Assembly: GCA_029881795.1 (NCBI GenBank)
Contig: JAOULX010000003.1
Coordinates: forward strand, 1 to 64,000
Direction: 5' to 3'
From: Gammaproteobacteria bacterium
GTDB taxonomy: Bacteria; Pseudomonadota; Gammaproteobacteria; SZUA-229
Length of the DNA stretch: 64,000 nucleotides
In this document: positions 1 through 64,000 of the stretch, in pieces
Numbering within the stretch: position 1 is the stretch's first letter
Layout of the letters: each line of letters starts with the position of its first letter
Notes under the pieces: generated by a model
The model's database searches: none
Seen by the model: only the letters and a program-made list of their open reading frames with translations
Told to the model about the DNA's origin: nothing
Translations under genes and position numbers: made by a program

Positions 1-309
1 CTCCATTTTTGATAAAAACTCAAGCCAGCTGATCAGATTCTGATAATCCAGATCACGATAAGAAATATACTGCCCCGATTGCACATCAAACTGCTGCAAC
101 CAGAATAACAGAAGCCGATAACCAAATGCCCGGTCACTGGCTTCCAGCAATTTGCCTGATATGTGCAAAGGTGCTGCTGACAATTTTGTTATCTGTGGTT
201 TTTTATAACTCTCGGTACTGCGCCAGAAAAAAATTACCAGCAGTACAAGCCCCAGCATTAGCCACAGCCTAAGCTGACGACTGTTTTTTTCTGCGCATTT
301 AACTGACAT
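1..309 (-). CDS. Membrane-anchored protein, cut by left edge
   Basis: An open frame of 103 codons starts at the ATG at 309 and runs off the left edge. Its start overlaps the stop of the upstream permease gene by one base (TAATG), which implies translational coupling. Residues about 14-29 form one hydrophobic membrane segment after a short basic N terminus (SRQLRLW); the rest is soluble and probably periplasmic. It is the last visible member of the pilus/ABC permease run. The family is not recognised from this fragment. Confidence 0.7.
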   Translation of the reverse strand, partial: MSVKCAEKNSRQLRLWLMLGLVLLVIFFWRSTESYKKPQITKLSAAPLHISGKLLEASDRAFGYRLLLFWLQQFDVQSGQYISYRDLDYQNLISWLEFLSKME

Positions 310-1073
310 TAAAGCGACTTACGTTTTAACTCGATGATGCCAGCAAGGCAGAGTAATGTGCAAAAAAGCAAAAACTCTACGCCGAAACTAATAATTGTGG
401 TCGCTTCTGGCCCGCCATAAACCAACCAACTACTCTGACTAAAATGTTCTAATCGCGGCAGTATAAAATCAATACTATCAAGCACACTATTAATCACCCT
501 GTTAAAGAGACCACCCTGAAATGGCCCGTCACCGATGCTTTGTATCGCTGGCATAAAGCGCATCAAGCCGTATATGCCGATACTGGCGAGCAAACTTAGT
601 GTTACATTTTCCAGTGACAGGATAAACACAAGCGCTATCAGTGCCATCAAGGTTAATTCACACCACAACGACAGCGACCAGATAAAAACGGAATAGCTGT
701 TTGCAAACCAGAGCAGGCCGCAAAAAAATATTCCGGCAATAACAAAAGCAAGCGCACTAAAGCCGGCAAATTTTCCTAAAAAAACTTGATTGCGCGGGAT
801 ATTTACCGAGAACAATAATTCAATGGACTTGTCCTGGAAATCACGCGCGATACTGGCAACTACAAAAAAAATCATCATCAGAATGGATGCAAGCCGTAAA
901 AATCCGGCGATAATAGCAGCTTCTGATTCGCGTGTTTCCGTTAAGGCAGCCTGACTGATAAAAAGTGAAAAACTCAAAGCCAGTAGCAGTAACAGCATTA
1001 CGAACCAGAGTATTTTTCCTCGCATCGCTTCCAGCAAACTAAATCGCGCTATTGTAATAATCGATGATGCCAT
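309..1073 (-). CDS. ABC-2 type transporter permease
   Basis: A 254-residue integral membrane protein with about six hydrophobic segments. The N terminus (ITIARFSLLEAMRGKILW) and the FQDKSIELLFS stretch after the second segment are typical of ABC-2 export permeases that work with a separate ATPase. No ATPase gene is visible here; it may lie beyond the left edge. The start directly abuts the stop of the prepilin gene and the stop overlaps the next gene, so it belongs to the pilus operon. The substrate is unknown, and a role in pilus export or assembly is only suggested by position. Confidence 0.8.
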   Translation of the reverse strand: MASSIITIARFSLLEAMRGKILWFVMLLLLLALSFSLFISQAALTETRESEAAIIAGFLRLASILMMIFFVVASIARDFQDKSIELLFSVNIPRNQVFLGKFAGFSALAFVIAGIFFCGLLWFANSYSVFIWSLSLWCELTLMALIALVFILSLENVTLSLLASIGIYGLMRFMPAIQSIGDGPFQGGLFNRVINSVLDSIDFILPRLEHFSQSSWLVYGGPEATTIISFGVEFLLFCTLLCLAGIIELKRKSL

Positions 1074-1802
1074 TTATGGCAACCTTCTGGCTTCAAGCAT
1101 ACGCGATTTCAGCACCGTTAAAGAAACCCACATCACCAGATCATCATAGCCGGCAGCTGTCACTGAGCTGTAATCATCATCCAGAAATGTTGTATCGTCA
1201 TTGCAATTTTCATCCTCGATACTTGAAGGAAAATTTGCTGCGCAAGGAAAACCGCCAGCTATCGTTCGGCGACCGTTTTCACCGTAGGATATCACCACTG
1301 CCGGAATATCGTTAGCGATCAGGTTTGCGCCCCTGTCTTCAATTCTGATATTTCCGTTATCGGCCATAGAGAAACTCGCATCCAGTGCAGTAGTATTACC
1401 GCCACCATCTATTGCTGGCGGCAGATTGGCAAAACTCAGATTACCCGTACCTCTGACACGGTAACGCAAACCATTACCCCAGGCATCTTGTCCACCGACT
1501 CCAATATCTACAAATGGTAAAAAACCCTCATCATCATCACAGCTAGTTGTATTATCTGGATTTTGTGGGTTTTCTATACCATCACCATCTGTGTCCGGAC
1601 AAGGCAAACGTCCTTCTGTTGTTGCGAATCCGATCAGCGCCTGATTAATATTTTGTAAAATCTGCCTTGTCTCATCGCGTTTTAATTGTTGACGTTGTAC
1701 GCCGACAGTTTTTATTACGCCGCCCAGTATCAGGCCCATGACGATCAGTACAATCGTAATCTCTATTAAGGTGAAGCCTTTAGTTATTATCCTTGGCGTC
1801 AT
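1074..1802 (-). CDS. Type IV prepilin-like protein
   Basis: 242 residues with a class III prepilin signal: short leader ending in G9, then FTLIE and a hydrophobic helix, with glutamate at mature position 5. The globular part holds a cysteine loop (PCPDTDGDGIEN) that resembles a calcium-binding Asp-rich turn, followed by a GFLPF...AWGNGLRYRV block. The same CPD loop occurs in the giant prepilin just upstream, whose end it overlaps by 4 bases (ATGA). It is probably a minor or major pilin of the MSHA-like pilus; which one cannot be told from sequence. Confidence 0.88.
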   Translation of the reverse strand: MTPRIITKGFTLIEITIVLIVMGLILGGVIKTVGVQRQQLKRDETRQILQNINQALIGFATTEGRLPCPDTDGDGIENPQNPDNTTSCDDDEGFLPFVDIGVGGQDAWGNGLRYRVRGTGNLSFANLPPAIDGGGNTTALDASFSMADNGNIRIEDRGANLIANDIPAVVISYGENGRRTIAGGFPCAANFPSSIEDENCNDDTTFLDDDYSSVTAAGYDDLVMWVSLTVLKSRMLEARRLP

Positions 1803-3865
1803 GGACAGACGCCTGTTGTCATCGGGTCAGAATTATTAATACAGTATAAATAGTCATTACCTGCATCCGGGTCATAGCTGCGGCTACCTGTCGCATCGGC
1901 AGGATTTGGAAATGCAGCACCAACATTGGCACCTTCTAAGTAATTGGAAATAATATTTTTTGTATCGGTATCACCCGCAACTGGCCCGTTTCTCATTATA
2001 CCCGGCTGTCGCTCACCCGAAAAAAACACAATCCCTGCATGCCGATTACCATTTGTCTTCACGCATTTTGCGCCCGCAAACGAGCACGCCACATTCGTGG
2101 AGTCTGGCGCATAACTACCTGAGACAACATAAAAAAAGTGATCTTTCCAGTGCTGCCATAAAGTAAATTCTTCAGTTGACAAACAACCGTTAAGAATATT
2201 CTGTATGCCTTTGCTACCACCCACTGATGGACAACTGTTAACAGTATTACAGAGGTCGTATATGGCCTGAGCCTCCGCCATATCCTCCGCATAATCTTCA
2301 TCAGCATCTGCTATCTCTTTATCACGCTCAGCTTCACAGGCTTGAATTTTATTGGCATTGCCTTTAGCTTGGCTAACACAGCTTGTGAACTGCCCCGGAA
2401 TAGCTCCTTTAGATTTATCCAGTTTTTTTACCGCTTCTGCCACTGCTGCATCAAAATCTGTCTGACAATCTGTGCAATCACTGGTGCTACCACCACCGGT
2501 TGTACTACATGAATGTTTGCTTAAACAACCGTAATAGTCCTGTAATTCATCAGCTGTTATTTCAGCAATCTCCTGATCATATTTAGTCTGCGCAGCTGCC
2601 AGATCCTGGGCCAGATCAACATCACATTGAGCCTTTGTTTTATTCGGATTGCCCAAACATAGCTGGTAATCTGTATTGGCCTTATCCACATCCAGGCGAA
2701 AATCAGCCAGTTCTTCACCCAGCTCTTCAATATACTTGTCATATTTTTCTTTACACTGGATGCAACTTGGCGGCCCAATCACGCTAACTCCTCCGGTTCC
2801 GGTATTGTCGCTGGCATTCGCCTCCAGTTGAGCTTCACTATTTGAAACATTTTCAGGTAGGCGACCGAGTAAACTGGCAGGCGCAGCAATGTCGGCATAA
2901 CTCACATCATCACGATAATCCGCTCCGCCCAGATTCAGTTCGGCGGGCCATGGTAAATTCCGCGCTCCGCCACCCGCATTGCCGTAATCGGCTATACAGT
3001 TTGCGATTGATGCTGTCAGATTTTCTATTGTCGCTTCATAATCGCGGCGACGTTTTACGGCAGACCAGATATCACGCTGCGTAACAATGGCAATTTTATC
3101 ATTAAAGGGAGTTTCTGCTGTTTCAGTCTGAGTGCCGGATTTAATAAAACGGTCTATCGTATCTGCGACACCTGAAAGCGTCGAATTATCGATATCGCCA
3201 TTACCTTCAAGATATTGTGTCGCATCATAACCACCTCTACAGACTCTTGTACCCTCATCACTATCAATAAATCCAGCCCGGTTCTGTTGGCCCAGTGGCG
3301 CTCCGGGAGCTAATATAACGGCAACGACTCTTTCTTCTGGCACCGTACCATTGATCAAGCTACCCTCTGCATCGTAAATTTCAAACACGCCGTTGCTATC
3401 ATCATTTAACATGCCTGTTTTATTTACTGCCAATGTTGTATTTTTATAAGCTCCTGAAACGGCATACCAGAGACACTCATTTGCACCATCACGTAATGGT
3501 TTTATATCTAAAGAGCGCCAAGGAAAACGACCGATGACGCTGTTATTACTACCACCTGCGTCACAGTTGTCACTGCCGCCTTCAAAAATAATTCCATTTT
3601 CATTCATATCAGGACACGGCATAAACCCCATGTCACCATCATGGCTATCAATATAACTGACCGCATAGGCAATCAGAGCTTTTTTGGCTTCTGCAAGCGA
3701 GGCAACCTGATTGACCTTCTGCACCAGTCTGCTGCTAATAGAGCCTGAATTATTTAGTAAATAAAAAGCCGCCATTGATGCCAGCACTACCATAGCAATC
3801 AATAGTGCAGCACCAGATTGTCTTCGAGGCTTCATCAGTGCAGCTTTATTTGTCTGATTTTTCAT
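1799..3865 (-). CDS. Giant prepilin-like protein with Cys-rich inserts
   Basis: 688 residues, several times the size of a normal pilin. The N terminus (RRQSGAALLIAMVVLASM) is a prepilin-type leader and helix with cleavage expected after G18. Residues 84-263 and about 290-688 look like two copies of one pilin head: GRFP/GRLP, YAVSGAY/YVVSGSY and QYLEGN/NYLEGA recur in the same order. The second head is interrupted by two consecutive six-cysteine helical modules (C368-C453 and C464-C545). A good ribosome site (GGGAG, 4 bases before ATG) supports this start, which overlaps the mshK-like gene by 20 bases. It could be a tip adhesin-like minor pilin (inference). Confidence 0.85.
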   Translation of the reverse strand: MKNQTNKAALMKPRRQSGAALLIAMVVLASMAAFYLLNNSGSISSRLVQKVNQVASLAEAKKALIAYAVSYIDSHDGDMGFMPCPDMNENGIIFEGGSDNCDAGGSNNSVIGRFPWRSLDIKPLRDGANECLWYAVSGAYKNTTLAVNKTGMLNDDSNGVFEIYDAEGSLINGTVPEERVVAVILAPGAPLGQQNRAGFIDSDEGTRVCRGGYDATQYLEGNGDIDNSTLSGVADTIDRFIKSGTQTETAETPFNDKIAIVTQRDIWSAVKRRRDYEATIENLTASIANCIADYGNAGGGARNLPWPAELNLGGADYRDDVSYADIAAPASLLGRLPENVSNSEAQLEANASDNTGTGGVSVIGPPSCIQCKEKYDKYIEELGEELADFRLDVDKANTDYQLCLGNPNKTKAQCDVDLAQDLAAAQTKYDQEIAEITADELQDYYGCLSKHSCSTTGGGSTSDCTDCQTDFDAAVAEAVKKLDKSKGAIPGQFTSCVSQAKGNANKIQACEAERDKEIADADEDYAEDMAEAQAIYDLCNTVNSCPSVGGSKGIQNILNGCLSTEEFTLWQHWKDHFFYVVSGSYAPDSTNVACSFAGAKCVKTNGNRHAGIVFFSGERQPGIMRNGPVAGDTDTKNIISNYLEGANVGAAFPNPADATGSRSYDPDAGNDYLYCINNSDPMTTGVCP

Positions 3866-4262
3866 AGCGCTCCCGTACTGTCTTTTGGTTGGCTAAAACA
3901 AACTGCCCTGGCTTGAGATTTACTACAGACTGGCCATCACGTTTTATTGCCACGTTTCCGCTTTTCTGCACCTTTAAAACCCTGAGTCCAGTTATCGGCT
4001 TTTTTGTTTTAAGGGTGTTCTCAGAATTGACCCAGACAACATCAGGCTGACCCTTTCGTATTAAATAACCTTTTAACTCAACTACATCAATATTTTGTTT
4101 AGGTGCTTTATTATTTACAGTATTTTTATCGGCAGCCGGTTTTTGTCTGTCGATTTGTGCCCGTTCCTGTGCCGAATAAAACAGCCGTTTCAAGTTTTGC
4201 TCTGCCATCGCAAGTCCTGTAGCGAGTAAATTCAAAAGCAAAACATAAGCTAAATATTTCAT
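3846..4262 (-). CDS. MshK/PilP-like pilus biogenesis protein
   Basis: 138 residues with a clear signal peptide (cleavage near LAMAEQ). The C-terminal half (LKGYLIRKGQPDVVWVN ... VAIKRDGQSVVNLKPGQ) has the small beta-fold pattern of PilP/GspC-like or MshK periplasmic proteins that connect the inner-membrane platform to the secretin. It directly follows the PilO-like gene with no gap and overlaps the giant prepilin start. Assignment rests on position and fold pattern, not on a strong signature. Confidence 0.7.
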   Translation of the reverse strand: MKYLAYVLLLNLLATGLAMAEQNLKRLFYSAQERAQIDRQKPAADKNTVNNKAPKQNIDVVELKGYLIRKGQPDVVWVNSENTLKTKKPITGLRVLKVQKSGNVAIKRDGQSVVNLKPGQFVLANQKTVRERYEKSDK

Positions 4263-4850
4263 CTACAACACCTTAAAGGTAAACCATTTTAAATGGCACT
4301 GTGCATCGATATTTTCCACTGCAAATTGCACATTAGCTGCTGCTAAGCGTTTAAGTTCACAGGAGCTGAGCAGATGAATCGCGGATTTAATATTGTCAAT
4401 ATCCCTCAGTACTGCAATCAGTTGCTGCTCATGCTTTAACTTCATCGACAGTGTAATATTGCTAACATTAACTTTCAAACCTCGTTCACTAATCAAACCA
4501 TCTTTATAGTCATACGGAATCTGGCTGCCGAAACTGTAATTAATCGCACTAAGATTGTGCTTGGTTCGTATCGTCTGTAGACGGTCTATCAGGTATAACC
4601 TGTTCTCTGTCTCATACTGTTTTACTGGCATATAGTGATTAAAACGGCTCTCATATTCAGACGCCATTCCGGTTGTCTCAGTCAGTGTTTTAAAGCGGCT
4701 GGCCTCAGCAGTTAGCTTAGAGTTCAGCCTTTTGTAATCATCATTCTTTGTCTGATATAACTGGAAAAACACCACAAACACAATAACCGACGTAAAAAGC
4801 AATAACGCTTTCGCAATCAGCTGATTATATTTTTTTAGATTATCCTGCAA
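4263..4850 (-). CDS. mshJ: MshJ/PilO-like pilus platform protein
   Basis: 195 residues: short cytoplasmic N terminus, one membrane helix at about 12-32, a coiled-coil stretch (KRLNSKLTAEASRFKTLTE) and a small periplasmic ferredoxin-like domain. This is the architecture of PilO/GspM-type alignment proteins, called MshJ in MSHA loci. It overlaps the end of the MshI gene by 11 bases. Two cysteines near the C terminus (CELKRL, CHLKWF) may pair. Confidence 0.75.
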   Translation of the reverse strand: MQDNLKKYNQLIAKALLLFTSVIVFVVFFQLYQTKNDDYKRLNSKLTAEASRFKTLTETTGMASEYESRFNHYMPVKQYETENRLYLIDRLQTIRTKHNLSAINYSFGSQIPYDYKDGLISERGLKVNVSNITLSMKLKHEQQLIAVLRDIDNIKSAIHLLSSCELKRLAAANVQFAVENIDAQCHLKWFTFKVL

Positions 4851-6387
4851 GTGATTCGTCCTTCATGGTCAGAACAAACGAAAAATCAGCAGGGTCATTC
4901 GCTTTATCTGATATAACACCACTAATTCCATTTGACGGATTATCATTCAATACCGCTTTAGTCAGCCTAACATCGTCAACTGCGTCCAGCTTTTCCATTG
5001 CATGAATAAAATTACTAACCATAGCTTTTAATGCCTGCTTGTCGGCCTTGTTAGTAACAACCGATGCCAAAATAACAACCGCCTGCCGAGACTTGGCTGA
5101 AACAGATGATGTTTGCCCGCGCCTATTTGTCTTATTTATTCCTTTACTCTGTTTTAAATCGGCTTCATTAATTGCCCATTTTATTTCCTTCAGTTCGATA
5201 TTCGGATAGGCTGCAAATACTCCGCTGATTTTTATCATTACTTTGTCAACGCCGCCAGATGATGCGCGCTTTAACTCATTAATATTTTCAACAAACAACC
5301 TCATTGAAGCGGGTTTGACTGATAAGCGAGACAAATCCTTTGAAAGCCTGTTATTTTCTGAGATTAGCTCACTGAGTTGTGAATCCAGACCAATAATTCT
5401 ACTTTTGATTATCTCTGTATCCAGATATAATTTAAACGATGCCATAACCAGTAACACTGATACTGCTATCGATGAAATTGAAAGCCAGCTATTTATTTGT
5501 TTTTTACGGTATATTTGCAGATCTGATTTTCTGGCGTAATGGTTATTCACTCTAGCATTCAGAAGTAACGATGCAAATATTTCACGGCCATTCACCTCAT
5601 AGCTCGAGATAAAACCCAACGCTCGTTTGAGGTCATTATATTTAGCAAAAGAAAATTGCATTTCCGGCAATAACTCGTCTACACCTTTTAGCTGCGCAAA
5701 AAAATTATCACTAGCCAGAACTAGGACATTAATCGCGCCACCGGACACCAGCAGCTTTTGATTTTCCAGATATTTTTTAGTTTTCTTAATATCTTCCGAA
5801 AATGTTTTTAGATCCAGATTTTGTGATGACGGTATATTTCTACTATAGAATATTTTCCCATCTTTATAGATGCTTTGGCGGATAAAATCACGCGACTGCC
5901 TGCTGACTAACAGCACCAGGCCTTTCTCCAGTTTTAACACTTTTAAAACCTGAGATGCAATCAGTGGCAGGGAGTAAACGCCCCTGATCATTACCTCATG
6001 CTGATTAAATATATCAAGCCATTTAAGTAACGCATCATCCGACGTCAGACTGGAAATTAGCAGTCTGTCATCTTTTCTGGGGCTATCATCTCTGCCAATA
6101 ATGCTGCTCGTTGAAAAAGAGGAGGAACGTTTAAGCCTGGCAAGCTTTCTTTCTATCAGGAATTTTCTCTCATGTGGCGCCACATGAGGAATCGTTGTCA
6201 GCATCACTTCCTCTTCTAACACATCCAGAATAATCGAGGCCGGAATTTCTTTACTGTTTTCCAGATAATCATTCAGCGCGAACTGATCTGTATCTGCTGC
6301 TTCAAATTCATAGCGCGCAATCAGTTCATCGCGTCGCCACAGCATCACAGTCATACGGTCATCCGTTATAAAGAACACCTGCCGCAT
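4840..6387 (-). CDS. mshI: MshI-like pilus platform protein (PilM-PilN type)
   Basis: 515 residues. The first ~290 form a soluble domain resembling the actin-like PilM/GspL cytoplasmic fold (GLVLLVSRQSRDFIRQSIYKD region). A single membrane helix follows near residue 300 (WLSISSIAVSVLLVMASFKLYL spans it), then a coiled coil and a periplasmic PilN-like domain. Fusion of PilM-like and PilN-like parts is what is expected of MshI. It starts 3 bases after the mshG stop and overlaps the PilO-like gene, so the platform proteins are co-translated. Confidence 0.78.
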   Translation of the reverse strand: MRQVFFITDDRMTVMLWRRDELIARYEFEAADTDQFALNDYLENSKEIPASIILDVLEEEVMLTTIPHVAPHERKFLIERKLARLKRSSSFSTSSIIGRDDSPRKDDRLLISSLTSDDALLKWLDIFNQHEVMIRGVYSLPLIASQVLKVLKLEKGLVLLVSRQSRDFIRQSIYKDGKIFYSRNIPSSQNLDLKTFSEDIKKTKKYLENQKLLVSGGAINVLVLASDNFFAQLKGVDELLPEMQFSFAKYNDLKRALGFISSYEVNGREIFASLLLNARVNNHYARKSDLQIYRKKQINSWLSISSIAVSVLLVMASFKLYLDTEIIKSRIIGLDSQLSELISENNRLSKDLSRLSVKPASMRLFVENINELKRASSGGVDKVMIKISGVFAAYPNIELKEIKWAINEADLKQSKGINKTNRRGQTSSVSAKSRQAVVILASVVTNKADKQALKAMVSNFIHAMEKLDAVDDVRLTKAVLNDNPSNGISGVISDKANDPADFSFVLTMKDESLAG

Positions 6388-6390
6388 GGC

Positions 6391-7599
6391 TTACCTCAAT
6401 GTCCCGATAGAATCATAAATTGGCCCAAATACCGATGCCAGTATCCACACCAGTATCAGCGCCAGAAAAAATATCAACAATGGCTGCAATACCGGCTCTA
6501 TTGTCGCCAGTGCTTCTTTTACTTCTCTGTCGAAATAGTATTTTACATTTTTAAGAGACACGTCCAGTTCACCACTGGATTCACCAATCTTAAACATCCG
6601 TACAACCAGCGGCGGAAACACCCTGGTATTATCAATCGCGATCGATATCGTTTCACCTTCTGAAATCATATCGTAGGCTTCATCTATCGCCTGCTCAAGC
6701 ACGCAGTTACCGAGCAGTCCCTTACTGACTTTCATTGATTCAAGTACCGTAATACCGGCTTTATACATTAGCGCAAAATTATTACTGAAACGAGCCAGCT
6801 TAATTTTTTGCATTATCGGTCCAATTAGCCATAGCTTCAGTTTATATTTATCAAGAAAATACCTGAAGCGGTAAGAGCGTTTTGCTGCAAGCTTAATCAG
6901 CACCACACTTACAAGCGGCACTATAATCATCATATACCAGTAATTTTCAACCAGATCAGACACCACCAGCAACGCTTTTGTATATAGTGGCAGTTCATTG
7001 TCAAATTGATTCATAAAAGATAACATTTGTGGCACCACAAAAATCATCAGCACGATAAAGGCAATCAGCATAATGGTGCCAATAATTGCCGGGTACATGA
7101 CAATCTGTTTTGTCTGCGACCTCAACTCTTCCTGCCACTTCAGCATGTCTTCGAGTTCTTCTAGCACTTTATTCAGCTCACCACTTTGCTCACCAACCTC
7201 GATCAGATTGACGTATACATTATTAAATGAACGTGGGTGCTTACTCATTGCCTGAGACATACTCTCACCGCCTTCTATCGATTCCAATAGAGCGGACAAT
7301 AAGGCCTTAATATGCGCCTCACTGAAACTGTCGCGCAAATCTGCCAGACCTTCGAGCAAAGGTACACCGGCTGATAGTAACTGACCGAGCTGAAAGGTAA
7401 AAATAATCCGCTCTTTTCTGCTCAGCGGTTTTTCACCTGACGAGCTGATAAAACGGCTTTGCTTTAATCGTTTGGCTGAAATCAGTTCGAGTTTAATATT
7501 TCGTAACTGTAAATCAACATCTTCAATATTATCTGCCACCATAACGCCTTTAACGCGCCGGCCAGCCTCATTGATCGAATTATATTTATACCTTGCCAT
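6391..7599 (-). CDS. mshG: Pilus inner-membrane platform protein MshG (GspF/PilC family)
   Basis: 402 residues with two GspF repeats, each ending in membrane helices. Typical elements are FTFQLGQLLSAGVPLLEGL at about 70-90, the first membrane helix pair near 170-230 and a second repeat with FSNNFALMYKAGITVLESM, closing on a hydrophobic C terminus (LLIFFLALILVWILASV). It works with the MshE ATPase to drive pilin polymerisation. It starts 4 bases downstream of the mshE stop. Confidence 0.93.
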   Translation of the reverse strand: MARYKYNSINEAGRRVKGVMVADNIEDVDLQLRNIKLELISAKRLKQSRFISSSGEKPLSRKERIIFTFQLGQLLSAGVPLLEGLADLRDSFSEAHIKALLSALLESIEGGESMSQAMSKHPRSFNNVYVNLIEVGEQSGELNKVLEELEDMLKWQEELRSQTKQIVMYPAIIGTIMLIAFIVLMIFVVPQMLSFMNQFDNELPLYTKALLVVSDLVENYWYMMIIVPLVSVVLIKLAAKRSYRFRYFLDKYKLKLWLIGPIMQKIKLARFSNNFALMYKAGITVLESMKVSKGLLGNCVLEQAIDEAYDMISEGETISIAIDNTRVFPPLVVRMFKIGESSGELDVSLKNVKYYFDREVKEALATIEPVLQPLLIFFLALILVWILASVFGPIYDSIGTLR

Positions 7600-7603
7600 C
7601 GTG

Positions 7604-9337
7604 CTAATTCAAACGACCAGTAAAATCAATAACCCGCGTGACTTCGTCACTGCTGGTTCTTCCATCGGCCACCCACCTTGCCGCGTCATCTTGAATCGTG
7701 ATAAAGCCTTTTCTAATAGCTGCCTGAGCAAAATCATTCATGCTGCTTTGATTCACGATCATTTCATCCAGCTCAGTATCCATACGCAGCACTTCCATCA
7801 ATGCAAAGCGGCCTTTATAACCGACATAATTACACTTCGGGCAGCCCTCTGATTCGTAGATGGTTTTAATGTTTTCATCGAAATTAAAAAGCGACCTTTC
7901 CATCTCACTGACCGGCTTTTCTTTTTTACAGTGTGTACATAACTGGCGCACCAGACGCTGTGAAACCACACCGATAATATTGCCTGCCAGTATTTCAGGT
8001 GACACACCTATATCTTTTAAGCGCGGAAAAATTCCGATGGCCGAATTGGTGTGTAACGTTGAAAAGACTTTATGGCCAGTCATTGCTGCGCGTAACGCCA
8101 TTTCTGCTGTATCTTCATCTCGAATCTCACCGATTAAAATCACGTCAGGATCCTGCCGCATCATCGAGCGTATACCGCTGGCAAAATCCAGCTTCGCCGC
8201 TTCATTGACCGAGGTCTGCCTGATCATCGGCAAAGGATATTCAACCGGGTCTTCCAGTGTCATGATATTAATATCCGGGCTGTTTATCGCCGTGATCATT
8301 GAATAGAGCGTAGTGGTTTTACCGCTGCCGGTAGGCCCGGTTACCAATAAAATTCCTTCGGGACGTGACATCATGATCTGCAAGCGAGTCAGCATTTCAT
8401 CACGCAAGCCCATATTGTGCATTTCAACGATGCCTTTTTGCCGGTCGAGTACACGCAACACCAGATTTTCACCCCAGCTAGTAGGTTGTGATGAAACACG
8501 AAAATCTATTGTCCGCCCACTGATTCCTAAAGAGATACGGCCATCCTGCGCTGAACGAGTATCAGCAATATTCATCCCCGACATGACTTTTACACGCACA
8601 ACAATCGCCGATAAAAATTTTCTGTTCAGACTTCGAATCTGCCTGAGCACACCATCTATACGATATCGAACCCGAATAAAACCTTCTTCCGGTTCTACAT
8701 GTATATCCGAAGCACCCGACTTCACCGCATCCGCCAGCAGCGCATCCATCAGGCGAACAATTGGCTGACTGTATTCAGCATCTGTTGTCTGCAAACTCTG
8801 GACATCGACAACACCGGTCTCCAGCTCATTTAAAATTCCATCAACCGATAATTCATATCCATAAAACTGATCAATAGCCGCCTGGATTTCGGACTCAACC
8901 GCCAGATTGGCTTTAATTTCTACATTGACACCCACTGCTGCCCGCAAACGGTCCAGCGCCTGCAGATCCATGGTGTCGGTCATTGCCACGGTTAATTCAT
9001 TAGTTAGTTCAAAATACAACAGGGGGATTAATTTCAACTGAATGGCTAGTTCTTTATCAACCAGCGCCAGCGCATCCGGGTCGGGAACAATATTAGAAAG
9101 GTCAACCGCTTCATGTCCCAACGCTTCGCCGAGCACATCACGAATCACCGAGTCGGTAACGAAACCCAGCGCTACCAGCATTTTACCAATCGGTAATTTT
9201 CTGGTTTTTTGTTCGGTTAAAGCTATCTTCAACTGATCTGAAGTGATCAGACCTTTATCGATTAAGGCATCACCCAGTCGTTTCGGCTGTAGTAGTGTCG
9301 GTGATTTTTTTTCACTGGAAGACGCAACAGTAGTCAT
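7604..9337 (-). CDS. mshE: Pilus extension ATPase MshE with MshEN c-di-GMP-binding domain
   Basis: 577 residues of the GspE/PilB family. Residues 20-43 (RLGDALIDKGLITSDQLK...ALTEQ) match the known MshEN c-di-GMP-binding pattern, and residues 49-70 look like the second half-motif. Next come the N2 domain (SGASDIHVEP at 207-216), the Walker A GPTGSGKT at 334-341, the Asp box with DPDVILIGEIRD, and a C-terminal CxxC...CxxC metal site (CTHCKKE, CPKCNYVG). This family powers pilus polymerisation in the cytoplasm, and in Vibrio cholerae MshE c-di-GMP binding activates it. It overlaps mshN by 4 bases. Confidence 0.95.
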   Translation of the reverse strand: MTTVASSSEKKSPTLLQPKRLGDALIDKGLITSDQLKIALTEQKTRKLPIGKMLVALGFVTDSVIRDVLGEALGHEAVDLSNIVPDPDALALVDKELAIQLKLIPLLYFELTNELTVAMTDTMDLQALDRLRAAVGVNVEIKANLAVESEIQAAIDQFYGYELSVDGILNELETGVVDVQSLQTTDAEYSQPIVRLMDALLADAVKSGASDIHVEPEEGFIRVRYRIDGVLRQIRSLNRKFLSAIVVRVKVMSGMNIADTRSAQDGRISLGISGRTIDFRVSSQPTSWGENLVLRVLDRQKGIVEMHNMGLRDEMLTRLQIMMSRPEGILLVTGPTGSGKTTTLYSMITAINSPDINIMTLEDPVEYPLPMIRQTSVNEAAKLDFASGIRSMMRQDPDVILIGEIRDEDTAEMALRAAMTGHKVFSTLHTNSAIGIFPRLKDIGVSPEILAGNIIGVVSQRLVRQLCTHCKKEKPVSEMERSLFNFDENIKTIYESEGCPKCNYVGYKGRFALMEVLRMDTELDEMIVNQSSMNDFAQAAIRKGFITIQDDAARWVADGRTSSDEVTRVIDFTGRLN

Positions 9338-10713
9338 TTCTTTTCCAGCTGCTCAATCCGTTCAAGTACGGATTTTTCATCGAAATAACTGCTGCTGTTA
9401 TCTGCCAGCGATGAGGCTTTCTTATAATAACTCAGTGCCGCTTCGGGTTGCCCTAGCTTATCCAGCATCACCGCCAGATTAAAGGCATAATCAGCTCTCG
9501 GCTGTAATGCAAAAGCATTGAAAAACGACTGCTGCGATTCTTTTATCCGGCCTTGCTTTTCGTATAGTAAACCAAGACTGAAATGCACGTGCGCTGCAGA
9601 AGGATTGTCTCTCAGCAATAGATTCAAGCCTGATTCATCCGCTGCAGACAGATCTTTATTTGTCAGATCGACCAGCGCTGAACGGGCAATACTGTCATCC
9701 GGATAATAACGTAACAACTGCTGATAATATTGTCTGGCGGTGGCTGCATGGCCAGCAATCACGGCTATTGCTGCACGCCCTAACAGCGCATCACGCTGTT
9801 TATTATCACGCAACAATACTTGCTGATATATTTTATCGGCCTCGCTATATTCCGCAGACTGATAGTGACGGTATGCTTTAGTGACTAATAAGGATATCGG
9901 ATCAGTTTTCTGCTGCTTAACGATAGCTATTTTTTTCGGTTTTGTTTCTGCTCTGCTGCGGATCTTGGTGGTCGTTTTTGCAGTGCTGTTTTTATTCTCG
10001 ACAGCTTGTATATTTGCGCTGACAGGCTTGGGCTTTGTCTGCTGTCCGGGTGAAGTTTTATTATTCTGTTGATTTTGTGTCTGCAAATTCTGCGCAGAAG
10101 ATAAAGGTCTGAAAACAGGTTTTGCCGAGTTATCCAGCAGCTCTGCACTATAATACAAATAGCTGGCTACAAAAAACAGCAGTGCTGCAAACACATACAT
10201 GCCGTAATGCATCATGCGCTGTGTATTGCGATAACGCGACTGATTCACCGCAAGAATTTTTCTGGCATCAGCCGGGTTATACTCCGGCAACGGTCTGCCT
10301 GCCCCCGACAACTCGCTTACTGCCTTATCTATTAGCGGCGCATGCTCTGATTTGTCTGCAGGCATCTGTTGCTGCGCATTATTATCGCCACTGCCAGCAT
10401 CTAAAGCGAGTCCCGACACTGATAATGAGGCTGACTCAATCGCATCGTTATCCGCCAATTCGACCGAGTCATCATCCACGATTTCATCATCTGGCAAATA
10501 CAGTTCTAACTCTTCTTCGCTATCGACCTGATCTGTCTGCACTTCTTCAGCTGCTGCCGGATCCTGCAGCAGCAGCGCTTCATTGACTTCAGGCGTTTCA
10601 TCAGCCAGCGCTGTTTTTTCAGACTCGAGATTTTGCCTGCTATTAGCAGCATTCAGGTCTGATTTCTCTTTATCCTCAGCGGCTTTTTTTAATGCCTCTA
10701 GCAACAGACTCAT
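9334..10713 (-). CDS. mshN: TPR-containing pilus biogenesis protein MshN
   Basis: 459 residues. The N terminus MSLLLEALKKAAEDKEK is the signature of MshN/TPR pilus proteins. A long acidic, low-complexity cytoplasmic stretch follows (residues 30-140), one membrane helix at about 169-188, a Gln/Lys-rich linker and four or five TPR units from about 260 to 445. It lies 2 bases after mshL and overlaps mshE. The likely role is periplasmic scaffolding of secretin and platform. Confidence 0.88.
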   Translation of the reverse strand: MSLLLEALKKAAEDKEKSDLNAANSRQNLESEKTALADETPEVNEALLLQDPAAAEEVQTDQVDSEEELELYLPDDEIVDDDSVELADNDAIESASLSVSGLALDAGSGDNNAQQQMPADKSEHAPLIDKAVSELSGAGRPLPEYNPADARKILAVNQSRYRNTQRMMHYGMYVFAALLFFVASYLYYSAELLDNSAKPVFRPLSSAQNLQTQNQQNNKTSPGQQTKPKPVSANIQAVENKNSTAKTTTKIRSRAETKPKKIAIVKQQKTDPISLLVTKAYRHYQSAEYSEADKIYQQVLLRDNKQRDALLGRAAIAVIAGHAATARQYYQQLLRYYPDDSIARSALVDLTNKDLSAADESGLNLLLRDNPSAAHVHFSLGLLYEKQGRIKESQQSFFNAFALQPRADYAFNLAVMLDKLGQPEAALSYYKKASSLADNSSSYFDEKSVLERIEQLEKK

Positions 10714-10715
10714 GT

Positions 10716-12305
10716 CTATTCAACCTTAACATCTTCAGCTTCAAACTGCGGCAGGTGGGATTTAAATCCGGCTAGGTCTGCATTGATGTCTGCCTGCCTG
10801 ATAACTTTAGGGCGAATAAATATCACCAGTTCTGTTTTTGAATGACTGTCATTTGAGTAATTAAATAACGGCCCTATAATCGGTATCGCTGAGATATACG
10901 GTATACCCGAATCACTCTCATCCAGCGTGTCTTGCATCAACCCACCGATGATAGCCACATCACCACTGCTTATTTTAAGAATGGATTCGACTTCACGAAC
11001 CTGTATTTCCGGTATTTCACTGATAACACCGGCATCGGCCAGATCAGGATTGGGGTCATTCACATAGTTAATAATTCTGGAGATGGTCGGACGCACATTG
11101 AGTGTAATCTCATCTTTCTCATTGATATAAGGCGTCACCTGCATCACGATACCGACCGGTACACTGTGGATTTGAGAGGTGAACACTTTGGTTGTCAGGT
11201 TATTGTTATCCGTTGTTGAATCGACTTTAATCGAAAAATATACCCGGTTATCCACCACCTTCAAAATAGCCGTCTGATTATTTATTGCCATGACTTTTGG
11301 CGTAGACAGTACTTTTACTTTGCCAAATGACTCCAGCATTCTGACTGAACCATCGAGCGTTCCCAGCGACGATGTGCTGTTGGTAATAGTGCCGGTAAAA
11401 AATGGCGCGGCACCCAGATTTGCACCGGTAAGACTTTGCGAGAAAGTATTGTTACCGCTGTTGCTGACTGAGTTCCAGTCAATACCAGACTGGAACTCAT
11501 CTGTTAAACTCACTTCAGCAATCGTTGCTTCAATCAGCACCTGACGTTTTGCGCTGGACATCACCAGATCAATATATTCCTGAATAACCTTGTGCTGCTT
11601 GCTACTGGCCTTGACCGTGACCAGACCTGATTCTTTATTCACCAGAATCTGGTTAGAGTCTTCAGGCTGCTGCTTTTTATCACCATCATCGGTATCTTTT
11701 GCAATAATCTTTGCAATATTTGTACTCAGTGTTGCCCAAAACAGATTATTGGTCTCACTTTTAACTTCAGTCAGCGAATTATTACCGGTTGCACCAGCAG
11801 TAGCTGAACCGGTTGATGCAATTTGCGTTGAAATCAGATTATCACTTTTGGTCTTACGTTCAATATTGACGTAATCGATTTTATAACTCCGTAAAAACGG
11901 CTGGTCCGCGCGGATAATGAGCAAGCCTTCTTCAAGGCTGTACCGAACTGGAACCTGTTCGGCTATGCGCGCCAGAATCTGTTGCAGAGTCTGATCGATG
12001 GCATTTAATGTAACCTTGCCTTTGATATCCTGAAAAATATCAATATTTATTTTTGCATCACGCGCCAGCGCAAACAACAATGAAGCCACATCAACATCAT
12101 TAACAACAACGGTATAGGTTTCTGTTTCAGCGATAGCAGCAGGCTCGGGTAACACCGGCACTTCACTGACCAGCTCAGGAATATTCTGCGCCGTCGGTCT
12201 GATGGCATCTTTGCCAATATGCCCTTTCACACTCAATGGCGATCTTGAAGGTGAACAGGCAATAACAAGCAGTATTGGCAGCGTGATTAGTAATTTATTC
12301 TTCAT
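10716..12305 (-). CDS. mshL: Pilus secretin MshL
   Basis: 529 residues. A lipoprotein signal with lipobox VIAC (C17) is followed by an N-terminal secretin-associated repeat (VVNDVDVASLLFALARDAKINIDI) and the conserved C-terminal secretin core (VPVGIVMQVTPYINE, EIPEIQVREVESILK, VAIIGGLMQD, PIIGPLFNY, ELVIFIRPKVI). It forms the outer-membrane gate for the pilus. A Thr/Ser/Asn-rich segment near residues 150-185 varies in this family. It sits 20 bases downstream of the mshM gene. Confidence 0.93.
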   Translation of the reverse strand: MKNKLLITLPILLVIACSPSRSPLSVKGHIGKDAIRPTAQNIPELVSEVPVLPEPAAIAETETYTVVVNDVDVASLLFALARDAKINIDIFQDIKGKVTLNAIDQTLQQILARIAEQVPVRYSLEEGLLIIRADQPFLRSYKIDYVNIERKTKSDNLISTQIASTGSATAGATGNNSLTEVKSETNNLFWATLSTNIAKIIAKDTDDGDKKQQPEDSNQILVNKESGLVTVKASSKQHKVIQEYIDLVMSSAKRQVLIEATIAEVSLTDEFQSGIDWNSVSNSGNNTFSQSLTGANLGAAPFFTGTITNSTSSLGTLDGSVRMLESFGKVKVLSTPKVMAINNQTAILKVVDNRVYFSIKVDSTTDNNNLTTKVFTSQIHSVPVGIVMQVTPYINEKDEITLNVRPTISRIINYVNDPNPDLADAGVISEIPEIQVREVESILKISSGDVAIIGGLMQDTLDESDSGIPYISAIPIIGPLFNYSNDSHSKTELVIFIRPKVIRQADINADLAGFKSHLPQFEAEDVKVE

Positions 12306-12325
12306 ATTCTGCTTTATCTCTCCAT

Positions 12326-13699
12326 CTAAATATAATCAGATGATATATCGTCCAGCTCTCGGATAAAGGCACTACCCAGTTGCAATTCTGAGCTGATTTC
12401 ATTCATAGACCGTATCGCAACGCTATATTGTCTGAATTGACCGTACAATACACCGTAGAACACCTGCCCCTGCTTACTGCTCTGGTAAACATAAATATTA
12501 TCAATCAGTTTACGCTGCTGCATCTTCAGCAAAAAATCTGACAGCGCTGGCATCCGGTCATCTTCTAACAGCATCAGCTGCACGCTGTAGCGAAAATCTG
12601 ATTTATTTTCGAGCCAGCTTGCTGTTGCCTTCAGCCTTTGATGCAATAAAATCCGCGGTTCATCTGATTTTAGTCGCTGCGCTACTCCAGCGCTACGCTC
12701 AACTGTTTCATATTTGTATCTATTTCCGCTAGTTACGCTGTCTTTATCACTTATTTCCTCAGTTTTCCCCTCTAAGCTCAGAATTTCAGCAGAAGGATCT
12801 TCGACGCCTCTTAAAAACCAGCCGGCTGCCATCGCTGCTGAAATTAAAACCATCGGCAAAGCGTATCTAATAATGCGCGGGAAAAACGGCAGCAGATACT
12901 GACTGTCTTTAGCTGCCAATTTGATATATTTTGTCTTTACCTGATCACTGCCTTCAGCATACGCGGCCAGTAAAACTTTATCGGCTAAAATATTAATTCG
13001 TCGCGACAAACCCTGTGAGTATCTTGAAATGGCACGGGCATGTTCATCCGAAAACAAATCTGCACCTTTATAACCGGCAGCCCGCAACCTGAAATTGAGA
13101 TAACTCTGAATATTTTTTTTATCAAACACATCAAGTGAAAAGTGGTGCGAGATTCGCTCTTTCAGCTGTCGTATTTCCTGCCTGGACAAATTTTCATCCA
13201 GCTCTGGCTGACCAAACAAAACGATTTGCAACAGCTTATGATGGTTAGTTTCGAGATTACTCAGGAGCCTGATCTGCTCTAGAGTATCCAGCGGCATGCC
13301 CTGAGCTTCTTCTATAAAAACAACTACCTGACGCCCACTGGCATGGATTTTAAGCAAATGATCCTGCAGCATCTGCATGACTTTGGATTTATCATCGCTC
13401 TGCTCTACCGGCAGTTTCATTTCCATCGCGATGACATGCAAAATTTTCTCTGGCGATAAGCTGGGGTTTGCCAGATAGACAATCTCAACTTGCTCTGGCA
13501 GGCGGATTTCGAGCATCCGACAGAGCATGGTTTTACCACTGCCAACCTCACCTACTACCTTAATAATCCCTTCGCCCTGAAGGATGGCATATTGCACCGC
13601 GGCAAGAGCAGCACCACGGTTACCGCCTTCGTAAAACAGACTGGTATCCGGTGTAATTTTGAAAGGAGAGCGCTCTAACCCAAAATGCTTTAAATACAT
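12326..13699 (-). CDS. mshM: MshM-like AAA ATPase with C-terminal SPOR-like domain
   Basis: 457 residues from the ATG at 13699, preferred because AAGGAG lies 4 bases upstream; an in-frame ATG at 13726 lacks a good site. An ExeA/MshM AAA domain occupies residues 1-270: SPFKITPD, Walker A GEVGSGKT at 50-57, Walker B VVVFIEEAQG. A membrane helix near 285 (ALPMVLISAAMAAGWFL) leads to a C-terminal domain with SPOR-like features (RYSVQLMLLE, FYGVLYGQF, SAFIREL). SPOR domains bind denuded glycan, so this may anchor pilus assembly to peptidoglycan. It appears to be the first gene of the pilus operon. Confidence 0.85.
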   Translation of the reverse strand: MYLKHFGLERSPFKITPDTSLFYEGGNRGAALAAVQYAILQGEGIIKVVGEVGSGKTMLCRMLEIRLPEQVEIVYLANPSLSPEKILHVIAMEMKLPVEQSDDKSKVMQMLQDHLLKIHASGRQVVVFIEEAQGMPLDTLEQIRLLSNLETNHHKLLQIVLFGQPELDENLSRQEIRQLKERISHHFSLDVFDKKNIQSYLNFRLRAAGYKGADLFSDEHARAISRYSQGLSRRINILADKVLLAAYAEGSDQVKTKYIKLAAKDSQYLLPFFPRIIRYALPMVLISAAMAAGWFLRGVEDPSAEILSLEGKTEEISDKDSVTSGNRYKYETVERSAGVAQRLKSDEPRILLHQRLKATASWLENKSDFRYSVQLMLLEDDRMPALSDFLLKMQQRKLIDNIYVYQSSKQGQVFYGVLYGQFRQYSVAIRSMNEISSELQLGSAFIRELDDISSDYI

Positions 13700-13703
13700 A
13701 TTT

Positions 13704-13709
13704 CTCCTT
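13704..13709 (-). promoter_or_regulatory. Ribosome binding site fixing the mshM start
   Basis: On the minus strand AAGGAG lies 4 bases before the ATG at 13699. It is a near-perfect anti-16S match and is why the shorter mshM start was chosen. Confidence 0.75.
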
Positions 13710-13827
13710 GAACTCATAGCAACCATTTGCCGCTCTTCCGCAAAGCGCTGCCACTGCTCTTTAAATGATTTACAATACGCGTAATTTACACTATCAACTT
13801 GCCCTCGTCAGAAGATATTATTTAAAT

Positions 13828-14292
13828 ATGTTACATATTGCCTTATTTGAACCGGAAATCCCGCCCAACACCGGTAATATTATCCGGCTCTGTGCCAATA
13901 CGGTCTATCAGCTGCATTTAATTCACCCGCTGGGCTTTGATATCAATGATAAACGGATGCGCCGGGCCGGTCTGGACTATCACGAATGGGCAAATATTTC
14001 CCATTATGAAAATCTCGCTGAATTCCTGGCAAAGCAGCAAAACAACCGGATCTTCGCCTGCTCAACCCATGGCACCGCAAGACCCTCCGATACCCATTTT
14101 GAAAAAGGCGATGTCTTATTGTTTGGACCTGAAACCAGAGGCTTACCGGCAGATCTGCTACAATCTTTAGATCAGCAGCGGGTTTTACGCCTGCCAATGC
14201 TGGCCGGTTCACGCAGTATGAATTTATCTAATTCAGTGGCTGTGATGATTTATGAATCGTGGCGACAACTTGATTTTAAAGGCGCAATATAA
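13828..14292 (+). CDS. trmL: tRNA (cytidine/uridine-34-2'-O)-methyltransferase TrmL
   Basis: 154 residues, matching the ~157 usual for TrmL, a SPOUT methyltransferase that modifies the wobble ribose of leucine tRNAs. Seen: N-terminal [22 protein letters not shown], the knot motifs [11 protein letters not shown] and [19 protein letters not shown] longer in-frame start at 13765 exists, but the conserved protein begins at the ATG at 13828. It is divergent from the pilus operon and followed closely by a barrel protein gene. Confidence 0.95.
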
Positions 14293-14312
14293 AAACTATA
14301 AGGAAACAAGCA

Positions 14313-14861
14313 ATGATTAATAGCATAAAAACGGCGTATGCCACTCTTCTAATTCTAATCAGTATTTCTGCCGCGCAGGCCAACGCTTTTGATAACCTGA
14401 ATCTCGACGCATACAATGGCCAGACCTATATGGAAGGCGTTGCAGAAACAGATGGTACCGCTTCATTAACTGGCGTACATTTTGTGACTTATGCTGGCAA
14501 CTCACAATCACAAATCAAGCCTTATTTTGGCGGCGGCTTAGTTTATGTAACCTTACCTGATCAGGACGATACTTTTCTCGCCCTACATGCTATCGCCGGT
14601 ACAGACTTTAAGCTCAGCAGTTTTCTGGCACTGAATTTTGAGGCCGGGATTGATTTTGGTGAAGAGCTCATCAGCGATGATGAAAATGGCACACCGATTA
14701 ATGACAATCAGGTCGATTACAGTTTTGCAGCCGGTGTAAAAATTGATTTTAGTTCATCGTTTTATCTGAAAGGTTATGTTCGCTACCATGCCTTTGATGG
14801 TGTCTTTTTACCCCCCACCGACGTTGTTTTTGCCGGTGTCAGGGCAGGGATTTCCTTCTAG
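14313..14861 (+). CDS. Small outer-membrane beta-barrel-like protein
   Basis: 182 residues with a signal peptide (cleavage near AQANA) and alternating-hydrophobicity strands ending in an aromatic residue (VRAGISF), as in OmpA/OmpW-size barrels. AAGGAAAC upstream supports the start. It is 20 bases after trmL, so co-transcription is possible. The specific family is not recognised. Confidence 0.7.
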   Translation: MINSIKTAYATLLILISISAAQANAFDNLNLDAYNGQTYMEGVAETDGTASLTGVHFVTYAGNSQSQIKPYFGGGLVYVTLPDQDDTFLALHAIAGTDFKLSSFLALNFEAGIDFGEELISDDENGTPINDNQVDYSFAAGVKIDFSSSFYLKGYVRYHAFDGVFLPPTDVVFAGVRAGISF

Positions 14862-14869
14862 CAGACTAG

Positions 14870-15880
14870 CTAAATACTTTCTGACCGCAAATCGCGTGAC
14901 AGCAAATCACTGACGACTTGCTGCGGTTTCATATCGTGATAGAGAATATTATAAACCTGTTCGATAATTGGGCACTCAATGGCGTATTTCAGCGCCATTA
15001 AGTGCGCCTCTCTGGCTGTTCTCACACCCTCAACAGACTGACCAATCTTTTCTTTAGACTCATCGGCCGATAAACCTGCCGCCAGATTAAGACCCATCCG
15101 TCGATTACGCGATTTATCATCAGTGCACGTAAGTACCAAATCTCCCAGCCCAGCAAGCCCCATAAAAGTTTCTTTCTCACCGCCCAGTTTAAGGCCAAGC
15201 CGCATGATTTCAGCCAGCCCGCGGGTGATTAAAGCCGCTCTAGAATTAGCCCCAAAACCCAGACCATCCGAGAGCCCGGTGGCTATGGCCAGTACATTTT
15301 TTAACGCACCTCCTAACTCGACCCCGATAATGTCATGGCTGGTATATGCCCTGAATTTATCTGAGTGCAGTGCTCGCGCCACCTGTAACGCAAAGTCTTC
15401 ATTTTTAGCCGCCACTGTCACCGCAGTCGGCAGGTTTTCAGCCACTTCAACGGCAAATGTCGGTCCGGAAATCACCGCTTTCTGAGAAACTTCCGGAACC
15501 ACCTCATTGATAACCTGATGCAGCAATAATCCGCTGTCTGGCTCCAGCCCTTTGCTGGCCCAGGCGATTTTACTGTTCTGATTAAGAAAAGGTTTTAATT
15601 TATGCAGAAAATCACGATAAACATGGCTTGGAATCACTAACAGATTCAGATCACACGCCGTACAAGCCCGCTCAAGCGAATGCTCAATACTGATATTTTG
15701 ATGCAGCTCGACACCCGGAATATAACGCTGATTGATCCGCTCACGCTGCATATTGTTTAGCAGCTCAGTATCGATGTCCCATAATAAGACTTTGGAACCT
15801 GCCCGCGCCAGCTGCAATGCCAACGCAGTACCCCAGGAGCCCGCTCCGTATACCGCAACAGTATGAATAGAGTCCGACAT
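14870..15880 (-). CDS. gpsA: Glycerol-3-phosphate dehydrogenase [NAD(P)+]
   Basis: 336 residues. It reduces dihydroxyacetone phosphate to sn-glycerol-3-phosphate, the backbone for phospholipid synthesis. Seen: Rossmann motif VYGAGSWGTALALQLARAG, SGPTFAVEVAENLPTAV, the lysine-containing ALKNVLAIATGLSDGL, and GLAGLGDLVLTC. Its ATG overlaps the secB stop by one base (TAATG). Confidence 0.97.
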   Translation of the reverse strand: MSDSIHTVAVYGAGSWGTALALQLARAGSKVLLWDIDTELLNNMQRERINQRYIPGVELHQNISIEHSLERACTACDLNLLVIPSHVYRDFLHKLKPFLNQNSKIAWASKGLEPDSGLLLHQVINEVVPEVSQKAVISGPTFAVEVAENLPTAVTVAAKNEDFALQVARALHSDKFRAYTSHDIIGVELGGALKNVLAIATGLSDGLGFGANSRAALITRGLAEIMRLGLKLGGEKETFMGLAGLGDLVLTCTDDKSRNRRMGLNLAAGLSADESKEKIGQSVEGVRTAREAHLMALKYAIECPIIEQVYNILYHDMKPQQVVSDLLSRDLRSESI

Positions 15881-16341
15881 TAATGCGTTGTTTCTTCTGT
15901 TGCAGCCTGCTGTTGCTGCTCAAGATGCTGTGCGTATAACGCATCAAAGTTTACCGGTGCCAGTAAAAGCTGCGGGAAACCACCTTTGGTTACCAGATCA
16001 CTAATCGCCTCACGCGCAAAGGGAAATAACAAGTTTGGGCAATAACTACCAATCATGCCGGCCTTTTCTTCATCGTTAAAGCCTTCCAGTGTAAATACAC
16101 CGGCCTGATGCAACTCAACCAGAAACACCGTTTTCTGTTCATGCTGCGCGGTTACCGTAATCTTTAGAACAGACTCAATCACATTTTCAGCCAGCGCATT
16201 GGATTCAGTATTCAGCTGCACATTAATTTCTGGCGCCCAGTTTTCTTCCGAGAATACCGCCGGAGATAGTGGCGCTTCAAAGGACACATCTTTTAAATAT
16301 AATTTTTGAATTGCAAAGTTCTTCTGTGCTTGCTCACTCAT
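15880..16341 (-). CDS. secB: Protein-export chaperone SecB
   Basis: 153 residues, normal for SecB, the tetrameric cytosolic chaperone that keeps preproteins unfolded and hands them to SecA. Seen: FAIQKLYLKDVSFEAP, the VFLVELHQAGVF strand, and the conserved CPNLLFPFAREAISDLVTKGGFPQLLL block. The order here is rhodanese-trxC-secB-gpsA. Confidence 0.97.
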   Translation of the reverse strand: MSEQAQKNFAIQKLYLKDVSFEAPLSPAVFSEENWAPEINVQLNTESNALAENVIESVLKITVTAQHEQKTVFLVELHQAGVFTLEGFNDEEKAGMIGSYCPNLLFPFAREAISDLVTKGGFPQLLLAPVNFDALYAQHLEQQQQAATEETTH

Positions 16342-16371
16342 TTTTAACTCTCAATAATCTGATTATGACCG

Positions 16372-16797
16372 CTAACGAATCGACTGTCTGACCCAGTTAA
16401 CAATCTGATTTTTATCCAATGCGCCCGATGTTCTGGCAATCTCTTTGCCGGACTTAAACACTATCATGGTCGGAATACTTCTAATGCCCCATTGTGCGGA
16501 AACCTGCTGAGCGTTTTCGGTATTCAGTTTTAACAAACGGCAATCCGGCTCAAGCTCAGCAGCAGCGGCTGAAAAGGCCGGTGCCATCATCTGACATGGG
16601 CCACACCAGGAAGCCCAGAAATCCACCACTATTGGCAACTCATTTTTTTCAAGATGACGACTAAAAACTGAAGCGGACACTTCCAGTGGCATTGACTGAA
16701 ACAATGGCTCTTTGCATTTCCCGCACTGTGCGTCAGACGCATTACGATCAGCTGGCAGGCGATTTATTGCCTGACACGATGGACATACTAATTGCAT
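16372..16797 (-). CDS. trxC: Thioredoxin 2 (zinc-finger thioredoxin)
   Basis: 141 residues from the ATG at 16797; an in-frame start 8 codons upstream precedes the conserved MQLVCPSC. Two CxxC pairs at the N terminus (CPSC, CGKC) form the zinc site of TrxC, followed by a thioredoxin fold with active site WASWCGPC and the cis-Pro RSIPTM. It reduces cytosolic disulfides. It stands where many relatives carry glutaredoxin grxC between the rhodanese and secB genes. Confidence 0.93.
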   Translation of the reverse strand: MQLVCPSCQAINRLPADRNASDAQCGKCKEPLFQSMPLEVSASVFSRHLEKNELPIVVDFWASWCGPCQMMAPAFSAAAAELEPDCRLLKLNTENAQQVSAQWGIRSIPTMIVFKSGKEIARTSGALDKNQIVNWVRQSIR

Positions 16798-16839
16798 GAT
16801 AGATACCCGACTTGCTTGCAAACAGCGTAATTAAACGCC

Positions 16840-17265
16840 TTATTTTTTGCTGACCGGCATGTTCTGATTCTGCCATGCCATGATGCCACCCTGTAAATTA
16901 TTAACCGCTTCAAAGCCGGCTTTTTTCAGAGTTTTGCAGGCACTATAAGAGCGGCTACCGGAACGGCAATACGCAATGACACGCTTGTCTTTGTACTTAC
17001 TCAGTTCATCAAGCCGTGATTTAAAGTCGCTCAACGGAATGTGCACGGCATCTTTTAGATGACCATCATTAAATTCTTTGATTTCACGGACATCGAGAAC
17101 AATGGCATTGTCGTCATTAAGCGCTCTGATGGCTTCAAATGGATTAATCTGCACGATGCCGCTGGTAAAGCGTTCGAGCTCCATTTTGATAATCAGAAAA
17201 ACAATAACAACAACTGCAACATTTAAAAGAGCGTGATTGCTGACAAACTCCAGCATCTGATCCAT
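16840..17265 (-). CDS. Membrane-anchored rhodanese (YibN-like)
   Basis: 141 residues: one N-terminal membrane helix (about 13-28, VAVVVIVFLIIK) and a single rhodanese domain with active-site loop YCRSGSRS, so the sulfur-accepting cysteine is present. It resembles E. coli YibN, also next to secB. It lies immediately downstream of a putative persulfide-responsive ArsR regulator, so a role in sulfane-sulfur handling at the membrane is plausible (inference). Confidence 0.9.
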   Translation of the reverse strand: MDQMLEFVSNHALLNVAVVVIVFLIIKMELERFTSGIVQINPFEAIRALNDDNAIVLDVREIKEFNDGHLKDAVHIPLSDFKSRLDELSKYKDKRVIAYCRSGSRSYSACKTLKKAGFEAVNNLQGGIMAWQNQNMPVSKK

Positions 17266-17299
17266 AACGTAACCTGTTAATAAATTTTAAACAATTTAA

Positions 17300-17641
17300 T
17301 CAGGATTCAGGAAAAAGGCCCTGTGTACTACAAAAGACTTCCTGCATCATGCTGATTAAGCGTAATGTTCTGGCATCACCAACACGATAGAACACACGGT
17401 TTGCATCTTTACGCGATGCCAGAATCCCTTTATCCCGCAAAATCGCTAAATGTTGTGAAATATTACTCTGTGAGGTACCGACATTTTCCACGATATCCTG
17501 AACACTGATCTCACGATCACCTAAAGTACAGAGTATCTTGAGGCGAAGAGGGTGCGACATAGCCTTCAGTGAACGCGAAGCACGATCAATATCCTCTTCA
17601 CGCGTCATTAATTGTGGTGGGCTTATAACTTCTGCTGACAT
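17300..17641 (-). CDS. ArsR-family repressor, SqrR/BigR-like
   Basis: 113 residues from the ATG at 17641, preceded by AAGGA; an in-frame start 16 codons upstream is less likely. Winged helix with LKAMSHPLRLKILC, helix-turn-helix VGTSQSNISQHLAIL and wing RKDANRVFYRV. The only cysteines are C38 (end of the LKILC helix) and C104 (last helix). Their 66-residue spacing matches the dithiol pair of SqrR (C41/C107) and BigR (C42/C108), which sense persulfides. Metal-site ligands typical of ArsR/SmtB are not evident. The rhodanese gene follows after 34 bases. Confidence 0.85.
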   Translation of the reverse strand: MSAEVISPPQLMTREEDIDRASRSLKAMSHPLRLKILCTLGDREISVQDIVENVGTSQSNISQHLAILRDKGILASRKDANRVFYRVGDARTLRLISMMQEVFCSTQGLFPES

Positions 17642-18001
17642 ATTACATTCATCCTTACTACGTATTACCGCATCAATATTAGTAAACACAAATAAAATAA
17701 TAAAGTATTTCTTTCTTTTATTGTATTGTTATTTTCAAATATTTAATAAAAATCCAAATTATTTACATTACGTTACGTCATCAAAATTCAGATTCTAATG
17801 CGATTACTGGCCAAGTGATTGAAATTAAAGGAAATAACCTCGTTCTTTTAATTATTCTTTTTTTATAAATTTTAACCAGTCGTCGGCTATAAAAGGCGGA
17901 TAACAGGATAAAATCAAGCACTTTCTAGCCTAAAACAGATCGTTTACAATATGCAATATAATTCTGCACTCAATTTCTTAATTACTACTATAAATATATT
18001 A
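17642..18001. other. Divergent intergenic region, ArsR / envC
   Basis: About 360 bases, strongly AT-rich, holding the promoters for two divergent units. In relatives gpmI usually precedes envC; no remnant of it is visible. No clear operator palindrome was seen by eye. Confidence 0.5.
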
Positions 18002-19183
18002 ATGATCACAATTAGAAATTTTAATAAATACGCCCTGATTGGCCTGCTCATCTGCTTTTTTAGCGCCGATGCGCTAGCTAATGACAAAGACCGTTACCAG
18101 CAGAAACTCAACAGCATTCGGGACAACATTAATCAGGTTGAAAACACGCTTGATAATGACAAATCACAGCGTGGCCGGTTACGCCACGAACTCAAAGGCC
18201 TTGATAAAAAAATCAGTAACCTCAGCAAACAAATTGACTACACCAGTTTGCTTATTAACAAATACAAGAAAACCATAAAAAAACTCAAAATTGAGCTTAT
18301 ATCACTGGAAAAATCACTAAAGACTCAAAAAAATGCACTTAGTCGACAAATTAAAACCGCTTATATTATGGGTAAACATGACACCGCAAAACTGTTATTA
18401 AACCAACAAAATGCCATCGAAATGGGACATGCGGTAATCTATTATCAGTATCTGAACAAAACCAGAAGCCATCAAATACTCGAATACAATCTGATGGTTG
18501 ATGAAAAAACCAGACTCCGAGATCGTATCCTCTCTCAAAACGATGAACTCGATGAACTCAAAAAAAGCCAGTACAGACAAAAAAATCGTTTCAGCAAAAA
18601 CCGTCTACGCCGCAACAAACTTATCGCCCTACTAAATAACAAAATTATTAATAATGAAGAAACGCTGAGCGCTCTGCGCCATAACCGCCAGAAAATTGAA
18701 GATTTATTATTCTCGCTGGGCGAAGTGCTGGCCGATATTCCCGCCGAACCGAACAAGACAAAACCTTTTGCATCACTAAAAGGCCAGCTACCCTGGCCAG
18801 TTAGTGGCCGTATCAGCAATCAGTTCGGTTCAAAAAAAGCTAAAAGCGACCTGAAGTGGAACGGCGTCGTATTATCCTCTGGCTACGGCAAAAAAGTACA
18901 TGCGATCACCCGCGGCCGGGTTATTTTCTCTGACTGGCTTCAGGGCTATGGCTTTATCATTATTCTTGATCACGGCTCCAGTTATATGAGCTTGTATGGC
19001 TACAATCAGAATTTATTAAAAGAACCCGGTGACTGGGTAAACAAGGGTGATGTTATTGCCACTGTTGGTGATAGTGGAGGTCAGCTCAACAGCGGCCTCT
19101 ATTTTGAAATCCGCAAACAAGGCAAACCCGTCAACCCAAAAAAATGGTGCTCTAATAAATATACCAATTATGCATCGAGATAA
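18002..19183 (+). CDS. envC: Murein hydrolase activator EnvC
   Basis: 393 residues from the ATG at 18002, chosen because it starts directly on a signal peptide (cleavage near DALAND); a start 17 codons upstream only adds a hydrophobic stretch. A long Lys-rich coiled coil (about 30-250) is followed by a degenerate LytM domain (WPVSGRISNQFG...SLYGYNQ...GLYFEIRKQG). The zinc-ligand histidines are replaced, as expected of a non-enzymatic activator of AmiA/AmiB at the septum. It is followed by ctpA and yibQ, the usual order. Confidence 0.92.
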   Translation: MITIRNFNKYALIGLLICFFSADALANDKDRYQQKLNSIRDNINQVENTLDNDKSQRGRLRHELKGLDKKISNLSKQIDYTSLLINKYKKTIKKLKIELISLEKSLKTQKNALSRQIKTAYIMGKHDTAKLLLNQQNAIEMGHAVIYYQYLNKTRSHQILEYNLMVDEKTRLRDRILSQNDELDELKKSQYRQKNRFSKNRLRRNKLIALLNNKIINNEETLSALRHNRQKIEDLLFSLGEVLADIPAEPNKTKPFASLKGQLPWPVSGRISNQFGSKKAKSDLKWNGVVLSSGYGKKVHAITRGRVIFSDWLQGYGFIIILDHGSSYMSLYGYNQNLLKEPGDWVNKGDVIATVGDSGGQLNSGLYFEIRKQGKPVNPKKWCSNKYTNYASR

Positions 19184-19286
19184 GGCTATAATCAGATAAA
19201 CTGAACTCAACTAAGATTCTGATATCAAACCGGTTATTGTAAGCACACAACAACTTAAACAGTCTGCACTAAGCAGGAGCTACTTA

Positions 19287-20621
19287 ATGAACAGAGCGGT
19301 AAAAACAGGCATTATTCTTACTTTTGGATTCTTAACCGGTGTCACCCTTACTTTAACTCAGGGAGTTATGGCAGAAAAAACCGAATCCAAAACACACATC
19401 TCACTGCCTCTGGCGCAACTGCAAAATTTCACCAATATTTTTGCTAAAATAAAGGCTGACTATGTCGAAAAAGTAGATGACAAAACACTACTGACTCACG
19501 CTATTCGCGGCATGCTCAGTGGCCTTGATCCACATTCATCTTATCTCGATCCAGAGCAATATCAGGAACTGCGCATCGGCACCACCGGTCAGTTCGGTGG
19601 ACTGGGTATTCAGGTCGGCATGGAAGACGGCTTTGTTAAAGTTATCTCACCCATCGATGACACCCCTGCTTTCCGTGCCGGCATGCAATCCGGCGATCTG
19701 ATCATTCGGCTCGATGATAAACCGGTAAAAGGCATGACTCTGGATGAAGCGGTCAAACTGATGCGCGGCGAACCCGGTTCAGATATCAACCTGACCGTGG
19801 TACGTGCCGGTAAAGACAAGCCGTTTAATGTCACCATTACCCGCGCCATCATAAAAGTTAAAAGCGTTAAAAACCGTATGCTTGAACCAGACTTTGGTTA
19901 TGTTCGTATCAGCAGCTTCCAATCAAAAACCGGCTCACAATTACTCGATGCACTTAACAAACTTTCCAAGGAAAATAAAAAGCCTCTGAAAGGTCTGATC
20001 CTTGATTTACGGAACAACCCCGGCGGTGTACTGCATGCCGCAGCTGAAGTCAGCGATCTGTTCCTGCAAAAAGGAAAAATCGTCTATACCGAAGGCCGTA
20101 TTGATAACTCATATATGGAATTCAATGCCAAGCCAGGTGATTTCCTTAACGGTGCTCCACTAATTGTACTGATCAATGGCGGCTCAGCCTCTGCCTCTGA
20201 GATTGTTGCCGGCGCACTGCAGGATCATAAACGCGGTATAGTAGTCGGTACCAAATCATTTGGTAAAGGCTCGGTACAAACCATTCAGGAACTACCAAGC
20301 GGCGGTGCAGTTAAAATGACAACGGCACGTTACTTCACACCCAGCGGTCGCTCCATTCAGGCACAGGGTATAGAGCCAGATATAAAACTGGAAAGAGTTA
20401 AAATCACTCAGCTTGAAGACAATGCAATCGGTTCAATTAAAGAGGCTGATCTGTCCGGGCATCTTGCCAATCCTAAAGAGGATCAAGAAGCTGATGATAG
20501 AGATGATAACAACAGCAAATCATCCGACAAGGATGATAGCAAGCCTTTATCAAGTACTGATTATCAGCTTTATGAAGCTTTAAACTTACTCAAAGGTTTG
20601 TCCATCTTTAGTCAGAAATAA
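19287..20621 (+). CDS. ctpA: S41 carboxyl-terminal processing protease
   Basis: 444 residues: N-terminal signal/anchor, PDZ domain at about 100-185 (GGLGIQVGMEDGFVKVISP) and S41 protease core. The catalytic elements are intact: S302 in SASASE, K327 in FGKG and Q331, with the Ser-Lys spacing of 25 known from Prc. The C terminus carries an acidic linker (residues ~395-425) before the last helix. It acts in the periplasm on tail-specific substrates. AGGAGC precedes the ATG; the stop overlaps the yibQ start (TAATG). Confidence 0.95.
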   Translation: MNRAVKTGIILTFGFLTGVTLTLTQGVMAEKTESKTHISLPLAQLQNFTNIFAKIKADYVEKVDDKTLLTHAIRGMLSGLDPHSSYLDPEQYQELRIGTTGQFGGLGIQVGMEDGFVKVISPIDDTPAFRAGMQSGDLIIRLDDKPVKGMTLDEAVKLMRGEPGSDINLTVVRAGKDKPFNVTITRAIIKVKSVKNRMLEPDFGYVRISSFQSKTGSQLLDALNKLSKENKKPLKGLILDLRNNPGGVLHAAAEVSDLFLQKGKIVYTEGRIDNSYMEFNAKPGDFLNGAPLIVLINGGSASASEIVAGALQDHKRGIVVGTKSFGKGSVQTIQELPSGGAVKMTTARYFTPSGRSIQAQGIEPDIKLERVKITQLEDNAIGSIKEADLSGHLANPKEDQEADDRDDNNSKSSDKDDSKPLSSTDYQLYEALNLLKGLSIFSQK

Positions 20622-21466
20622 TGGCACAACATTTCCACAACAAAAAGGTCAGCACGTTTTTCATGCTGGCCTTTTTTTTCTGCCTGAATCCTGCAAAGGC
20701 CGACTCGTTGTTAACCATTGTTATTGATGATATCGGCCACAGTTATAAATATGGCAGCAAAGCATTGTCACTGCCCGGCAACCTAACCTATGCATTGCTG
20801 CCTTATTCGGCACACGCCCAAAAACTTTATCAGATTGGCCTGACCAGTAACAAGGAATTTATCCTGCATTCACCTATGCAATCGATAGACAACCGACTGA
20901 TTACAAAACACACTTTGCATATACACATGACTGAAAAGCAATTTGCATCGCAACTGCAAAACCAACTCGCTCAGTTTCCGTTTATTAAAGGCATCAATAA
21001 TCACATGGGCAGCCTGCTGACCCGACATGCAGGATATATGGATCTGCTGATGCGCGAATTAACTACTAAGCGCAATTTATACTTTCTTGACAGCCGCACA
21101 TCAGAGCAGTCCGTTGCCATTCAGCTGGCAACCGAACACTCCATCCCTCATTTATCCAGAGATGTGTTTCTTGATAATGAGCCGACTAGCGATGCGATAA
21201 ACCGGCAGTTTGATCAGGCTATAGAACTCTCTAAAGCTCAAGGTTATGCCGTGGTAATCGGTCATCCATACCCGGCTACTATTAAGGTTTTGAGCCAACG
21301 AATTCCTCAACTTAGTGAATCGGCTATAAAATTAGTCACGGCTTCTACTCTCATTTCCAGACTACAGGAACAAGCTAATGAAAAAAGTACTGATACCACT
21401 GGCACAGGGCTGCGAAGAACTGGAAGCAATCACGCTTATCGACTTGCTCAGAAGAGCCGGCACTGA
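20621..21466 (+). CDS. Divergent polysaccharide deacetylase family protein (YibQ)
   Basis: 281 residues with a signal peptide (CLNPAKA) and the family block LLTIVIDDIGHSYKYGSKAL, LPYSAHA, EFILHSPMQS, INNHMGS and a late VVIGHPYPATI. Metal ligands D and H of the NodB-like fold appear retained. This periplasmic family accompanies envC and ctp in many gammaproteobacteria; its substrate is unsettled. The last 30 codons run into the next gene in another frame and look non-conserved. Confidence 0.88.
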   Translation: MAQHFHNKKVSTFFMLAFFFCLNPAKADSLLTIVIDDIGHSYKYGSKALSLPGNLTYALLPYSAHAQKLYQIGLTSNKEFILHSPMQSIDNRLITKHTLHIHMTEKQFASQLQNQLAQFPFIKGINNHMGSLLTRHAGYMDLLMRELTTKRNLYFLDSRTSEQSVAIQLATEHSIPHLSRDVFLDNEPTSDAINRQFDQAIELSKAQGYAVVIGHPYPATIKVLSQRIPQLSESAIKLVTASTLISRLQEQANEKSTDTTGTGLRRTGSNHAYRLAQKSRH

Positions 21467-21929
21467 AGTTATTACTGCCGGACTCGACTGCGAACCCGTT
21501 ATCTGCTCCCGAAAAACCGTACTTGTTGCAGATACCACGCTGGACAAGGTGTTAAATCATCAGTTTGATCTTATTGCACTACCCGGCGGGCTGCCGGGAG
21601 CGGATCATCTGCGGGATGATCCGCGCATTATTGAACTGTTACAAAAACACTGGCAACAAAACAAATACATTGCCGCAATTTGTGCCGCTCCAAAAGCGCT
21701 GGCAAAAGCGGGACTGTTAGAGAATAAAAAAGCTACGGCTTTTCCCGGCGTACTCGAATCACTTAATCTGAAGACAACTGATATTTCCGATAGCGCGATC
21801 GAGCAGGACGGTAATCTCATCACCTCGCGTGGCCCGGGTACGGCAATGGATTTTGCACTGGCATTAATTAAATTACTGCTAGGATCAGAAGCGATGCAAA
21901 ACGTTGCAAAGCAAATGGTGCGCGAATAA
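21378..21929 (+). CDS. DJ-1/PfpI family protein (YajL-like)
   Basis: 183 residues with LIPLAQGCEELEAITLIDLLRRAG at the N terminus, catalytic-type cysteine C102 in the nucleophile elbow AAICAAP, and ITSRGPGTAMDFALALI near the end. This matches the YajL/ThiJ branch, implicated in oxidative stress protection and proposed deglycase or chaperone activity. AGGA lies 8 bases before the ATG, which sits 89 bases inside yibQ. It is convergent with the glycosyltransferase 22 bases downstream. Confidence 0.9.
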   Translation: MKKVLIPLAQGCEELEAITLIDLLRRAGTEVITAGLDCEPVICSRKTVLVADTTLDKVLNHQFDLIALPGGLPGADHLRDDPRIIELLQKHWQQNKYIAAICAAPKALAKAGLLENKKATAFPGVLESLNLKTTDISDSAIEQDGNLITSRGPGTAMDFALALIKLLLGSEAMQNVAKQMVRE

Positions 21930-21951
21930 ATACTGTAACAATTACCAGCAT

Positions 21952-23175
21952 TTATTTTTTGTTCTTTTCAGCGATCCACTGCGACATATATTTTGTACTC
22001 ATCATACTGTGATGTTTCAGCATTGCGCCGGTGAAATTATTAAGCCTGTGCTGCTGCAAGTTTTCTTCTGTAGATAAAATTTTATCTATTAACTTTCCTG
22101 CCAATTTTTCAGCATCATATTGCAGCGCCAGTAAAATTCCCGCATTTTCCTGCGCGCCGAGCCAGAGCTCCTGATTGCTATATAATTTTACCGCAGCCTG
22201 TGCAAACTCATCGATCTCATCTGTCACTATACCAGGCCAGGCCTCATCGTTATGCATACCTTCACTGCCAACTGTTGTCGTTACACTAGGCGTCTGCATT
22301 ATCATTGCTTCTAATAATTTTCCTTTAATGCCCGCACCAAACCTAATTGGTGCCAGACACACACGTGCTTTTTCTATTACCGCTAGCGCACTTTCAGCCC
22401 AGCCTTTTATCAAGAATCCTGTTTCCGCGTTATTTAATGCTGTTGCCTTAGGAGGTGGGTACGACCCATAGATGTGACATTCCGCCGCCGGCAGTTGTTG
22501 CTTTATTAGTGGCCATATTTTTTGCATGTGCAACACTGCATCCCAGTTAGGGGCGTGCCGAAAGTTTCCTATCATTAGAAAATGCTGCCTTTTCTCAAAG
22601 CTAAGTGTTGGTTTTTTAATCTTATCCAGCTCCACCATAAATGGCAGATGAAGCAGCAACTTAGGATCGAGCTTAAACGTATCTATTAATAATTCCATTT
22701 CGTAAGCAGAAATTATTAGAGAAATATCACAGCGCAAAATTGCAGCAATTTCTCGTTTCGCTAAATCGCTAAACAAATCTGACTGACTCATCTCACGGCT
22801 TGCTTTGAGCGCCTGATGGCGTGCATGCCGCAAACACTGGAGGTCTTCGGTATCGAGAATCTTCAGTGCGGACGGGCAATTTTTCTCCACCCGCCAGGCA
22901 AATTGTTCTTCCATCATAAAGCGATCAAACATCACAATATCAGGCTGCATTTCACTTATATATTGATCAAAACTGTCACAATTTAATACGATGCTCTTGC
23001 TACTGATGCCTTCTGCAGATAAATCCGTCATATGCTCTGTTGGCTGAGCGGGGCTTGCAAATTCAAGCTGCCAGCCCTGTTTTTTAAAAAGCCGCAAAAT
23101 CGACAGCATGTGCCTGCCCGCTGCTGATGAGTTCGGCTCCGGCCAAACATAACCAATCACTAACACTTTCTTCAT
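21952..23175 (-). CDS. Glycosyltransferase, GT-B fold
   Basis: 407 residues. The N terminus (VLVIGYVWPEPNSSAAGRHMLSILRLFKKQGW) and C-terminal half (MIGNFRHAPNWDAVLHMQKIWPLIK, HIYGSYPP, VCLAPIRFGAGIKGKLLEAMIMQTPSVTT, YSNQELW) are those of family-1/4-like transferases. The GAGIKGKLLEAM segment is the usual nucleotide-sugar contact. It stands alone, so the acceptor is unknown; lipopolysaccharide or exopolysaccharide are options. Confidence 0.88.
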   Translation of the reverse strand: MKKVLVIGYVWPEPNSSAAGRHMLSILRLFKKQGWQLEFASPAQPTEHMTDLSAEGISSKSIVLNCDSFDQYISEMQPDIVMFDRFMMEEQFAWRVEKNCPSALKILDTEDLQCLRHARHQALKASREMSQSDLFSDLAKREIAAILRCDISLIISAYEMELLIDTFKLDPKLLLHLPFMVELDKIKKPTLSFEKRQHFLMIGNFRHAPNWDAVLHMQKIWPLIKQQLPAAECHIYGSYPPPKATALNNAETGFLIKGWAESALAVIEKARVCLAPIRFGAGIKGKLLEAMIMQTPSVTTTVGSEGMHNDEAWPGIVTDEIDEFAQAAVKLYSNQELWLGAQENAGILLALQYDAEKLAGKLIDKILSTEENLQQHRLNNFTGAMLKHHSMMSTKYMSQWIAEKNKK

Positions 23176-23544
23176 TGTATACAGATTCCAACAGGTTTCT
23201 TTTTTATTATATTCGCTAATTTCATCACTATCGCTTATGTATTTTACTCACTGCATTTTTTCTCATTTCCACACACATTAATATCAAGCTGATTTTTATT
23301 CGGCTAGTCATTGCTACGTATTATTTTATGTGAAGATTCTCAGAAAATGAATATTCACTTAAAACGCAGCTAAAGACGCCTGCATCGCTGTATTCACGCT
23401 GATCACTTTAACGCATTAAACAGTCACAAAATTGAAACAAGCACAGCCTTCTAAAAAACTCCACTTAACTATACTTAGTTTCACTTAGTTTATCTTTACA
23501 ACAACAATGTCAGTCAATATTCCCTTCTGACATGAGGAAAGTGC
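23176..23544. other. Intergenic region before large lipoprotein gene
   Basis: 369 bases of AT-rich DNA between divergent genes. It contains a direct repeat of CTTAGTTT near 23475-23492 and ends in a good ribosome site (GAGGAAA, 4 bases before the ATG). No gene seen. Confidence 0.5.
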
Positions 23545-26034
23545 ATGAAAAATCTATTACTAATTCCATCAATAGCATTGGCCCTAGCAGCCTGCGGACC
23601 TTCTGGTGGCTCAGGCGGTTCCGGCGGTTCTGGCAGCACCATCAACTCACTCAAAATGCCCTCTAAAATGAGTGTGGTTTCTGCATCTGACGAACCAGAG
23701 CTGGGTTCACGAATTAACGCTTTAAAATTAAATTACCCGGCTCTGCGAGCGGCACTGACCGACCCTGATACTGACTACAGTACCGATACAACCAATACCT
23801 ATGTCTATGATCCATCAATGGAATCACTTGAAACCGTTAATATGATACTGTGCCTGCTCGAGCAAACCAGGGCTACCGACAAGGTTAATAGCGGGCCTTA
23901 TGTTGCACTGGTTAACGAAGACAAATGTGAACAGGGAAAAAACCAGAGCAATGCCGGCAATGCGCAAGGTGGAAGTGCACAGGCTACCGAATTCAATACT
24001 TGGACCATTGAGTCAACTCGCGCCAGTAACAGTTCACCTCAACTCGTACAAATCTGGGTTCCAGGAGAAGAGCTTCAGGCTGGTGCTGATCCTGGCCAGG
24101 CGATGGATGCTCAGACTATTCTGGTAGAAGTTAGCATTACTGAAGGTATCAGCGATAGCAATCCTTTTGGTAGCTTTGAAATGAACTTTAAAGGCGTGAT
24201 AGATGCCGGCCTTATAGGTGGAACAGCCGGCACTATCATCGAAACCATGAAAGGAAATTTACAAACTGTCGCCAATTCACTTAATAAACCGCAATTTAAA
24301 TTTGTTAACCTCGGCGGCGGCGCAGCAAATGCCTCGATTACTGATTTCTCCTTTACTGAAGCCAGTAATGTCATCTTAGATGATGCAACCGGCAGTTCAG
24401 GTTCTGCTCTCACACGTCGTTCTGAAAGCTATAATAATCAGGGTACAACTTATACCCAGTCAGCCGATTATGCTATCGCTTTTAACAACACTCATTTACT
24501 TCGTGGTAAAGATGAGAACGATGACAGCGTGATTGACTCACAGTCATGCCGTTCGCGTGACAATTTCGATACTCAGGTCTGGCAATATAATTTATACCAT
24601 GCCGTCGATGGCAGCTTTAACGGTAATACCATCACTGCTGGTCAGCGTGTTGAAATGAATTCAGGTTTTCCGATTCGCTTTGACTCCAATAACGACGGTA
24701 CAGATGACCGCTACGGATGGGTTGGTTATCATGGCGTATGGGCAGACGGACAAGACCTTGCAGACGGCACTCAAGTCACTCGCCATGATTACGCCAGCAA
24801 TAGCAGCGAATCAATGACGGTTAATGTTTCAAACGGTAAGCTGGTACGGCGTACTGCCAGCCAGACTCAACTCACCAACTTTCAGGGTGATGAGTTCTAT
24901 TACTGGGGACAACACCCTACCCTATCTGTCGAAGGTCAGTGGGTAGTCACTGTTGATACCAACAATAATTTTCAGATTACCTCTACCATCAGCTGGGGAG
25001 AAGGCAGCGGACCTGTGATCTCGAGCACGATTGATCATGATTCCAATCCGGCCACAGCAGAAGTCACCGTTGCGGCAAGCATCAGCCTGACAGATTATCA
25101 GTCCGTATGGTTATGGTCGGATGCTCTGGGTGGTAATGTGGTTTATACACACGACAGTGCAATCGCTGCAGTAAATCGTAATGTCACCTATTACGCTGAA
25201 GATTTCATCAGCCCGGATGATTCACTGATTGCCAGCAGCGGCCTGACATTGTATTGCTATGACCGCTGCCTGAAAGGCGGTCTGACCCAGGCCAATGTTG
25301 ATGCTGCAAGCAGCTCAAATGACCTGTATTACCAGTATAACTATGCCTCTCCGTCACCTTTTGTTTATACCTTAAGCTCAAATGGCAGCAAACTAATACT
25401 CACCGACAACGCCAATAGCAGCGAAGTCTCGGCTGTTGGTCTCGATATGAGTGCTTTAGGCCATCAGTGGGGAATCAATACAGGCGAAATGGTAACCACC
25501 CCAATCACTGCCGCAAACCCATGGGAAGTCTATAACTCTGCGGTTTCATTCCGCTGGGAATCGGGTGAAAACAACTGGAATCGACTGGTCACTGTATCAA
25601 ATAGTGCAGGTACTCTCGCCGTGTTTGATCGACCTTTACACCTCAGTTATGTTCACAGCACAGCAAACGATGCGAATGCCAACAGTCACCACGATGGTGA
25701 TACCTTCCTGCTGCAATATCAGGGTGCCGGTAATTTACATGGCTTCCCGTGGATTGAAAACATCGAAACAGGCCGCTGGTATTCTGCTGTAACCTTAATC
25801 GGTGGCACCCAGTTATCCGATGCAAATAACAGCTTTGTCGTTAAGCCTATTGAACAGGAACAAAGTATGCGGGAAGACAATGCAGGCTGTGGCACACTGG
25901 CAGTAGATACACTGTTTAATGACAGCAATCTCGCCCTACCCGTAGTCAGTGATATTGGTACAATCAGTTTTAACTTAACTGATAAGCCATTAGTAACAGA
26001 TGCACCTGCCGTTATTGAAGGTGTTCTTCAATAA
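23545..26034 (+). CDS. Large surface-type lipoprotein of unknown function
   Basis: 829 residues. Lipoprotein signal with lipobox LAAC (C17), immediately followed by a flexible Gly/Ser linker (residues 19-31). The body has a conserved-looking opening (YDPSMESLETVNMILCLLEQTRATDKVN, written here as one block) and a long beta-rich C-terminal part with many Asn/Ser/Asp, and cysteine pairs such as CYDRC. No enzyme motif was seen. It is monocistronic, with a strong terminator 16 bases after the stop. Probably exported to the outer membrane or surface. Confidence 0.8.
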   Translation: MKNLLLIPSIALALAACGPSGGSGGSGGSGSTINSLKMPSKMSVVSASDEPELGSRINALKLNYPALRAALTDPDTDYSTDTTNTYVYDPSMESLETVNMILCLLEQTRATDKVNSGPYVALVNEDKCEQGKNQSNAGNAQGGSAQATEFNTWTIESTRASNSSPQLVQIWVPGEELQAGADPGQAMDAQTILVEVSITEGISDSNPFGSFEMNFKGVIDAGLIGGTAGTIIETMKGNLQTVANSLNKPQFKFVNLGGGAANASITDFSFTEASNVILDDATGSSGSALTRRSESYNNQGTTYTQSADYAIAFNNTHLLRGKDENDDSVIDSQSCRSRDNFDTQVWQYNLYHAVDGSFNGNTITAGQRVEMNSGFPIRFDSNNDGTDDRYGWVGYHGVWADGQDLADGTQVTRHDYASNSSESMTVNVSNGKLVRRTASQTQLTNFQGDEFYYWGQHPTLSVEGQWVVTVDTNNNFQITSTISWGEGSGPVISSTIDHDSNPATAEVTVAASISLTDYQSVWLWSDALGGNVVYTHDSAIAAVNRNVTYYAEDFISPDDSLIASSGLTLYCYDRCLKGGLTQANVDAASSSNDLYYQYNYASPSPFVYTLSSNGSKLILTDNANSSEVSAVGLDMSALGHQWGINTGEMVTTPITAANPWEVYNSAVSFRWESGENNWNRLVTVSNSAGTLAVFDRPLHLSYVHSTANDANANSHHDGDTFLLQYQGAGNLHGFPWIENIETGRWYSAVTLIGGTQLSDANNSFVVKPIEQEQSMREDNAGCGTLAVDTLFNDSNLALPVVSDIGTISFNLTDKPLVTDAPAVIEGVLQ

Positions 26035-26050
26035 TATAACTCTGTTGTCA

Positions 26051-26080
26051 AAAAAAGCCCCGCAACTGCGGGGCTTTTTT
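26051..26080. terminator. Bidirectional intrinsic terminator
   Basis: Perfect hairpin: GCCCCGC, loop AACT, GCGGGGC, flanked by a run of A on the left and a run of T on the right. It ends the lipoprotein transcript and could also act on the minus strand. Confidence 0.95.
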
Positions 26081-26420
26081 ATACTAAAATAAATGTTTCG
26101 CAAGCTGCCGAAAGTATCAGTGCTTTTGCTGACGTGACACAACTAACTAAATTACTTAGCCTTTGACGGAAACACACGAAACTCACATAGCTATAGTGCC
26201 ACAAGTTATAAGTTGTCATCTTGTTTTAGAATATTTTATAAGAAAAGCATTACTTCACGGTCTTCACAACTTCCTTAAAAAATATAATGACAGGCACCTA
26301 ATATATTTAATCTTGGTCAATTCAGCTTCACTAAATTTTCACGTTATCTATAAACTGTTTACAATCATCAGTTTTTATCTACCTTGAAAGGAGAAGAATT
26401 TCGTTATTTTATATATGAAA
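26081..26420. other. Intergenic region without identified gene
   Basis: About 340 bases after the terminator. The only plus-strand open frame (26163-26387) has no recognisable features or good ribosome site. Nothing else seen. Confidence 0.4.
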
Positions 26421-26912
26421 TTAGCAAATCAACTCTAGTAAAAAAACTTTACTACTGGTTACAGATAACACCATCTCTTTGGCTTTATGACCGTTGCAGT
26501 TTGCTGTAAACAAAACTGTATTTTTCCACTGCCTGCGTAGCGCGCATATATAGGGCCAATATGCATTAAACAGCAATCTCGCATCATTTAAGAAAAAGCT
26601 TATAACTACATCGTGCTGACATAAATCTCTTTCTATGCAGACCGCTATCTCTTCAAAAAACGAGAAGGCAATCTCAAGATGTCTTTGTACTTCAGTGTTA
26701 TCAGTTAAGCTCAGTATATAGTCTGCATACCGTTTTTTAAGTACATCTGAGTTCTGCTCCCCAAGGAACTTTATCAGCTGATTCTGATTTTTCTGCAGCA
26801 ACAGATTGAGTGACAGTTTTGCATTCGCAATATCACCAGAGCGATAGTTTTTAACAGATTCAAGCGATCGCTGAACCCGCTCCGCTTGCTTATGCTCGGC
26901 ATACTCAACCAC
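26421..26912 (-). CDS. Probable 5'-truncated DUF4760-like membrane protein
   Basis: 163 residues from a GTG at 26912 with no ribosome site. The same frame is open upstream to 26951 and encodes a hydrophobic helix (LSVITVLCAAIYSVVEYAEH), but no ATG, GTG or TTG precedes that helix; the frame begins right after the TAA of the upstream small lipoprotein. The body (FFEEIAVCIERDLCQHDVV, FFLNDARLLFNAYWPYI) resembles DUF4760-type proteins, and the C terminus looks divergent. A damaged copy is more likely than an intact gene. Confidence 0.45.
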   Translation of the reverse strand: MVEYAEHKQAERVQRSLESVKNYRSGDIANAKLSLNLLLQKNQNQLIKFLGEQNSDVLKKRYADYILSLTDNTEVQRHLEIAFSFFEEIAVCIERDLCQHDVVISFFLNDARLLFNAYWPYICALRRQWKNTVLFTANCNGHKAKEMVLSVTSSKVFLLELIC

Positions 26913-26951
26913 AGAATAGATAGCCGCGCATAAAACTGTTATTACACTAAG

Positions 26952-27146
26952 TTATGACTTTATCGCATCGAGTAATTCTTTATGGTTTTTTATAAACATC
27001 ATTTTGACTGACACACTGACATTAAACAGACATGGATCAAAACCACGTTCACCGGGAAACACATTGCTACCACCAGATTTTTCAGCCGAGCGGGTAGCCG
27101 GCACTTTTTTCTGTTCGCTTGCACAAGCTGCAGCCAGCAACACCAT
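26952..27146 (-). CDS. Small putative lipoprotein downstream of hydrogenase
   Basis: The ATG at 27146 gives 64 residues but cuts into the signal peptide (MVLLAAACASEQKKVP). The frame is open upstream to the hydrogenase stop and would add VFKALLFRYISA, making a normal lipoprotein signal with AAAC lipobox. The only available starts there are non-standard (CTG at 27188 or ATT at 27185), with AAGG about 9 bases before the CTG. The small mature domain has no recognised family. Possibly translationally coupled to the hydrogenase gene. Confidence 0.45.
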   Translation of the reverse strand: MVLLAAACASEQKKVPATRSAEKSGGSNVFPGERGFDPCLFNVSVSVKMMFIKNHKELLDAIKS

Positions 27147-27184
27147 TGCCGAAATATATCTGAATAGTAGCGCTTTAAATACAA

Positions 27185-29260
27185 TCAGCTCAATACCTTG
27201 CGTTCAAGTTTTCTAATCAACAAATTGGAATCAGCTGCTACAGCAGTTCTAACAATGTCTATACTGAAGCGACAACGCTCGCCTGTCGGCGTGATTACAC
27301 AAAGGTCATTAATATCTGCACTGGCTGCCATTTTGTGTCGCAGAAATCCGGGGCCGTACTTACGCACAGGTAAGCGAGTATTAATGATCGCTTCGATGTT
27401 TTCTCGGCCTTCAATCACACCCAGTGCTGATGCTGTCGACCACAGTCCCTGCTCATCAAACAGGAGTGCTGCGGCGGCACCATCTCGTCTGTCGACACAG
27501 TCGAGAAAACGCATCAGCAGTAGTCGCTTTGAATTTCGTGCTGCGAAACAGGTATGCAGCAATGCCTTCGCCGCTGCAGAATTTGGCGATGACAATTCTG
27601 TTGCATAGAGTCTTTGCACATCCTTATTTTCATATGAGCGACGACGTGGTGCCTGCTTGTCCATCGTATAAATGGCTTGCATACGCTTTTGCAACACCAG
27701 TGGGTCCATCGATTTGGGCTCGCCGCCGCCTCCCAGGCAACCACCAACACAGGCCATAACTTCAATCGCAACATAGTCTTTACGCCATGAGTCAGTTTCA
27801 AACATTTGTTGTGCAGCCGCGATACCATTACATATTGCGAGCTTCCCGAGCCCTGGAATCTCGGCTGTTTTTATGCCTTTATTAACGCCACGAAGTTGCT
27901 CCCATTCAAGTGGCAGCGTGTTCTCCTGACCAAGAAAATGCGAGGCTGTTCGTAGCATCGCCTCCATCACACCGCCCGATGCACCGAATATCTGCCCGGC
28001 GCCAGTGCTTTCACCCAACGGATGATCGAACTCTGCCTGTTCAGATAGCGCGGCAAAGGCGATACCTCTCGATTTGATCATTTTTGCCAGTTCTCGTGTA
28101 GTTAGTACATGATCGACATCCCCAGCTACCCCAGGCCTGGCCGCCTCATCTTTTTTTGCAGTACAGGGCATAACGCTGACCACATAAGGCTCGGTCTTGC
28201 CCTCTGTAAAATCAGGGCCGAGCGTTTTTGCGAAGAGGCCACGTTTAGTCAGCGCACCATGCATTTGTTGCGGTGATTTTGTACTGCTGAGATGTGGCAA
28301 CAGATCTGCTCGGTTTATTTCAACCCAGTTGACCCAGCCTGGACAACATGAGGTTAACAGCGGTAAGTCCTTGGCTTGCTTAAGACGCTGCAGCAACTCT
28401 GTAGCCTCTTCCATGATGGTTAGATCGGCTGCAAAATTGGTGTCAAAGACATAATCAAAGCCCAGCTGTCGCAGCGCATTAATCATTTTTCCAGTGCTAA
28501 CCGTTCCGGCTTGCATACCAAATTCTTCACTGATCGCAACGCGGGTTGCCGGTGCAACCTGCACCGCAGATATACGCCTGCCTGTTTCTAGGGTATCAAG
28601 CACTGCATGCCAATGCGGCGTCTCTATTAATGCACCGACCGGGCACACCAGTGTACACTGACCGCAGGAGATACAACCACTTGTCGCGAGTGACTGATCA
28701 AAAACTGTCACCGGTAAACGCGCTGAGCCGCGCTCGGCAAAGCCGATTATGTGTTGCTGCTGGCCAGACTCACCACAGGCCTCGACACACAAACCGCATT
28801 CAATGCATTTTTCCAGATCACGCCAGATACTTGGCGAGGTATGATCATTCAGACTGTGCTCCGGATGTTCAGGGGAGCCTCTTGCTACTGTATCCCAGCC
28901 GCTTTCCCATTGCTTCTCACTGACCAGATTTTGCAGCTGACACGAGCCGTTGACTTCACAACGCATGCAGTCATTAGGATGGCGAGCGAGTAGCCATTGC
29001 GCGTCTGTTTTACGAAAATCCTGCAATTCTGGGCTGTCAGTCTCGACGATATCACCGTCTTTAGCCCGAGTAATACAAGCTGCTTGCGGTCGCGCTTCGC
29101 CGTTAACATTGACCAGACACATACGGCAAACAGCATGGCAGGGCAAGCGAGGATGATAGCAAAGCGTGGGAATATAAACACCAGCTTGACGTGCTGCATC
29201 GAGCAAGCTCGCATCATTGTTGACCATTACAGCGCGACCATTAATGCTTAGTTTAATCAT
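27185..29260 (-). CDS. [FeFe] hydrogenase with C-terminal NTF2/SnoaL-like domain
   Basis: 691 residues. NuoG-like N terminus: [2Fe-2S] ligands C34, C45, C48, C61; His-ligated cluster H94, C98, C101, C107; two [4Fe-4S] sets C152/C155/C158/C162 and C196/C199/C202/C206. H-cluster motifs are intact: TSCCPGW (relay C305, ligand C306), MPCTAKKDE (C366) and MACVGGCLGGGGEP (C504, C508). The enzyme should interconvert H2 and protons plus electrons in the cytoplasm; no export signal is seen. Residues ~573-691 are an added domain (RFLDCVDRRDGAAAALLFDEQGLWS start region) of NTF2/SnoaL type. No HydE, HydF or HydG gene lies in the window. Confidence 0.92.
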   Translation of the reverse strand: MIKLSINGRAVMVNNDASLLDAARQAGVYIPTLCYHPRLPCHAVCRMCLVNVNGEARPQAACITRAKDGDIVETDSPELQDFRKTDAQWLLARHPNDCMRCEVNGSCQLQNLVSEKQWESGWDTVARGSPEHPEHSLNDHTSPSIWRDLEKCIECGLCVEACGESGQQQHIIGFAERGSARLPVTVFDQSLATSGCISCGQCTLVCPVGALIETPHWHAVLDTLETGRRISAVQVAPATRVAISEEFGMQAGTVSTGKMINALRQLGFDYVFDTNFAADLTIMEEATELLQRLKQAKDLPLLTSCCPGWVNWVEINRADLLPHLSSTKSPQQMHGALTKRGLFAKTLGPDFTEGKTEPYVVSVMPCTAKKDEAARPGVAGDVDHVLTTRELAKMIKSRGIAFAALSEQAEFDHPLGESTGAGQIFGASGGVMEAMLRTASHFLGQENTLPLEWEQLRGVNKGIKTAEIPGLGKLAICNGIAAAQQMFETDSWRKDYVAIEVMACVGGCLGGGGEPKSMDPLVLQKRMQAIYTMDKQAPRRRSYENKDVQRLYATELSSPNSAAAKALLHTCFAARNSKRLLLMRFLDCVDRRDGAAAALLFDEQGLWSTASALGVIEGRENIEAIINTRLPVRKYGPGFLRHKMAASADINDLCVITPTGERCRFSIDIVRTAVAADSNLLIRKLERKVLS

Positions 29261-29736
29261 TGCCTAGCACCTGTAATCAAGCCGCTGATTACTACACCAG
29301 TGTGAACAAGAGTAGCTGTTGATGTCGCAGTTAAAAGACCCAAATCCATTACCCCGCCCTGACACTTTCAGCCAGAAATCGATGTGATACACGATCTGGC
29401 TTGCATCCGTTTATCTGGTTGATACTGTTAGTCTAAGTTTAAGACGAACTCTTTTCAAGCCAAATAAAGTTAAGCGGCTTTGTCTTACTCAATCAATTGC
29501 AAGGATGCCTTATAAGGCGTTTATTGGAGGATCATTGCTTGTTTAACGTTAGAGCCGTCTCTGTCAGCTGATGAAACAGACTGACCAGTAAGGTTTTTTT
29601 CGAGGCTGGATAAGCGCTTAAAATCTCCCGCAAGCACTCTTTTTCACTGTGAAATAACAATTCACATTGCAGGACTCTCTAACGCAAGCTAGAGTCCTGC
29701 CTGTTGCTACTATATCGATGCGACTACAAGCCGATT
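29261..29736. other. Intergenic region upstream of hydrogenase
   Basis: 476 bases between two minus-strand genes, expected to hold the hydrogenase promoter. It contains the palindrome GCCTTATAAGGC at 29507-29518 and two adjacent hairpins at 29649-29700. No gene seen. Confidence 0.5.
29649..29700. repeat. Two adjacent inverted repeats
   Basis: TGTGAA/TTCACA around a 7-base loop (about 29649-29666), then a perfect 10-base stem GCAGGACTCT/AGAGTCCTGC (29669-29678 and 29691-29700) with a 12-base loop. There is no T run on either strand, so this is not a standard terminator; a REP-like element or mRNA stabiliser is possible. It lies 36 bases downstream of the minus-strand gene that begins at 29737. 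Confidence 0.6.
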
Positions 29737-30336
29737 TTATTTTTTATTGACTTTAATGACTGCCGCAATAACACTTTCTGTTCCAAGCTGTTTTAATGTA
29801 AGCCGCTTAATAGCATAATCTCCGATTTCTTTTGTTGTATTAAGCCAGTTAGTTTGAAAACGGCTCAATGTTGATCCTGCCCCTTGCCTTTTATAATACA
29901 AAATATAAGGACCTGTCAGCTTCTCGGACTCTCTGAACACCTCACGGTTTTCAGTATCGGCCACACTCAGTACGTCGTTATAATTATGACCGACATCAAC
30001 GATAGCATTGAGCTTTGTATTGTATAAAACATCTTTGCTATAACTGATCACACGTTCATCTTCTGTCAGCCTTTCATGGTAGAGGTTTATGATTAACCAC
30101 TGCCAGTCTTTAGATCTGACTCTGATACGCATTTCATAGACAGCAGTGTCATTATAAGTACTTAACTCCGCTAACTGTTTAGTTTCACGACTAATGACTC
30201 GTTCTGTAGCGCTAAATATTTTATTGAAGCGAGTAAAGAAAATCCGTTGACCATCTGTCGCGGTCTTTATACTATTTTTATCACTACGCTTCTCATCATG
30301 CCGCCTCGTAATATGAAGCGGTAATCTTTCGAGCAC
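29737..30336 (-). CDS. Protein of unknown function, paralogue of adjacent pseudogene
   Basis: 199 residues from a GTG at 30336 with no convincing ribosome site. No signal peptide or membrane segment is present, whereas the neighbouring broken paralogue has N-terminal membrane helices, so this copy may lack its 5' part. Shared blocks with the neighbour: VYEMRIRVRSKDWQW against VYISSMKVMNHSRDWQ, and a following LYNT motif. The family is not recognised. The hydrogenase gene follows 476 bases later on the same strand. Confidence 0.5.
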   Translation of the reverse strand: MLERLPLHITRRHDEKRSDKNSIKTATDGQRIFFTRFNKIFSATERVISRETKQLAELSTYNDTAVYEMRIRVRSKDWQWLIINLYHERLTEDERVISYSKDVLYNTKLNAIVDVGHNYNDVLSVADTENREVFRESEKLTGPYILYYKRQGAGSTLSRFQTNWLNTTKEIGDYAIKRLTLKQLGTESVIAAVIKVNKK

Positions 30337-30363
30337 CTTTGTTGACGCATTTGTTTTCTACAG

Positions 30364-31048
30364 CTAAGGCCAGCCATTTTCATCTATTGAAAAATTCACC
30401 TGGCTTAGCAGCGTCGAATAACTCAGAATCTGTTTCCACTCACCTAAGTCATATATTTTTTTCTGCTGCGTGTTATAGAGTTTGTATATATTTTTACGTT
30501 TAGCAACACCGTCAACATGTTCTGTATACTGTAACGCCAAATTCAGTCACTGCCAGTCACGTGAATGATTCATTACTTTCATGCTTGAAATATACACACT
30601 TTTCTTACTAGCAGACTCTCCTTCTACCGAAAGCGAATCTATCTGATCAAATAACTTTTGCTGACTTTTCTCTCGGCTAACATAGCTCGCGGACAGTTGT
30701 TTGCCGTCTACCACCACACTCTCTATCGCGGTAGTGATTATTGCATCTGGTGTCATTTCAAGGTTGAGATGAAGTATGACAATAAGCAGTAAAACGCCTG
30801 CCACAGGCCGGCTGATTCCAGCACTTACTCTGTTCCTGAAGACGAGCAAAGATAGCGAAATAATAATAATTACAGGTAATAAACAACCGATTTCAGCAGC
30901 CGGACTCTTTGCCACTGACCAGACAGAGCCAATTGCTAGCGCGGCCAAGTATAATCCAAGAACGGCTATCAGCCGATTTGGCTGTTTTTCGAAATGCCAG
31001 ATAAGCCATAACCAAGCCTAGCAGAGCCAGCGCGATGATTTTTATCAT
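30364..31048 (-). pseudogene. Broken multi-helix membrane protein (frameshift plus TGA)
   Basis: Starts at the ATG at 31048 (MIKIIALALLGLVMAYLAF), shifts frame near an A5 run (30985-30989 on the plus strand), continues through further membrane helices (PNRLIAVLGLYLAALAIGS, LLPVIIIISLSLLVF) and meets TGA at 30547-30549. The same frame then continues (LNLALQYTEHVDGVAKRK) to TAG at 30364. The TGA lies where the paralogue at 29737 has the last Trp of DWQW, so TGG to TGA is the likely change. Removing one base gives a length divisible by three (227 residues). Function unknown. Confidence 0.8.
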
Positions 31049-31069
31049 GTCATCAGACCTGATGGATAT

Positions 31070-31192
31070 TTAACCCTCCCGAACCAGGTATGAAAACACC
31101 TTGCCCTGAATGAAATAGCCAGCCAACATTTCTGCAAATAGTGACAGTAACAGCGGCAGCACGAAGACAACCATATATTTGAATTTATTCAC
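31070..31192 (-). CDS. Small membrane protein, 40 residues
   Basis: An open frame from GTG at 31192 with a strong ribosome site (AGAAGGTG, about 6 bases upstream). The product has a Lys-containing N terminus, a hydrophobic helix (YMVVFVLPLLLSLFAEMLAGY) and a short polar tail ending SYLVREG. It precedes the broken membrane protein by 21 bases and probably shares its transcript. No family recognised. Confidence 0.55.
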   Translation of the reverse strand: MNKFKYMVVFVLPLLLSLFAEMLAGYFIQGKVFSYLVREG

Positions 31193-31569
31193 ACTAATTC
31201 ACCTTCTATTATCAAACATCAGTCATATATATTTTTTGTTTATATGACATAAAGTATAGTCATATAAGTGCATAATACATGGCAGCAATACTCATACAAG
31301 ATTACTTCTTACGTGATGTGTACAGACATAAAAATGACATGCTGATTAAATAAATTCATTAATCATATTATTTCAGATATCATAACCGCTATGATTAGTA
31401 GTTACACTGATATTGAACATTTAATATAATAACCTTACTTTTTATCTGCTCAAAAAATTAATAGCTAAAATTATAATCCACAGAATTCTAAACAATAATT
31501 ATTTTCATTCAACATCTCCCATGTTATATTTATTTGTTACTCTATGATATATGGACATAACACCTTCTT
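31193..31569. other. Divergent AT-rich intergenic region with repeated octamer
   Basis: 377 very AT-rich bases between the small membrane protein and the broken kinase. Three copies of GTCATATA (one inverted) lie within 45 bases near 31222-31266. No gene seen. Confidence 0.5.
31222..31266. promoter_or_regulatory. Three GTCATATA octamers, possible operator
   Basis: GTCATATA at 31222-31229, its inverse TATATGAC at 31241-31248 and a further direct copy at 31259-31266. The first two form an inverted repeat with an 11-base spacer, about 30 bases upstream of the small membrane protein start. Consistent with a dimeric regulator site; the regulator is unknown. Confidence 0.45.
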
Positions 31570-33055
<1,486 letters not shown>

Positions 33056-33215
33056 ATGAATGCTCGTCGTTCTCAAAAACTGAGAATTATTTAGAAAACA
33101 CCACGAAGAGCGAACACTACCGCGAAATTATCGCACTAGACAAAGGCTGCTACAACTTAACCGAAGCAATCCAGATAATGAACCACACATTACTGATATT
33201 AAGACGACAAAGCCT

Positions 33216-35648
33216 TTATTTTATCGTTTCAAATACAGATCCTAAAGCACTGTCAAACACAGAGTGATGGATAATCATATTCGCCGCTCCGCTTTTCAGT
33301 TCGTCAGCCAATGTTTCTGCATCCCTTTCCGCAATCTGCTGTCCGTTATGATCAACAAATACTAACAGCGCTTCGTCAACAATAATAATGGATAGCTTTA
33401 GCCTGCGAATTCGTTTATTTTCCATTGTCAGCTGAAACCATACACCTGGTCTGACATTAGAGGGCAGTAATTTTAGTTTGTCACGCTGACTAACCTGCTC
33501 ATCCTGATCAATGCGTTTATTGTCATTCTCGATATCGTTATTATTGTTGTATTCACCATCTTCATCATTGGCCACCCTCAATAGTTCATTCTTAACAGGG
33601 ATATAAGAATCTATAGCATCTGTAACTGTTTGACGGAGCGCCTCAATTGCTGCAGCCTTGTGGTGAATCACCTGACTAAACTTATCCAGTTGCTTTTCTA
33701 CCCGATTGATCAGATCAATATACCCGGATTTGATGTTTTCAAACGCCACGTTTTCAGTCGGCGGCTGGATACTGTCCGTCAGTTCATTTAGCAAAAGCAC
33801 CTGATCGTTCCATTCATTATTTTCTTTACCATTTTTAATATAGTGATTAAACATCATCGTTGGCCAAAGTTTTAATAACAACATATGCAATTGTGATGGC
33901 AGTTTTTTACCGTAGGTTGCTTTTCTCAACTCTACCAAGACCACCTTTCTTGCATGTAATTTCTGCACGTCTTTTTGCGCACCGCGCTCTTTCTCACTAA
34001 CAGATTTCTGCCTGTCCTTGATTATTTTTTCTATCTCATCCAGCGCCTTAGTAAAGGCATTCTGATCTCTGCTATATTCGGCAAGCAATTTTTGAACAAC
34101 TTTATGAATTAGTTTATAAAACTCATCCGAATGGGATGAAATACCGACACCAATTTCGGCAATTCTATCAAGTAGCCGGCGAGCTGGATGTTTGTCATCA
34201 ATGAAGAAATCCTGATCGATCATTGACGCCTTAATGACAGGAATCTGCAGCGTTAATAACAGCGCCTTAATGCTGTCTGAGATGTTACTATCTTCAATTA
34301 TCGCATCAAAGATAAGCTTGATAAAATCAATTGTCTTATCTAGTGCTGCACTTATTTGTTTGGTAACAGTGCCACCCTGTTGAGAAGAAATCTCTGACAC
34401 CAGTTCCTGCTTAATAGCAGAACTATTAATTTTAGAAACAACTGGCGATTCTCTTTGGATCAGCTCATGTGTTTGCGCCTGCATTTTTGATAATGCTGAC
34501 AATACATCATTGTGTCCATAGAACCTGACAGAACCTTCTTTGAAGCCTTCATTTATATCTGTACTGCCGATATATTTGCTAATAATTTCACTGGCACGTT
34601 CTACAGGATAGCCTCCTACGACTCTTGCTGTAGCGGGCTTTTGTGAGGCGGCCGAATTAGTCTTTGTGCCGGAGTTGTCGTTTTCTGACGGACGATAGTT
34701 ATGTGAATTATTTGCTGCGCCTAAAGAGTTTCCTTGCGTGGTGAAATATCCAGGCTCTGAACTGTTTCCACTATCACGAGCTCCATGACCTTGCGCAACT
34801 GCTACCTGTCGGTCGCTTGTCAAACCACTGTTAGCATATGAATATTGAGGCTGCTGCTTGTTGCTTGCTGCAGAATCAGACTGTCGCCCTGCATTGATCT
34901 CATCATGATGAGCCTGCTGCTCTCTATCAAAACTTTTCTGGGGCTTTCTTACTGCCGGCTTAGTTTCCTGCATGTTATATAAATTTATATCAGGTAATAT
35001 TCCCGCTTCAACAAACAAATTATTTAGCACATCATATATTACGTTTAATTTTTCTGTCACAGAATTATCATATAACTTATATAAGACTAACTTGTCCGCA
35101 GAGGTATAATCAAAATGCGTTAACACTTCTTTAAAAGCTTTACAAAATGACAACGGACTTATTGCAGAATTATTAAACACATTGACTTTCAGCTCTTCGA
35201 GGCAATCGATACGCCGACCAAGCTTTGCAATATCTTCTTTGAATGCTTCAGATGATTTTCTATCAATTGAATTAATAAGCAGCGTCTCTTCCATCGTATC
35301 CTGACTGACAAGACTTAACTCGCCATAGTCATCGTGCTTCGAAAGGACATCGATATTCACAACTTTTATATCGGGCGAAACTTTTGCTTTCAGGCCGCTG
35401 CTTATTTCATTTAATAATACTCTTACTATACTATGCTTGTTTGCGCGTAATGATTGTAGTAATTCAAAAAACTGCTTCTGCTCATCATTACTGCCAGCTT
35501 CGTTTGCCAGCTCAAACAATGCACTGTCTGATTTTTCGATAAAATCAGTGAAAATACTTCGTAGATTATGATCAAGTGTGTTTCTTAACTCATCGGCAAC
35601 CTTTTCATAGCTTGATTTTATGTCAGCTCTTTTTTCTATTTTTATCAT
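33216..35648 (-). CDS. DUF1631 family protein
   Basis: 810 residues, mostly helical, with a Gln/Ser/Asn-rich low-complexity stretch at about 235-345 and a C-terminal segment (LLPSNVRPGVWFQLTMENKRIRRLKLSIIIV) that resembles the beta-barrel of PilZ-like or YcgR-like proteins. Size and layout fit DUF1631, which often occurs with PilZ genes. It starts 21 bases after the PilZ gene, so they form an operon. Function is not established; a link to c-di-GMP signalling is inferred. Confidence 0.8.
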   Translation of the reverse strand: MIKIEKRADIKSSYEKVADELRNTLDHNLRSIFTDFIEKSDSALFELANEAGSNDEQKQFFELLQSLRANKHSIVRVLLNEISSGLKAKVSPDIKVVNIDVLSKHDDYGELSLVSQDTMEETLLINSIDRKSSEAFKEDIAKLGRRIDCLEELKVNVFNNSAISPLSFCKAFKEVLTHFDYTSADKLVLYKLYDNSVTEKLNVIYDVLNNLFVEAGILPDINLYNMQETKPAVRKPQKSFDREQQAHHDEINAGRQSDSAASNKQQPQYSYANSGLTSDRQVAVAQGHGARDSGNSSEPGYFTTQGNSLGAANNSHNYRPSENDNSGTKTNSAASQKPATARVVGGYPVERASEIISKYIGSTDINEGFKEGSVRFYGHNDVLSALSKMQAQTHELIQRESPVVSKINSSAIKQELVSEISSQQGGTVTKQISAALDKTIDFIKLIFDAIIEDSNISDSIKALLLTLQIPVIKASMIDQDFFIDDKHPARRLLDRIAEIGVGISSHSDEFYKLIHKVVQKLLAEYSRDQNAFTKALDEIEKIIKDRQKSVSEKERGAQKDVQKLHARKVVLVELRKATYGKKLPSQLHMLLLKLWPTMMFNHYIKNGKENNEWNDQVLLLNELTDSIQPPTENVAFENIKSGYIDLINRVEKQLDKFSQVIHHKAAAIEALRQTVTDAIDSYIPVKNELLRVANDEDGEYNNNNDIENDNKRIDQDEQVSQRDKLKLLPSNVRPGVWFQLTMENKRIRRLKLSIIIVDEALLVFVDHNGQQIAERDAETLADELKSGAANMIIHHSVFDSALGSVFETIK

Positions 35649-35669
35649 TTTATTTATTATCTTTTGACA

Positions 35670-35987
35670 TTAGTTGACGTCTTTAAACATACTCAGGTCG
35701 ACAAATCCCAGTCCAATTCCATCCTCTCCTTTATGCACAACAACAGCGCTTTCGTTAATATTCAAATCAGCCACAAAGCTTTCTTCAATACTCTTTATGG
35801 CTACCAGCTCTCCCAGAGCTGGAAAGTCTGAAATCGGCATCACAACATAAGCACCGCCTTTGCCGACATCACGTGTTGTGCACCTTTGGGTCCTGCCATC
35901 CTGATATTCAAGCTCAACATTAACTTCAAGATTGACGCGGTTAAAAACGCGTTTATTGCAAACAGAGGTAATTGCCATAACTGTCAT
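35670..35987 (-). CDS. PilZ domain protein
   Basis: 105 residues, a single PilZ domain. The RxxxR motif is present (R13-V-F-N-R17). The second motif, normally (D/N)xSxxG, reads D40-V-G-K-G-G45, so Ser is replaced by Gly. The domain is otherwise complete (GAYVVMP, GIGLGFVDLS). PilZ proteins bind c-di-GMP; the substitution may weaken binding. It precedes the DUF1631 gene in an apparent two-gene operon. Confidence 0.85.
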   Translation of the reverse strand: MTVMAITSVCNKRVFNRVNLEVNVELEYQDGRTQRCTTRDVGKGGAYVVMPISDFPALGELVAIKSIEESFVADLNINESAVVVHKGEDGIGLGFVDLSMFKDVN

Positions 35988-36562
35988 TGTCTTGTTGGTT
36001 ATTACAAATTAAAGCCAAATACCCATCACTAAAGATAAGTATCACACTATTAAACTCTATCAAAATAATCACAAATATTTGTTAATACAATGTAAAAACA
36101 CTGTGAATTTACTGTAACAGTATCAGCCGCTTAGCTTCTGCCAACTTAAGACACAAGGACGATCAACTAATCATTAATTGTGGCGGGGTGGGGAGGGTGG
36201 GGGGAGGATTAGTTTCGTTCTTTGCTAACAGGCTATCTTTTAACTTATATTCAGAGTAGCTGGAAAATGACTCTGAAAGCAATCCGGCAACTATCTATCA
36301 TTAAACTAGATATACCTCTGCTCGCTGAGCTAAAGGCCCACCGTGTAAACATAATGTAGAAAACAGCTGCTTAACATGAACTCAGAAACTACGGCTTGAA
36401 GAAGCCTAAGCTCAAAAATTTTAATATCGCTCAAATCGTTAAGACTAAGAAAATTACGGCAGCCAACCTCTGCGCTATGGGTGATGGGTGATAGCAAACA
36501 TCCGCTTCACAATGGCATACATTGTAAAGCAGAGGACAATTTATACCGAACGGTTAATATTT
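35988..36562. other. Intergenic region with G-quadruplex motif and possible gene remnant
   Basis: 575 bases between the PilZ and glmU genes. It holds the G-rich run at 36185-36207 and, from 36267 to 36490, a plus-strand frame that reads like protein (MTLKAIRQLSI..., then NYGLKKPKLKNF) but contains TAG and TAA; this may be a decayed gene. The rest is AT-rich and featureless. Confidence 0.5.
36185..36207 (+). other. G-quadruplex-forming motif
   Basis: Four G-runs of 4, 4, 3 and 6, each separated by a single base (T, A, T), followed by A and GG. Single-base loops make this a canonical, very stable parallel G-quadruplex candidate, in an otherwise AT-rich intergenic region. Confidence 0.75.
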
Positions 36563-37945
36563 TTATTTGTTAATCTTTACTGGTCTCTGCCAGCCAACCA
36601 TTTCTTTCTGTTTTGTTCTTGATATCACCAATACATCGTCCGAAGTATCTTTGGTTATCGTTGATCCCGCAGCGACTGTCACACCTGCACCAACAGTGAC
36701 AGGCGCAATTAACTGTGTGTCGGAGCCAATAAACGCATTATCTTTTATTATCGTCTTGTGTTTGTTTACACCATCGTAATTACAGGTGATCGTGCCTGCT
36801 CCTATATTAACATTACAGCCTATCTCTGAATCTCCAATATAACTGAGGTGGCTGATTTTCGTCCCAGCACCGATAATCGCCTTCTTGGTCTCTACAAAAT
36901 TACCGACCTTTGAACCGTCTGCCATTTCAGTACCAGGACGGATTCTTGCAAAAGGACCAATTTCTACCTGAGCGCCAATTCTGGCATTTTCAATCACTGA
37001 ATACGGCTTGATGATGGTTCCGGCTGCAATGCTTGAATCACTAATGACGCATCCCTGACCAATTTGTACAAAATCTTCGATTGAAACATCACCTGTTAAG
37101 GTCACGTTTGTATCAATAAATATATCTTGTCCTACCGATACATTACCTCTGATATCGATACGTGATGGATCCGCCAGAGTTACTCCGCTTTCCATCAATT
37201 TTTTGGCATGCTCAAGCTGGTAAATTCTTTCCAGCTCAGCAAGTTGCACACGGCTGTTAACGCCAGCCACTTCATGTTCACTGGCTGCAAAACAGGCTTC
37301 TATTTTTTTACCCGCAGCTACTGCCAAACCAATAACATCGGTCAGATAATATTCGCCCTGTGCATTTTCATTATTTATTTTAGCCAGCATATCACGCAGC
37401 AAATCGGCTTTTAATGCCATGATGCCGGTATTGACTTCACTGATATGCAGTTGCTCTGGACTTGCATCTTTTTGTTCGACAATACATTGTACATTTTCAT
37501 TATCGTCCCGAACGATTCGGCCGTAGCCTGTCGGATCATCAAGTTTTACTGTGAGCAAGGCAATCGTTTCTTCGTCAACTTTATCAACCAAATTTTTTAA
37601 GGTCGCCTCTGTGGTTAGCGGCACATCACCGTATAAAATCAACACTGTGTCACTCATAGAAAGATAGGGCAACGCATGATCTACCGCATGGCCAGTACCA
37701 AGCTGTTGTTTTTGTTCTGCAAAACTGCATTTAAAATCTTTACAGCTGTTAAGCAGCATTTCGCCTTCGTGGCCATAAACAACACAAACATTTTCTGCGC
37801 CGATGCTAATCGCGGTGTCGTAGACATGACTCAACAGGGGTTTACCGGCAAGTTGATGCAACACTTTAGGAAAAGCAGATTTCATTCTGGTGCCTTTACC
37901 GGCAGCAAGGATAATAACACTTAACGGGGACAGAAGATTGGCCAT
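36563..37945 (-). CDS. glmU: Bifunctional GlmU (acetyltransferase / uridyltransferase)
   Basis: 460 residues. It makes UDP-N-acetylglucosamine from glucosamine-1-phosphate, feeding peptidoglycan and lipopolysaccharide synthesis. N-terminal pyrophosphorylase domain with LAAGKGTRMKS and QKQQLGTGHAVDHAL; linker; left-handed beta-helix with hexapeptide repeats (VSVGQDIFIDTNVTLTG) and acetyltransferase residues in GNFVETKKAIIGAGTKISHLSYIGD. It follows the ATP synthase operon after a terminator. Confidence 0.97.
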   Translation of the reverse strand: MANLLSPLSVIILAAGKGTRMKSAFPKVLHQLAGKPLLSHVYDTAISIGAENVCVVYGHEGEMLLNSCKDFKCSFAEQKQQLGTGHAVDHALPYLSMSDTVLILYGDVPLTTEATLKNLVDKVDEETIALLTVKLDDPTGYGRIVRDDNENVQCIVEQKDASPEQLHISEVNTGIMALKADLLRDMLAKINNENAQGEYYLTDVIGLAVAAGKKIEACFAASEHEVAGVNSRVQLAELERIYQLEHAKKLMESGVTLADPSRIDIRGNVSVGQDIFIDTNVTLTGDVSIEDFVQIGQGCVISDSSIAAGTIIKPYSVIENARIGAQVEIGPFARIRPGTEMADGSKVGNFVETKKAIIGAGTKISHLSYIGDSEIGCNVNIGAGTITCNYDGVNKHKTIIKDNAFIGSDTQLIAPVTVGAGVTVAAGSTITKDTSDDVLVISRTKQKEMVGWQRPVKINK

Positions 37946-38093
37946 GGCTAGTTTCGACTCTCATTTAATATTTTGCTAAGTTTAACTTAAAAGACTGATA
38001 AACCACAGCCTTGCTAATTATGACTGTAAATATATTGAACAGTTTTAACTTCAGCATCGTGAATTAGTTTTATTATCCGAACTAAAAATCTTC

Positions 38094-38136
38094 AAAAAAA
38101 AGCCCGCTACAGGTCTGACACCTGAGCGGGCTTTTT
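38094..38136. terminator. Intrinsic terminator of the ATP synthase operon
   Basis: Long hairpin: AGCCCGCT paired with AGCGGGCT and an inner CAGGT/ACCTG stem, flanked by an A run on the left and a T run on the right. Read on the minus strand it lies about 20 bases after the atpC stop and ends in a T run. Confidence 0.95.
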
Positions 38137-38155
38137 CGAAAATGAAGACGTTGCG

Positions 38156-38575
38156 TTAAGCGCGGTTTTTCATCTTTCTGATCGTTTCAACGCGAGCCGC
38201 GGCTTCGGCAAGTTCTGCACGAGCACCAGCCAAGTCAAACTCACCTTTCTGATTAGAAAGCGCATCTTCAGCGCGTTTCTTCGCTTCGATCGCCTGTGCT
38301 TCATCAAGATCAGCTGCGCGAACCGCTGTGTCAGCTAAAACAGTTACAACATGAGGCTGTATCTCAAGGATACCACCTGATACGAAAAACGTGTCTTCAG
38401 TACCATTATCGTGTTGTAAGCGAACTTCTCCAGCTTTTAAACGAGAGATTAGCGGGGTGTGGCGTGGCGCAATTCCAAGCTCACCCATTTCACCCGGAGC
38501 AAAGACCATGGTCGCTGTTCCGGAAAAAATTTCAGCTTCTGCACTGACGATATCAACATGTATTGTCATAGACAT
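38156..38575 (-). CDS. atpC: ATP synthase F1 epsilon subunit
   Basis: 139 residues. N-terminal beta-sandwich with [37 protein letters not shown] and a C-terminal helical hairpin ([13 protein letters not shown]...). It regulates and couples rotation in the F1 part. An alternative start two codons later is possible. Last gene of the atp operon before the terminator. Confidence 0.97.
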
Positions 38576-38589
38576 AGCTAATTACCCGC

Positions 38590-39990
<1,401 letters not shown>

Positions 39991-40000
39991 TTAAATTCTG

Positions 40001-40864
40001 TTAACTAACTGCCGACGCACCTGCAACGATCTCGGAAATTTCCTGAGTAATCGATGCCTGACGAGCCTTGTTGTAAATCGTCTGGAGCTCACTGATGATG
40101 TCACCCGCATTATCGGTCGCGCTTTTCATTGCGATCATACGTGCTGACATTTCACATGCGATATTCTCTACGACGCCACGGAAAACCTGCGATTCAATGT
40201 AACGCATTAGCAGGCTGTCCAAGATCTCTTTCGAGTCTGGCTCGTAAATATAATCCCAGTGATGCTTGAGCTCTTTATCTGCGCTTGCTTTAATTGGCAG
40301 CAGTTGCAGAACATTTGGTGACTGCGTCATCGTGTTAACGAATTCATTGTGCACCAAATATAACTTGTCGATCTTGCCTTCTGAGAAAGCATCCAGCATA
40401 ACTTTTACCGGGCCGATCAAATCTTCAAGGCGGGGTTTGTCTCCTAACTGAGACGCTTCCGCAATCTGGTTCGCCTTAAAGCGTTTGAAAAAATCAACCG
40501 CTTTACGACCAACCGATACCACGTCAATTTCAACGTTAGCATCCTGAAAATCAATCATCTTCTTTACAGTCTTCTTGAACAGGTTAATGTTCAGACCACC
40601 ACAAAGACCTCGATCTGACGTGACGACAATAAAACCAACTCGTTTTACGTCGCGCTCAATCATGAATGCATGCTTGTATTCAGGATGAGCGTTCGCCAAA
40701 TGGCCGATAACATTGCGCATTTTGTCAGCGTACGGACGTGTATGTTCCATACGATCTTGCGCTTTACGCATTTTAGAAGCTGCCACCATTTCCATGGCTT
40801 TAGTTATCTTCTGCGTATTCTGGATACTCTTGATCTGGGTACGTATTTCTTTAGCACCAGCCAT
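40001..40864 (-). CDS. atpG: ATP synthase F1 gamma subunit
   Basis: 287 residues. N-terminal helix of the rotor shaft ([32 protein letters not shown], here given as one motif), [10 protein letters not shown], and the C-terminal helix ([18 protein letters not shown]). It rotates within the alpha/beta hexamer. Between atpA and atpD as usual. Confidence 0.97.
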
Positions 40865-40877
40865 GATTTATCCCCTG

Positions 40878-42419
40878 TTACCAGACGCCGTTAGCTTTAA
40901 ACGCTTCAAGTGCTGCTTTCATGCTGGCAGCAATATCATCGTTATAGTCAGCTGTGTCATTAATTGAGTTCAGCAAGTCAGCATTGTTACTCTTAAGGTG
41001 CGAATGCATAGCCGCCTCAAAAGATACTATCTTGTTAGCCGGAACATCGTTCAGGAAGCCTTCGTTCGCTGCGAACAGAGAGAAAGCCATATCCGCAGTA
41101 CTTAATGGAGCATACTGTGCCTGCTTCATCAGTTCAGTAACACGTTCACCCAGCTCAAGCTGTGCGCGAGTCGCGTCATCTAAATCAGATGCAAACTGTG
41201 CGAATGCTGCCAGCTCACGATATTGAGCCAGTGCAAGACGAACACCACCACCAAGCTTCTTGATGATTTTAGTTTGTGCAGCACCACCAACGCGAGATAC
41301 TGATAAACCAGCATTGATCGCAGGACGGATACCTGAGTTAAATAAATCTGTTTCCAGGAAGATCTGGCCATCCGTGATCGAGATAACGTTCGTAGGTACG
41401 AATGCTGATACGTCACCTGCCTGAGTTTCAATGATTGGTAATGCCGTTAAAGAACCGGTTTTACCTTTCACTTCACCGTTAGTGAACTTCTCTACGTAAT
41501 CTGCGTTTACTCGTGACGCACGCTCTAATAAACGTGAGTGCAGGTAGAAAACATCACCAGGATACGCTTCACGACCTGGCGGACGACGTAACAACAGAGA
41601 AACCTGACGGTAAGCCCATGCCTGTTTAGTCAAATCATCATAAACAATCAGTGCGTCCTGACCGCGGTCACGGTAGTACTCACCCATTGTGCAACCTGAG
41701 TAAGGTGCAATGTACTGCATCGCAGCAGAATCAGAAGCATTAGCAGCAACGATAGTGGTGTACTCTAACGCGCCATGCTCTTCTAACTTACGAACGATGG
41801 CTGCAACAGTCGATGCTTTCTGACCGATTGCAACATAGACACATTTAATGCCTGAACCTTTCTGGTTAATGATCGCATCGATCGCCACCGCTGTTTTACC
41901 AGTCTGACGGTCACCGATAATCAGCTCACGCTGACCACGACCAACAGGTACCATTGCATCGATTGCTTTCAGACCGGTTTCAACTGGCTGATCAACAGAC
42001 TTACGTTCGATAACGCCAGGAGCGATTTGTTCGATCGGAGCTGATAACTCAGAGTTGATAGGACCTTTGCCGTCGATTGGCTGACCCAGTGAGTCAACAA
42101 CACGACCCAGCATGCAATCACCAATTGGCACTTCAACAATACGGCCAGTACATTTGGCAGTATCGCCTTCTTTAAGAGTCTTGTAATTACCCAGTACAAC
42201 CGCACCAACCGAGTCGCGCTCTAAGTTAAGTGCCATGGCGAACAGACCGCCTGGTAATTCAATCATCTCGCCTTGCATAACATCTGCAAGGCCATGGATA
42301 CGGATAATACCGTCTGTAATACTAACGACTGTACCTTCGGTAGTCGCTTCAGACGACGCATCAAAGCCTTCGATGCGTTTTTTGATCAGATCGCTGATTT
42401 CTGATGGATTAAGCTGCAT
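40878..42419 (-). CDS. atpA: ATP synthase F1 alpha subunit
   Basis: 513 residues, the standard length. Seen: N-terminal crown ([19 protein letters not shown]), P-loop [16 protein letters not shown]-like [15 protein letters not shown], and [27 protein letters not shown] with the arginine finger region SISDGQ-like [10 protein letters not shown]. Non-catalytic nucleotide-binding subunit of the F1 head. Confidence 0.98.
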
Positions 42420-42431
42420 TCTTTTATCCCC

Positions 42432-42968
42432 TTAACGGTTCAATGCGTTGGAAAGCGACGCAAGCTGTGACTGGATGGAGCCATCGATAACCATGTCACC
42501 AGCACGTATTACTACGCCGCCTATTAGTGATTCATCAACCTTCGATGTTAATGACACATCACTACCCAGTTTTTTCTTTAATGACTCTTTAAGAGCAGAT
42601 TCCTGTTCGTCAGTCAAAGGCATAGCTGAAGTCACTTCAGCATCGACAATACCTTCATCTTTGGAACGGAGCGTTTCGTATTGCTCAGCAATCGCTGGCA
42701 GAACCGATAAACGTTCATTTTCAGCAAGAAGCATAATCAGATTCTTGCCAGATTCGTCTATCTTGTCGCCGCACACACTGGCAAACAAATCACCTTTCTG
42801 TTCTTTCGTCATCTTCGGGTTATCCAACACATCGTTCATAGTTGGATCATTAGCTACTAATGTCATAAGCGCTAATGCCTCAGACCACTTTGGCTGTGAC
42901 GACTTACCACGTGCTGATTCAAATACTGCACGTGCATAAGGTCTGGCTGTTGTTGATATATCAGACAT
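42432..42968 (-). CDS. atpH: ATP synthase F1 delta subunit
   Basis: 178 residues. Helical N-terminal domain with TTARPYARAVFESA and C-terminal VDESLIGGVVIRAGDMVIDGSI. It joins the stator stalk b subunits to the top of F1. It lies between atpF and atpA with 11- to 12-base gaps. Confidence 0.97.
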   Translation of the reverse strand: MSDISTTARPYARAVFESARGKSSQPKWSEALALMTLVANDPTMNDVLDNPKMTKEQKGDLFASVCGDKIDESGKNLIMLLAENERLSVLPAIAEQYETLRSKDEGIVDAEVTSAMPLTDEQESALKESLKKKLGSDVSLTSKVDESLIGGVVIRAGDMVIDGSIQSQLASLSNALNR

Positions 42969-42979
42969 AATCGATTCCT

Positions 42980-43450
42980 CTATATCTGGCTAGCCAGTTC
43001 CTTTAAAGCGTCATTATGAGCAGACTGGTCAACTTCGCGCTTGAGAATTTTCTCAGCACCTTGCATCGCAATAGCGACAACTTGTTCACGCATCTGCTCT
43101 TTCATACGATTGACTTCCTGTTCAATCTCAGCCTGAGCTGCTGTGATGATGCGATCGCCTTCTGCTTTCGCCGCACCCTTAGCTTCGTCTACAATTTCAT
43201 TGGCACGTTTCTGTGCTTGAGCAAGAATATCCTGAGCCTGACCTTTTGCTTCTTGAAGTCTTTGGGTCGCTTTTTTCTCAGCTAATTCTTTCTCATGAGC
43301 ACCACGTTCCGCAGCAGCCAGACCGTCAGCAATTTGCTTTTTACGGGCTTCTAAAGCACCCATAATTGGCGGCCATACAAACTTCAGGCAGAACCACACA
43401 AAAATAGCAAAAGTAATCGATTGGCCGATGAGCGTTAAATTAATGTTCAT
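42980..43450 (-). CDS. atpF: ATP synthase F0 subunit b
   Basis: 156 residues: one N-terminal membrane helix ([23 protein letters not shown]) and a long charged coiled coil rich in Ala, Glu, Lys and Arg. It dimerises to form the peripheral stalk. Normal length for a gammaproteobacterial b subunit. Confidence 0.97.
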
Positions 43451-43490
43451 GGCAGAACCTTATCGTAGTTGGTTAGTCGTAAGTCTAAAA

Positions 43491-43739
<249 letters not shown>

Positions 43740-43779
43740 CTAAATATTAAAGATAATTATAAATAAATTGGTTATTCAA

Positions 43780-44673
<894 letters not shown>

Positions 44674-44706
44674 TCAATACCCATAATTAAATTAAAATTC
44701 ATAAAA

Positions 44707-45129
44707 TTAACCGCGTTGCGCTGGCTTTCGCCGTGCAGCATATCCGCGAGTAAATAAAAAACTCATTTGAGCAATAACGAAACCGATAACAATCGCCAGT
44801 GGCTCCAGCTTGATAACTGCCATTCCCAGGGCAAACAAGGCAATCACGACAGTAAACTTGAGGACCGATCCTTTGATCAGCTCAGACGAGTCAATACCGG
44901 GCCCACCTTCATTCTCTTCCGTCGCGATCTGTACGCGCCATGCATGGACCCAGGTACCTGCTAAAGAAATCAGGCCACCAAACATAAGCGCAAGCGCGTA
45001 ACCACCGTCTCTCTGCAAAAAAGCAACTAACGCTGCCATCAGCACAAATGCCAACTGAGTAAGACTCAGGCGCCTAATCGTCGCCGCGAAGCCATTGTTC
45101 CGACTTCTTACCCCGTTTGTATTGGACAT
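44707..45129 (-). CDS. atpI: ATP synthase protein I
   Basis: 140 residues with four membrane helices, a basic N terminus and a basic C terminus (YAARRKPAQRG). The AtpI family assists assembly of the c-ring. It is the first gene of the atp operon and lies about 50 bases downstream of a well-formed promoter. Confidence 0.9.
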   Translation of the reverse strand: MSNTNGVRSRNNGFAATIRRLSLTQLAFVLMAALVAFLQRDGGYALALMFGGLISLAGTWVHAWRVQIATEENEGGPGIDSSELIKGSVLKFTVVIALFALGMAVIKLEPLAIVIGFVIAQMSFLFTRGYAARRKPAQRG

Positions 45130-45577
45130 TTTGTTGACTCAGCTCAGTATTTACAGATGAAACTGCCTGTATCAAGGGCGCGTAGTATATTTCTTTGACC
45201 GTATAGGGTCAAGCACAATAGCCCCCAGATGAGTCACCGATAATACTCAATATCACACTCAAACCCTCTCAAAAACAGCAACACAGCTAGCTATTAACTA
45301 TATTATTATATTCTTTATTAGGAATTGAGTTTTGAAAGCACTCATTAACTGTAGGTTCTACTCATGCAGAAACCAAAAGCGACTCATCACACATAGGCGC
45401 ATCAGAATTTGCGATTTTCATGCAGCATTATGCCCAGATCGTTTTCAAAGGCTTCAATAATTTGGCCATCGAGATTAACGCCAGACCACGGACACGGGAG
45501 TTGACTCGCTTACTAATACGAGCCAAGCTCACGCATAGAGAAACTTAGCCGCAACAAAAAAAGCAGCACTGTCTGCT
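45130..45577. other. Intergenic region upstream of atp operon
   Basis: 448 bases holding the atp promoter next to atpI. The part nearest the LPP20 gene (45430-45550) has a plus-strand open stretch (QHYAQIVFKGFNNLAIEINARP) that could be a transposase tail remnant, but this is too weak to annotate. Confidence 0.5.
45184..45212 (-). promoter_or_regulatory. Sigma70-type promoter of the atp operon
   Basis: On the minus strand TTGACC (45207-45212) and TATACT (45184-45189) are separated by exactly 17 bases. The predicted start near 45177 gives a leader of about 48 bases before the atpI ATG. Confidence 0.8.
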
Positions 45578-46891
45578 TTATCTGATTTTTCTCGATAACG
45601 GCAAGGTGTGTACCAGCGTTCCGGCATAGGGAGATTCTATGCGCCTAAGCAGACGACCAAAGTCTATGTCACTATTGGCTTTTTGAATAGTATCTGTCAT
45701 CTCTTCAAACTCACTGAACGACTGTGGATTCGTCGTCAGCACAACAAGATACAGATCCGTTGTTTTCACACCGCGCTTAGGCAGCTCTGCAACCAACTCC
45801 AGACCTGACGCGGGATCAGGAAAGACTACATTTTCATTTGGCTGAACTGCTTTATTATCAAACAACAAGGCCACCTGACCATCTTCATAGACCGCAAATC
45901 CACTGAGGTAACCAGCCTGGTCCGAGCTCATTTGCAGGCTGTAAGCATCTTCTTCATACACCGTTGACTTACTGGCCGCCAGATACACCCCGGCTGTTGC
46001 AGTTGCTGTAAAAAATTCACCGAATTCTGCCTTCGTCAGTGCCTGCTCTATGCCGCCAATCGACAACAACCAGTTATTACTTCGCCGTAAAAGTTTGATG
46101 TGCGGCTTACAACCAAGCGCACGATTAAGCTGCTGGATGCTTGGCAGATTCTGCAGATAAAAACTTTGACCCGAACCGGCACAGGCCCGTTTTGATTGAG
46201 ACAACTTGCTAATCAACTTTTCTGCAAAATGCCGCTTATCACCATTCTCAATCACCACATACCAGGTTTGTTTAATTTTTTGAGTATTAATTAATCTGAT
46301 TTCACCCAGCTCATGCTCGCTCTCAATTTTAATATCCTGAGAAAACATCTGATTGATCTGCTGATTATCCAGCCGGGTTGTTTTCGATGTATCGACCTTT
46401 ACTTTGGCACCCAGCTGTAGCGCCAGCTCCTCAGCTGCATGTAGCTGCGCCGTTCGCAAATCGTTTGCAGAGCCATAACCCATTTTCTGATCTGGCCCGG
46501 CCTGATAAAGCCTCGACGAATACCAGTAGGGTACTGCCGAAGCTGTAACCGCCACATACCACAAACCATCTTTTTCGGATTTTATAACATCCAGAGCGTT
46601 AAGTTTTTGTCGCGTTTGCTGCTGTATATCTTGCGAGAAACGAACGTTTGAGTCAGCTTGTGTCACTCTGGTTTTTTGAGTTGTTGTGCTGGCTATTTCA
46701 ACGCCCAGCTGAAAAGCGATATCCTGTGTTGCACTCAACTTAGCCCGATGCTCTGACTGAGCCGAACCATATCCAACGAGCTCTTGCTCAGCCACAGTGA
46801 GACTGCGACTTTCATACCACTCGGGTATTGCAAAAACAACGGACGGAATAGAAATGAAAACAGCCAGAAAATAACACAATGATTTCTTCAT
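45578..46891 (-). CDS. LPP20-family protein with duplicated domain and DUF4384
   Basis: 437 residues with a signal peptide (cleavage near VVFAIPEW). Two LPP20-like repeats 98 residues apart: P23-E-WYESR against P121-Y-WYSSR, GYGSA at 40 and 138, and WYVAV at 111 against WYVVI at 210. The C-terminal part (AGYLSGFAVYEDGQVALLFDN, ELVAELPKRG) resembles DUF4384. Probably periplasmic or outer-membrane attached. It lies between parB and atpI, which are normally adjacent. Confidence 0.8.
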   Translation of the reverse strand: MKKSLCYFLAVFISIPSVVFAIPEWYESRSLTVAEQELVGYGSAQSEHRAKLSATQDIAFQLGVEIASTTTQKTRVTQADSNVRFSQDIQQQTRQKLNALDVIKSEKDGLWYVAVTASAVPYWYSSRLYQAGPDQKMGYGSANDLRTAQLHAAEELALQLGAKVKVDTSKTTRLDNQQINQMFSQDIKIESEHELGEIRLINTQKIKQTWYVVIENGDKRHFAEKLISKLSQSKRACAGSGQSFYLQNLPSIQQLNRALGCKPHIKLLRRSNNWLLSIGGIEQALTKAEFGEFFTATATAGVYLAASKSTVYEEDAYSLQMSSDQAGYLSGFAVYEDGQVALLFDNKAVQPNENVVFPDPASGLELVAELPKRGVKTTDLYLVVLTTNPQSFSEFEEMTDTIQKANSDIDFGRLLRRIESPYAGTLVHTLPLSRKIR

Positions 46892-47006
46892 AAATTATTT
46901 AACTCAACCATGAACAAGTCTGAAAAAAATCAATATTAAAGCATTACCCGCGCCAAAACTAAAAAATGAGAATACATAAAGCGACCTGTCATAAACAAAA
47001 CACTGC

Positions 47007-47882
47007 TTACTGAATATGCTCCAGGATCCCATCCAGCTCATCCAGGCTATTGTAGGAAATCACCATCTGGCCTTTGCCATTTTTGGCGTGTTTAAAGTGC
47101 ACTTTGGCAGATAATTTTTCGCTGATGGAGTTTTCTAGATGCTCAATATTAGGGTCACTGCCGGCCGTCATGCTGGTTTTTTCTACCGGGTTCAGGATCT
47201 TTCTGGCCATCGCTTCGGTTTCACGTACTGACATGCCTTTTTTGATGACTTGTTGGGCTACGTGTAATTGCTGATCGGCATTCAGGCTCAACAAGCAACG
47301 GGCGTGGCCCATTTCGATCTCACCTTTATCGAGAAAAGTTTTTACTTCTTCCCTTAAATCTTGCAGTCGCAATAAATTAGAAACTGATGCGCGTGAACGG
47401 CCAACGGTATCAGCACATTCCTGATGGGTTAAACCAAATTCATCAATCAGGCGCTGTAATGCCCGCGACTCTTCGATTGGGTTCAGGTCTTCACGCTGGA
47501 TGTTTTCGATTAAGGAAACAGCGGCGGTGGTTTTATCATCGATGTCTTTAATGACGGCCGGAATTTTATCAAGCCCGGCTAACTGGGTAGCGCGCCAACG
47601 TCGCTCGCCGGCAATAATTTCGTAGCGGCCGGCAGCAATCGGGCGCACCACTATCGGCTGCACCACACCCTGTGCGGTTATCGAATCCGCCAGTTCGATC
47701 AGCGCCTCTTCATCAAAATGCACACGCGGCTGGTAGATGCCACGCTGTATCAGATCCACGTCGATTTCTTTTAAGGCTTTATTATCGGTTGCGCTTGGGT
47801 TTGTAATGTCTTCGACTTTATTGGCACCGGCTGCGCCTAATAATGCGTCCAGCCCCCGGTTCAAGCCTTTTCTCTTCGCCAT
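47007..47882 (-). CDS. parB: Chromosome partitioning protein ParB
   Basis: 291 residues. N-terminal RKGLNRGLDALLG, CTP-binding/nuclease-like block with YQPRVHFDEEALIELADSI and GERRWRATQLAGL, the ENIQREDLNPIEEA-like ENIQREDLNPIEES, helix-turn-helix LTHQECADTVGRSRASVSNLLRL, and C-terminal dimer domain. It spreads from parS sites and activates ParA. I found no full parS site in the window. Confidence 0.96.
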   Translation of the reverse strand: MAKRKGLNRGLDALLGAAGANKVEDITNPSATDNKALKEIDVDLIQRGIYQPRVHFDEEALIELADSITAQGVVQPIVVRPIAAGRYEIIAGERRWRATQLAGLDKIPAVIKDIDDKTTAAVSLIENIQREDLNPIEESRALQRLIDEFGLTHQECADTVGRSRASVSNLLRLQDLREEVKTFLDKGEIEMGHARCLLSLNADQQLHVAQQVIKKGMSVRETEAMARKILNPVEKTSMTAGSDPNIEHLENSISEKLSAKVHFKHAKNGKGQMVISYNSLDELDGILEHIQ

Positions 47883-48012
47883 TGGATTCTCTGTTTATGT
47901 TGTTTTTGCTAATTGGCGGTCATTGTAGCACTGAGAAAAGTCGATAGTCTAAAGGCGAAACAAAAAACGATTTTTGACCGGCGATTTAAGGCTGACGACT
48001 TTTGACTGTGTT

Positions 48013-48795
48013 TTATGCGACGTTGGCTGCCTGAATCTGCCGGCGTACGATTTCTCCTGCCAGTGACAGATAAGCTACTGCGCCGCGTGAGGTTTTATCA
48101 TACTGTATCACCGGTAACCCATGTGACGGAGCTTCGGCCAGACGTACGTTGCGCGGTACAATGGTGCGGTATACACGGTCGCCAAAATGTTCGATCAGCT
48201 GATCTGAAACATCATTCGCCAGGTTATTACGCGGATCAAACATGGTGCGTAGCAAGCCTTCTATTTGCAGACCGGGGTTAACCGATGCTCGCACCGATTC
48301 GATAGTTTCGGTCAGTGCCGCCAGACCTTCCAGCGCATAATATTCACATTGCATGGGAATAATGACGCCGTTGGCCGCTACCAGCGCATTTAAAGTCAGC
48401 ATATTTAATGATGGCGGGCAGTCCAGCAGAATATAATCATAGCTGTCCTGTATGGCTGCCAAGGCATCACGTAACCGTGATTCGCGGTTTTCCGCTGCCA
48501 CCAGCTCCACCTCTGCCGCCGTGACATCGGCATTGGCTGGCAATAAATCGACCCCGATTGTACTCAGCGTCATGATACATTCTTTGGCCGGCTTGCCTTC
48601 TAACAACACATCGTAAACCGAATATTCGACATCGTATTTATCAACACCGCTACCCATAGTGGCATTGCCCTGCGGGTCGATATCAATCAGTAAAACAGAT
48701 TTTTTACTCGCTGCCAGTGAAGCCGCCAGATTGATGCTGGTTGTTGTTTTGCCAACACCACCTTTTTGATTTGCGATTGCCAGTATTCGACTCAT
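48013..48795 (-). CDS. parA: Chromosome partitioning ATPase ParA
   Basis: 260 residues from the ATG at 48795 (MSRILAIANQKGGVGKTTT); a start 9 codons upstream only adds a polar tail. Deviant Walker A KGGVGKTT, DIDPQGN, and DYILLDCPPSLNMLTLNAL. It works with ParB to segregate the origin region. 61 bases downstream of rsmG. Confidence 0.97.
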   Translation of the reverse strand: MSRILAIANQKGGVGKTTTSINLAASLAASKKSVLLIDIDPQGNATMGSGVDKYDVEYSVYDVLLEGKPAKECIMTLSTIGVDLLPANADVTAAEVELVAAENRESRLRDALAAIQDSYDYILLDCPPSLNMLTLNALVAANGVIIPMQCEYYALEGLAALTETIESVRASVNPGLQIEGLLRTMFDPRNNLANDVSDQLIEHFGDRVYRTIVPRNVRLAEAPSHGLPVIQYDKTSRGAVAYLSLAGEIVRRQIQAANVA

Positions 48796-48856
48796 TACAT
48801 TGTCTCTGTTTTTTATGATCACGGTTTTTTGCAGTTATACCGGTGTATAAGCCGCG

Positions 48857-49519
48857 TTATTCGCCCGGGGAGTTTTCGGTAGCCAGCTTTGTGATGGCAA
48901 TTAACTGTCGTTTTGCCTGTAAACCCGGTATCACAAGCTGATGAATCTGCTCGATCTGCCATTTTGCTTTACAGGCGGCTGATAATTGGCTGATTTCTTG
49001 TTCACCGTCAGCCTTCATGGCCAGCACCTTAGTTGTCTCATCCGTTACCAGATGATCGACGTAGTCTAACATATCAGAAACCGAAGCAAAGGCGCGAGAA
49101 ATAATCGCATCAAAAGCCTCCAATGGTTGATATTCGTCGACGCGAGCGTGTACCACCTCGACATTTGTTAGACCCAGTTCAATTTTTGCCTGGGTCATAA
49201 AACGGGTTTTTTTGCCATTGGTGTCAAGCAGTACAAATTCTTTCTGCGGGCAACACAGTGCCAGCACCATACCCGGCAAGCCCGCACCTGCTCCCACATC
49301 CAGCACCCGTCTGGCGTCGATATATGGCAGCACCGCCAGACTATCGAGTAAATGCAGGGTCAGCATATCATCGATATCGCGGATTGCGGTGAGGTTAAAA
49401 CTTTTATTCCATTTCGCAATCAGCTCAATGTACTGAATCAGCTTCTGTCTGGTCTGCGGTTCTATCTGCAGCGATAATTGTTCGATGCCCTGCTGCAGGC
49501 GGCTGTTTAAATCCGTCAT
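48857..49519 (-). CDS. rsmG: 16S rRNA (guanine-527-N7)-methyltransferase RsmG
   Basis: 220 residues. Class I methyltransferase with SAM motif VLDVGAGAGLPGMVLAL, preceded by LTAIRDIDDMLTLHLLDSLAVLP and followed by the ISRAFASVSDML segment. It modifies 16S rRNA and affects streptomycin sensitivity. It starts 7 bases after the mnmG stop. Confidence 0.97.
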   Translation of the reverse strand: MTDLNSRLQQGIEQLSLQIEPQTRQKLIQYIELIAKWNKSFNLTAIRDIDDMLTLHLLDSLAVLPYIDARRVLDVGAGAGLPGMVLALCCPQKEFVLLDTNGKKTRFMTQAKIELGLTNVEVVHARVDEYQPLEAFDAIISRAFASVSDMLDYVDHLVTDETTKVLAMKADGEQEISQLSAACKAKWQIEQIHQLVIPGLQAKRQLIAITKLATENSPGE

Positions 49520-49526
49520 TCGCTAG

Positions 49527-51434
<1,908 letters not shown>

Positions 51435-51957
51435 GCTTTACCCTGCTAGTGGCCGCTGTGGTACGGCACGAAAATGACCGCGTATTATCGTATAAAGGTA
51501 GTATAGAGGTATAGAGGCCAGAGGTAATAATTTGGTTATTTTTTATACTAATCTTAGATTTCTTTTTTAAAGTCAAAAACTGTCGGTTGCCGCAGCCACA
51601 GGGCCTTCACTATTTCTGTCGAGCCAGCTGCAGGGATGTCTGAGCGAATGTTTTTATTCGCGAATTCCGCAACAGCCACGAAAACATCGACTAACGAGGA
51701 TACCCTCATCCTTTATATGAGTGCTTGTGAATTGGGCGACATTCTTTTGGTTACTTTACTGTTGCGATAAACAGCGAAGTGACTTGCTGTCGGTCAAGCA
51801 GCGACGCCTTTGACTTTAATTATGCGCGAAGTCACGAGAAGCAACACCTCAAACTTGGTTAGTGTTTTATTCGGCTTATGTTACAGCCAAACATAACCAC
51901 AAATAATTGCCGGGGTTAATGACTTCACCCCAGGCTAGCGGCTAGGCGCTTATAGGC
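51435..51957. other. Intergenic region upstream of mnmG
   Basis: 523 bases. It includes a tandem GTATAGAG repeat near 51497-51512 just upstream of mnmG. No convincing DnaA box cluster was seen; one ATAACCACA near 51893 is a poor match. No gene seen. Confidence 0.45.
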
Positions 51958-52461
51958 TTACTGGTAAAACTCAATCGCTGCGGCATTCATTGAAAAACTG
52001 ATACTGTGAGATCCCTGACCCGCGACATAATTGCCAAACTCTGCCGTCCGGTTATTTATCTCTGGCATCTCCACATTATTTGCACTAATGGTAGTCGTTG
52101 CCGCATCATAAACCGGCACAGCCGTTGTTAAACACGCGGCAGGTATTGCGGCAGTACTGCACGCATATTCTATCCCGTATGGAGAATCGAATAAGCTGCT
52201 ATCGGGCACATCTGTCAATCCCACTTTGACTTCTGCACCGTTCATATCACTGGCTTTGTATACATCGAGACGTTTTGACTGATTATAAATACAGCCAACC
52301 TGGTATTCGTAACCCGAAGCCACCCGGTTGCAAACAAAAGAATAATCTGTGCCGTCGATGGTAACACTAACGGTTGTGCCGTTACTGTTTCCTCCATCAT
52401 CTCCACAACTGAGCACAAACACTGACGAGATAACAATCATCATTATTTTTAGAGTATTCAT
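51958..52461 (-). CDS. Small lipoprotein of unknown function
   Basis: 167 residues. Lipoprotein signal with lipobox LSC (C19) and a following GDDGGNSNG linker. The mature part is beta-rich with four cysteines (CNRV, GCIYN, ACSTA, ACLTT) that could form two disulfides. No family recognised. Isolated, divergent from the next gene. Confidence 0.7.
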   Translation of the reverse strand: MNTLKIMMIVISSVFVLSCGDDGGNSNGTTVSVTIDGTDYSFVCNRVASGYEYQVGCIYNQSKRLDVYKASDMNGAEVKVGLTDVPDSSLFDSPYGIEYACSTAAIPAACLTTAVPVYDAATTTISANNVEMPEINNRTAEFGNYVAGQGSHSISFSMNAAAIEFYQ

Positions 52462-52646
52462 ACAATCCCCATTGTTTTATCAAAACATCAATTTCGGACT
52501 ATCATCAGCTGCACTGACTCACAATCTATATCTCAAAAACAAACCTTATTATCGCTAACTGCTACCAACTATGTCCTTGTATTTTTTCGCTGATGTGTGA
52601 GTGACTTATGATAAAATGTCTAATTATTCACTTGCAGACCTAACTG

Positions 52647-52955
52647 ATGATATTAACCGGCAAACTTCTGGGCGAATGCTCACCTTATATTTTTAATCTG
52701 GTCTATGACATTGATGTCAGAATGCTGTTTATTGAATGTGTCGATACCATTAAACAAACCAAGCCAAATATTCGTATCGTGTTTCCGGAAATTATCAGTT
52801 ACAGTGAAAAAAACCTGCAGAAACAGCCGGATGATGAGTATATGGATGATCTGGTTGTGGTCGAGCGCACGGATGACAACCACATCAAGATTATCACTTA
52901 CAAAAAAGAAATCGAGCTTGAACTGAGTGCTGAACCCTTTACTGAATCCGTCTGA
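52647..52955 (+). CDS. Hypothetical protein, 102 residues
   Basis: A complete small open frame (MILTGKLLGECSPYIFNL start) with an acidic C-terminal half (PDDEYMDDLVVVERTDD). No signal peptide or membrane segment. Composition is protein-like and it fits between two flanking genes, but no family is recognised and the ribosome site is weak. It is convergent with the hybrid kinase gene 11 bases downstream. Confidence 0.6.
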   Translation: MILTGKLLGECSPYIFNLVYDIDVRMLFIECVDTIKQTKPNIRIVFPEIISYSEKNLQKQPDDEYMDDLVVVERTDDNHIKIITYKKEIELELSAEPFTESV

Positions 52956-52965
52956 ACTCTGATTT

Positions 52966-55626
52966 TTATTGATCCAGCAATTTTCTTATTCTTGATAAGA
53001 TTGCATTAAGCTCATACGGCTTGTAGATTAAATCCCGGTGCAGCGTTTCGTCTTCGCGGTTGCTTTGCAAGCCGTCTGTAAAACCGCTAACCAGCTGTAT
53101 TTTTGTTTCTGGCCAGCGTTTTTGAATAGCCGCTGCCAGTGTGTAACCGTCCATATTCGGCATCACGACATCGCTTAACACCAAATCAAAACGGCTTTGT
53201 TCCATCACCGCCAGCGCTTCTACACCATCACCGGCAACGGCTACCCGATAGCCTTTGGCTTCCAGTAATTCGACACACAGGCTGCGCAAGCCTTCTTCGT
53301 CATCTACTACCAGAATGGATTCATTGCCCCCTAGCCGCTTTTCTGTAACGACCGTTTTTTCTGAATCTGCCAATATGGATTGCTGCAAAGCATTGTCTGA
53401 TTCGATGTAACGGGGCAGATAGATAATAAACTCGCTGCCTTTGTTGATTTCTGATTTGGCTACTATCGTGCCACCGGCTCGTTTAACAAAACCATATACC
53501 TGACTCAGACCCAGACCGGTTCCCAGCTCTCCTTTGGTGGTAAAAAAAGGATCAAAAATATGTGCCAAGGTTTCTTCATTCATCCCGCAACCGCTGTCCG
53601 ATATGCTTAATATGACATAATCAGCAGCTTCCATATTCATACTGTTTGCGCGGGTCTGGTCGAGCGTTACATTCGATGTTGCTATGCTCACAATGCCATT
53701 AGCCTGAATGGCATGCATTGCATTTATGCAAATATTTAACACCGCATCCTGCAAATCCGCACCATCAATACACACCGGCCATAACTCCTTAACTATGTTA
53801 AGCTCAAGTTTAATTCTTGCCGTCAGGGATTTTTCTAGTATCGGCGCCTCCTCACTAATCAAACTATTAATGTCAACGATGCTGACCTGATGCGCTTCTT
53901 TAGACGAAAAGCGCAGTAGCTGTTTTGTCAACTTGGTGCCGCGCTCACCAGCCGTCATAATGACACTGGCATATTTTTTTATAATATCACTCTCAGTATT
54001 CGTGACTATCAAATCTGCATAACCCATTATTGCATTTAACAGATTATTAAAATCATGTGAAATTCCACCGCTTAGTTTGTCAAGCGCGGTCATTTTTTCT
54101 TGCTGGCGTAATTGCTCTTGCTGCTGTAGTTTTTCTGTCACATCGTCTACGAATGAGTTAACCCCGACAACATTGCCAGCTTCATCTTTCAACGGCGTAT
54201 TCGTCCACTCACATATAATTGTACGACCATCTTTAGTGGTATTCTCATTGATACTGTGTAAGCCCCCCTGATCAGCCATCAACAAACGCCAGACTTCATC
54301 GACGGCTTCGCGCGCACTCTCCGGTAAAATCGTTTCTGTAATATGCTTACCGAGCACTTCTTTTTTGCTAAAGCCAAAGATTTTTTCAGCCGCAGGGTTC
54401 CAGTCCAGAAACTCAAAATTAGTATTCCATTCTATTACCGCCAATGGTGACTGATCACGGTGTAACAATAACCGATCTTTCGACTTTTGCAGCACGTCGT
54501 CAATTTTTAAATTCTCTGCAACTATGTTGTTAAAACCATCGATAAGGGTATTAAGCTCTGACACACTGCTAGGCGGTATTTTTTTTACCAAAGCCTCACC
54601 GAGGCTGAACACGTGCACAGCTGAGGAGACATTTTCAATCGGCCGAATAAGTAAATTCAGAATTTTTATGCCAAGCACAATGAAAATCACCATCAGGAGA
54701 ATAACAACTGCAACTGCTTTATACGTTTTTAACTGAATAGGCCGCAAAAGTGACTGCCGATTTATTTCTGACACCACAGTCCAGTTAACTGTCGAGACGA
54801 CACGACTGACTGCATAAACAAGCTCACCGCTAATACCCTCTAAAGCGGCCTTATCTGTCTGCTCGTTCGCTGAAATAATTTTCCGAATCTCTGCCTTAGA
54901 GCTAATTAAATCACCTGTTTTATAGACGCCACCATCAACACGCGACAGCAGCCTTCCGTTACTGTTAACTAAGTAGGAAACCCCATCTCTGGCTGTTGCG
55001 AGTTTATTCCAGTTTTTTAAAAACTCATCGACATCAATCTCAGCTATGAGGTACCCCTGAATTAGTTTTTTATAGCTGAGCGGTATCGATACTCTGAATA
55101 TATTGAGCCCTTCGTGCTCAACGACATCACTGATATATATTTCACTTATATTCGGCAATACAAACTCAGGTGAACGCACCGCCTCTTTCCATCGTAATCC
55201 CCAGTGCGCTGACAACCACTGATTGTCTATCAAATTTTCTGGGGCTCCCATTTTGATTATATTGCTTTTATCTCTGTCGATTGCTGATTCCACTTGACCT
55301 TGTGCCGATACGACTAACAACCCGTGTATAAACTTTTCCCTATTAATGATTATCTCAAGCAATTCATAAATAAATTTATTATCGTTTTTATCACTCAACT
55401 GCAGCGCGATTGCGTCACTTTTGTTTTTTAACAACTCGATCATGTGACTGGCATTTAAGCTTATTTGCTTTTCTAATTCCGCATTAACGCTGCTTTGTTT
55501 TTGTAATGATGACGCTAATGACAAGTCATATTCATTGACCAGAAACCACGGCATAATTATTAACGGCGGCAACAACACAACTATGACGACATAGGAATAC
55601 CAGAGTTTTTTTATTGAATACTTCAT
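52966..55626 (-). CDS. Cache-PAS hybrid sensor histidine kinase
   Basis: 886 residues: membrane helix near 10-30, a periplasmic double-Cache-like sensor (about 40-300), second helix (AVAVVILLMVIFIVLGIKILN), HAMP, PAS (SPLAVIEWNTNFEFLDWNP), HisKA with GISHDFNNLLNAIMGYADLI, HATPase (ICINAMHAI, DSGCGM, GTGLGLSQVYGFVKRAGG) and a C-terminal receiver (VVDDEEGLRSL, LVLSDVVMPNMDG). The ligand is unknown. No cognate regulator gene adjoins it. The start has AGTGTTATC-type weak upstream sequence, but the N-terminal basic stretch fits. Confidence 0.92.
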   Translation of the reverse strand: MKYSIKKLWYSYVVIVVLLPPLIIMPWFLVNEYDLSLASSLQKQSSVNAELEKQISLNASHMIELLKNKSDAIALQLSDKNDNKFIYELLEIIINREKFIHGLLVVSAQGQVESAIDRDKSNIIKMGAPENLIDNQWLSAHWGLRWKEAVRSPEFVLPNISEIYISDVVEHEGLNIFRVSIPLSYKKLIQGYLIAEIDVDEFLKNWNKLATARDGVSYLVNSNGRLLSRVDGGVYKTGDLISSKAEIRKIISANEQTDKAALEGISGELVYAVSRVVSTVNWTVVSEINRQSLLRPIQLKTYKAVAVVILLMVIFIVLGIKILNLLIRPIENVSSAVHVFSLGEALVKKIPPSSVSELNTLIDGFNNIVAENLKIDDVLQKSKDRLLLHRDQSPLAVIEWNTNFEFLDWNPAAEKIFGFSKKEVLGKHITETILPESAREAVDEVWRLLMADQGGLHSINENTTKDGRTIICEWTNTPLKDEAGNVVGVNSFVDDVTEKLQQQEQLRQQEKMTALDKLSGGISHDFNNLLNAIMGYADLIVTNTESDIIKKYASVIMTAGERGTKLTKQLLRFSSKEAHQVSIVDINSLISEEAPILEKSLTARIKLELNIVKELWPVCIDGADLQDAVLNICINAMHAIQANGIVSIATSNVTLDQTRANSMNMEAADYVILSISDSGCGMNEETLAHIFDPFFTTKGELGTGLGLSQVYGFVKRAGGTIVAKSEINKGSEFIIYLPRYIESDNALQQSILADSEKTVVTEKRLGGNESILVVDDEEGLRSLCVELLEAKGYRVAVAGDGVEALAVMEQSRFDLVLSDVVMPNMDGYTLAAAIQKRWPETKIQLVSGFTDGLQSNREDETLHRDLIYKPYELNAILSRIRKLLDQ

Positions 55627-56055
55627 TTGTAGTGTTATCTCATTGCTCTAGCGATGGCAACCGCTGAACCGTTTATTTAATAAGTACAGGCATTGAGCAT
55701 GACTGCCTGTGCATATTAGGCTGTTAGATATTTTTCTAAGGAACGAAATAGCAATAAAATTTTGGCCGATTGTTATCAATAAGCTGACCTGCTCTTTACT
55801 AGCCGAGACAGCCCAACAAAGACTTTCATGCTAAGCTTTACCAGCTTACTAATTTCCGCTTTAAGATTAAGTAAATTTACACCAATAAATATACGCTATC
55901 GCTCCGCTTTGTCAGGACTCAAGTGTTAAAGTTTTGTATAATTATTGGCTTCTTAGCTAACCCGATCGGGTTATATTGTTGGTAGATACTCTCTGTGCAC
56001 CAATCTCCAACGAAATCGGCACGTTACTATTGAAATGATACTTTGAAGTGCCTAG
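55627..56055. other. Intergenic region with 16-base palindrome
   Basis: 429 bases between two minus-strand genes. It holds a perfect palindrome at 55958-55973; otherwise AT-rich, no gene seen. Confidence 0.5.
55958..55973. promoter_or_regulatory. Perfect 16-base palindrome, possible operator
   Basis: TAACCCGATCGGGTTA is perfectly self-complementary with a GC-rich core in AT-rich surroundings. It lies about 330 bases upstream of the kinase start. A binding site for a dimeric regulator is plausible; no T run, so not a terminator. Confidence 0.45.
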
Positions 56056-56289
56056 CTATTGCCTGTTTGGCCTTGAATCAGTCCGTAACGGCTCAAACAG
56101 ATATTCCAGGCCATTCACTTTGATCTCCAGCACAATCGCCAGCATCTCACCCAGTTCGCCAGCAGGAAAGCCTTTACCTGCAAACCAAACAACGTATGGC
56201 TCAGGAAGATCGATCAATAGCCGGGACTTGTACTTGCCAAATGGCATTCTATAGCTTGCCAGCTTAAGCAGTTGTTGCTGATCTAACAT
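56056..56289 (-). CDS. DUF3820 family protein
   Basis: 77 residues with the family pattern LASYRMPFGKYKSRLLIDLPEPYVVWFAGKGFP (quoted as a motif) and a C-terminal helix. DUF3820 proteins are small, widespread in gammaproteobacteria and linked in some to quorum-regulated virulence traits; biochemical role unknown. It stands alone between intergenic regions. Confidence 0.85.
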   Translation of the reverse strand: MLDQQQLLKLASYRMPFGKYKSRLLIDLPEPYVVWFAGKGFPAGELGEMLAIVLEIKVNGLEYLFEPLRTDSRPNRQ

Positions 56290-56536
56290 ATTCTTTTTCC
56301 AGTCCCAATCAGTTTAATAACTATCTGCTGTATATCGTACAGATCGAAGGACAAGCTCTCTAACCATGGCATGCAGACTTAATACAGCATACCATTACAT
56401 ATAAACATACTAATTATTGATTTGGTCAGTTTACTGGCAAATTTTCTTCAAAAAGCCAGTATTTACGTTACACTCATAACAATGATCTGACACTCTGTTC
56501 AGTAAAAAATATCAATAAAAAACAGCGGGTTTACTT

Positions 56537-57580
56537 TTGGGTAAAATATTACTATTAATCGCCTTTATTGCCTACTTACCCGGGCAAGTTAGCGCAACAG
56601 ACACAAAAGTCACCGGCTTTGCCTCGATGGTGGCTGGCGCGATGACAGCCGGAGATCAGTTTCTGGCAGATTACCCCAACACCGGCGTTTACGATAAAGA
56701 CCTCTCATTTTCCCCCGACACCACTATTGGCGTGCAGCTAAAAACCAGGCTGTTTGATGACTACCAGTTCGTAACTCAGTTATTAAGTCGTGGTGCCAAT
56801 GATTTTGAAACAGATATTGACTGGGCTTATATAAACTACACTGTTAATTCTGAAATTTCACTGCAAATTGGTCGTAAGCGGCTGCCACTTTATTACTATT
56901 CTGACTTTTATGAACTTGGCTTTGCCTATTATTGGATCAGACCACCCAGTGATAACTACACTTGGCAGATCAGTAATTATAACGGCGCCAGTCTGTTCTA
57001 TGAACCCGAAATCGGTAACTGGGACGCATTGTTTAATCTTTACCTCGGACGCGAAGATGATGACAACAATAAATTACTGACATTTTTAAACAACACGCCT
57101 TATCACGAAAGCTGGCGAAACATAATCGGCTTTGTTTCTGAGCTCTCTAATGATGCCTTTGAAACCCGGCTTACACTGATGTCCAGTCAGCTGCACAGGG
57201 AAGTCAATAATGTCGTTCAATCTGACGGCGTCGCCCAGATGTTTTATGGTATCTCAATCAATATGTATCTGGGTAATGCAGTTATTTTAAGCGAATTCAA
57301 CCGCTATGAACGGGCCGCAGATAACGTTTTCGATTCAACTTATATGCTTTCGTTTGCATATCGTTTTGACAAGCTCACGCCACACATCACGTATTCTGAG
57401 TTTAAACAGCAATCACCCGGCGACGAGTACCATTTCACCTATAGTCTGGGGTTACGCAAAGACTTAAATCCGTCCACCGCTCTTAAAATTCAATTTGATA
57501 AAACCACTGATGACGCAACCACCGCCAATATAGTTGGCGATGGCGAACTGCTGTCAGTTGGCTTTGATATTGTATTTTGA
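56537..57580 (+). CDS. Porin-like outer-membrane beta-barrel protein
   Basis: 347 residues from TTG at 56537, the only in-frame start before the signal peptide (LLIAFIAYLPGQVSAT). The mature protein has alternating strands with aromatic girdles (DIDWAYINYTV, ISLQIGRKRLPLYYYSDFYELGF) and ends in VGFDIVF, a typical barrel-closing C terminus. It begins a three-gene unit with a binding-like protein and a GGDEF-EAL protein, 7 bases upstream of the former. Porin-like; solute unknown. Confidence 0.8.
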   Translation: MGKILLLIAFIAYLPGQVSATDTKVTGFASMVAGAMTAGDQFLADYPNTGVYDKDLSFSPDTTIGVQLKTRLFDDYQFVTQLLSRGANDFETDIDWAYINYTVNSEISLQIGRKRLPLYYYSDFYELGFAYYWIRPPSDNYTWQISNYNGASLFYEPEIGNWDALFNLYLGREDDDNNKLLTFLNNTPYHESWRNIIGFVSELSNDAFETRLTLMSSQLHREVNNVVQSDGVAQMFYGISINMYLGNAVILSEFNRYERAADNVFDSTYMLSFAYRFDKLTPHITYSEFKQQSPGDEYHFTYSLGLRKDLNPSTALKIQFDKTTDDATTANIVGDGELLSVGFDIVF

Positions 57581-57587
57581 CACCACG

Positions 57588-58061
57588 ATGAAATTACCGC
57601 GACCACATTCAGCAACATACCGGCTTAATCAGCTACTGATCATGGCGCTACTGCTATGCACTTTTTCAATCAGCAACAGTTTCGCCAACAATTCCGGTGG
57701 CGTTCTGGTAACGGCTAAAAGTTCAAGTATCAGCAAAGTTACACGTAAAGATATACGCAGAATATTCTTAGGGCTTCCGCCGCTGCAAAACACCAGCATC
57801 AACAAGCCTATCCTCAATTTAAGTGATGCTTTAACATACCGGCTTTTTTTAAAAAACATTATGTTTCTTACCGAAGGCGGTTATAAACGTAAACTGGTAA
57901 AGCGCGTTTTCAGGCAGGGAGCCGATTCGATTCTGACAATCCATAGTGTTACAGAGCTGTCAGCCTACCTGCTACAACACCCAAACACTATTAGCTTTAT
58001 GTCTGCAGATGAAGCCCGTAAACACCCCAGTCTCGTCATCATTCAGGACTTATGGCAATGA
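57588..58061 (+). CDS. Periplasmic substrate-binding-like protein
   Basis: 157 residues from the ATG at 57588; a longer in-frame start lies inside the barrel gene. Signal peptide with cleavage near NSFANNS. The mature part (VTRKDIRRIFLGL, LNLSDALTYRLFLKNIMF, HPNTISFMSADEARKH) resembles the PstS-like phosphate-binding fold in reduced form. No ABC transporter genes adjoin it; instead it overlaps a GGDEF-EAL gene by 10 bases, so it may act as a periplasmic sensor partner (inference). Confidence 0.78.
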   Translation: MKLPRPHSATYRLNQLLIMALLLCTFSISNSFANNSGGVLVTAKSSSISKVTRKDIRRIFLGLPPLQNTSINKPILNLSDALTYRLFLKNIMFLTEGGYKRKLVKRVFRQGADSILTIHSVTELSAYLLQHPNTISFMSADEARKHPSLVIIQDLWQ

Positions 58062-60073
58062 AGCTATTTCGGACCTACAGCCTCTCAAGCTATATGATTT
58101 CAACCATTGTTTTCGTACACGCACTGCTGGCACCTATTCTTTTTAGCGTCATACTTAATGTCTACAGCCATTCTTCATCCGAACTGTTTATCACTCACGC
58201 CAATAATATTGCCGGTATTCTAGCGGACGATTTATCAAATAAACATTACAGCCGACAAAGAGACACCTTACTCAATATCCTCGACTCCGCCGTCCTCAGT
58301 GGCAACATCGTATTCATAGACATACAGGATGAACTTCAACATTCATTAAAGCCATCCGACCAGCTCGCCATATCCAGTCGCTATTTTATCGAGGACTACG
58401 CAATCGGTCAGAATGATGACGCTATATATTTCTTATCTGTTCCAGTTTCATTTAGCGGTGCCGCCGGTAAGAACTTTAAATTGCGGATTGGTTTTGATGA
58501 AGCACCACTAAACGAACAAATTACATCCATTAAAGAGCGGATGATTATCATTATTCTGATCTACATATTCTCTATGATCAGCTTTTTTACCCTGATCACA
58601 CACTATATCCACAAACCTCTCAAACTACTCCGCCAAAAATCAAACACCATTGCCCAAGGCGACTTTGATTCTGCTTTAAAAGTGGCCAGTTCCATCAGCG
58701 ATATAAAATACCTTTCTCAAGATCTCGAAAAAATGCGCATCACCCTGATACAAATGGCCAGCAACATGCAGGTTCAGGCAACGCATGATGAACTGACCGG
58801 GCTGCCAAACCGCTATCTCTATACCGACCGCATGCACCAGGCGGTGTCATTGTCACAGCGCACAAATCAATCGTTCGCACTGCTACTTTTAGATCTTGAC
58901 CGCTTTAAAGAAATAAATGACACACTTGGACACGGGCTTGGCGACAAAGTACTGCAAGTTCTCGCCAAACGCATGCATGAGAGCATGAGAGAATCCGATA
59001 CCATCGCCAGAATAGGTGGTGATGAATTCAGTGTCATTCTGATTAATGTTGATCAAGCTACAGCCAGCGCTATTGCCAAAAAAATGATCCGGCTTATCGA
59101 ACCGATTATTGATGTAGATGGACACACACTTAATGCCACCGCCAGTATTGGTATCGCCATATATCCTGAACACGGACTTACGCCCGAGTTATTGCTACAG
59201 CACGCTGATATTGCCATGTATAACGCCAAGAATAACAACCTGTCGACGTCGATTTACCACGCCGATATGGACAGTGACAACTATGAAAAACTGATACTGG
59301 TTAATGACTTTAAAAACAGTATTGACCAGAACCATTTCAAATCGTTATTTCAACCAAAACTAAACCTGCAAACCGGCGAGGTTTGCGGATGCGAACTCCT
59401 ACTGCGCTGGAACCACCCGACACTCGGCCTGATCTGCCCAGACAGATTTATACCCCTGGCTGAACAGGAAAACCTGATCGCTGACTTGACCTGCTGGGCT
59501 ACCCATCAGTCTTTAAGACTGCTCCGTGACATCGTCTTGATGATACCTGATTTCAACCTATCCATTAACGTTTCTCCAATAAATTTACTGGACTCTACTC
59601 TGCTTTCATCTCTGCTTGATATTATTTCTGGTTGTGATTTTCCGATACAGAATCTGACAATTGAAATCACTGAAAATGTGATTATGAAGAACCCGGTTCG
59701 TTCTGCTGAAATTCTCAACAAGTTCAGCGAATCAGGAATCAAAATATCCATCGACGATTTTGGTACAGGCTACTCATCATTAGCGTATTTACAGAAGTTT
59801 CCGATTAGTGAGCTCAAGATTGACAAGACATTTATCACCGACCTGACAGTAGAATCTGCCAACTACCCGATTGTTAAAGCTTCCATCACGATGGCACACG
59901 ATCTGGGTATCAGCGTGGTCGCAGAAGGGATTGAAACCATCGATGTGCATCATTTATTAAAAGAATTGAAGTGCGATAAAGTACAGGGGTTTTTCTACGG
60001 CCTACCTATGAGCTTTAATGAATTGCAGAACTGGCTGGAAGAACACGCTGAAATAAATCAGCTTATCGATTAG
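58052..60073 (+). CDS. Membrane GGDEF-EAL c-di-GMP protein
   Basis: 673 residues: membrane helix at 15-35, periplasmic sensor to about 160, second helix (IIIILIYIFSMISFFTLI), HAMP-like linker, GGDEF domain and EAL domain. The cyclase motif is intact (RIGGDEF) with an RxxD inhibitory site (RESD) five residues upstream. The phosphodiesterase signature reads ELLLR instead of EALxR, while DDFGTGYSS and the catalytic E of VAEGIE are kept. Both activities are possible. Its periplasmic domain probably reads the state of the binding-like protein encoded just upstream. Confidence 0.93.
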   Translation: MAMKLFRTYSLSSYMISTIVFVHALLAPILFSVILNVYSHSSSELFITHANNIAGILADDLSNKHYSRQRDTLLNILDSAVLSGNIVFIDIQDELQHSLKPSDQLAISSRYFIEDYAIGQNDDAIYFLSVPVSFSGAAGKNFKLRIGFDEAPLNEQITSIKERMIIIILIYIFSMISFFTLITHYIHKPLKLLRQKSNTIAQGDFDSALKVASSISDIKYLSQDLEKMRITLIQMASNMQVQATHDELTGLPNRYLYTDRMHQAVSLSQRTNQSFALLLLDLDRFKEINDTLGHGLGDKVLQVLAKRMHESMRESDTIARIGGDEFSVILINVDQATASAIAKKMIRLIEPIIDVDGHTLNATASIGIAIYPEHGLTPELLLQHADIAMYNAKNNNLSTSIYHADMDSDNYEKLILVNDFKNSIDQNHFKSLFQPKLNLQTGEVCGCELLLRWNHPTLGLICPDRFIPLAEQENLIADLTCWATHQSLRLLRDIVLMIPDFNLSINVSPINLLDSTLLSSLLDIISGCDFPIQNLTIEITENVIMKNPVRSAEILNKFSESGIKISIDDFGTGYSSLAYLQKFPISELKIDKTFITDLTVESANYPIVKASITMAHDLGISVVAEGIETIDVHHLLKELKCDKVQGFFYGLPMSFNELQNWLEEHAEINQLID

Positions 60074-60968
60074 AAGCCGAACCGCTATTAACAGGCAAAC
60101 TCAGGCTGACATTGGTTACAGACTGAAACACGATCGTGTCATCAGCTTCCGGATCATCAAGATCCGCCATACAAGTAAAAGCTACGGTGTAATCGCCAGC
60201 CGGAAGAAAGCCTATTTCATAGTCACCGTTCGAAGAGTCGATTAATGCGGTGGTGAAAGGACCCGTACTAGTCGACACATCGTACGGCGTTACTCCAGAA
60301 CCAACATAGACATAAACCGCATTACCACTATCAGGGTTACTATCCGAGCAGTTTGCACCCAGAGTAAGCGCGGTATCTACACTACCTTGCAGAGTAACCG
60401 ATTGATCATCTGCTATCAGCCGCAAAGCAGGCTTCAAAACATAACCACCACTGGCAGCGACAATCGACTTTCTTAAATCAAAATCAATGGTCATAGCCGT
60501 TGCTTTGTTTGCATCAAGCTCAAAATTACTAATAATTTTTAAACCCGACTGGCTGCCACTGGGAATCGACAACTCATATTCGCTGCCATCATTGAAAACA
60601 ATATAACTATCACGCTCACCGCTGACCGATTTAATACTCAACCGTATCCAGTTATAACTGCCGCTGGGCACTTCCAAATCATTAAAAAAGGCTTCGCTAA
60701 GACTGCCTTGCAGGCTCAACAAATTAACACTCATGGGTGAAGCTAGAATATGACTAATGGCTGGACCATCAGCCGGTTTGATTTCTATTGCGGTAAATTG
60801 AACCGTTACTTCTGTCGCATTATCAATCGCCGCATCGGTCACACTCAGCGTCAGCTCTGCATTAGCAGCGCTACTTCGGCCGCCGGCAAAATTACTGCTG
60901 ACTTCACCGCTGCAACTTGTTAGAAGAGCAGTGCTGATCATGGATACATAAAGAAGAGAATATTTCAT
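60063..60968 (-). CDS. DUF4382 lipoprotein
   Basis: 301 residues from the ATG at 60968, which begins a clean lipoprotein signal (MKYSLLYVSMISTALLTSC, C19); a TTG eight codons upstream is in frame. The N-terminal half fits DUF4382 (LTLSVTDAAIDNATEVTVQFTAIEI, VPSGSYNWIRL, FELDANKATAMTIDFDLRKSIV). The C-terminal half looks like a carboxypeptidase-regulatory beta domain (DYEIGFLPAGDYTVAFTC). Its 3' end overlaps the GGDEF-EAL gene tail by 11 bases on the opposite strand. Confidence 0.85.
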   Translation of the reverse strand: MKYSLLYVSMISTALLTSCSGEVSSNFAGGRSSAANAELTLSVTDAAIDNATEVTVQFTAIEIKPADGPAISHILASPMSVNLLSLQGSLSEAFFNDLEVPSGSYNWIRLSIKSVSGERDSYIVFNDGSEYELSIPSGSQSGLKIISNFELDANKATAMTIDFDLRKSIVAASGGYVLKPALRLIADDQSVTLQGSVDTALTLGANCSDSNPDSGNAVYVYVGSGVTPYDVSTSTGPFTTALIDSSNGDYEIGFLPAGDYTVAFTCMADLDDPEADDTIVFQSVTNVSLSLPVNSGSASNR

Positions 60969-60992
60969 ATCGTAAAAAACATATCTACTCAA

Positions 60993-61387
60993 AGTTAATC
61001 AACTCGTTCTGATAGCCATCCTTTAAATTTTATTTCAGGACCAGCTCTGGCGACCACGATTAACGCTCTTAAAAAAATAAGCAAATACTGATATGCTTAT
61101 TTACAAACTTGTAACAGACCTTGAAGAGAGAATAATAAAATAATCGGACTTTTGCGAATAAATTCTGAGTTTTTCTACCTGAACGGTAGCTAAATTCACG
61201 TTTAACAGCATTTGGGGATGAAGTACAGACAATCAGCGCATAACAATACATTTTGCGAGATCAAATCGACACCAAATCATCCTATCTGTAGCTAAATGTA
61301 TTTAAATAACTTAAAACACAGTATATCCTCGAAAATGAGGATGCTGATATTTTTTATGGTAACGCCCGCTTATAGATCATCTTAAAC
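60993..61387. other. Intergenic region with AT-rich hairpin
   Basis: About 395 bases between two minus-strand genes. It contains the hairpin at 61064-61093 and otherwise no recognisable gene. Confidence 0.45.
61064..61093 (-). terminator. Possible AT-rich terminator
   Basis: Read on the minus strand, ATAAGCA/TGCTTAT form a 7-base stem with a 10-base loop followed by a run of seven T. It lies about 295 bases after the stop of the membrane protein at 61388. The stem is weak, so this is tentative. Confidence 0.4.
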
Positions 61388-61711
61388 TCAGTTAAGCCAA
61401 TACAACATGACCAAAACTGACATCAATGTTAACGGAAAGACAGCATTAAATACCCAAGCTTTTTCATAATAGCTTTTTAATAAGTTACCCAGATGAACAA
61501 TCTGTTCATCTTTAAACCGTAAATGCTTATTCAGAAAAATAAACTGCGTGATACTTGCCGTACTGACAAATGGATAATGCCTGATATTTAATTTGACGAT
61601 TTCACTGGCATCTTCTTTTTTGAGTTTGAATACAAAGAAAGAATGTGTCACGGCCCTGAACAACAGCAGTGCCGCTGAATATGACAGAGCAATATAGATA
61701 ATTATGTCCAT
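61388..61711 (-). CDS. Small membrane protein of unknown function
   Basis: 107 residues from the ATG at 61711, chosen for its AGGA site 7 bases upstream; the longer in-frame start adds a soluble stretch. One helix at the N terminus (IIIYIALSYSAALLLF) and one at the C terminus (VFPLTLMSVLVMLYWLN), with a charged soluble loop between them. Divergent from the response regulator gene. No family recognised. Confidence 0.65.
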   Translation of the reverse strand: MDIIIYIALSYSAALLLFRAVTHSFFVFKLKKEDASEIVKLNIRHYPFVSTASITQFIFLNKHLRFKDEQIVHLGNLLKSYYEKAWVFNAVFPLTLMSVLVMLYWLN

Positions 61712-61889
61712 GGATACGTCCTTATAGTTAGCCCATTCCGCTATCAACTTAGTCAAAATTTTGTTTCTCGCAGCAGCCAAAAGCAAAAAATAGTAAGTTA
61801 ATATCCAGATCTATATTATAATTACTCGAAAAAATAGTCCATAACCGCTATTACTTTTAACCTAAAATTTAACTTATTAAGTTAGCCAT

Positions 61890-63101
61890 ATGCTTTCAGT
61901 ATTAATCATCGATGACGATAAAATATCTCACTCATTTATCAAAAGAGCACTCAAAGACAACTATAAACTAAGTCATACCTATAGCGGCGAAGAGGGACTT
62001 GAAAAGGCAGCCGTTCTTACACCGGAAATCATACTTCTGGATATCGAAATGCCTGGTATGAATGGCTATGAAGTCTGTGAAATACTAAAGGCCTCCGACA
62101 GTACAAAACACACACCTATTATCTTCTTATCTTCCCTCAGCAGCCTGACGTCTCGTATGCAAGGCTTTGAGGCTGGTGCTGATGATTACATCGTTAAACC
62201 TTTTCAACCTGAAGACCTTAATGCCAAACTACAGGTGGTAGGTCGCTATCGCAGAACTGAAATCTCACTGACTCATCAGGTGGTAGAAGCCCAAAAAACA
62301 GCCTATTCCGCTATCGCAGGCAACAGTGATTTAGGCCAGGCCATGAGCTTTATCGAACAATGTCACTGGGTTACTAATTATAACCAGCTAGCCGAAGCAT
62401 TCTTCCGGATCAGTTCGTACCTTAATCTGACCTGCACACTTGTTATCACAAACGATAACGAAGAACACTTCTTTTCCAGCACGAATCATGCTGTGCCTCC
62501 ATTAGAGTCCGAACTTATCTCAACTTTACGACATGAAGGTCGTTTTTTCGATTTTGGTTGTCGTACACAGATTAATTACCAGAATATCTCCTTACTCATT
62601 AAAAACATGCCACTAGACGACATGGAGCGCTACGGCCGTATAAAAGACATCTTTCCCGCTATGCTCAGTACTGCAGATTCAAAAATCAACCAGTTAGAGA
62701 CTCTCAAAACCATTAATAATCATTCTGACCAACTTAGCCAATCATTTAAAACAGTGACCACAGCTCTAAATAAAATTAAAACGTCGATAGAAGAAAGTCA
62801 AAGGACTGGTATCAATATCTTACGAGACATGCTCAACGAACTGGATAATGAACTACCCAGGATGGGACTGGAGGATGATCAGGAGCAGTACCTTATCAAC
62901 ACCATTGATACTGCCATCACTGAATCAGAACAGGCCACCGCCGTTAGCAAGCAGCTGTCGGATTATTTCAGCCTGATTTTAAAGGATCTTGAGCAACAGC
63001 TTGATAAGCAGCAGCAACTACAGACCAGTTTAACGGATCTGATCAGTGAAGACAGTGACAGCGATAACAACGGTTATTCTATGGATATTGAGCTGTTTTA
63101 A
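61890..63101 (+). CDS. Response regulator with C-terminal helical output region
   Basis: 403 residues. Receiver domain 1-120 with acidic pocket IIDDDK, phospho-acceptor D51 (LLDIEMPGMNG) and K103 (YIVKPF). The remaining ~280 residues contain no recognised DNA-binding, GGDEF or methyltransferase domain. They form a mixed domain (about 140-265) and then a long, Gln/Glu-rich coiled coil. The output may be protein-protein interaction. The phosphorylating kinase is unknown; the hybrid kinase at 52966 is a candidate only by distance. Confidence 0.85.
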   Translation: MLSVLIIDDDKISHSFIKRALKDNYKLSHTYSGEEGLEKAAVLTPEIILLDIEMPGMNGYEVCEILKASDSTKHTPIIFLSSLSSLTSRMQGFEAGADDYIVKPFQPEDLNAKLQVVGRYRRTEISLTHQVVEAQKTAYSAIAGNSDLGQAMSFIEQCHWVTNYNQLAEAFFRISSYLNLTCTLVITNDNEEHFFSSTNHAVPPLESELISTLRHEGRFFDFGCRTQINYQNISLLIKNMPLDDMERYGRIKDIFPAMLSTADSKINQLETLKTINNHSDQLSQSFKTVTTALNKIKTSIEESQRTGINILRDMLNELDNELPRMGLEDDQEQYLINTIDTAITESEQATAVSKQLSDYFSLILKDLEQQLDKQQQLQTSLTDLISEDSDSDNNGYSMDIELF

Positions 63102-63179
63102 CTCCTGCTATCACAGGCTTCACAAAGATCTGCTATGTTAACCATGCTGAGCAGTTTTAGCCGCTCAACATCTGCCCCA

Positions 63180-64000
63180 TTAAAGCGCATTAAATTTTAT
63201 CACCTTCGGTTTTGCACTTTTATACTGCGGCATCATCATACCCGCTCTGGCATTAATAAACGTCGGATCGGTAACCACATAGGTAGTGCCTTTATATCGA
63301 ACTGAGTCGCCTTTAATATCGGTGCTAAAATGCACGGCAGCAGCGATATGTCCTGGCAAATCAAGCCCAACCACTTCCAGTCCGGTTAAACTGCGTACCA
63401 GCCATGCAAATATAACCGAACGGTCTTCGCAGTCTGAGTACGGGTAATACATTGTTTCTTCAGGAAAAAGGTAATTTTCCTCACCAAACTGTCCCTGATC
63501 TGTTTTGTATTTAAATGCATTTTGTACAAATAACAGCAGAATATTCACCGCTTCTTCTTCGGTTTTTCCTTTAATAATATTTCGTAACTGTGTTAATAAG
63601 GGATTACCTACACTGGCGTTAACACGCGAGCTAAAATACTGATCTATATCCATTTGCGGATAGGTTTGCAGGTAATTGATTGTATTCTTATCATAGCCCA
63701 CATCGATATTGTAACTCTTACGATTATAGATAAAGCTAACTTTTCGGCTTTGCTGATTTGCCCCAGTATTTAGATTCTGACTCATCGACATATCAAGCAC
63801 TTTATCTGCTCTTGGGTATTCCCCATTATAGGTAAAGACCTTACCCGGCTTGGCTTTATTACCATCCATACCCAGTGCGTAATAGCGTTTACCGCCAAAA
63901 GTGAAGTATGTCTGAGAATACAATCTCTGTTGTGTTGGCAGCAGCAAAAAGACTTTATAATTATCGAATGCCAGCCTTGCCTGATAGTTCGCTTTAATCA
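63180..64000 (-). CDS. Transglutaminase-like protein, cut by right edge
   Basis: Open frame running off the right edge; 273 codons are visible and the in-frame sequence continues past the TTG at 63947 (IKANYQARLAFDNYKVFLLLP), so that TTG is not the start. The C-terminal part is a transglutaminase-like cysteine protease fold: catalytic C in YSDCEDRS, H in LPGHIAAAVHF and D in YVVTDPTF. Upstream is a beta-rich region (FTFGGKRYYALGMD). Probably exported; substrate unknown. Confidence 0.85.
   Translation of the reverse strand, partial: IKANYQARLAFDNYKVFLLLPTQQRLYSQTYFTFGGKRYYALGMDGNKAKPGKVFTYNGEYPRADKVLDMSMSQNLNTGANQQSRKVSFIYNRKSYNIDVGYDKNTINYLQTYPQMDIDQYFSSRVNASVGNPLLTQLRNIIKGKTEEEAVNILLLFVQNAFKYKTDQGQFGEENYLFPEETMYYPYSDCEDRSVIFAWLVRSLTGLEVVGLDLPGHIAAAVHFSTDIKGDSVRYKGTTYVVTDPTFINARAGMMMPQYKSAKPKVIKFNAL

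Follow-up and report, generated by a model that had tools for sequence, protein, structure and literature searches.

This locus raises the question of what a protein built like an [FeFe]-hydrogenase, and extended by a further C-terminal domain, does in the cell that encodes it. The gene is located on the minus strand at 27185..29260 of the window (the whole stretch of 64,000 nucleotides analyzed here) and consists of a single ORF with an ATG start encoding a 691 amino acid protein, as defined by Pfam and NCBIfam profiles and by about 60 orthologues that share its architecture. The same uninterrupted ORF is found in about 60 genomes, which rules out a sequencing artefact as the source of the fusion. 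A sequence-only reading of this DNA had described the product as an [FeFe]-hydrogenase that should be active, fused to an NTF2/SnoaL-like domain.

Pfam analysis of the window protein identified a NuoG-like N-terminal electron-transfer module (residues ~1-214; 28619..29260, minus strand) composed of Fer2_4, NADH-G_4Fe-4S_3, and Fer4 domains. This module harbors the predicted ligands of a [2Fe-2S] cluster (C34, C45, C48, and C62), of a His-ligated [4Fe-4S] cluster (H94, C98, C101, and C107), and of two further [4Fe-4S] clusters (C152, C155, C158, and C162; C196, C199, C202, and C206). The H-domain and small-subunit region follows (residues ~230-575; 27536..28573, minus strand), recognized through the Fe_hyd_lg_C (E = 5e-83, residues 232-512) and Fe_hyd_SSU (E = 5.7e-15, residues 522-575) domains and through equivalences with CpI; it includes the putative H-cluster ligands C306, C366, C504, and C508 and the relay residues C305, E285, E288, and R292. 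The window protein passes the group A model TIGR02512 (434 bits; cut-off 406) and falls below the cut-off of the NADH-dependent group A6 model NF040763 (643.2 against 765 bits). Its best solved relatives are CpI and T. kivui HydA1, whose alignments cover residues 1-576 of the query and end there, which bears out the earlier claim that the hydrogenase part stops near residue 570 and that an extra domain comes after it. Fold comparison with the full-length model (mean pLDDT of 75, with some poor stretches) again retrieved these enzymes. Judged from these profiles and alignments, residues 1-575 form a complete group-A [FeFe]-hydrogenase, to which a 116-residue domain has been added.

This C-terminal domain (residues 576-691; 27188..27535, minus strand) was delimited by Pfam analysis of 55 clade members, an AlphaFold2 model, and structure comparison. 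The tail of the window protein itself matches SnoaL_4 only, under the gathering cut-off (E = 2e-4), while the tails of its relatives match SnoaL_2 in 54 of 55 members and SnoaL_4 in 51 of 55 (E up to 0.01), with a best value of 1.9e-10. The tail is folded in its AlphaFold2 model (pLDDT of 83.9), and all 50 structural matches listed are of the NTF2/SnoaL/KSI type (Z = 11.2-12.9), the best of them aligning 113 residues at Z = 12.9. As the window tail alone gives a weak match, its assignment to the SnoaL type is based on the profile matches of the relatives and on the predicted fold, which point to an NTF2/SnoaL/ketosteroid-isomerase alpha+beta cone starting near residue 576, as the sequence-only reading had suspected. 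The NTF2 fold is a common module for ligand binding and dimerisation. SgcJ (4ovm), ActVI-ORFA (5bka), and Saro_2766 (3ejv) fold like residues 576-691 (Z = 12.5-12.9, rmsd of 2.6-3.0 Å) with 12-24% identity; proteins of this type normally stand alone, unlike the fused tail. Across 369 gammaproteobacterial genomes we detected no close stand-alone homologue of the tail at E up to 1e-9, and each of the four tail matches in these genomes is part of a fusion or truncated at a contig end. Fifteen of the 116 tail residues are invariant across clade members.

Compared with known enzymes, the fusion protein has the domain order of residues 1-575 in common with group A HydA proteins such as CpI (1feh/4xdc) and T. 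kivui HydA1 (8a6t; 35-42% identity), together with their Fe-S ligands, H-cluster ligands, and proton relay. It differs from these two enzymes in the extra NTF2-like domain, in second-shell substitutions, and in having no HydB/HydC partners, and its carriers, unlike classical group A HydA systems, are devoid of HydEFG. T. maritima HydA (7p5h/7p8n, 645 aa) is also a group A enzyme with extra residues after ~551; this extension does not align with the fusion tail by sequence comparison, and the T. maritima genome encodes HydEFG.

The same tail, which the sequence-only reading had thought worth seeking in other [FeFe]-hydrogenases, turned up in about 60 proteobacterial members. A scan of ~85,000 species genomes yielded 63 loci, 61 of which belong to the fusion clade and carry the tail; one further locus (L097) stops at a contig edge and is not counted among the 61, and another (L108) encodes an untailed HydA outside the clade. 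The hosts are Alpha-, Beta-, Gamma-, and Zetaproteobacteria, including Thiomicrorhabdus, Gallionellaceae, Nitrosomonas, Janthinobacterium, Pseudoduganella, Paraburkholderia, Rhodoferax, Thioclava, Jannaschia, Hyphomonas, Brevundimonas, and Mariprofundus. The carriers are mostly aerobic proteobacteria, with Thioclava, Janthinobacterium, Hyphomonas, and Thiomicrorhabdus among the aerobes. Clade members share 63-80% identity with the window protein, and in a quick tree they are monophyletic with respect to 12 canonical HydAs, on a stem 3.09 changes per site long. The earlier reading had considered that close relatives might have lost the fusion, which was not seen: the tail is present in every member whose contig extends that far. 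Neither viral-contig relatives of the fusion gene nor plasmid relatives with more than 60% identity were found, and a viral or mobile origin was rejected on these grounds.

Assembly of the H-cluster is thought to require HydEFG. We searched for these maturases in 51 carrier genomes, i.e., that of the window and 50 others, among them isolates such as Thioclava, Thiomicrorhabdus, and Janthinobacterium. HydG is absent from all 51 except for one 20-bit match, HydF was found in none at E up to 1e-35, and HydE in none at E up to 1e-20; these strict limits shut out the GTPases and radical-SAM proteins that give weak matches everywhere. HypD, which marks the NiFe pathway to CN/CO, is encoded in 10 of the 51 carriers and not in the window genome, so that a Hyp-based supply of CO/CN was rejected. 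The lack of maturases near the gene, already noticed from the sequence, thus extends to the whole genome, a result that the sequence-only reading had itself named as counting against it. Given that HydEFG are absent from all carriers tested, its statement that the enzyme should be active is unsupported. We infer that this is no conventional hydrogenase matured by HydEFG, and a classical H2 role would be unlikely in vivo, as [2Fe]H could not be made by the known pathway.

Members of this clade have very probably been catalogued before. According to PMC4744846, Greening et al. assigned proteins of Thiomicrospira chilensis, T. kuenenii, T. pelophila, and Hydrogenovibrio marinus to group A1, and Hansen and Perner regarded the function of these [FeFe] proteins as uncertain, treating them as putative hydrogenases lacking biochemical data. 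We found that T. chilensis DSM 12352 carries a clade member (L101; 73% identity over 690 aa), and the A1 proteins of all four species very probably belong to the fusion clade, L101 being the one compared. Hansen and Perner measured no H2 consumption in the three Thiomicrospira species, the T. chilensis test covering uptake only and in the presence of O2 (1% or more) (PMC4744846); this result, too, does not favor the activity proposed in the earlier reading. A word search of that paper returned no mention of NTF2 or HydE. In the full-text literature, whose coverage leaves out most subscription papers, we found no description of the NTF2 tail or of a family-wide lack of maturases; the fusion is thus likely new to the literature, its members having already been catalogued as group A1.

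Our preferred explanation, to which we assign a probability of roughly 0.58, is that the gene encodes a hydrogenase-derived Fe-S protein repurposed for redox (or redox-sensing) functions and equipped with an NTF2-like ligand or dimerisation module, forming a distinct monophyletic clade (HydA-NTF2). The N-terminal [2Fe-2S]/[4Fe-4S] chain would take up electrons and pass them to the [4Fe-4S]H cubane; the conserved pocket beside the cubane may be empty or hold another occupant; and the NTF2-like domain could act as a ligand pocket or as a dimer interface, modulating or dimerising the protein. Repurposing is favored by the absence of HydEFG (0/51), the long stem of the clade, its low dN/dS, the lack of H2 uptake reported for T. 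chilensis (PMC4744846), the aerobes among the hosts, the sporadic gltBD and 2-oxoacid:ferredoxin oxidoreductase neighbors described below, and family-wide changes in the second shell, namely (CpI residue first) H500/P to V505, Q509 to E514, A/V415 to Q423, F328 to H334, and V233 to T239. Apart from the catalytic residues, some 40 positions of the H-domain are fixed in the clade and rare in canonical enzymes; several of them, Q423, H334, and T239 included, lie beside the H-cluster loops, where the clade reads MACVGGCLGGGGEP versus MACxGGCxxGGGQP in canonical enzymes. On these grounds, the hydrogenase scaffold has been kept but retuned.

What repurposing finds hard to explain is the conservation of the active site, since invariant diiron-site and proton-path residues are difficult to square with an empty 2Fe pocket. 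In our alignment, C305, C306, C366, C504, and C508 correspond to CpI C299, C300, C355, C499, and C503, which confirms the ligands and relay cysteine named in the sequence-only reading; the CpI C300 position is Ser in 4 of the 12 canonical comparison sequences and is therefore not universal. All 16 N-terminal Fe-S ligands are invariant across 52 members, and so are the 12 H-cluster, proton-path, and pocket residues tested, in members drawn from four classes (p ~6e-6), against a background of 130 invariant columns among 346 in the H-domain. The eight non-ligand residues among these 12 (C305, E285, E288, R292, S329, M364, K369, and M502) by themselves give a hypergeometric p of ~3e-4 against the same background. 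They include C305, E285, E288, and R292, equivalent to the proton-path residues C299, E279, E282, and R286 of CpI; S325, equivalent to S319 of the same path, is conserved in more than 90% of members.

Because this pocket conservation is a strong fact that repurposing explains poorly, the main rival, possible though doubtful, is a true [FeFe]-hydrogenase in which [2Fe]H is built without HydEFG through a new maturation route, in which the NTF2-like domain might help, e.g., by carrying or protecting a cofactor precursor or by conferring O2 tolerance. It draws on the invariance of every ligand, proton-relay, and CN/CO-pocket residue tested, on strong purifying selection, and on the precedent of HydA genes in genomes without maturases, as in Rhodospirillum rubrum and some anaerobic eukaryotes (PMC4967309). 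That precedent resembles the fusion carriers in placing a HydA-type gene in a HydEFG-free genome, and the view on record is that HydAs lacking maturases, the R. rubrum one for example, are inactive or otherwise employed (PMC4967309); since R. rubrum is missing from the matches of the ~85,000-genome scan, its HydA is probably not a close clade member. The consistent second-shell changes, the finding that T. chilensis took up no H2 (PMC4744846), the absence of the Hyp route to CN/CO from most carriers, and the lack of a recurrent neighbor that could be a new maturase all argue against such a route. That the clade assembles an active H-cluster, or some new center resembling it in the same pocket, independently of both HydEFG and Hyp, with the NTF2-like domain serving in maturation or O2 protection, is an unlikely prospect in our estimate. 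Either way, the conservation of the H-cluster and proton-path residues across about 60 species, with no HydEFG in any genome tested, implies a second route for filling the site or reuse of the scaffold in aerobes, alternatives open to study in cultivable isolates (Thiomicrorhabdus, Thioclava, and Janthinobacterium). Environmental surveys of H2 metabolism that call these proteins group-A HydA may be mistaken.

The genomic context bears on an improbable third explanation, an H2 or redox sensor or regulator in which the H-domain senses and the NTF2-like domain relays the signal or dimerises. The ligand-binding and dimerisation roles common to the NTF2 fold fit this idea, and HydDB lists the group C [FeFe] hydrogenases as putative sensors. 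On the other hand, the protein has no signalling domain, there is no conserved regulatory neighbor, and the full N-terminal electron wire and the catalytic proton path, less needed by sensors, have been kept. In the window the gene is solitary, flanked by a DUF4760 ORF on one side and by an ORF without Pfam match on the other. ORF clustering revealed no neighbor present in more than 10 of 64 loci, overlapping frames of the gene itself aside, and a conserved operon was therefore rejected. As no NuoE/F-like (HydB/HydC) neighbor occurs in the window or recurs across the clade loci, and as the A6 model stays under its cut-off, a bifurcating HydABC complex was also rejected. HydDB defines group A2 (glutamate synthase-linked) by a GltA/GltD-like gene directly downstream of the catalytic gene, and the window has no such neighbor. 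Elsewhere in the clade, gltBD lies upstream or within ~4 kb of the gene in Thiomicrorhabdus, and a GltD-like flavoprotein with a 2-oxoacid:ferredoxin oxidoreductase is found at two loci only (upstream in L053, downstream in L066); these sporadic neighbors suggest a link with ferredoxin/NAD(P)H redox balance for a gene that is usually solitary. Upstream FNR/Anr sites (up to 2 mismatches) occur in 17 of 58 members versus ~10 expected, which is not convincing evidence of such control.

An ordinary HydEFG-dependent hydrogenase, with maturases missed in incomplete assemblies, too divergent to be detected, or supplied by neighboring cells, is very improbable. Some carriers are indeed incomplete MAGs, and the window genome is 97.5% complete; against this explanation, three independent genes are missing from all 51 carriers, isolates included. 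The searches recovered HydF and HydE at the strict limits, as well as HydG, in the T. maritima control. Of the 5 genomes with an untailed HydA in the gammaproteobacterial sample, 4 have a HydG match over the cut-off (G181, G190, G301, and G306), while no genome with a tailed HydA has one; the comparison of 0/51 with 4/5 (Fisher p = 1.4e-5) is descriptive, as the genomes are not independent. We consider this explanation largely refuted. The fifth untailed-HydA genome (G399, locus L122; 96% complete) encodes a canonical HydA without detected HydG, which may reflect an assembly gap or another maturase-less case.

Finally, the fusion gene is patchily distributed, being present in 3 of the 37 genomes from the window's family (its own included) and in 4 of 369 in the gammaproteobacterial class sample. 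One genome of the same family (G024, contig C255; locus L045, 1840-2191) retains a frameshifted 3' remnant covering residues ~552-669 in three frames, indicating gene loss by decay. Outside the two closest pairs, whose higher tail values rest on very few changes, dN/dS lies mostly at ~0.05-0.2 for the core and at 0.1-0.35 for the tail; the gene is under purifying selection. A drifting relic without function, left from a hydrogenase gene acquired laterally, which could account for the patchiness, the G024 remnant, and a deleted second copy in Aquabacterium, is hardly tenable, being contradicted by this selection in many pairs, by the full-length open frame kept in almost every member with a contig spanning the gene, and by the 130 invariant H-domain columns.

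Three further observations concern individual sequences. The Aquabacterium copy (L109, 6001-7365; Aquabacterium sp. CECT 9606, on the contig shared with L081), which is counted among the 61, lacks query residues 157-276 and 399-513, with a continuous frame and an intact tail. The untailed HydA of L108 (484-3792, Propionibacteriaceae MAG) is 1103 aa long and, on reading by eye, apparently has a GltD-like flavoprotein fused within its N-terminal half. In the window, two large ORFs at 1799-6387, of 688 and 515 aa, have no Pfam match at E up to 1e-10; a gene for a type II/IV secretion ATPase lies close to them (7604-9337).
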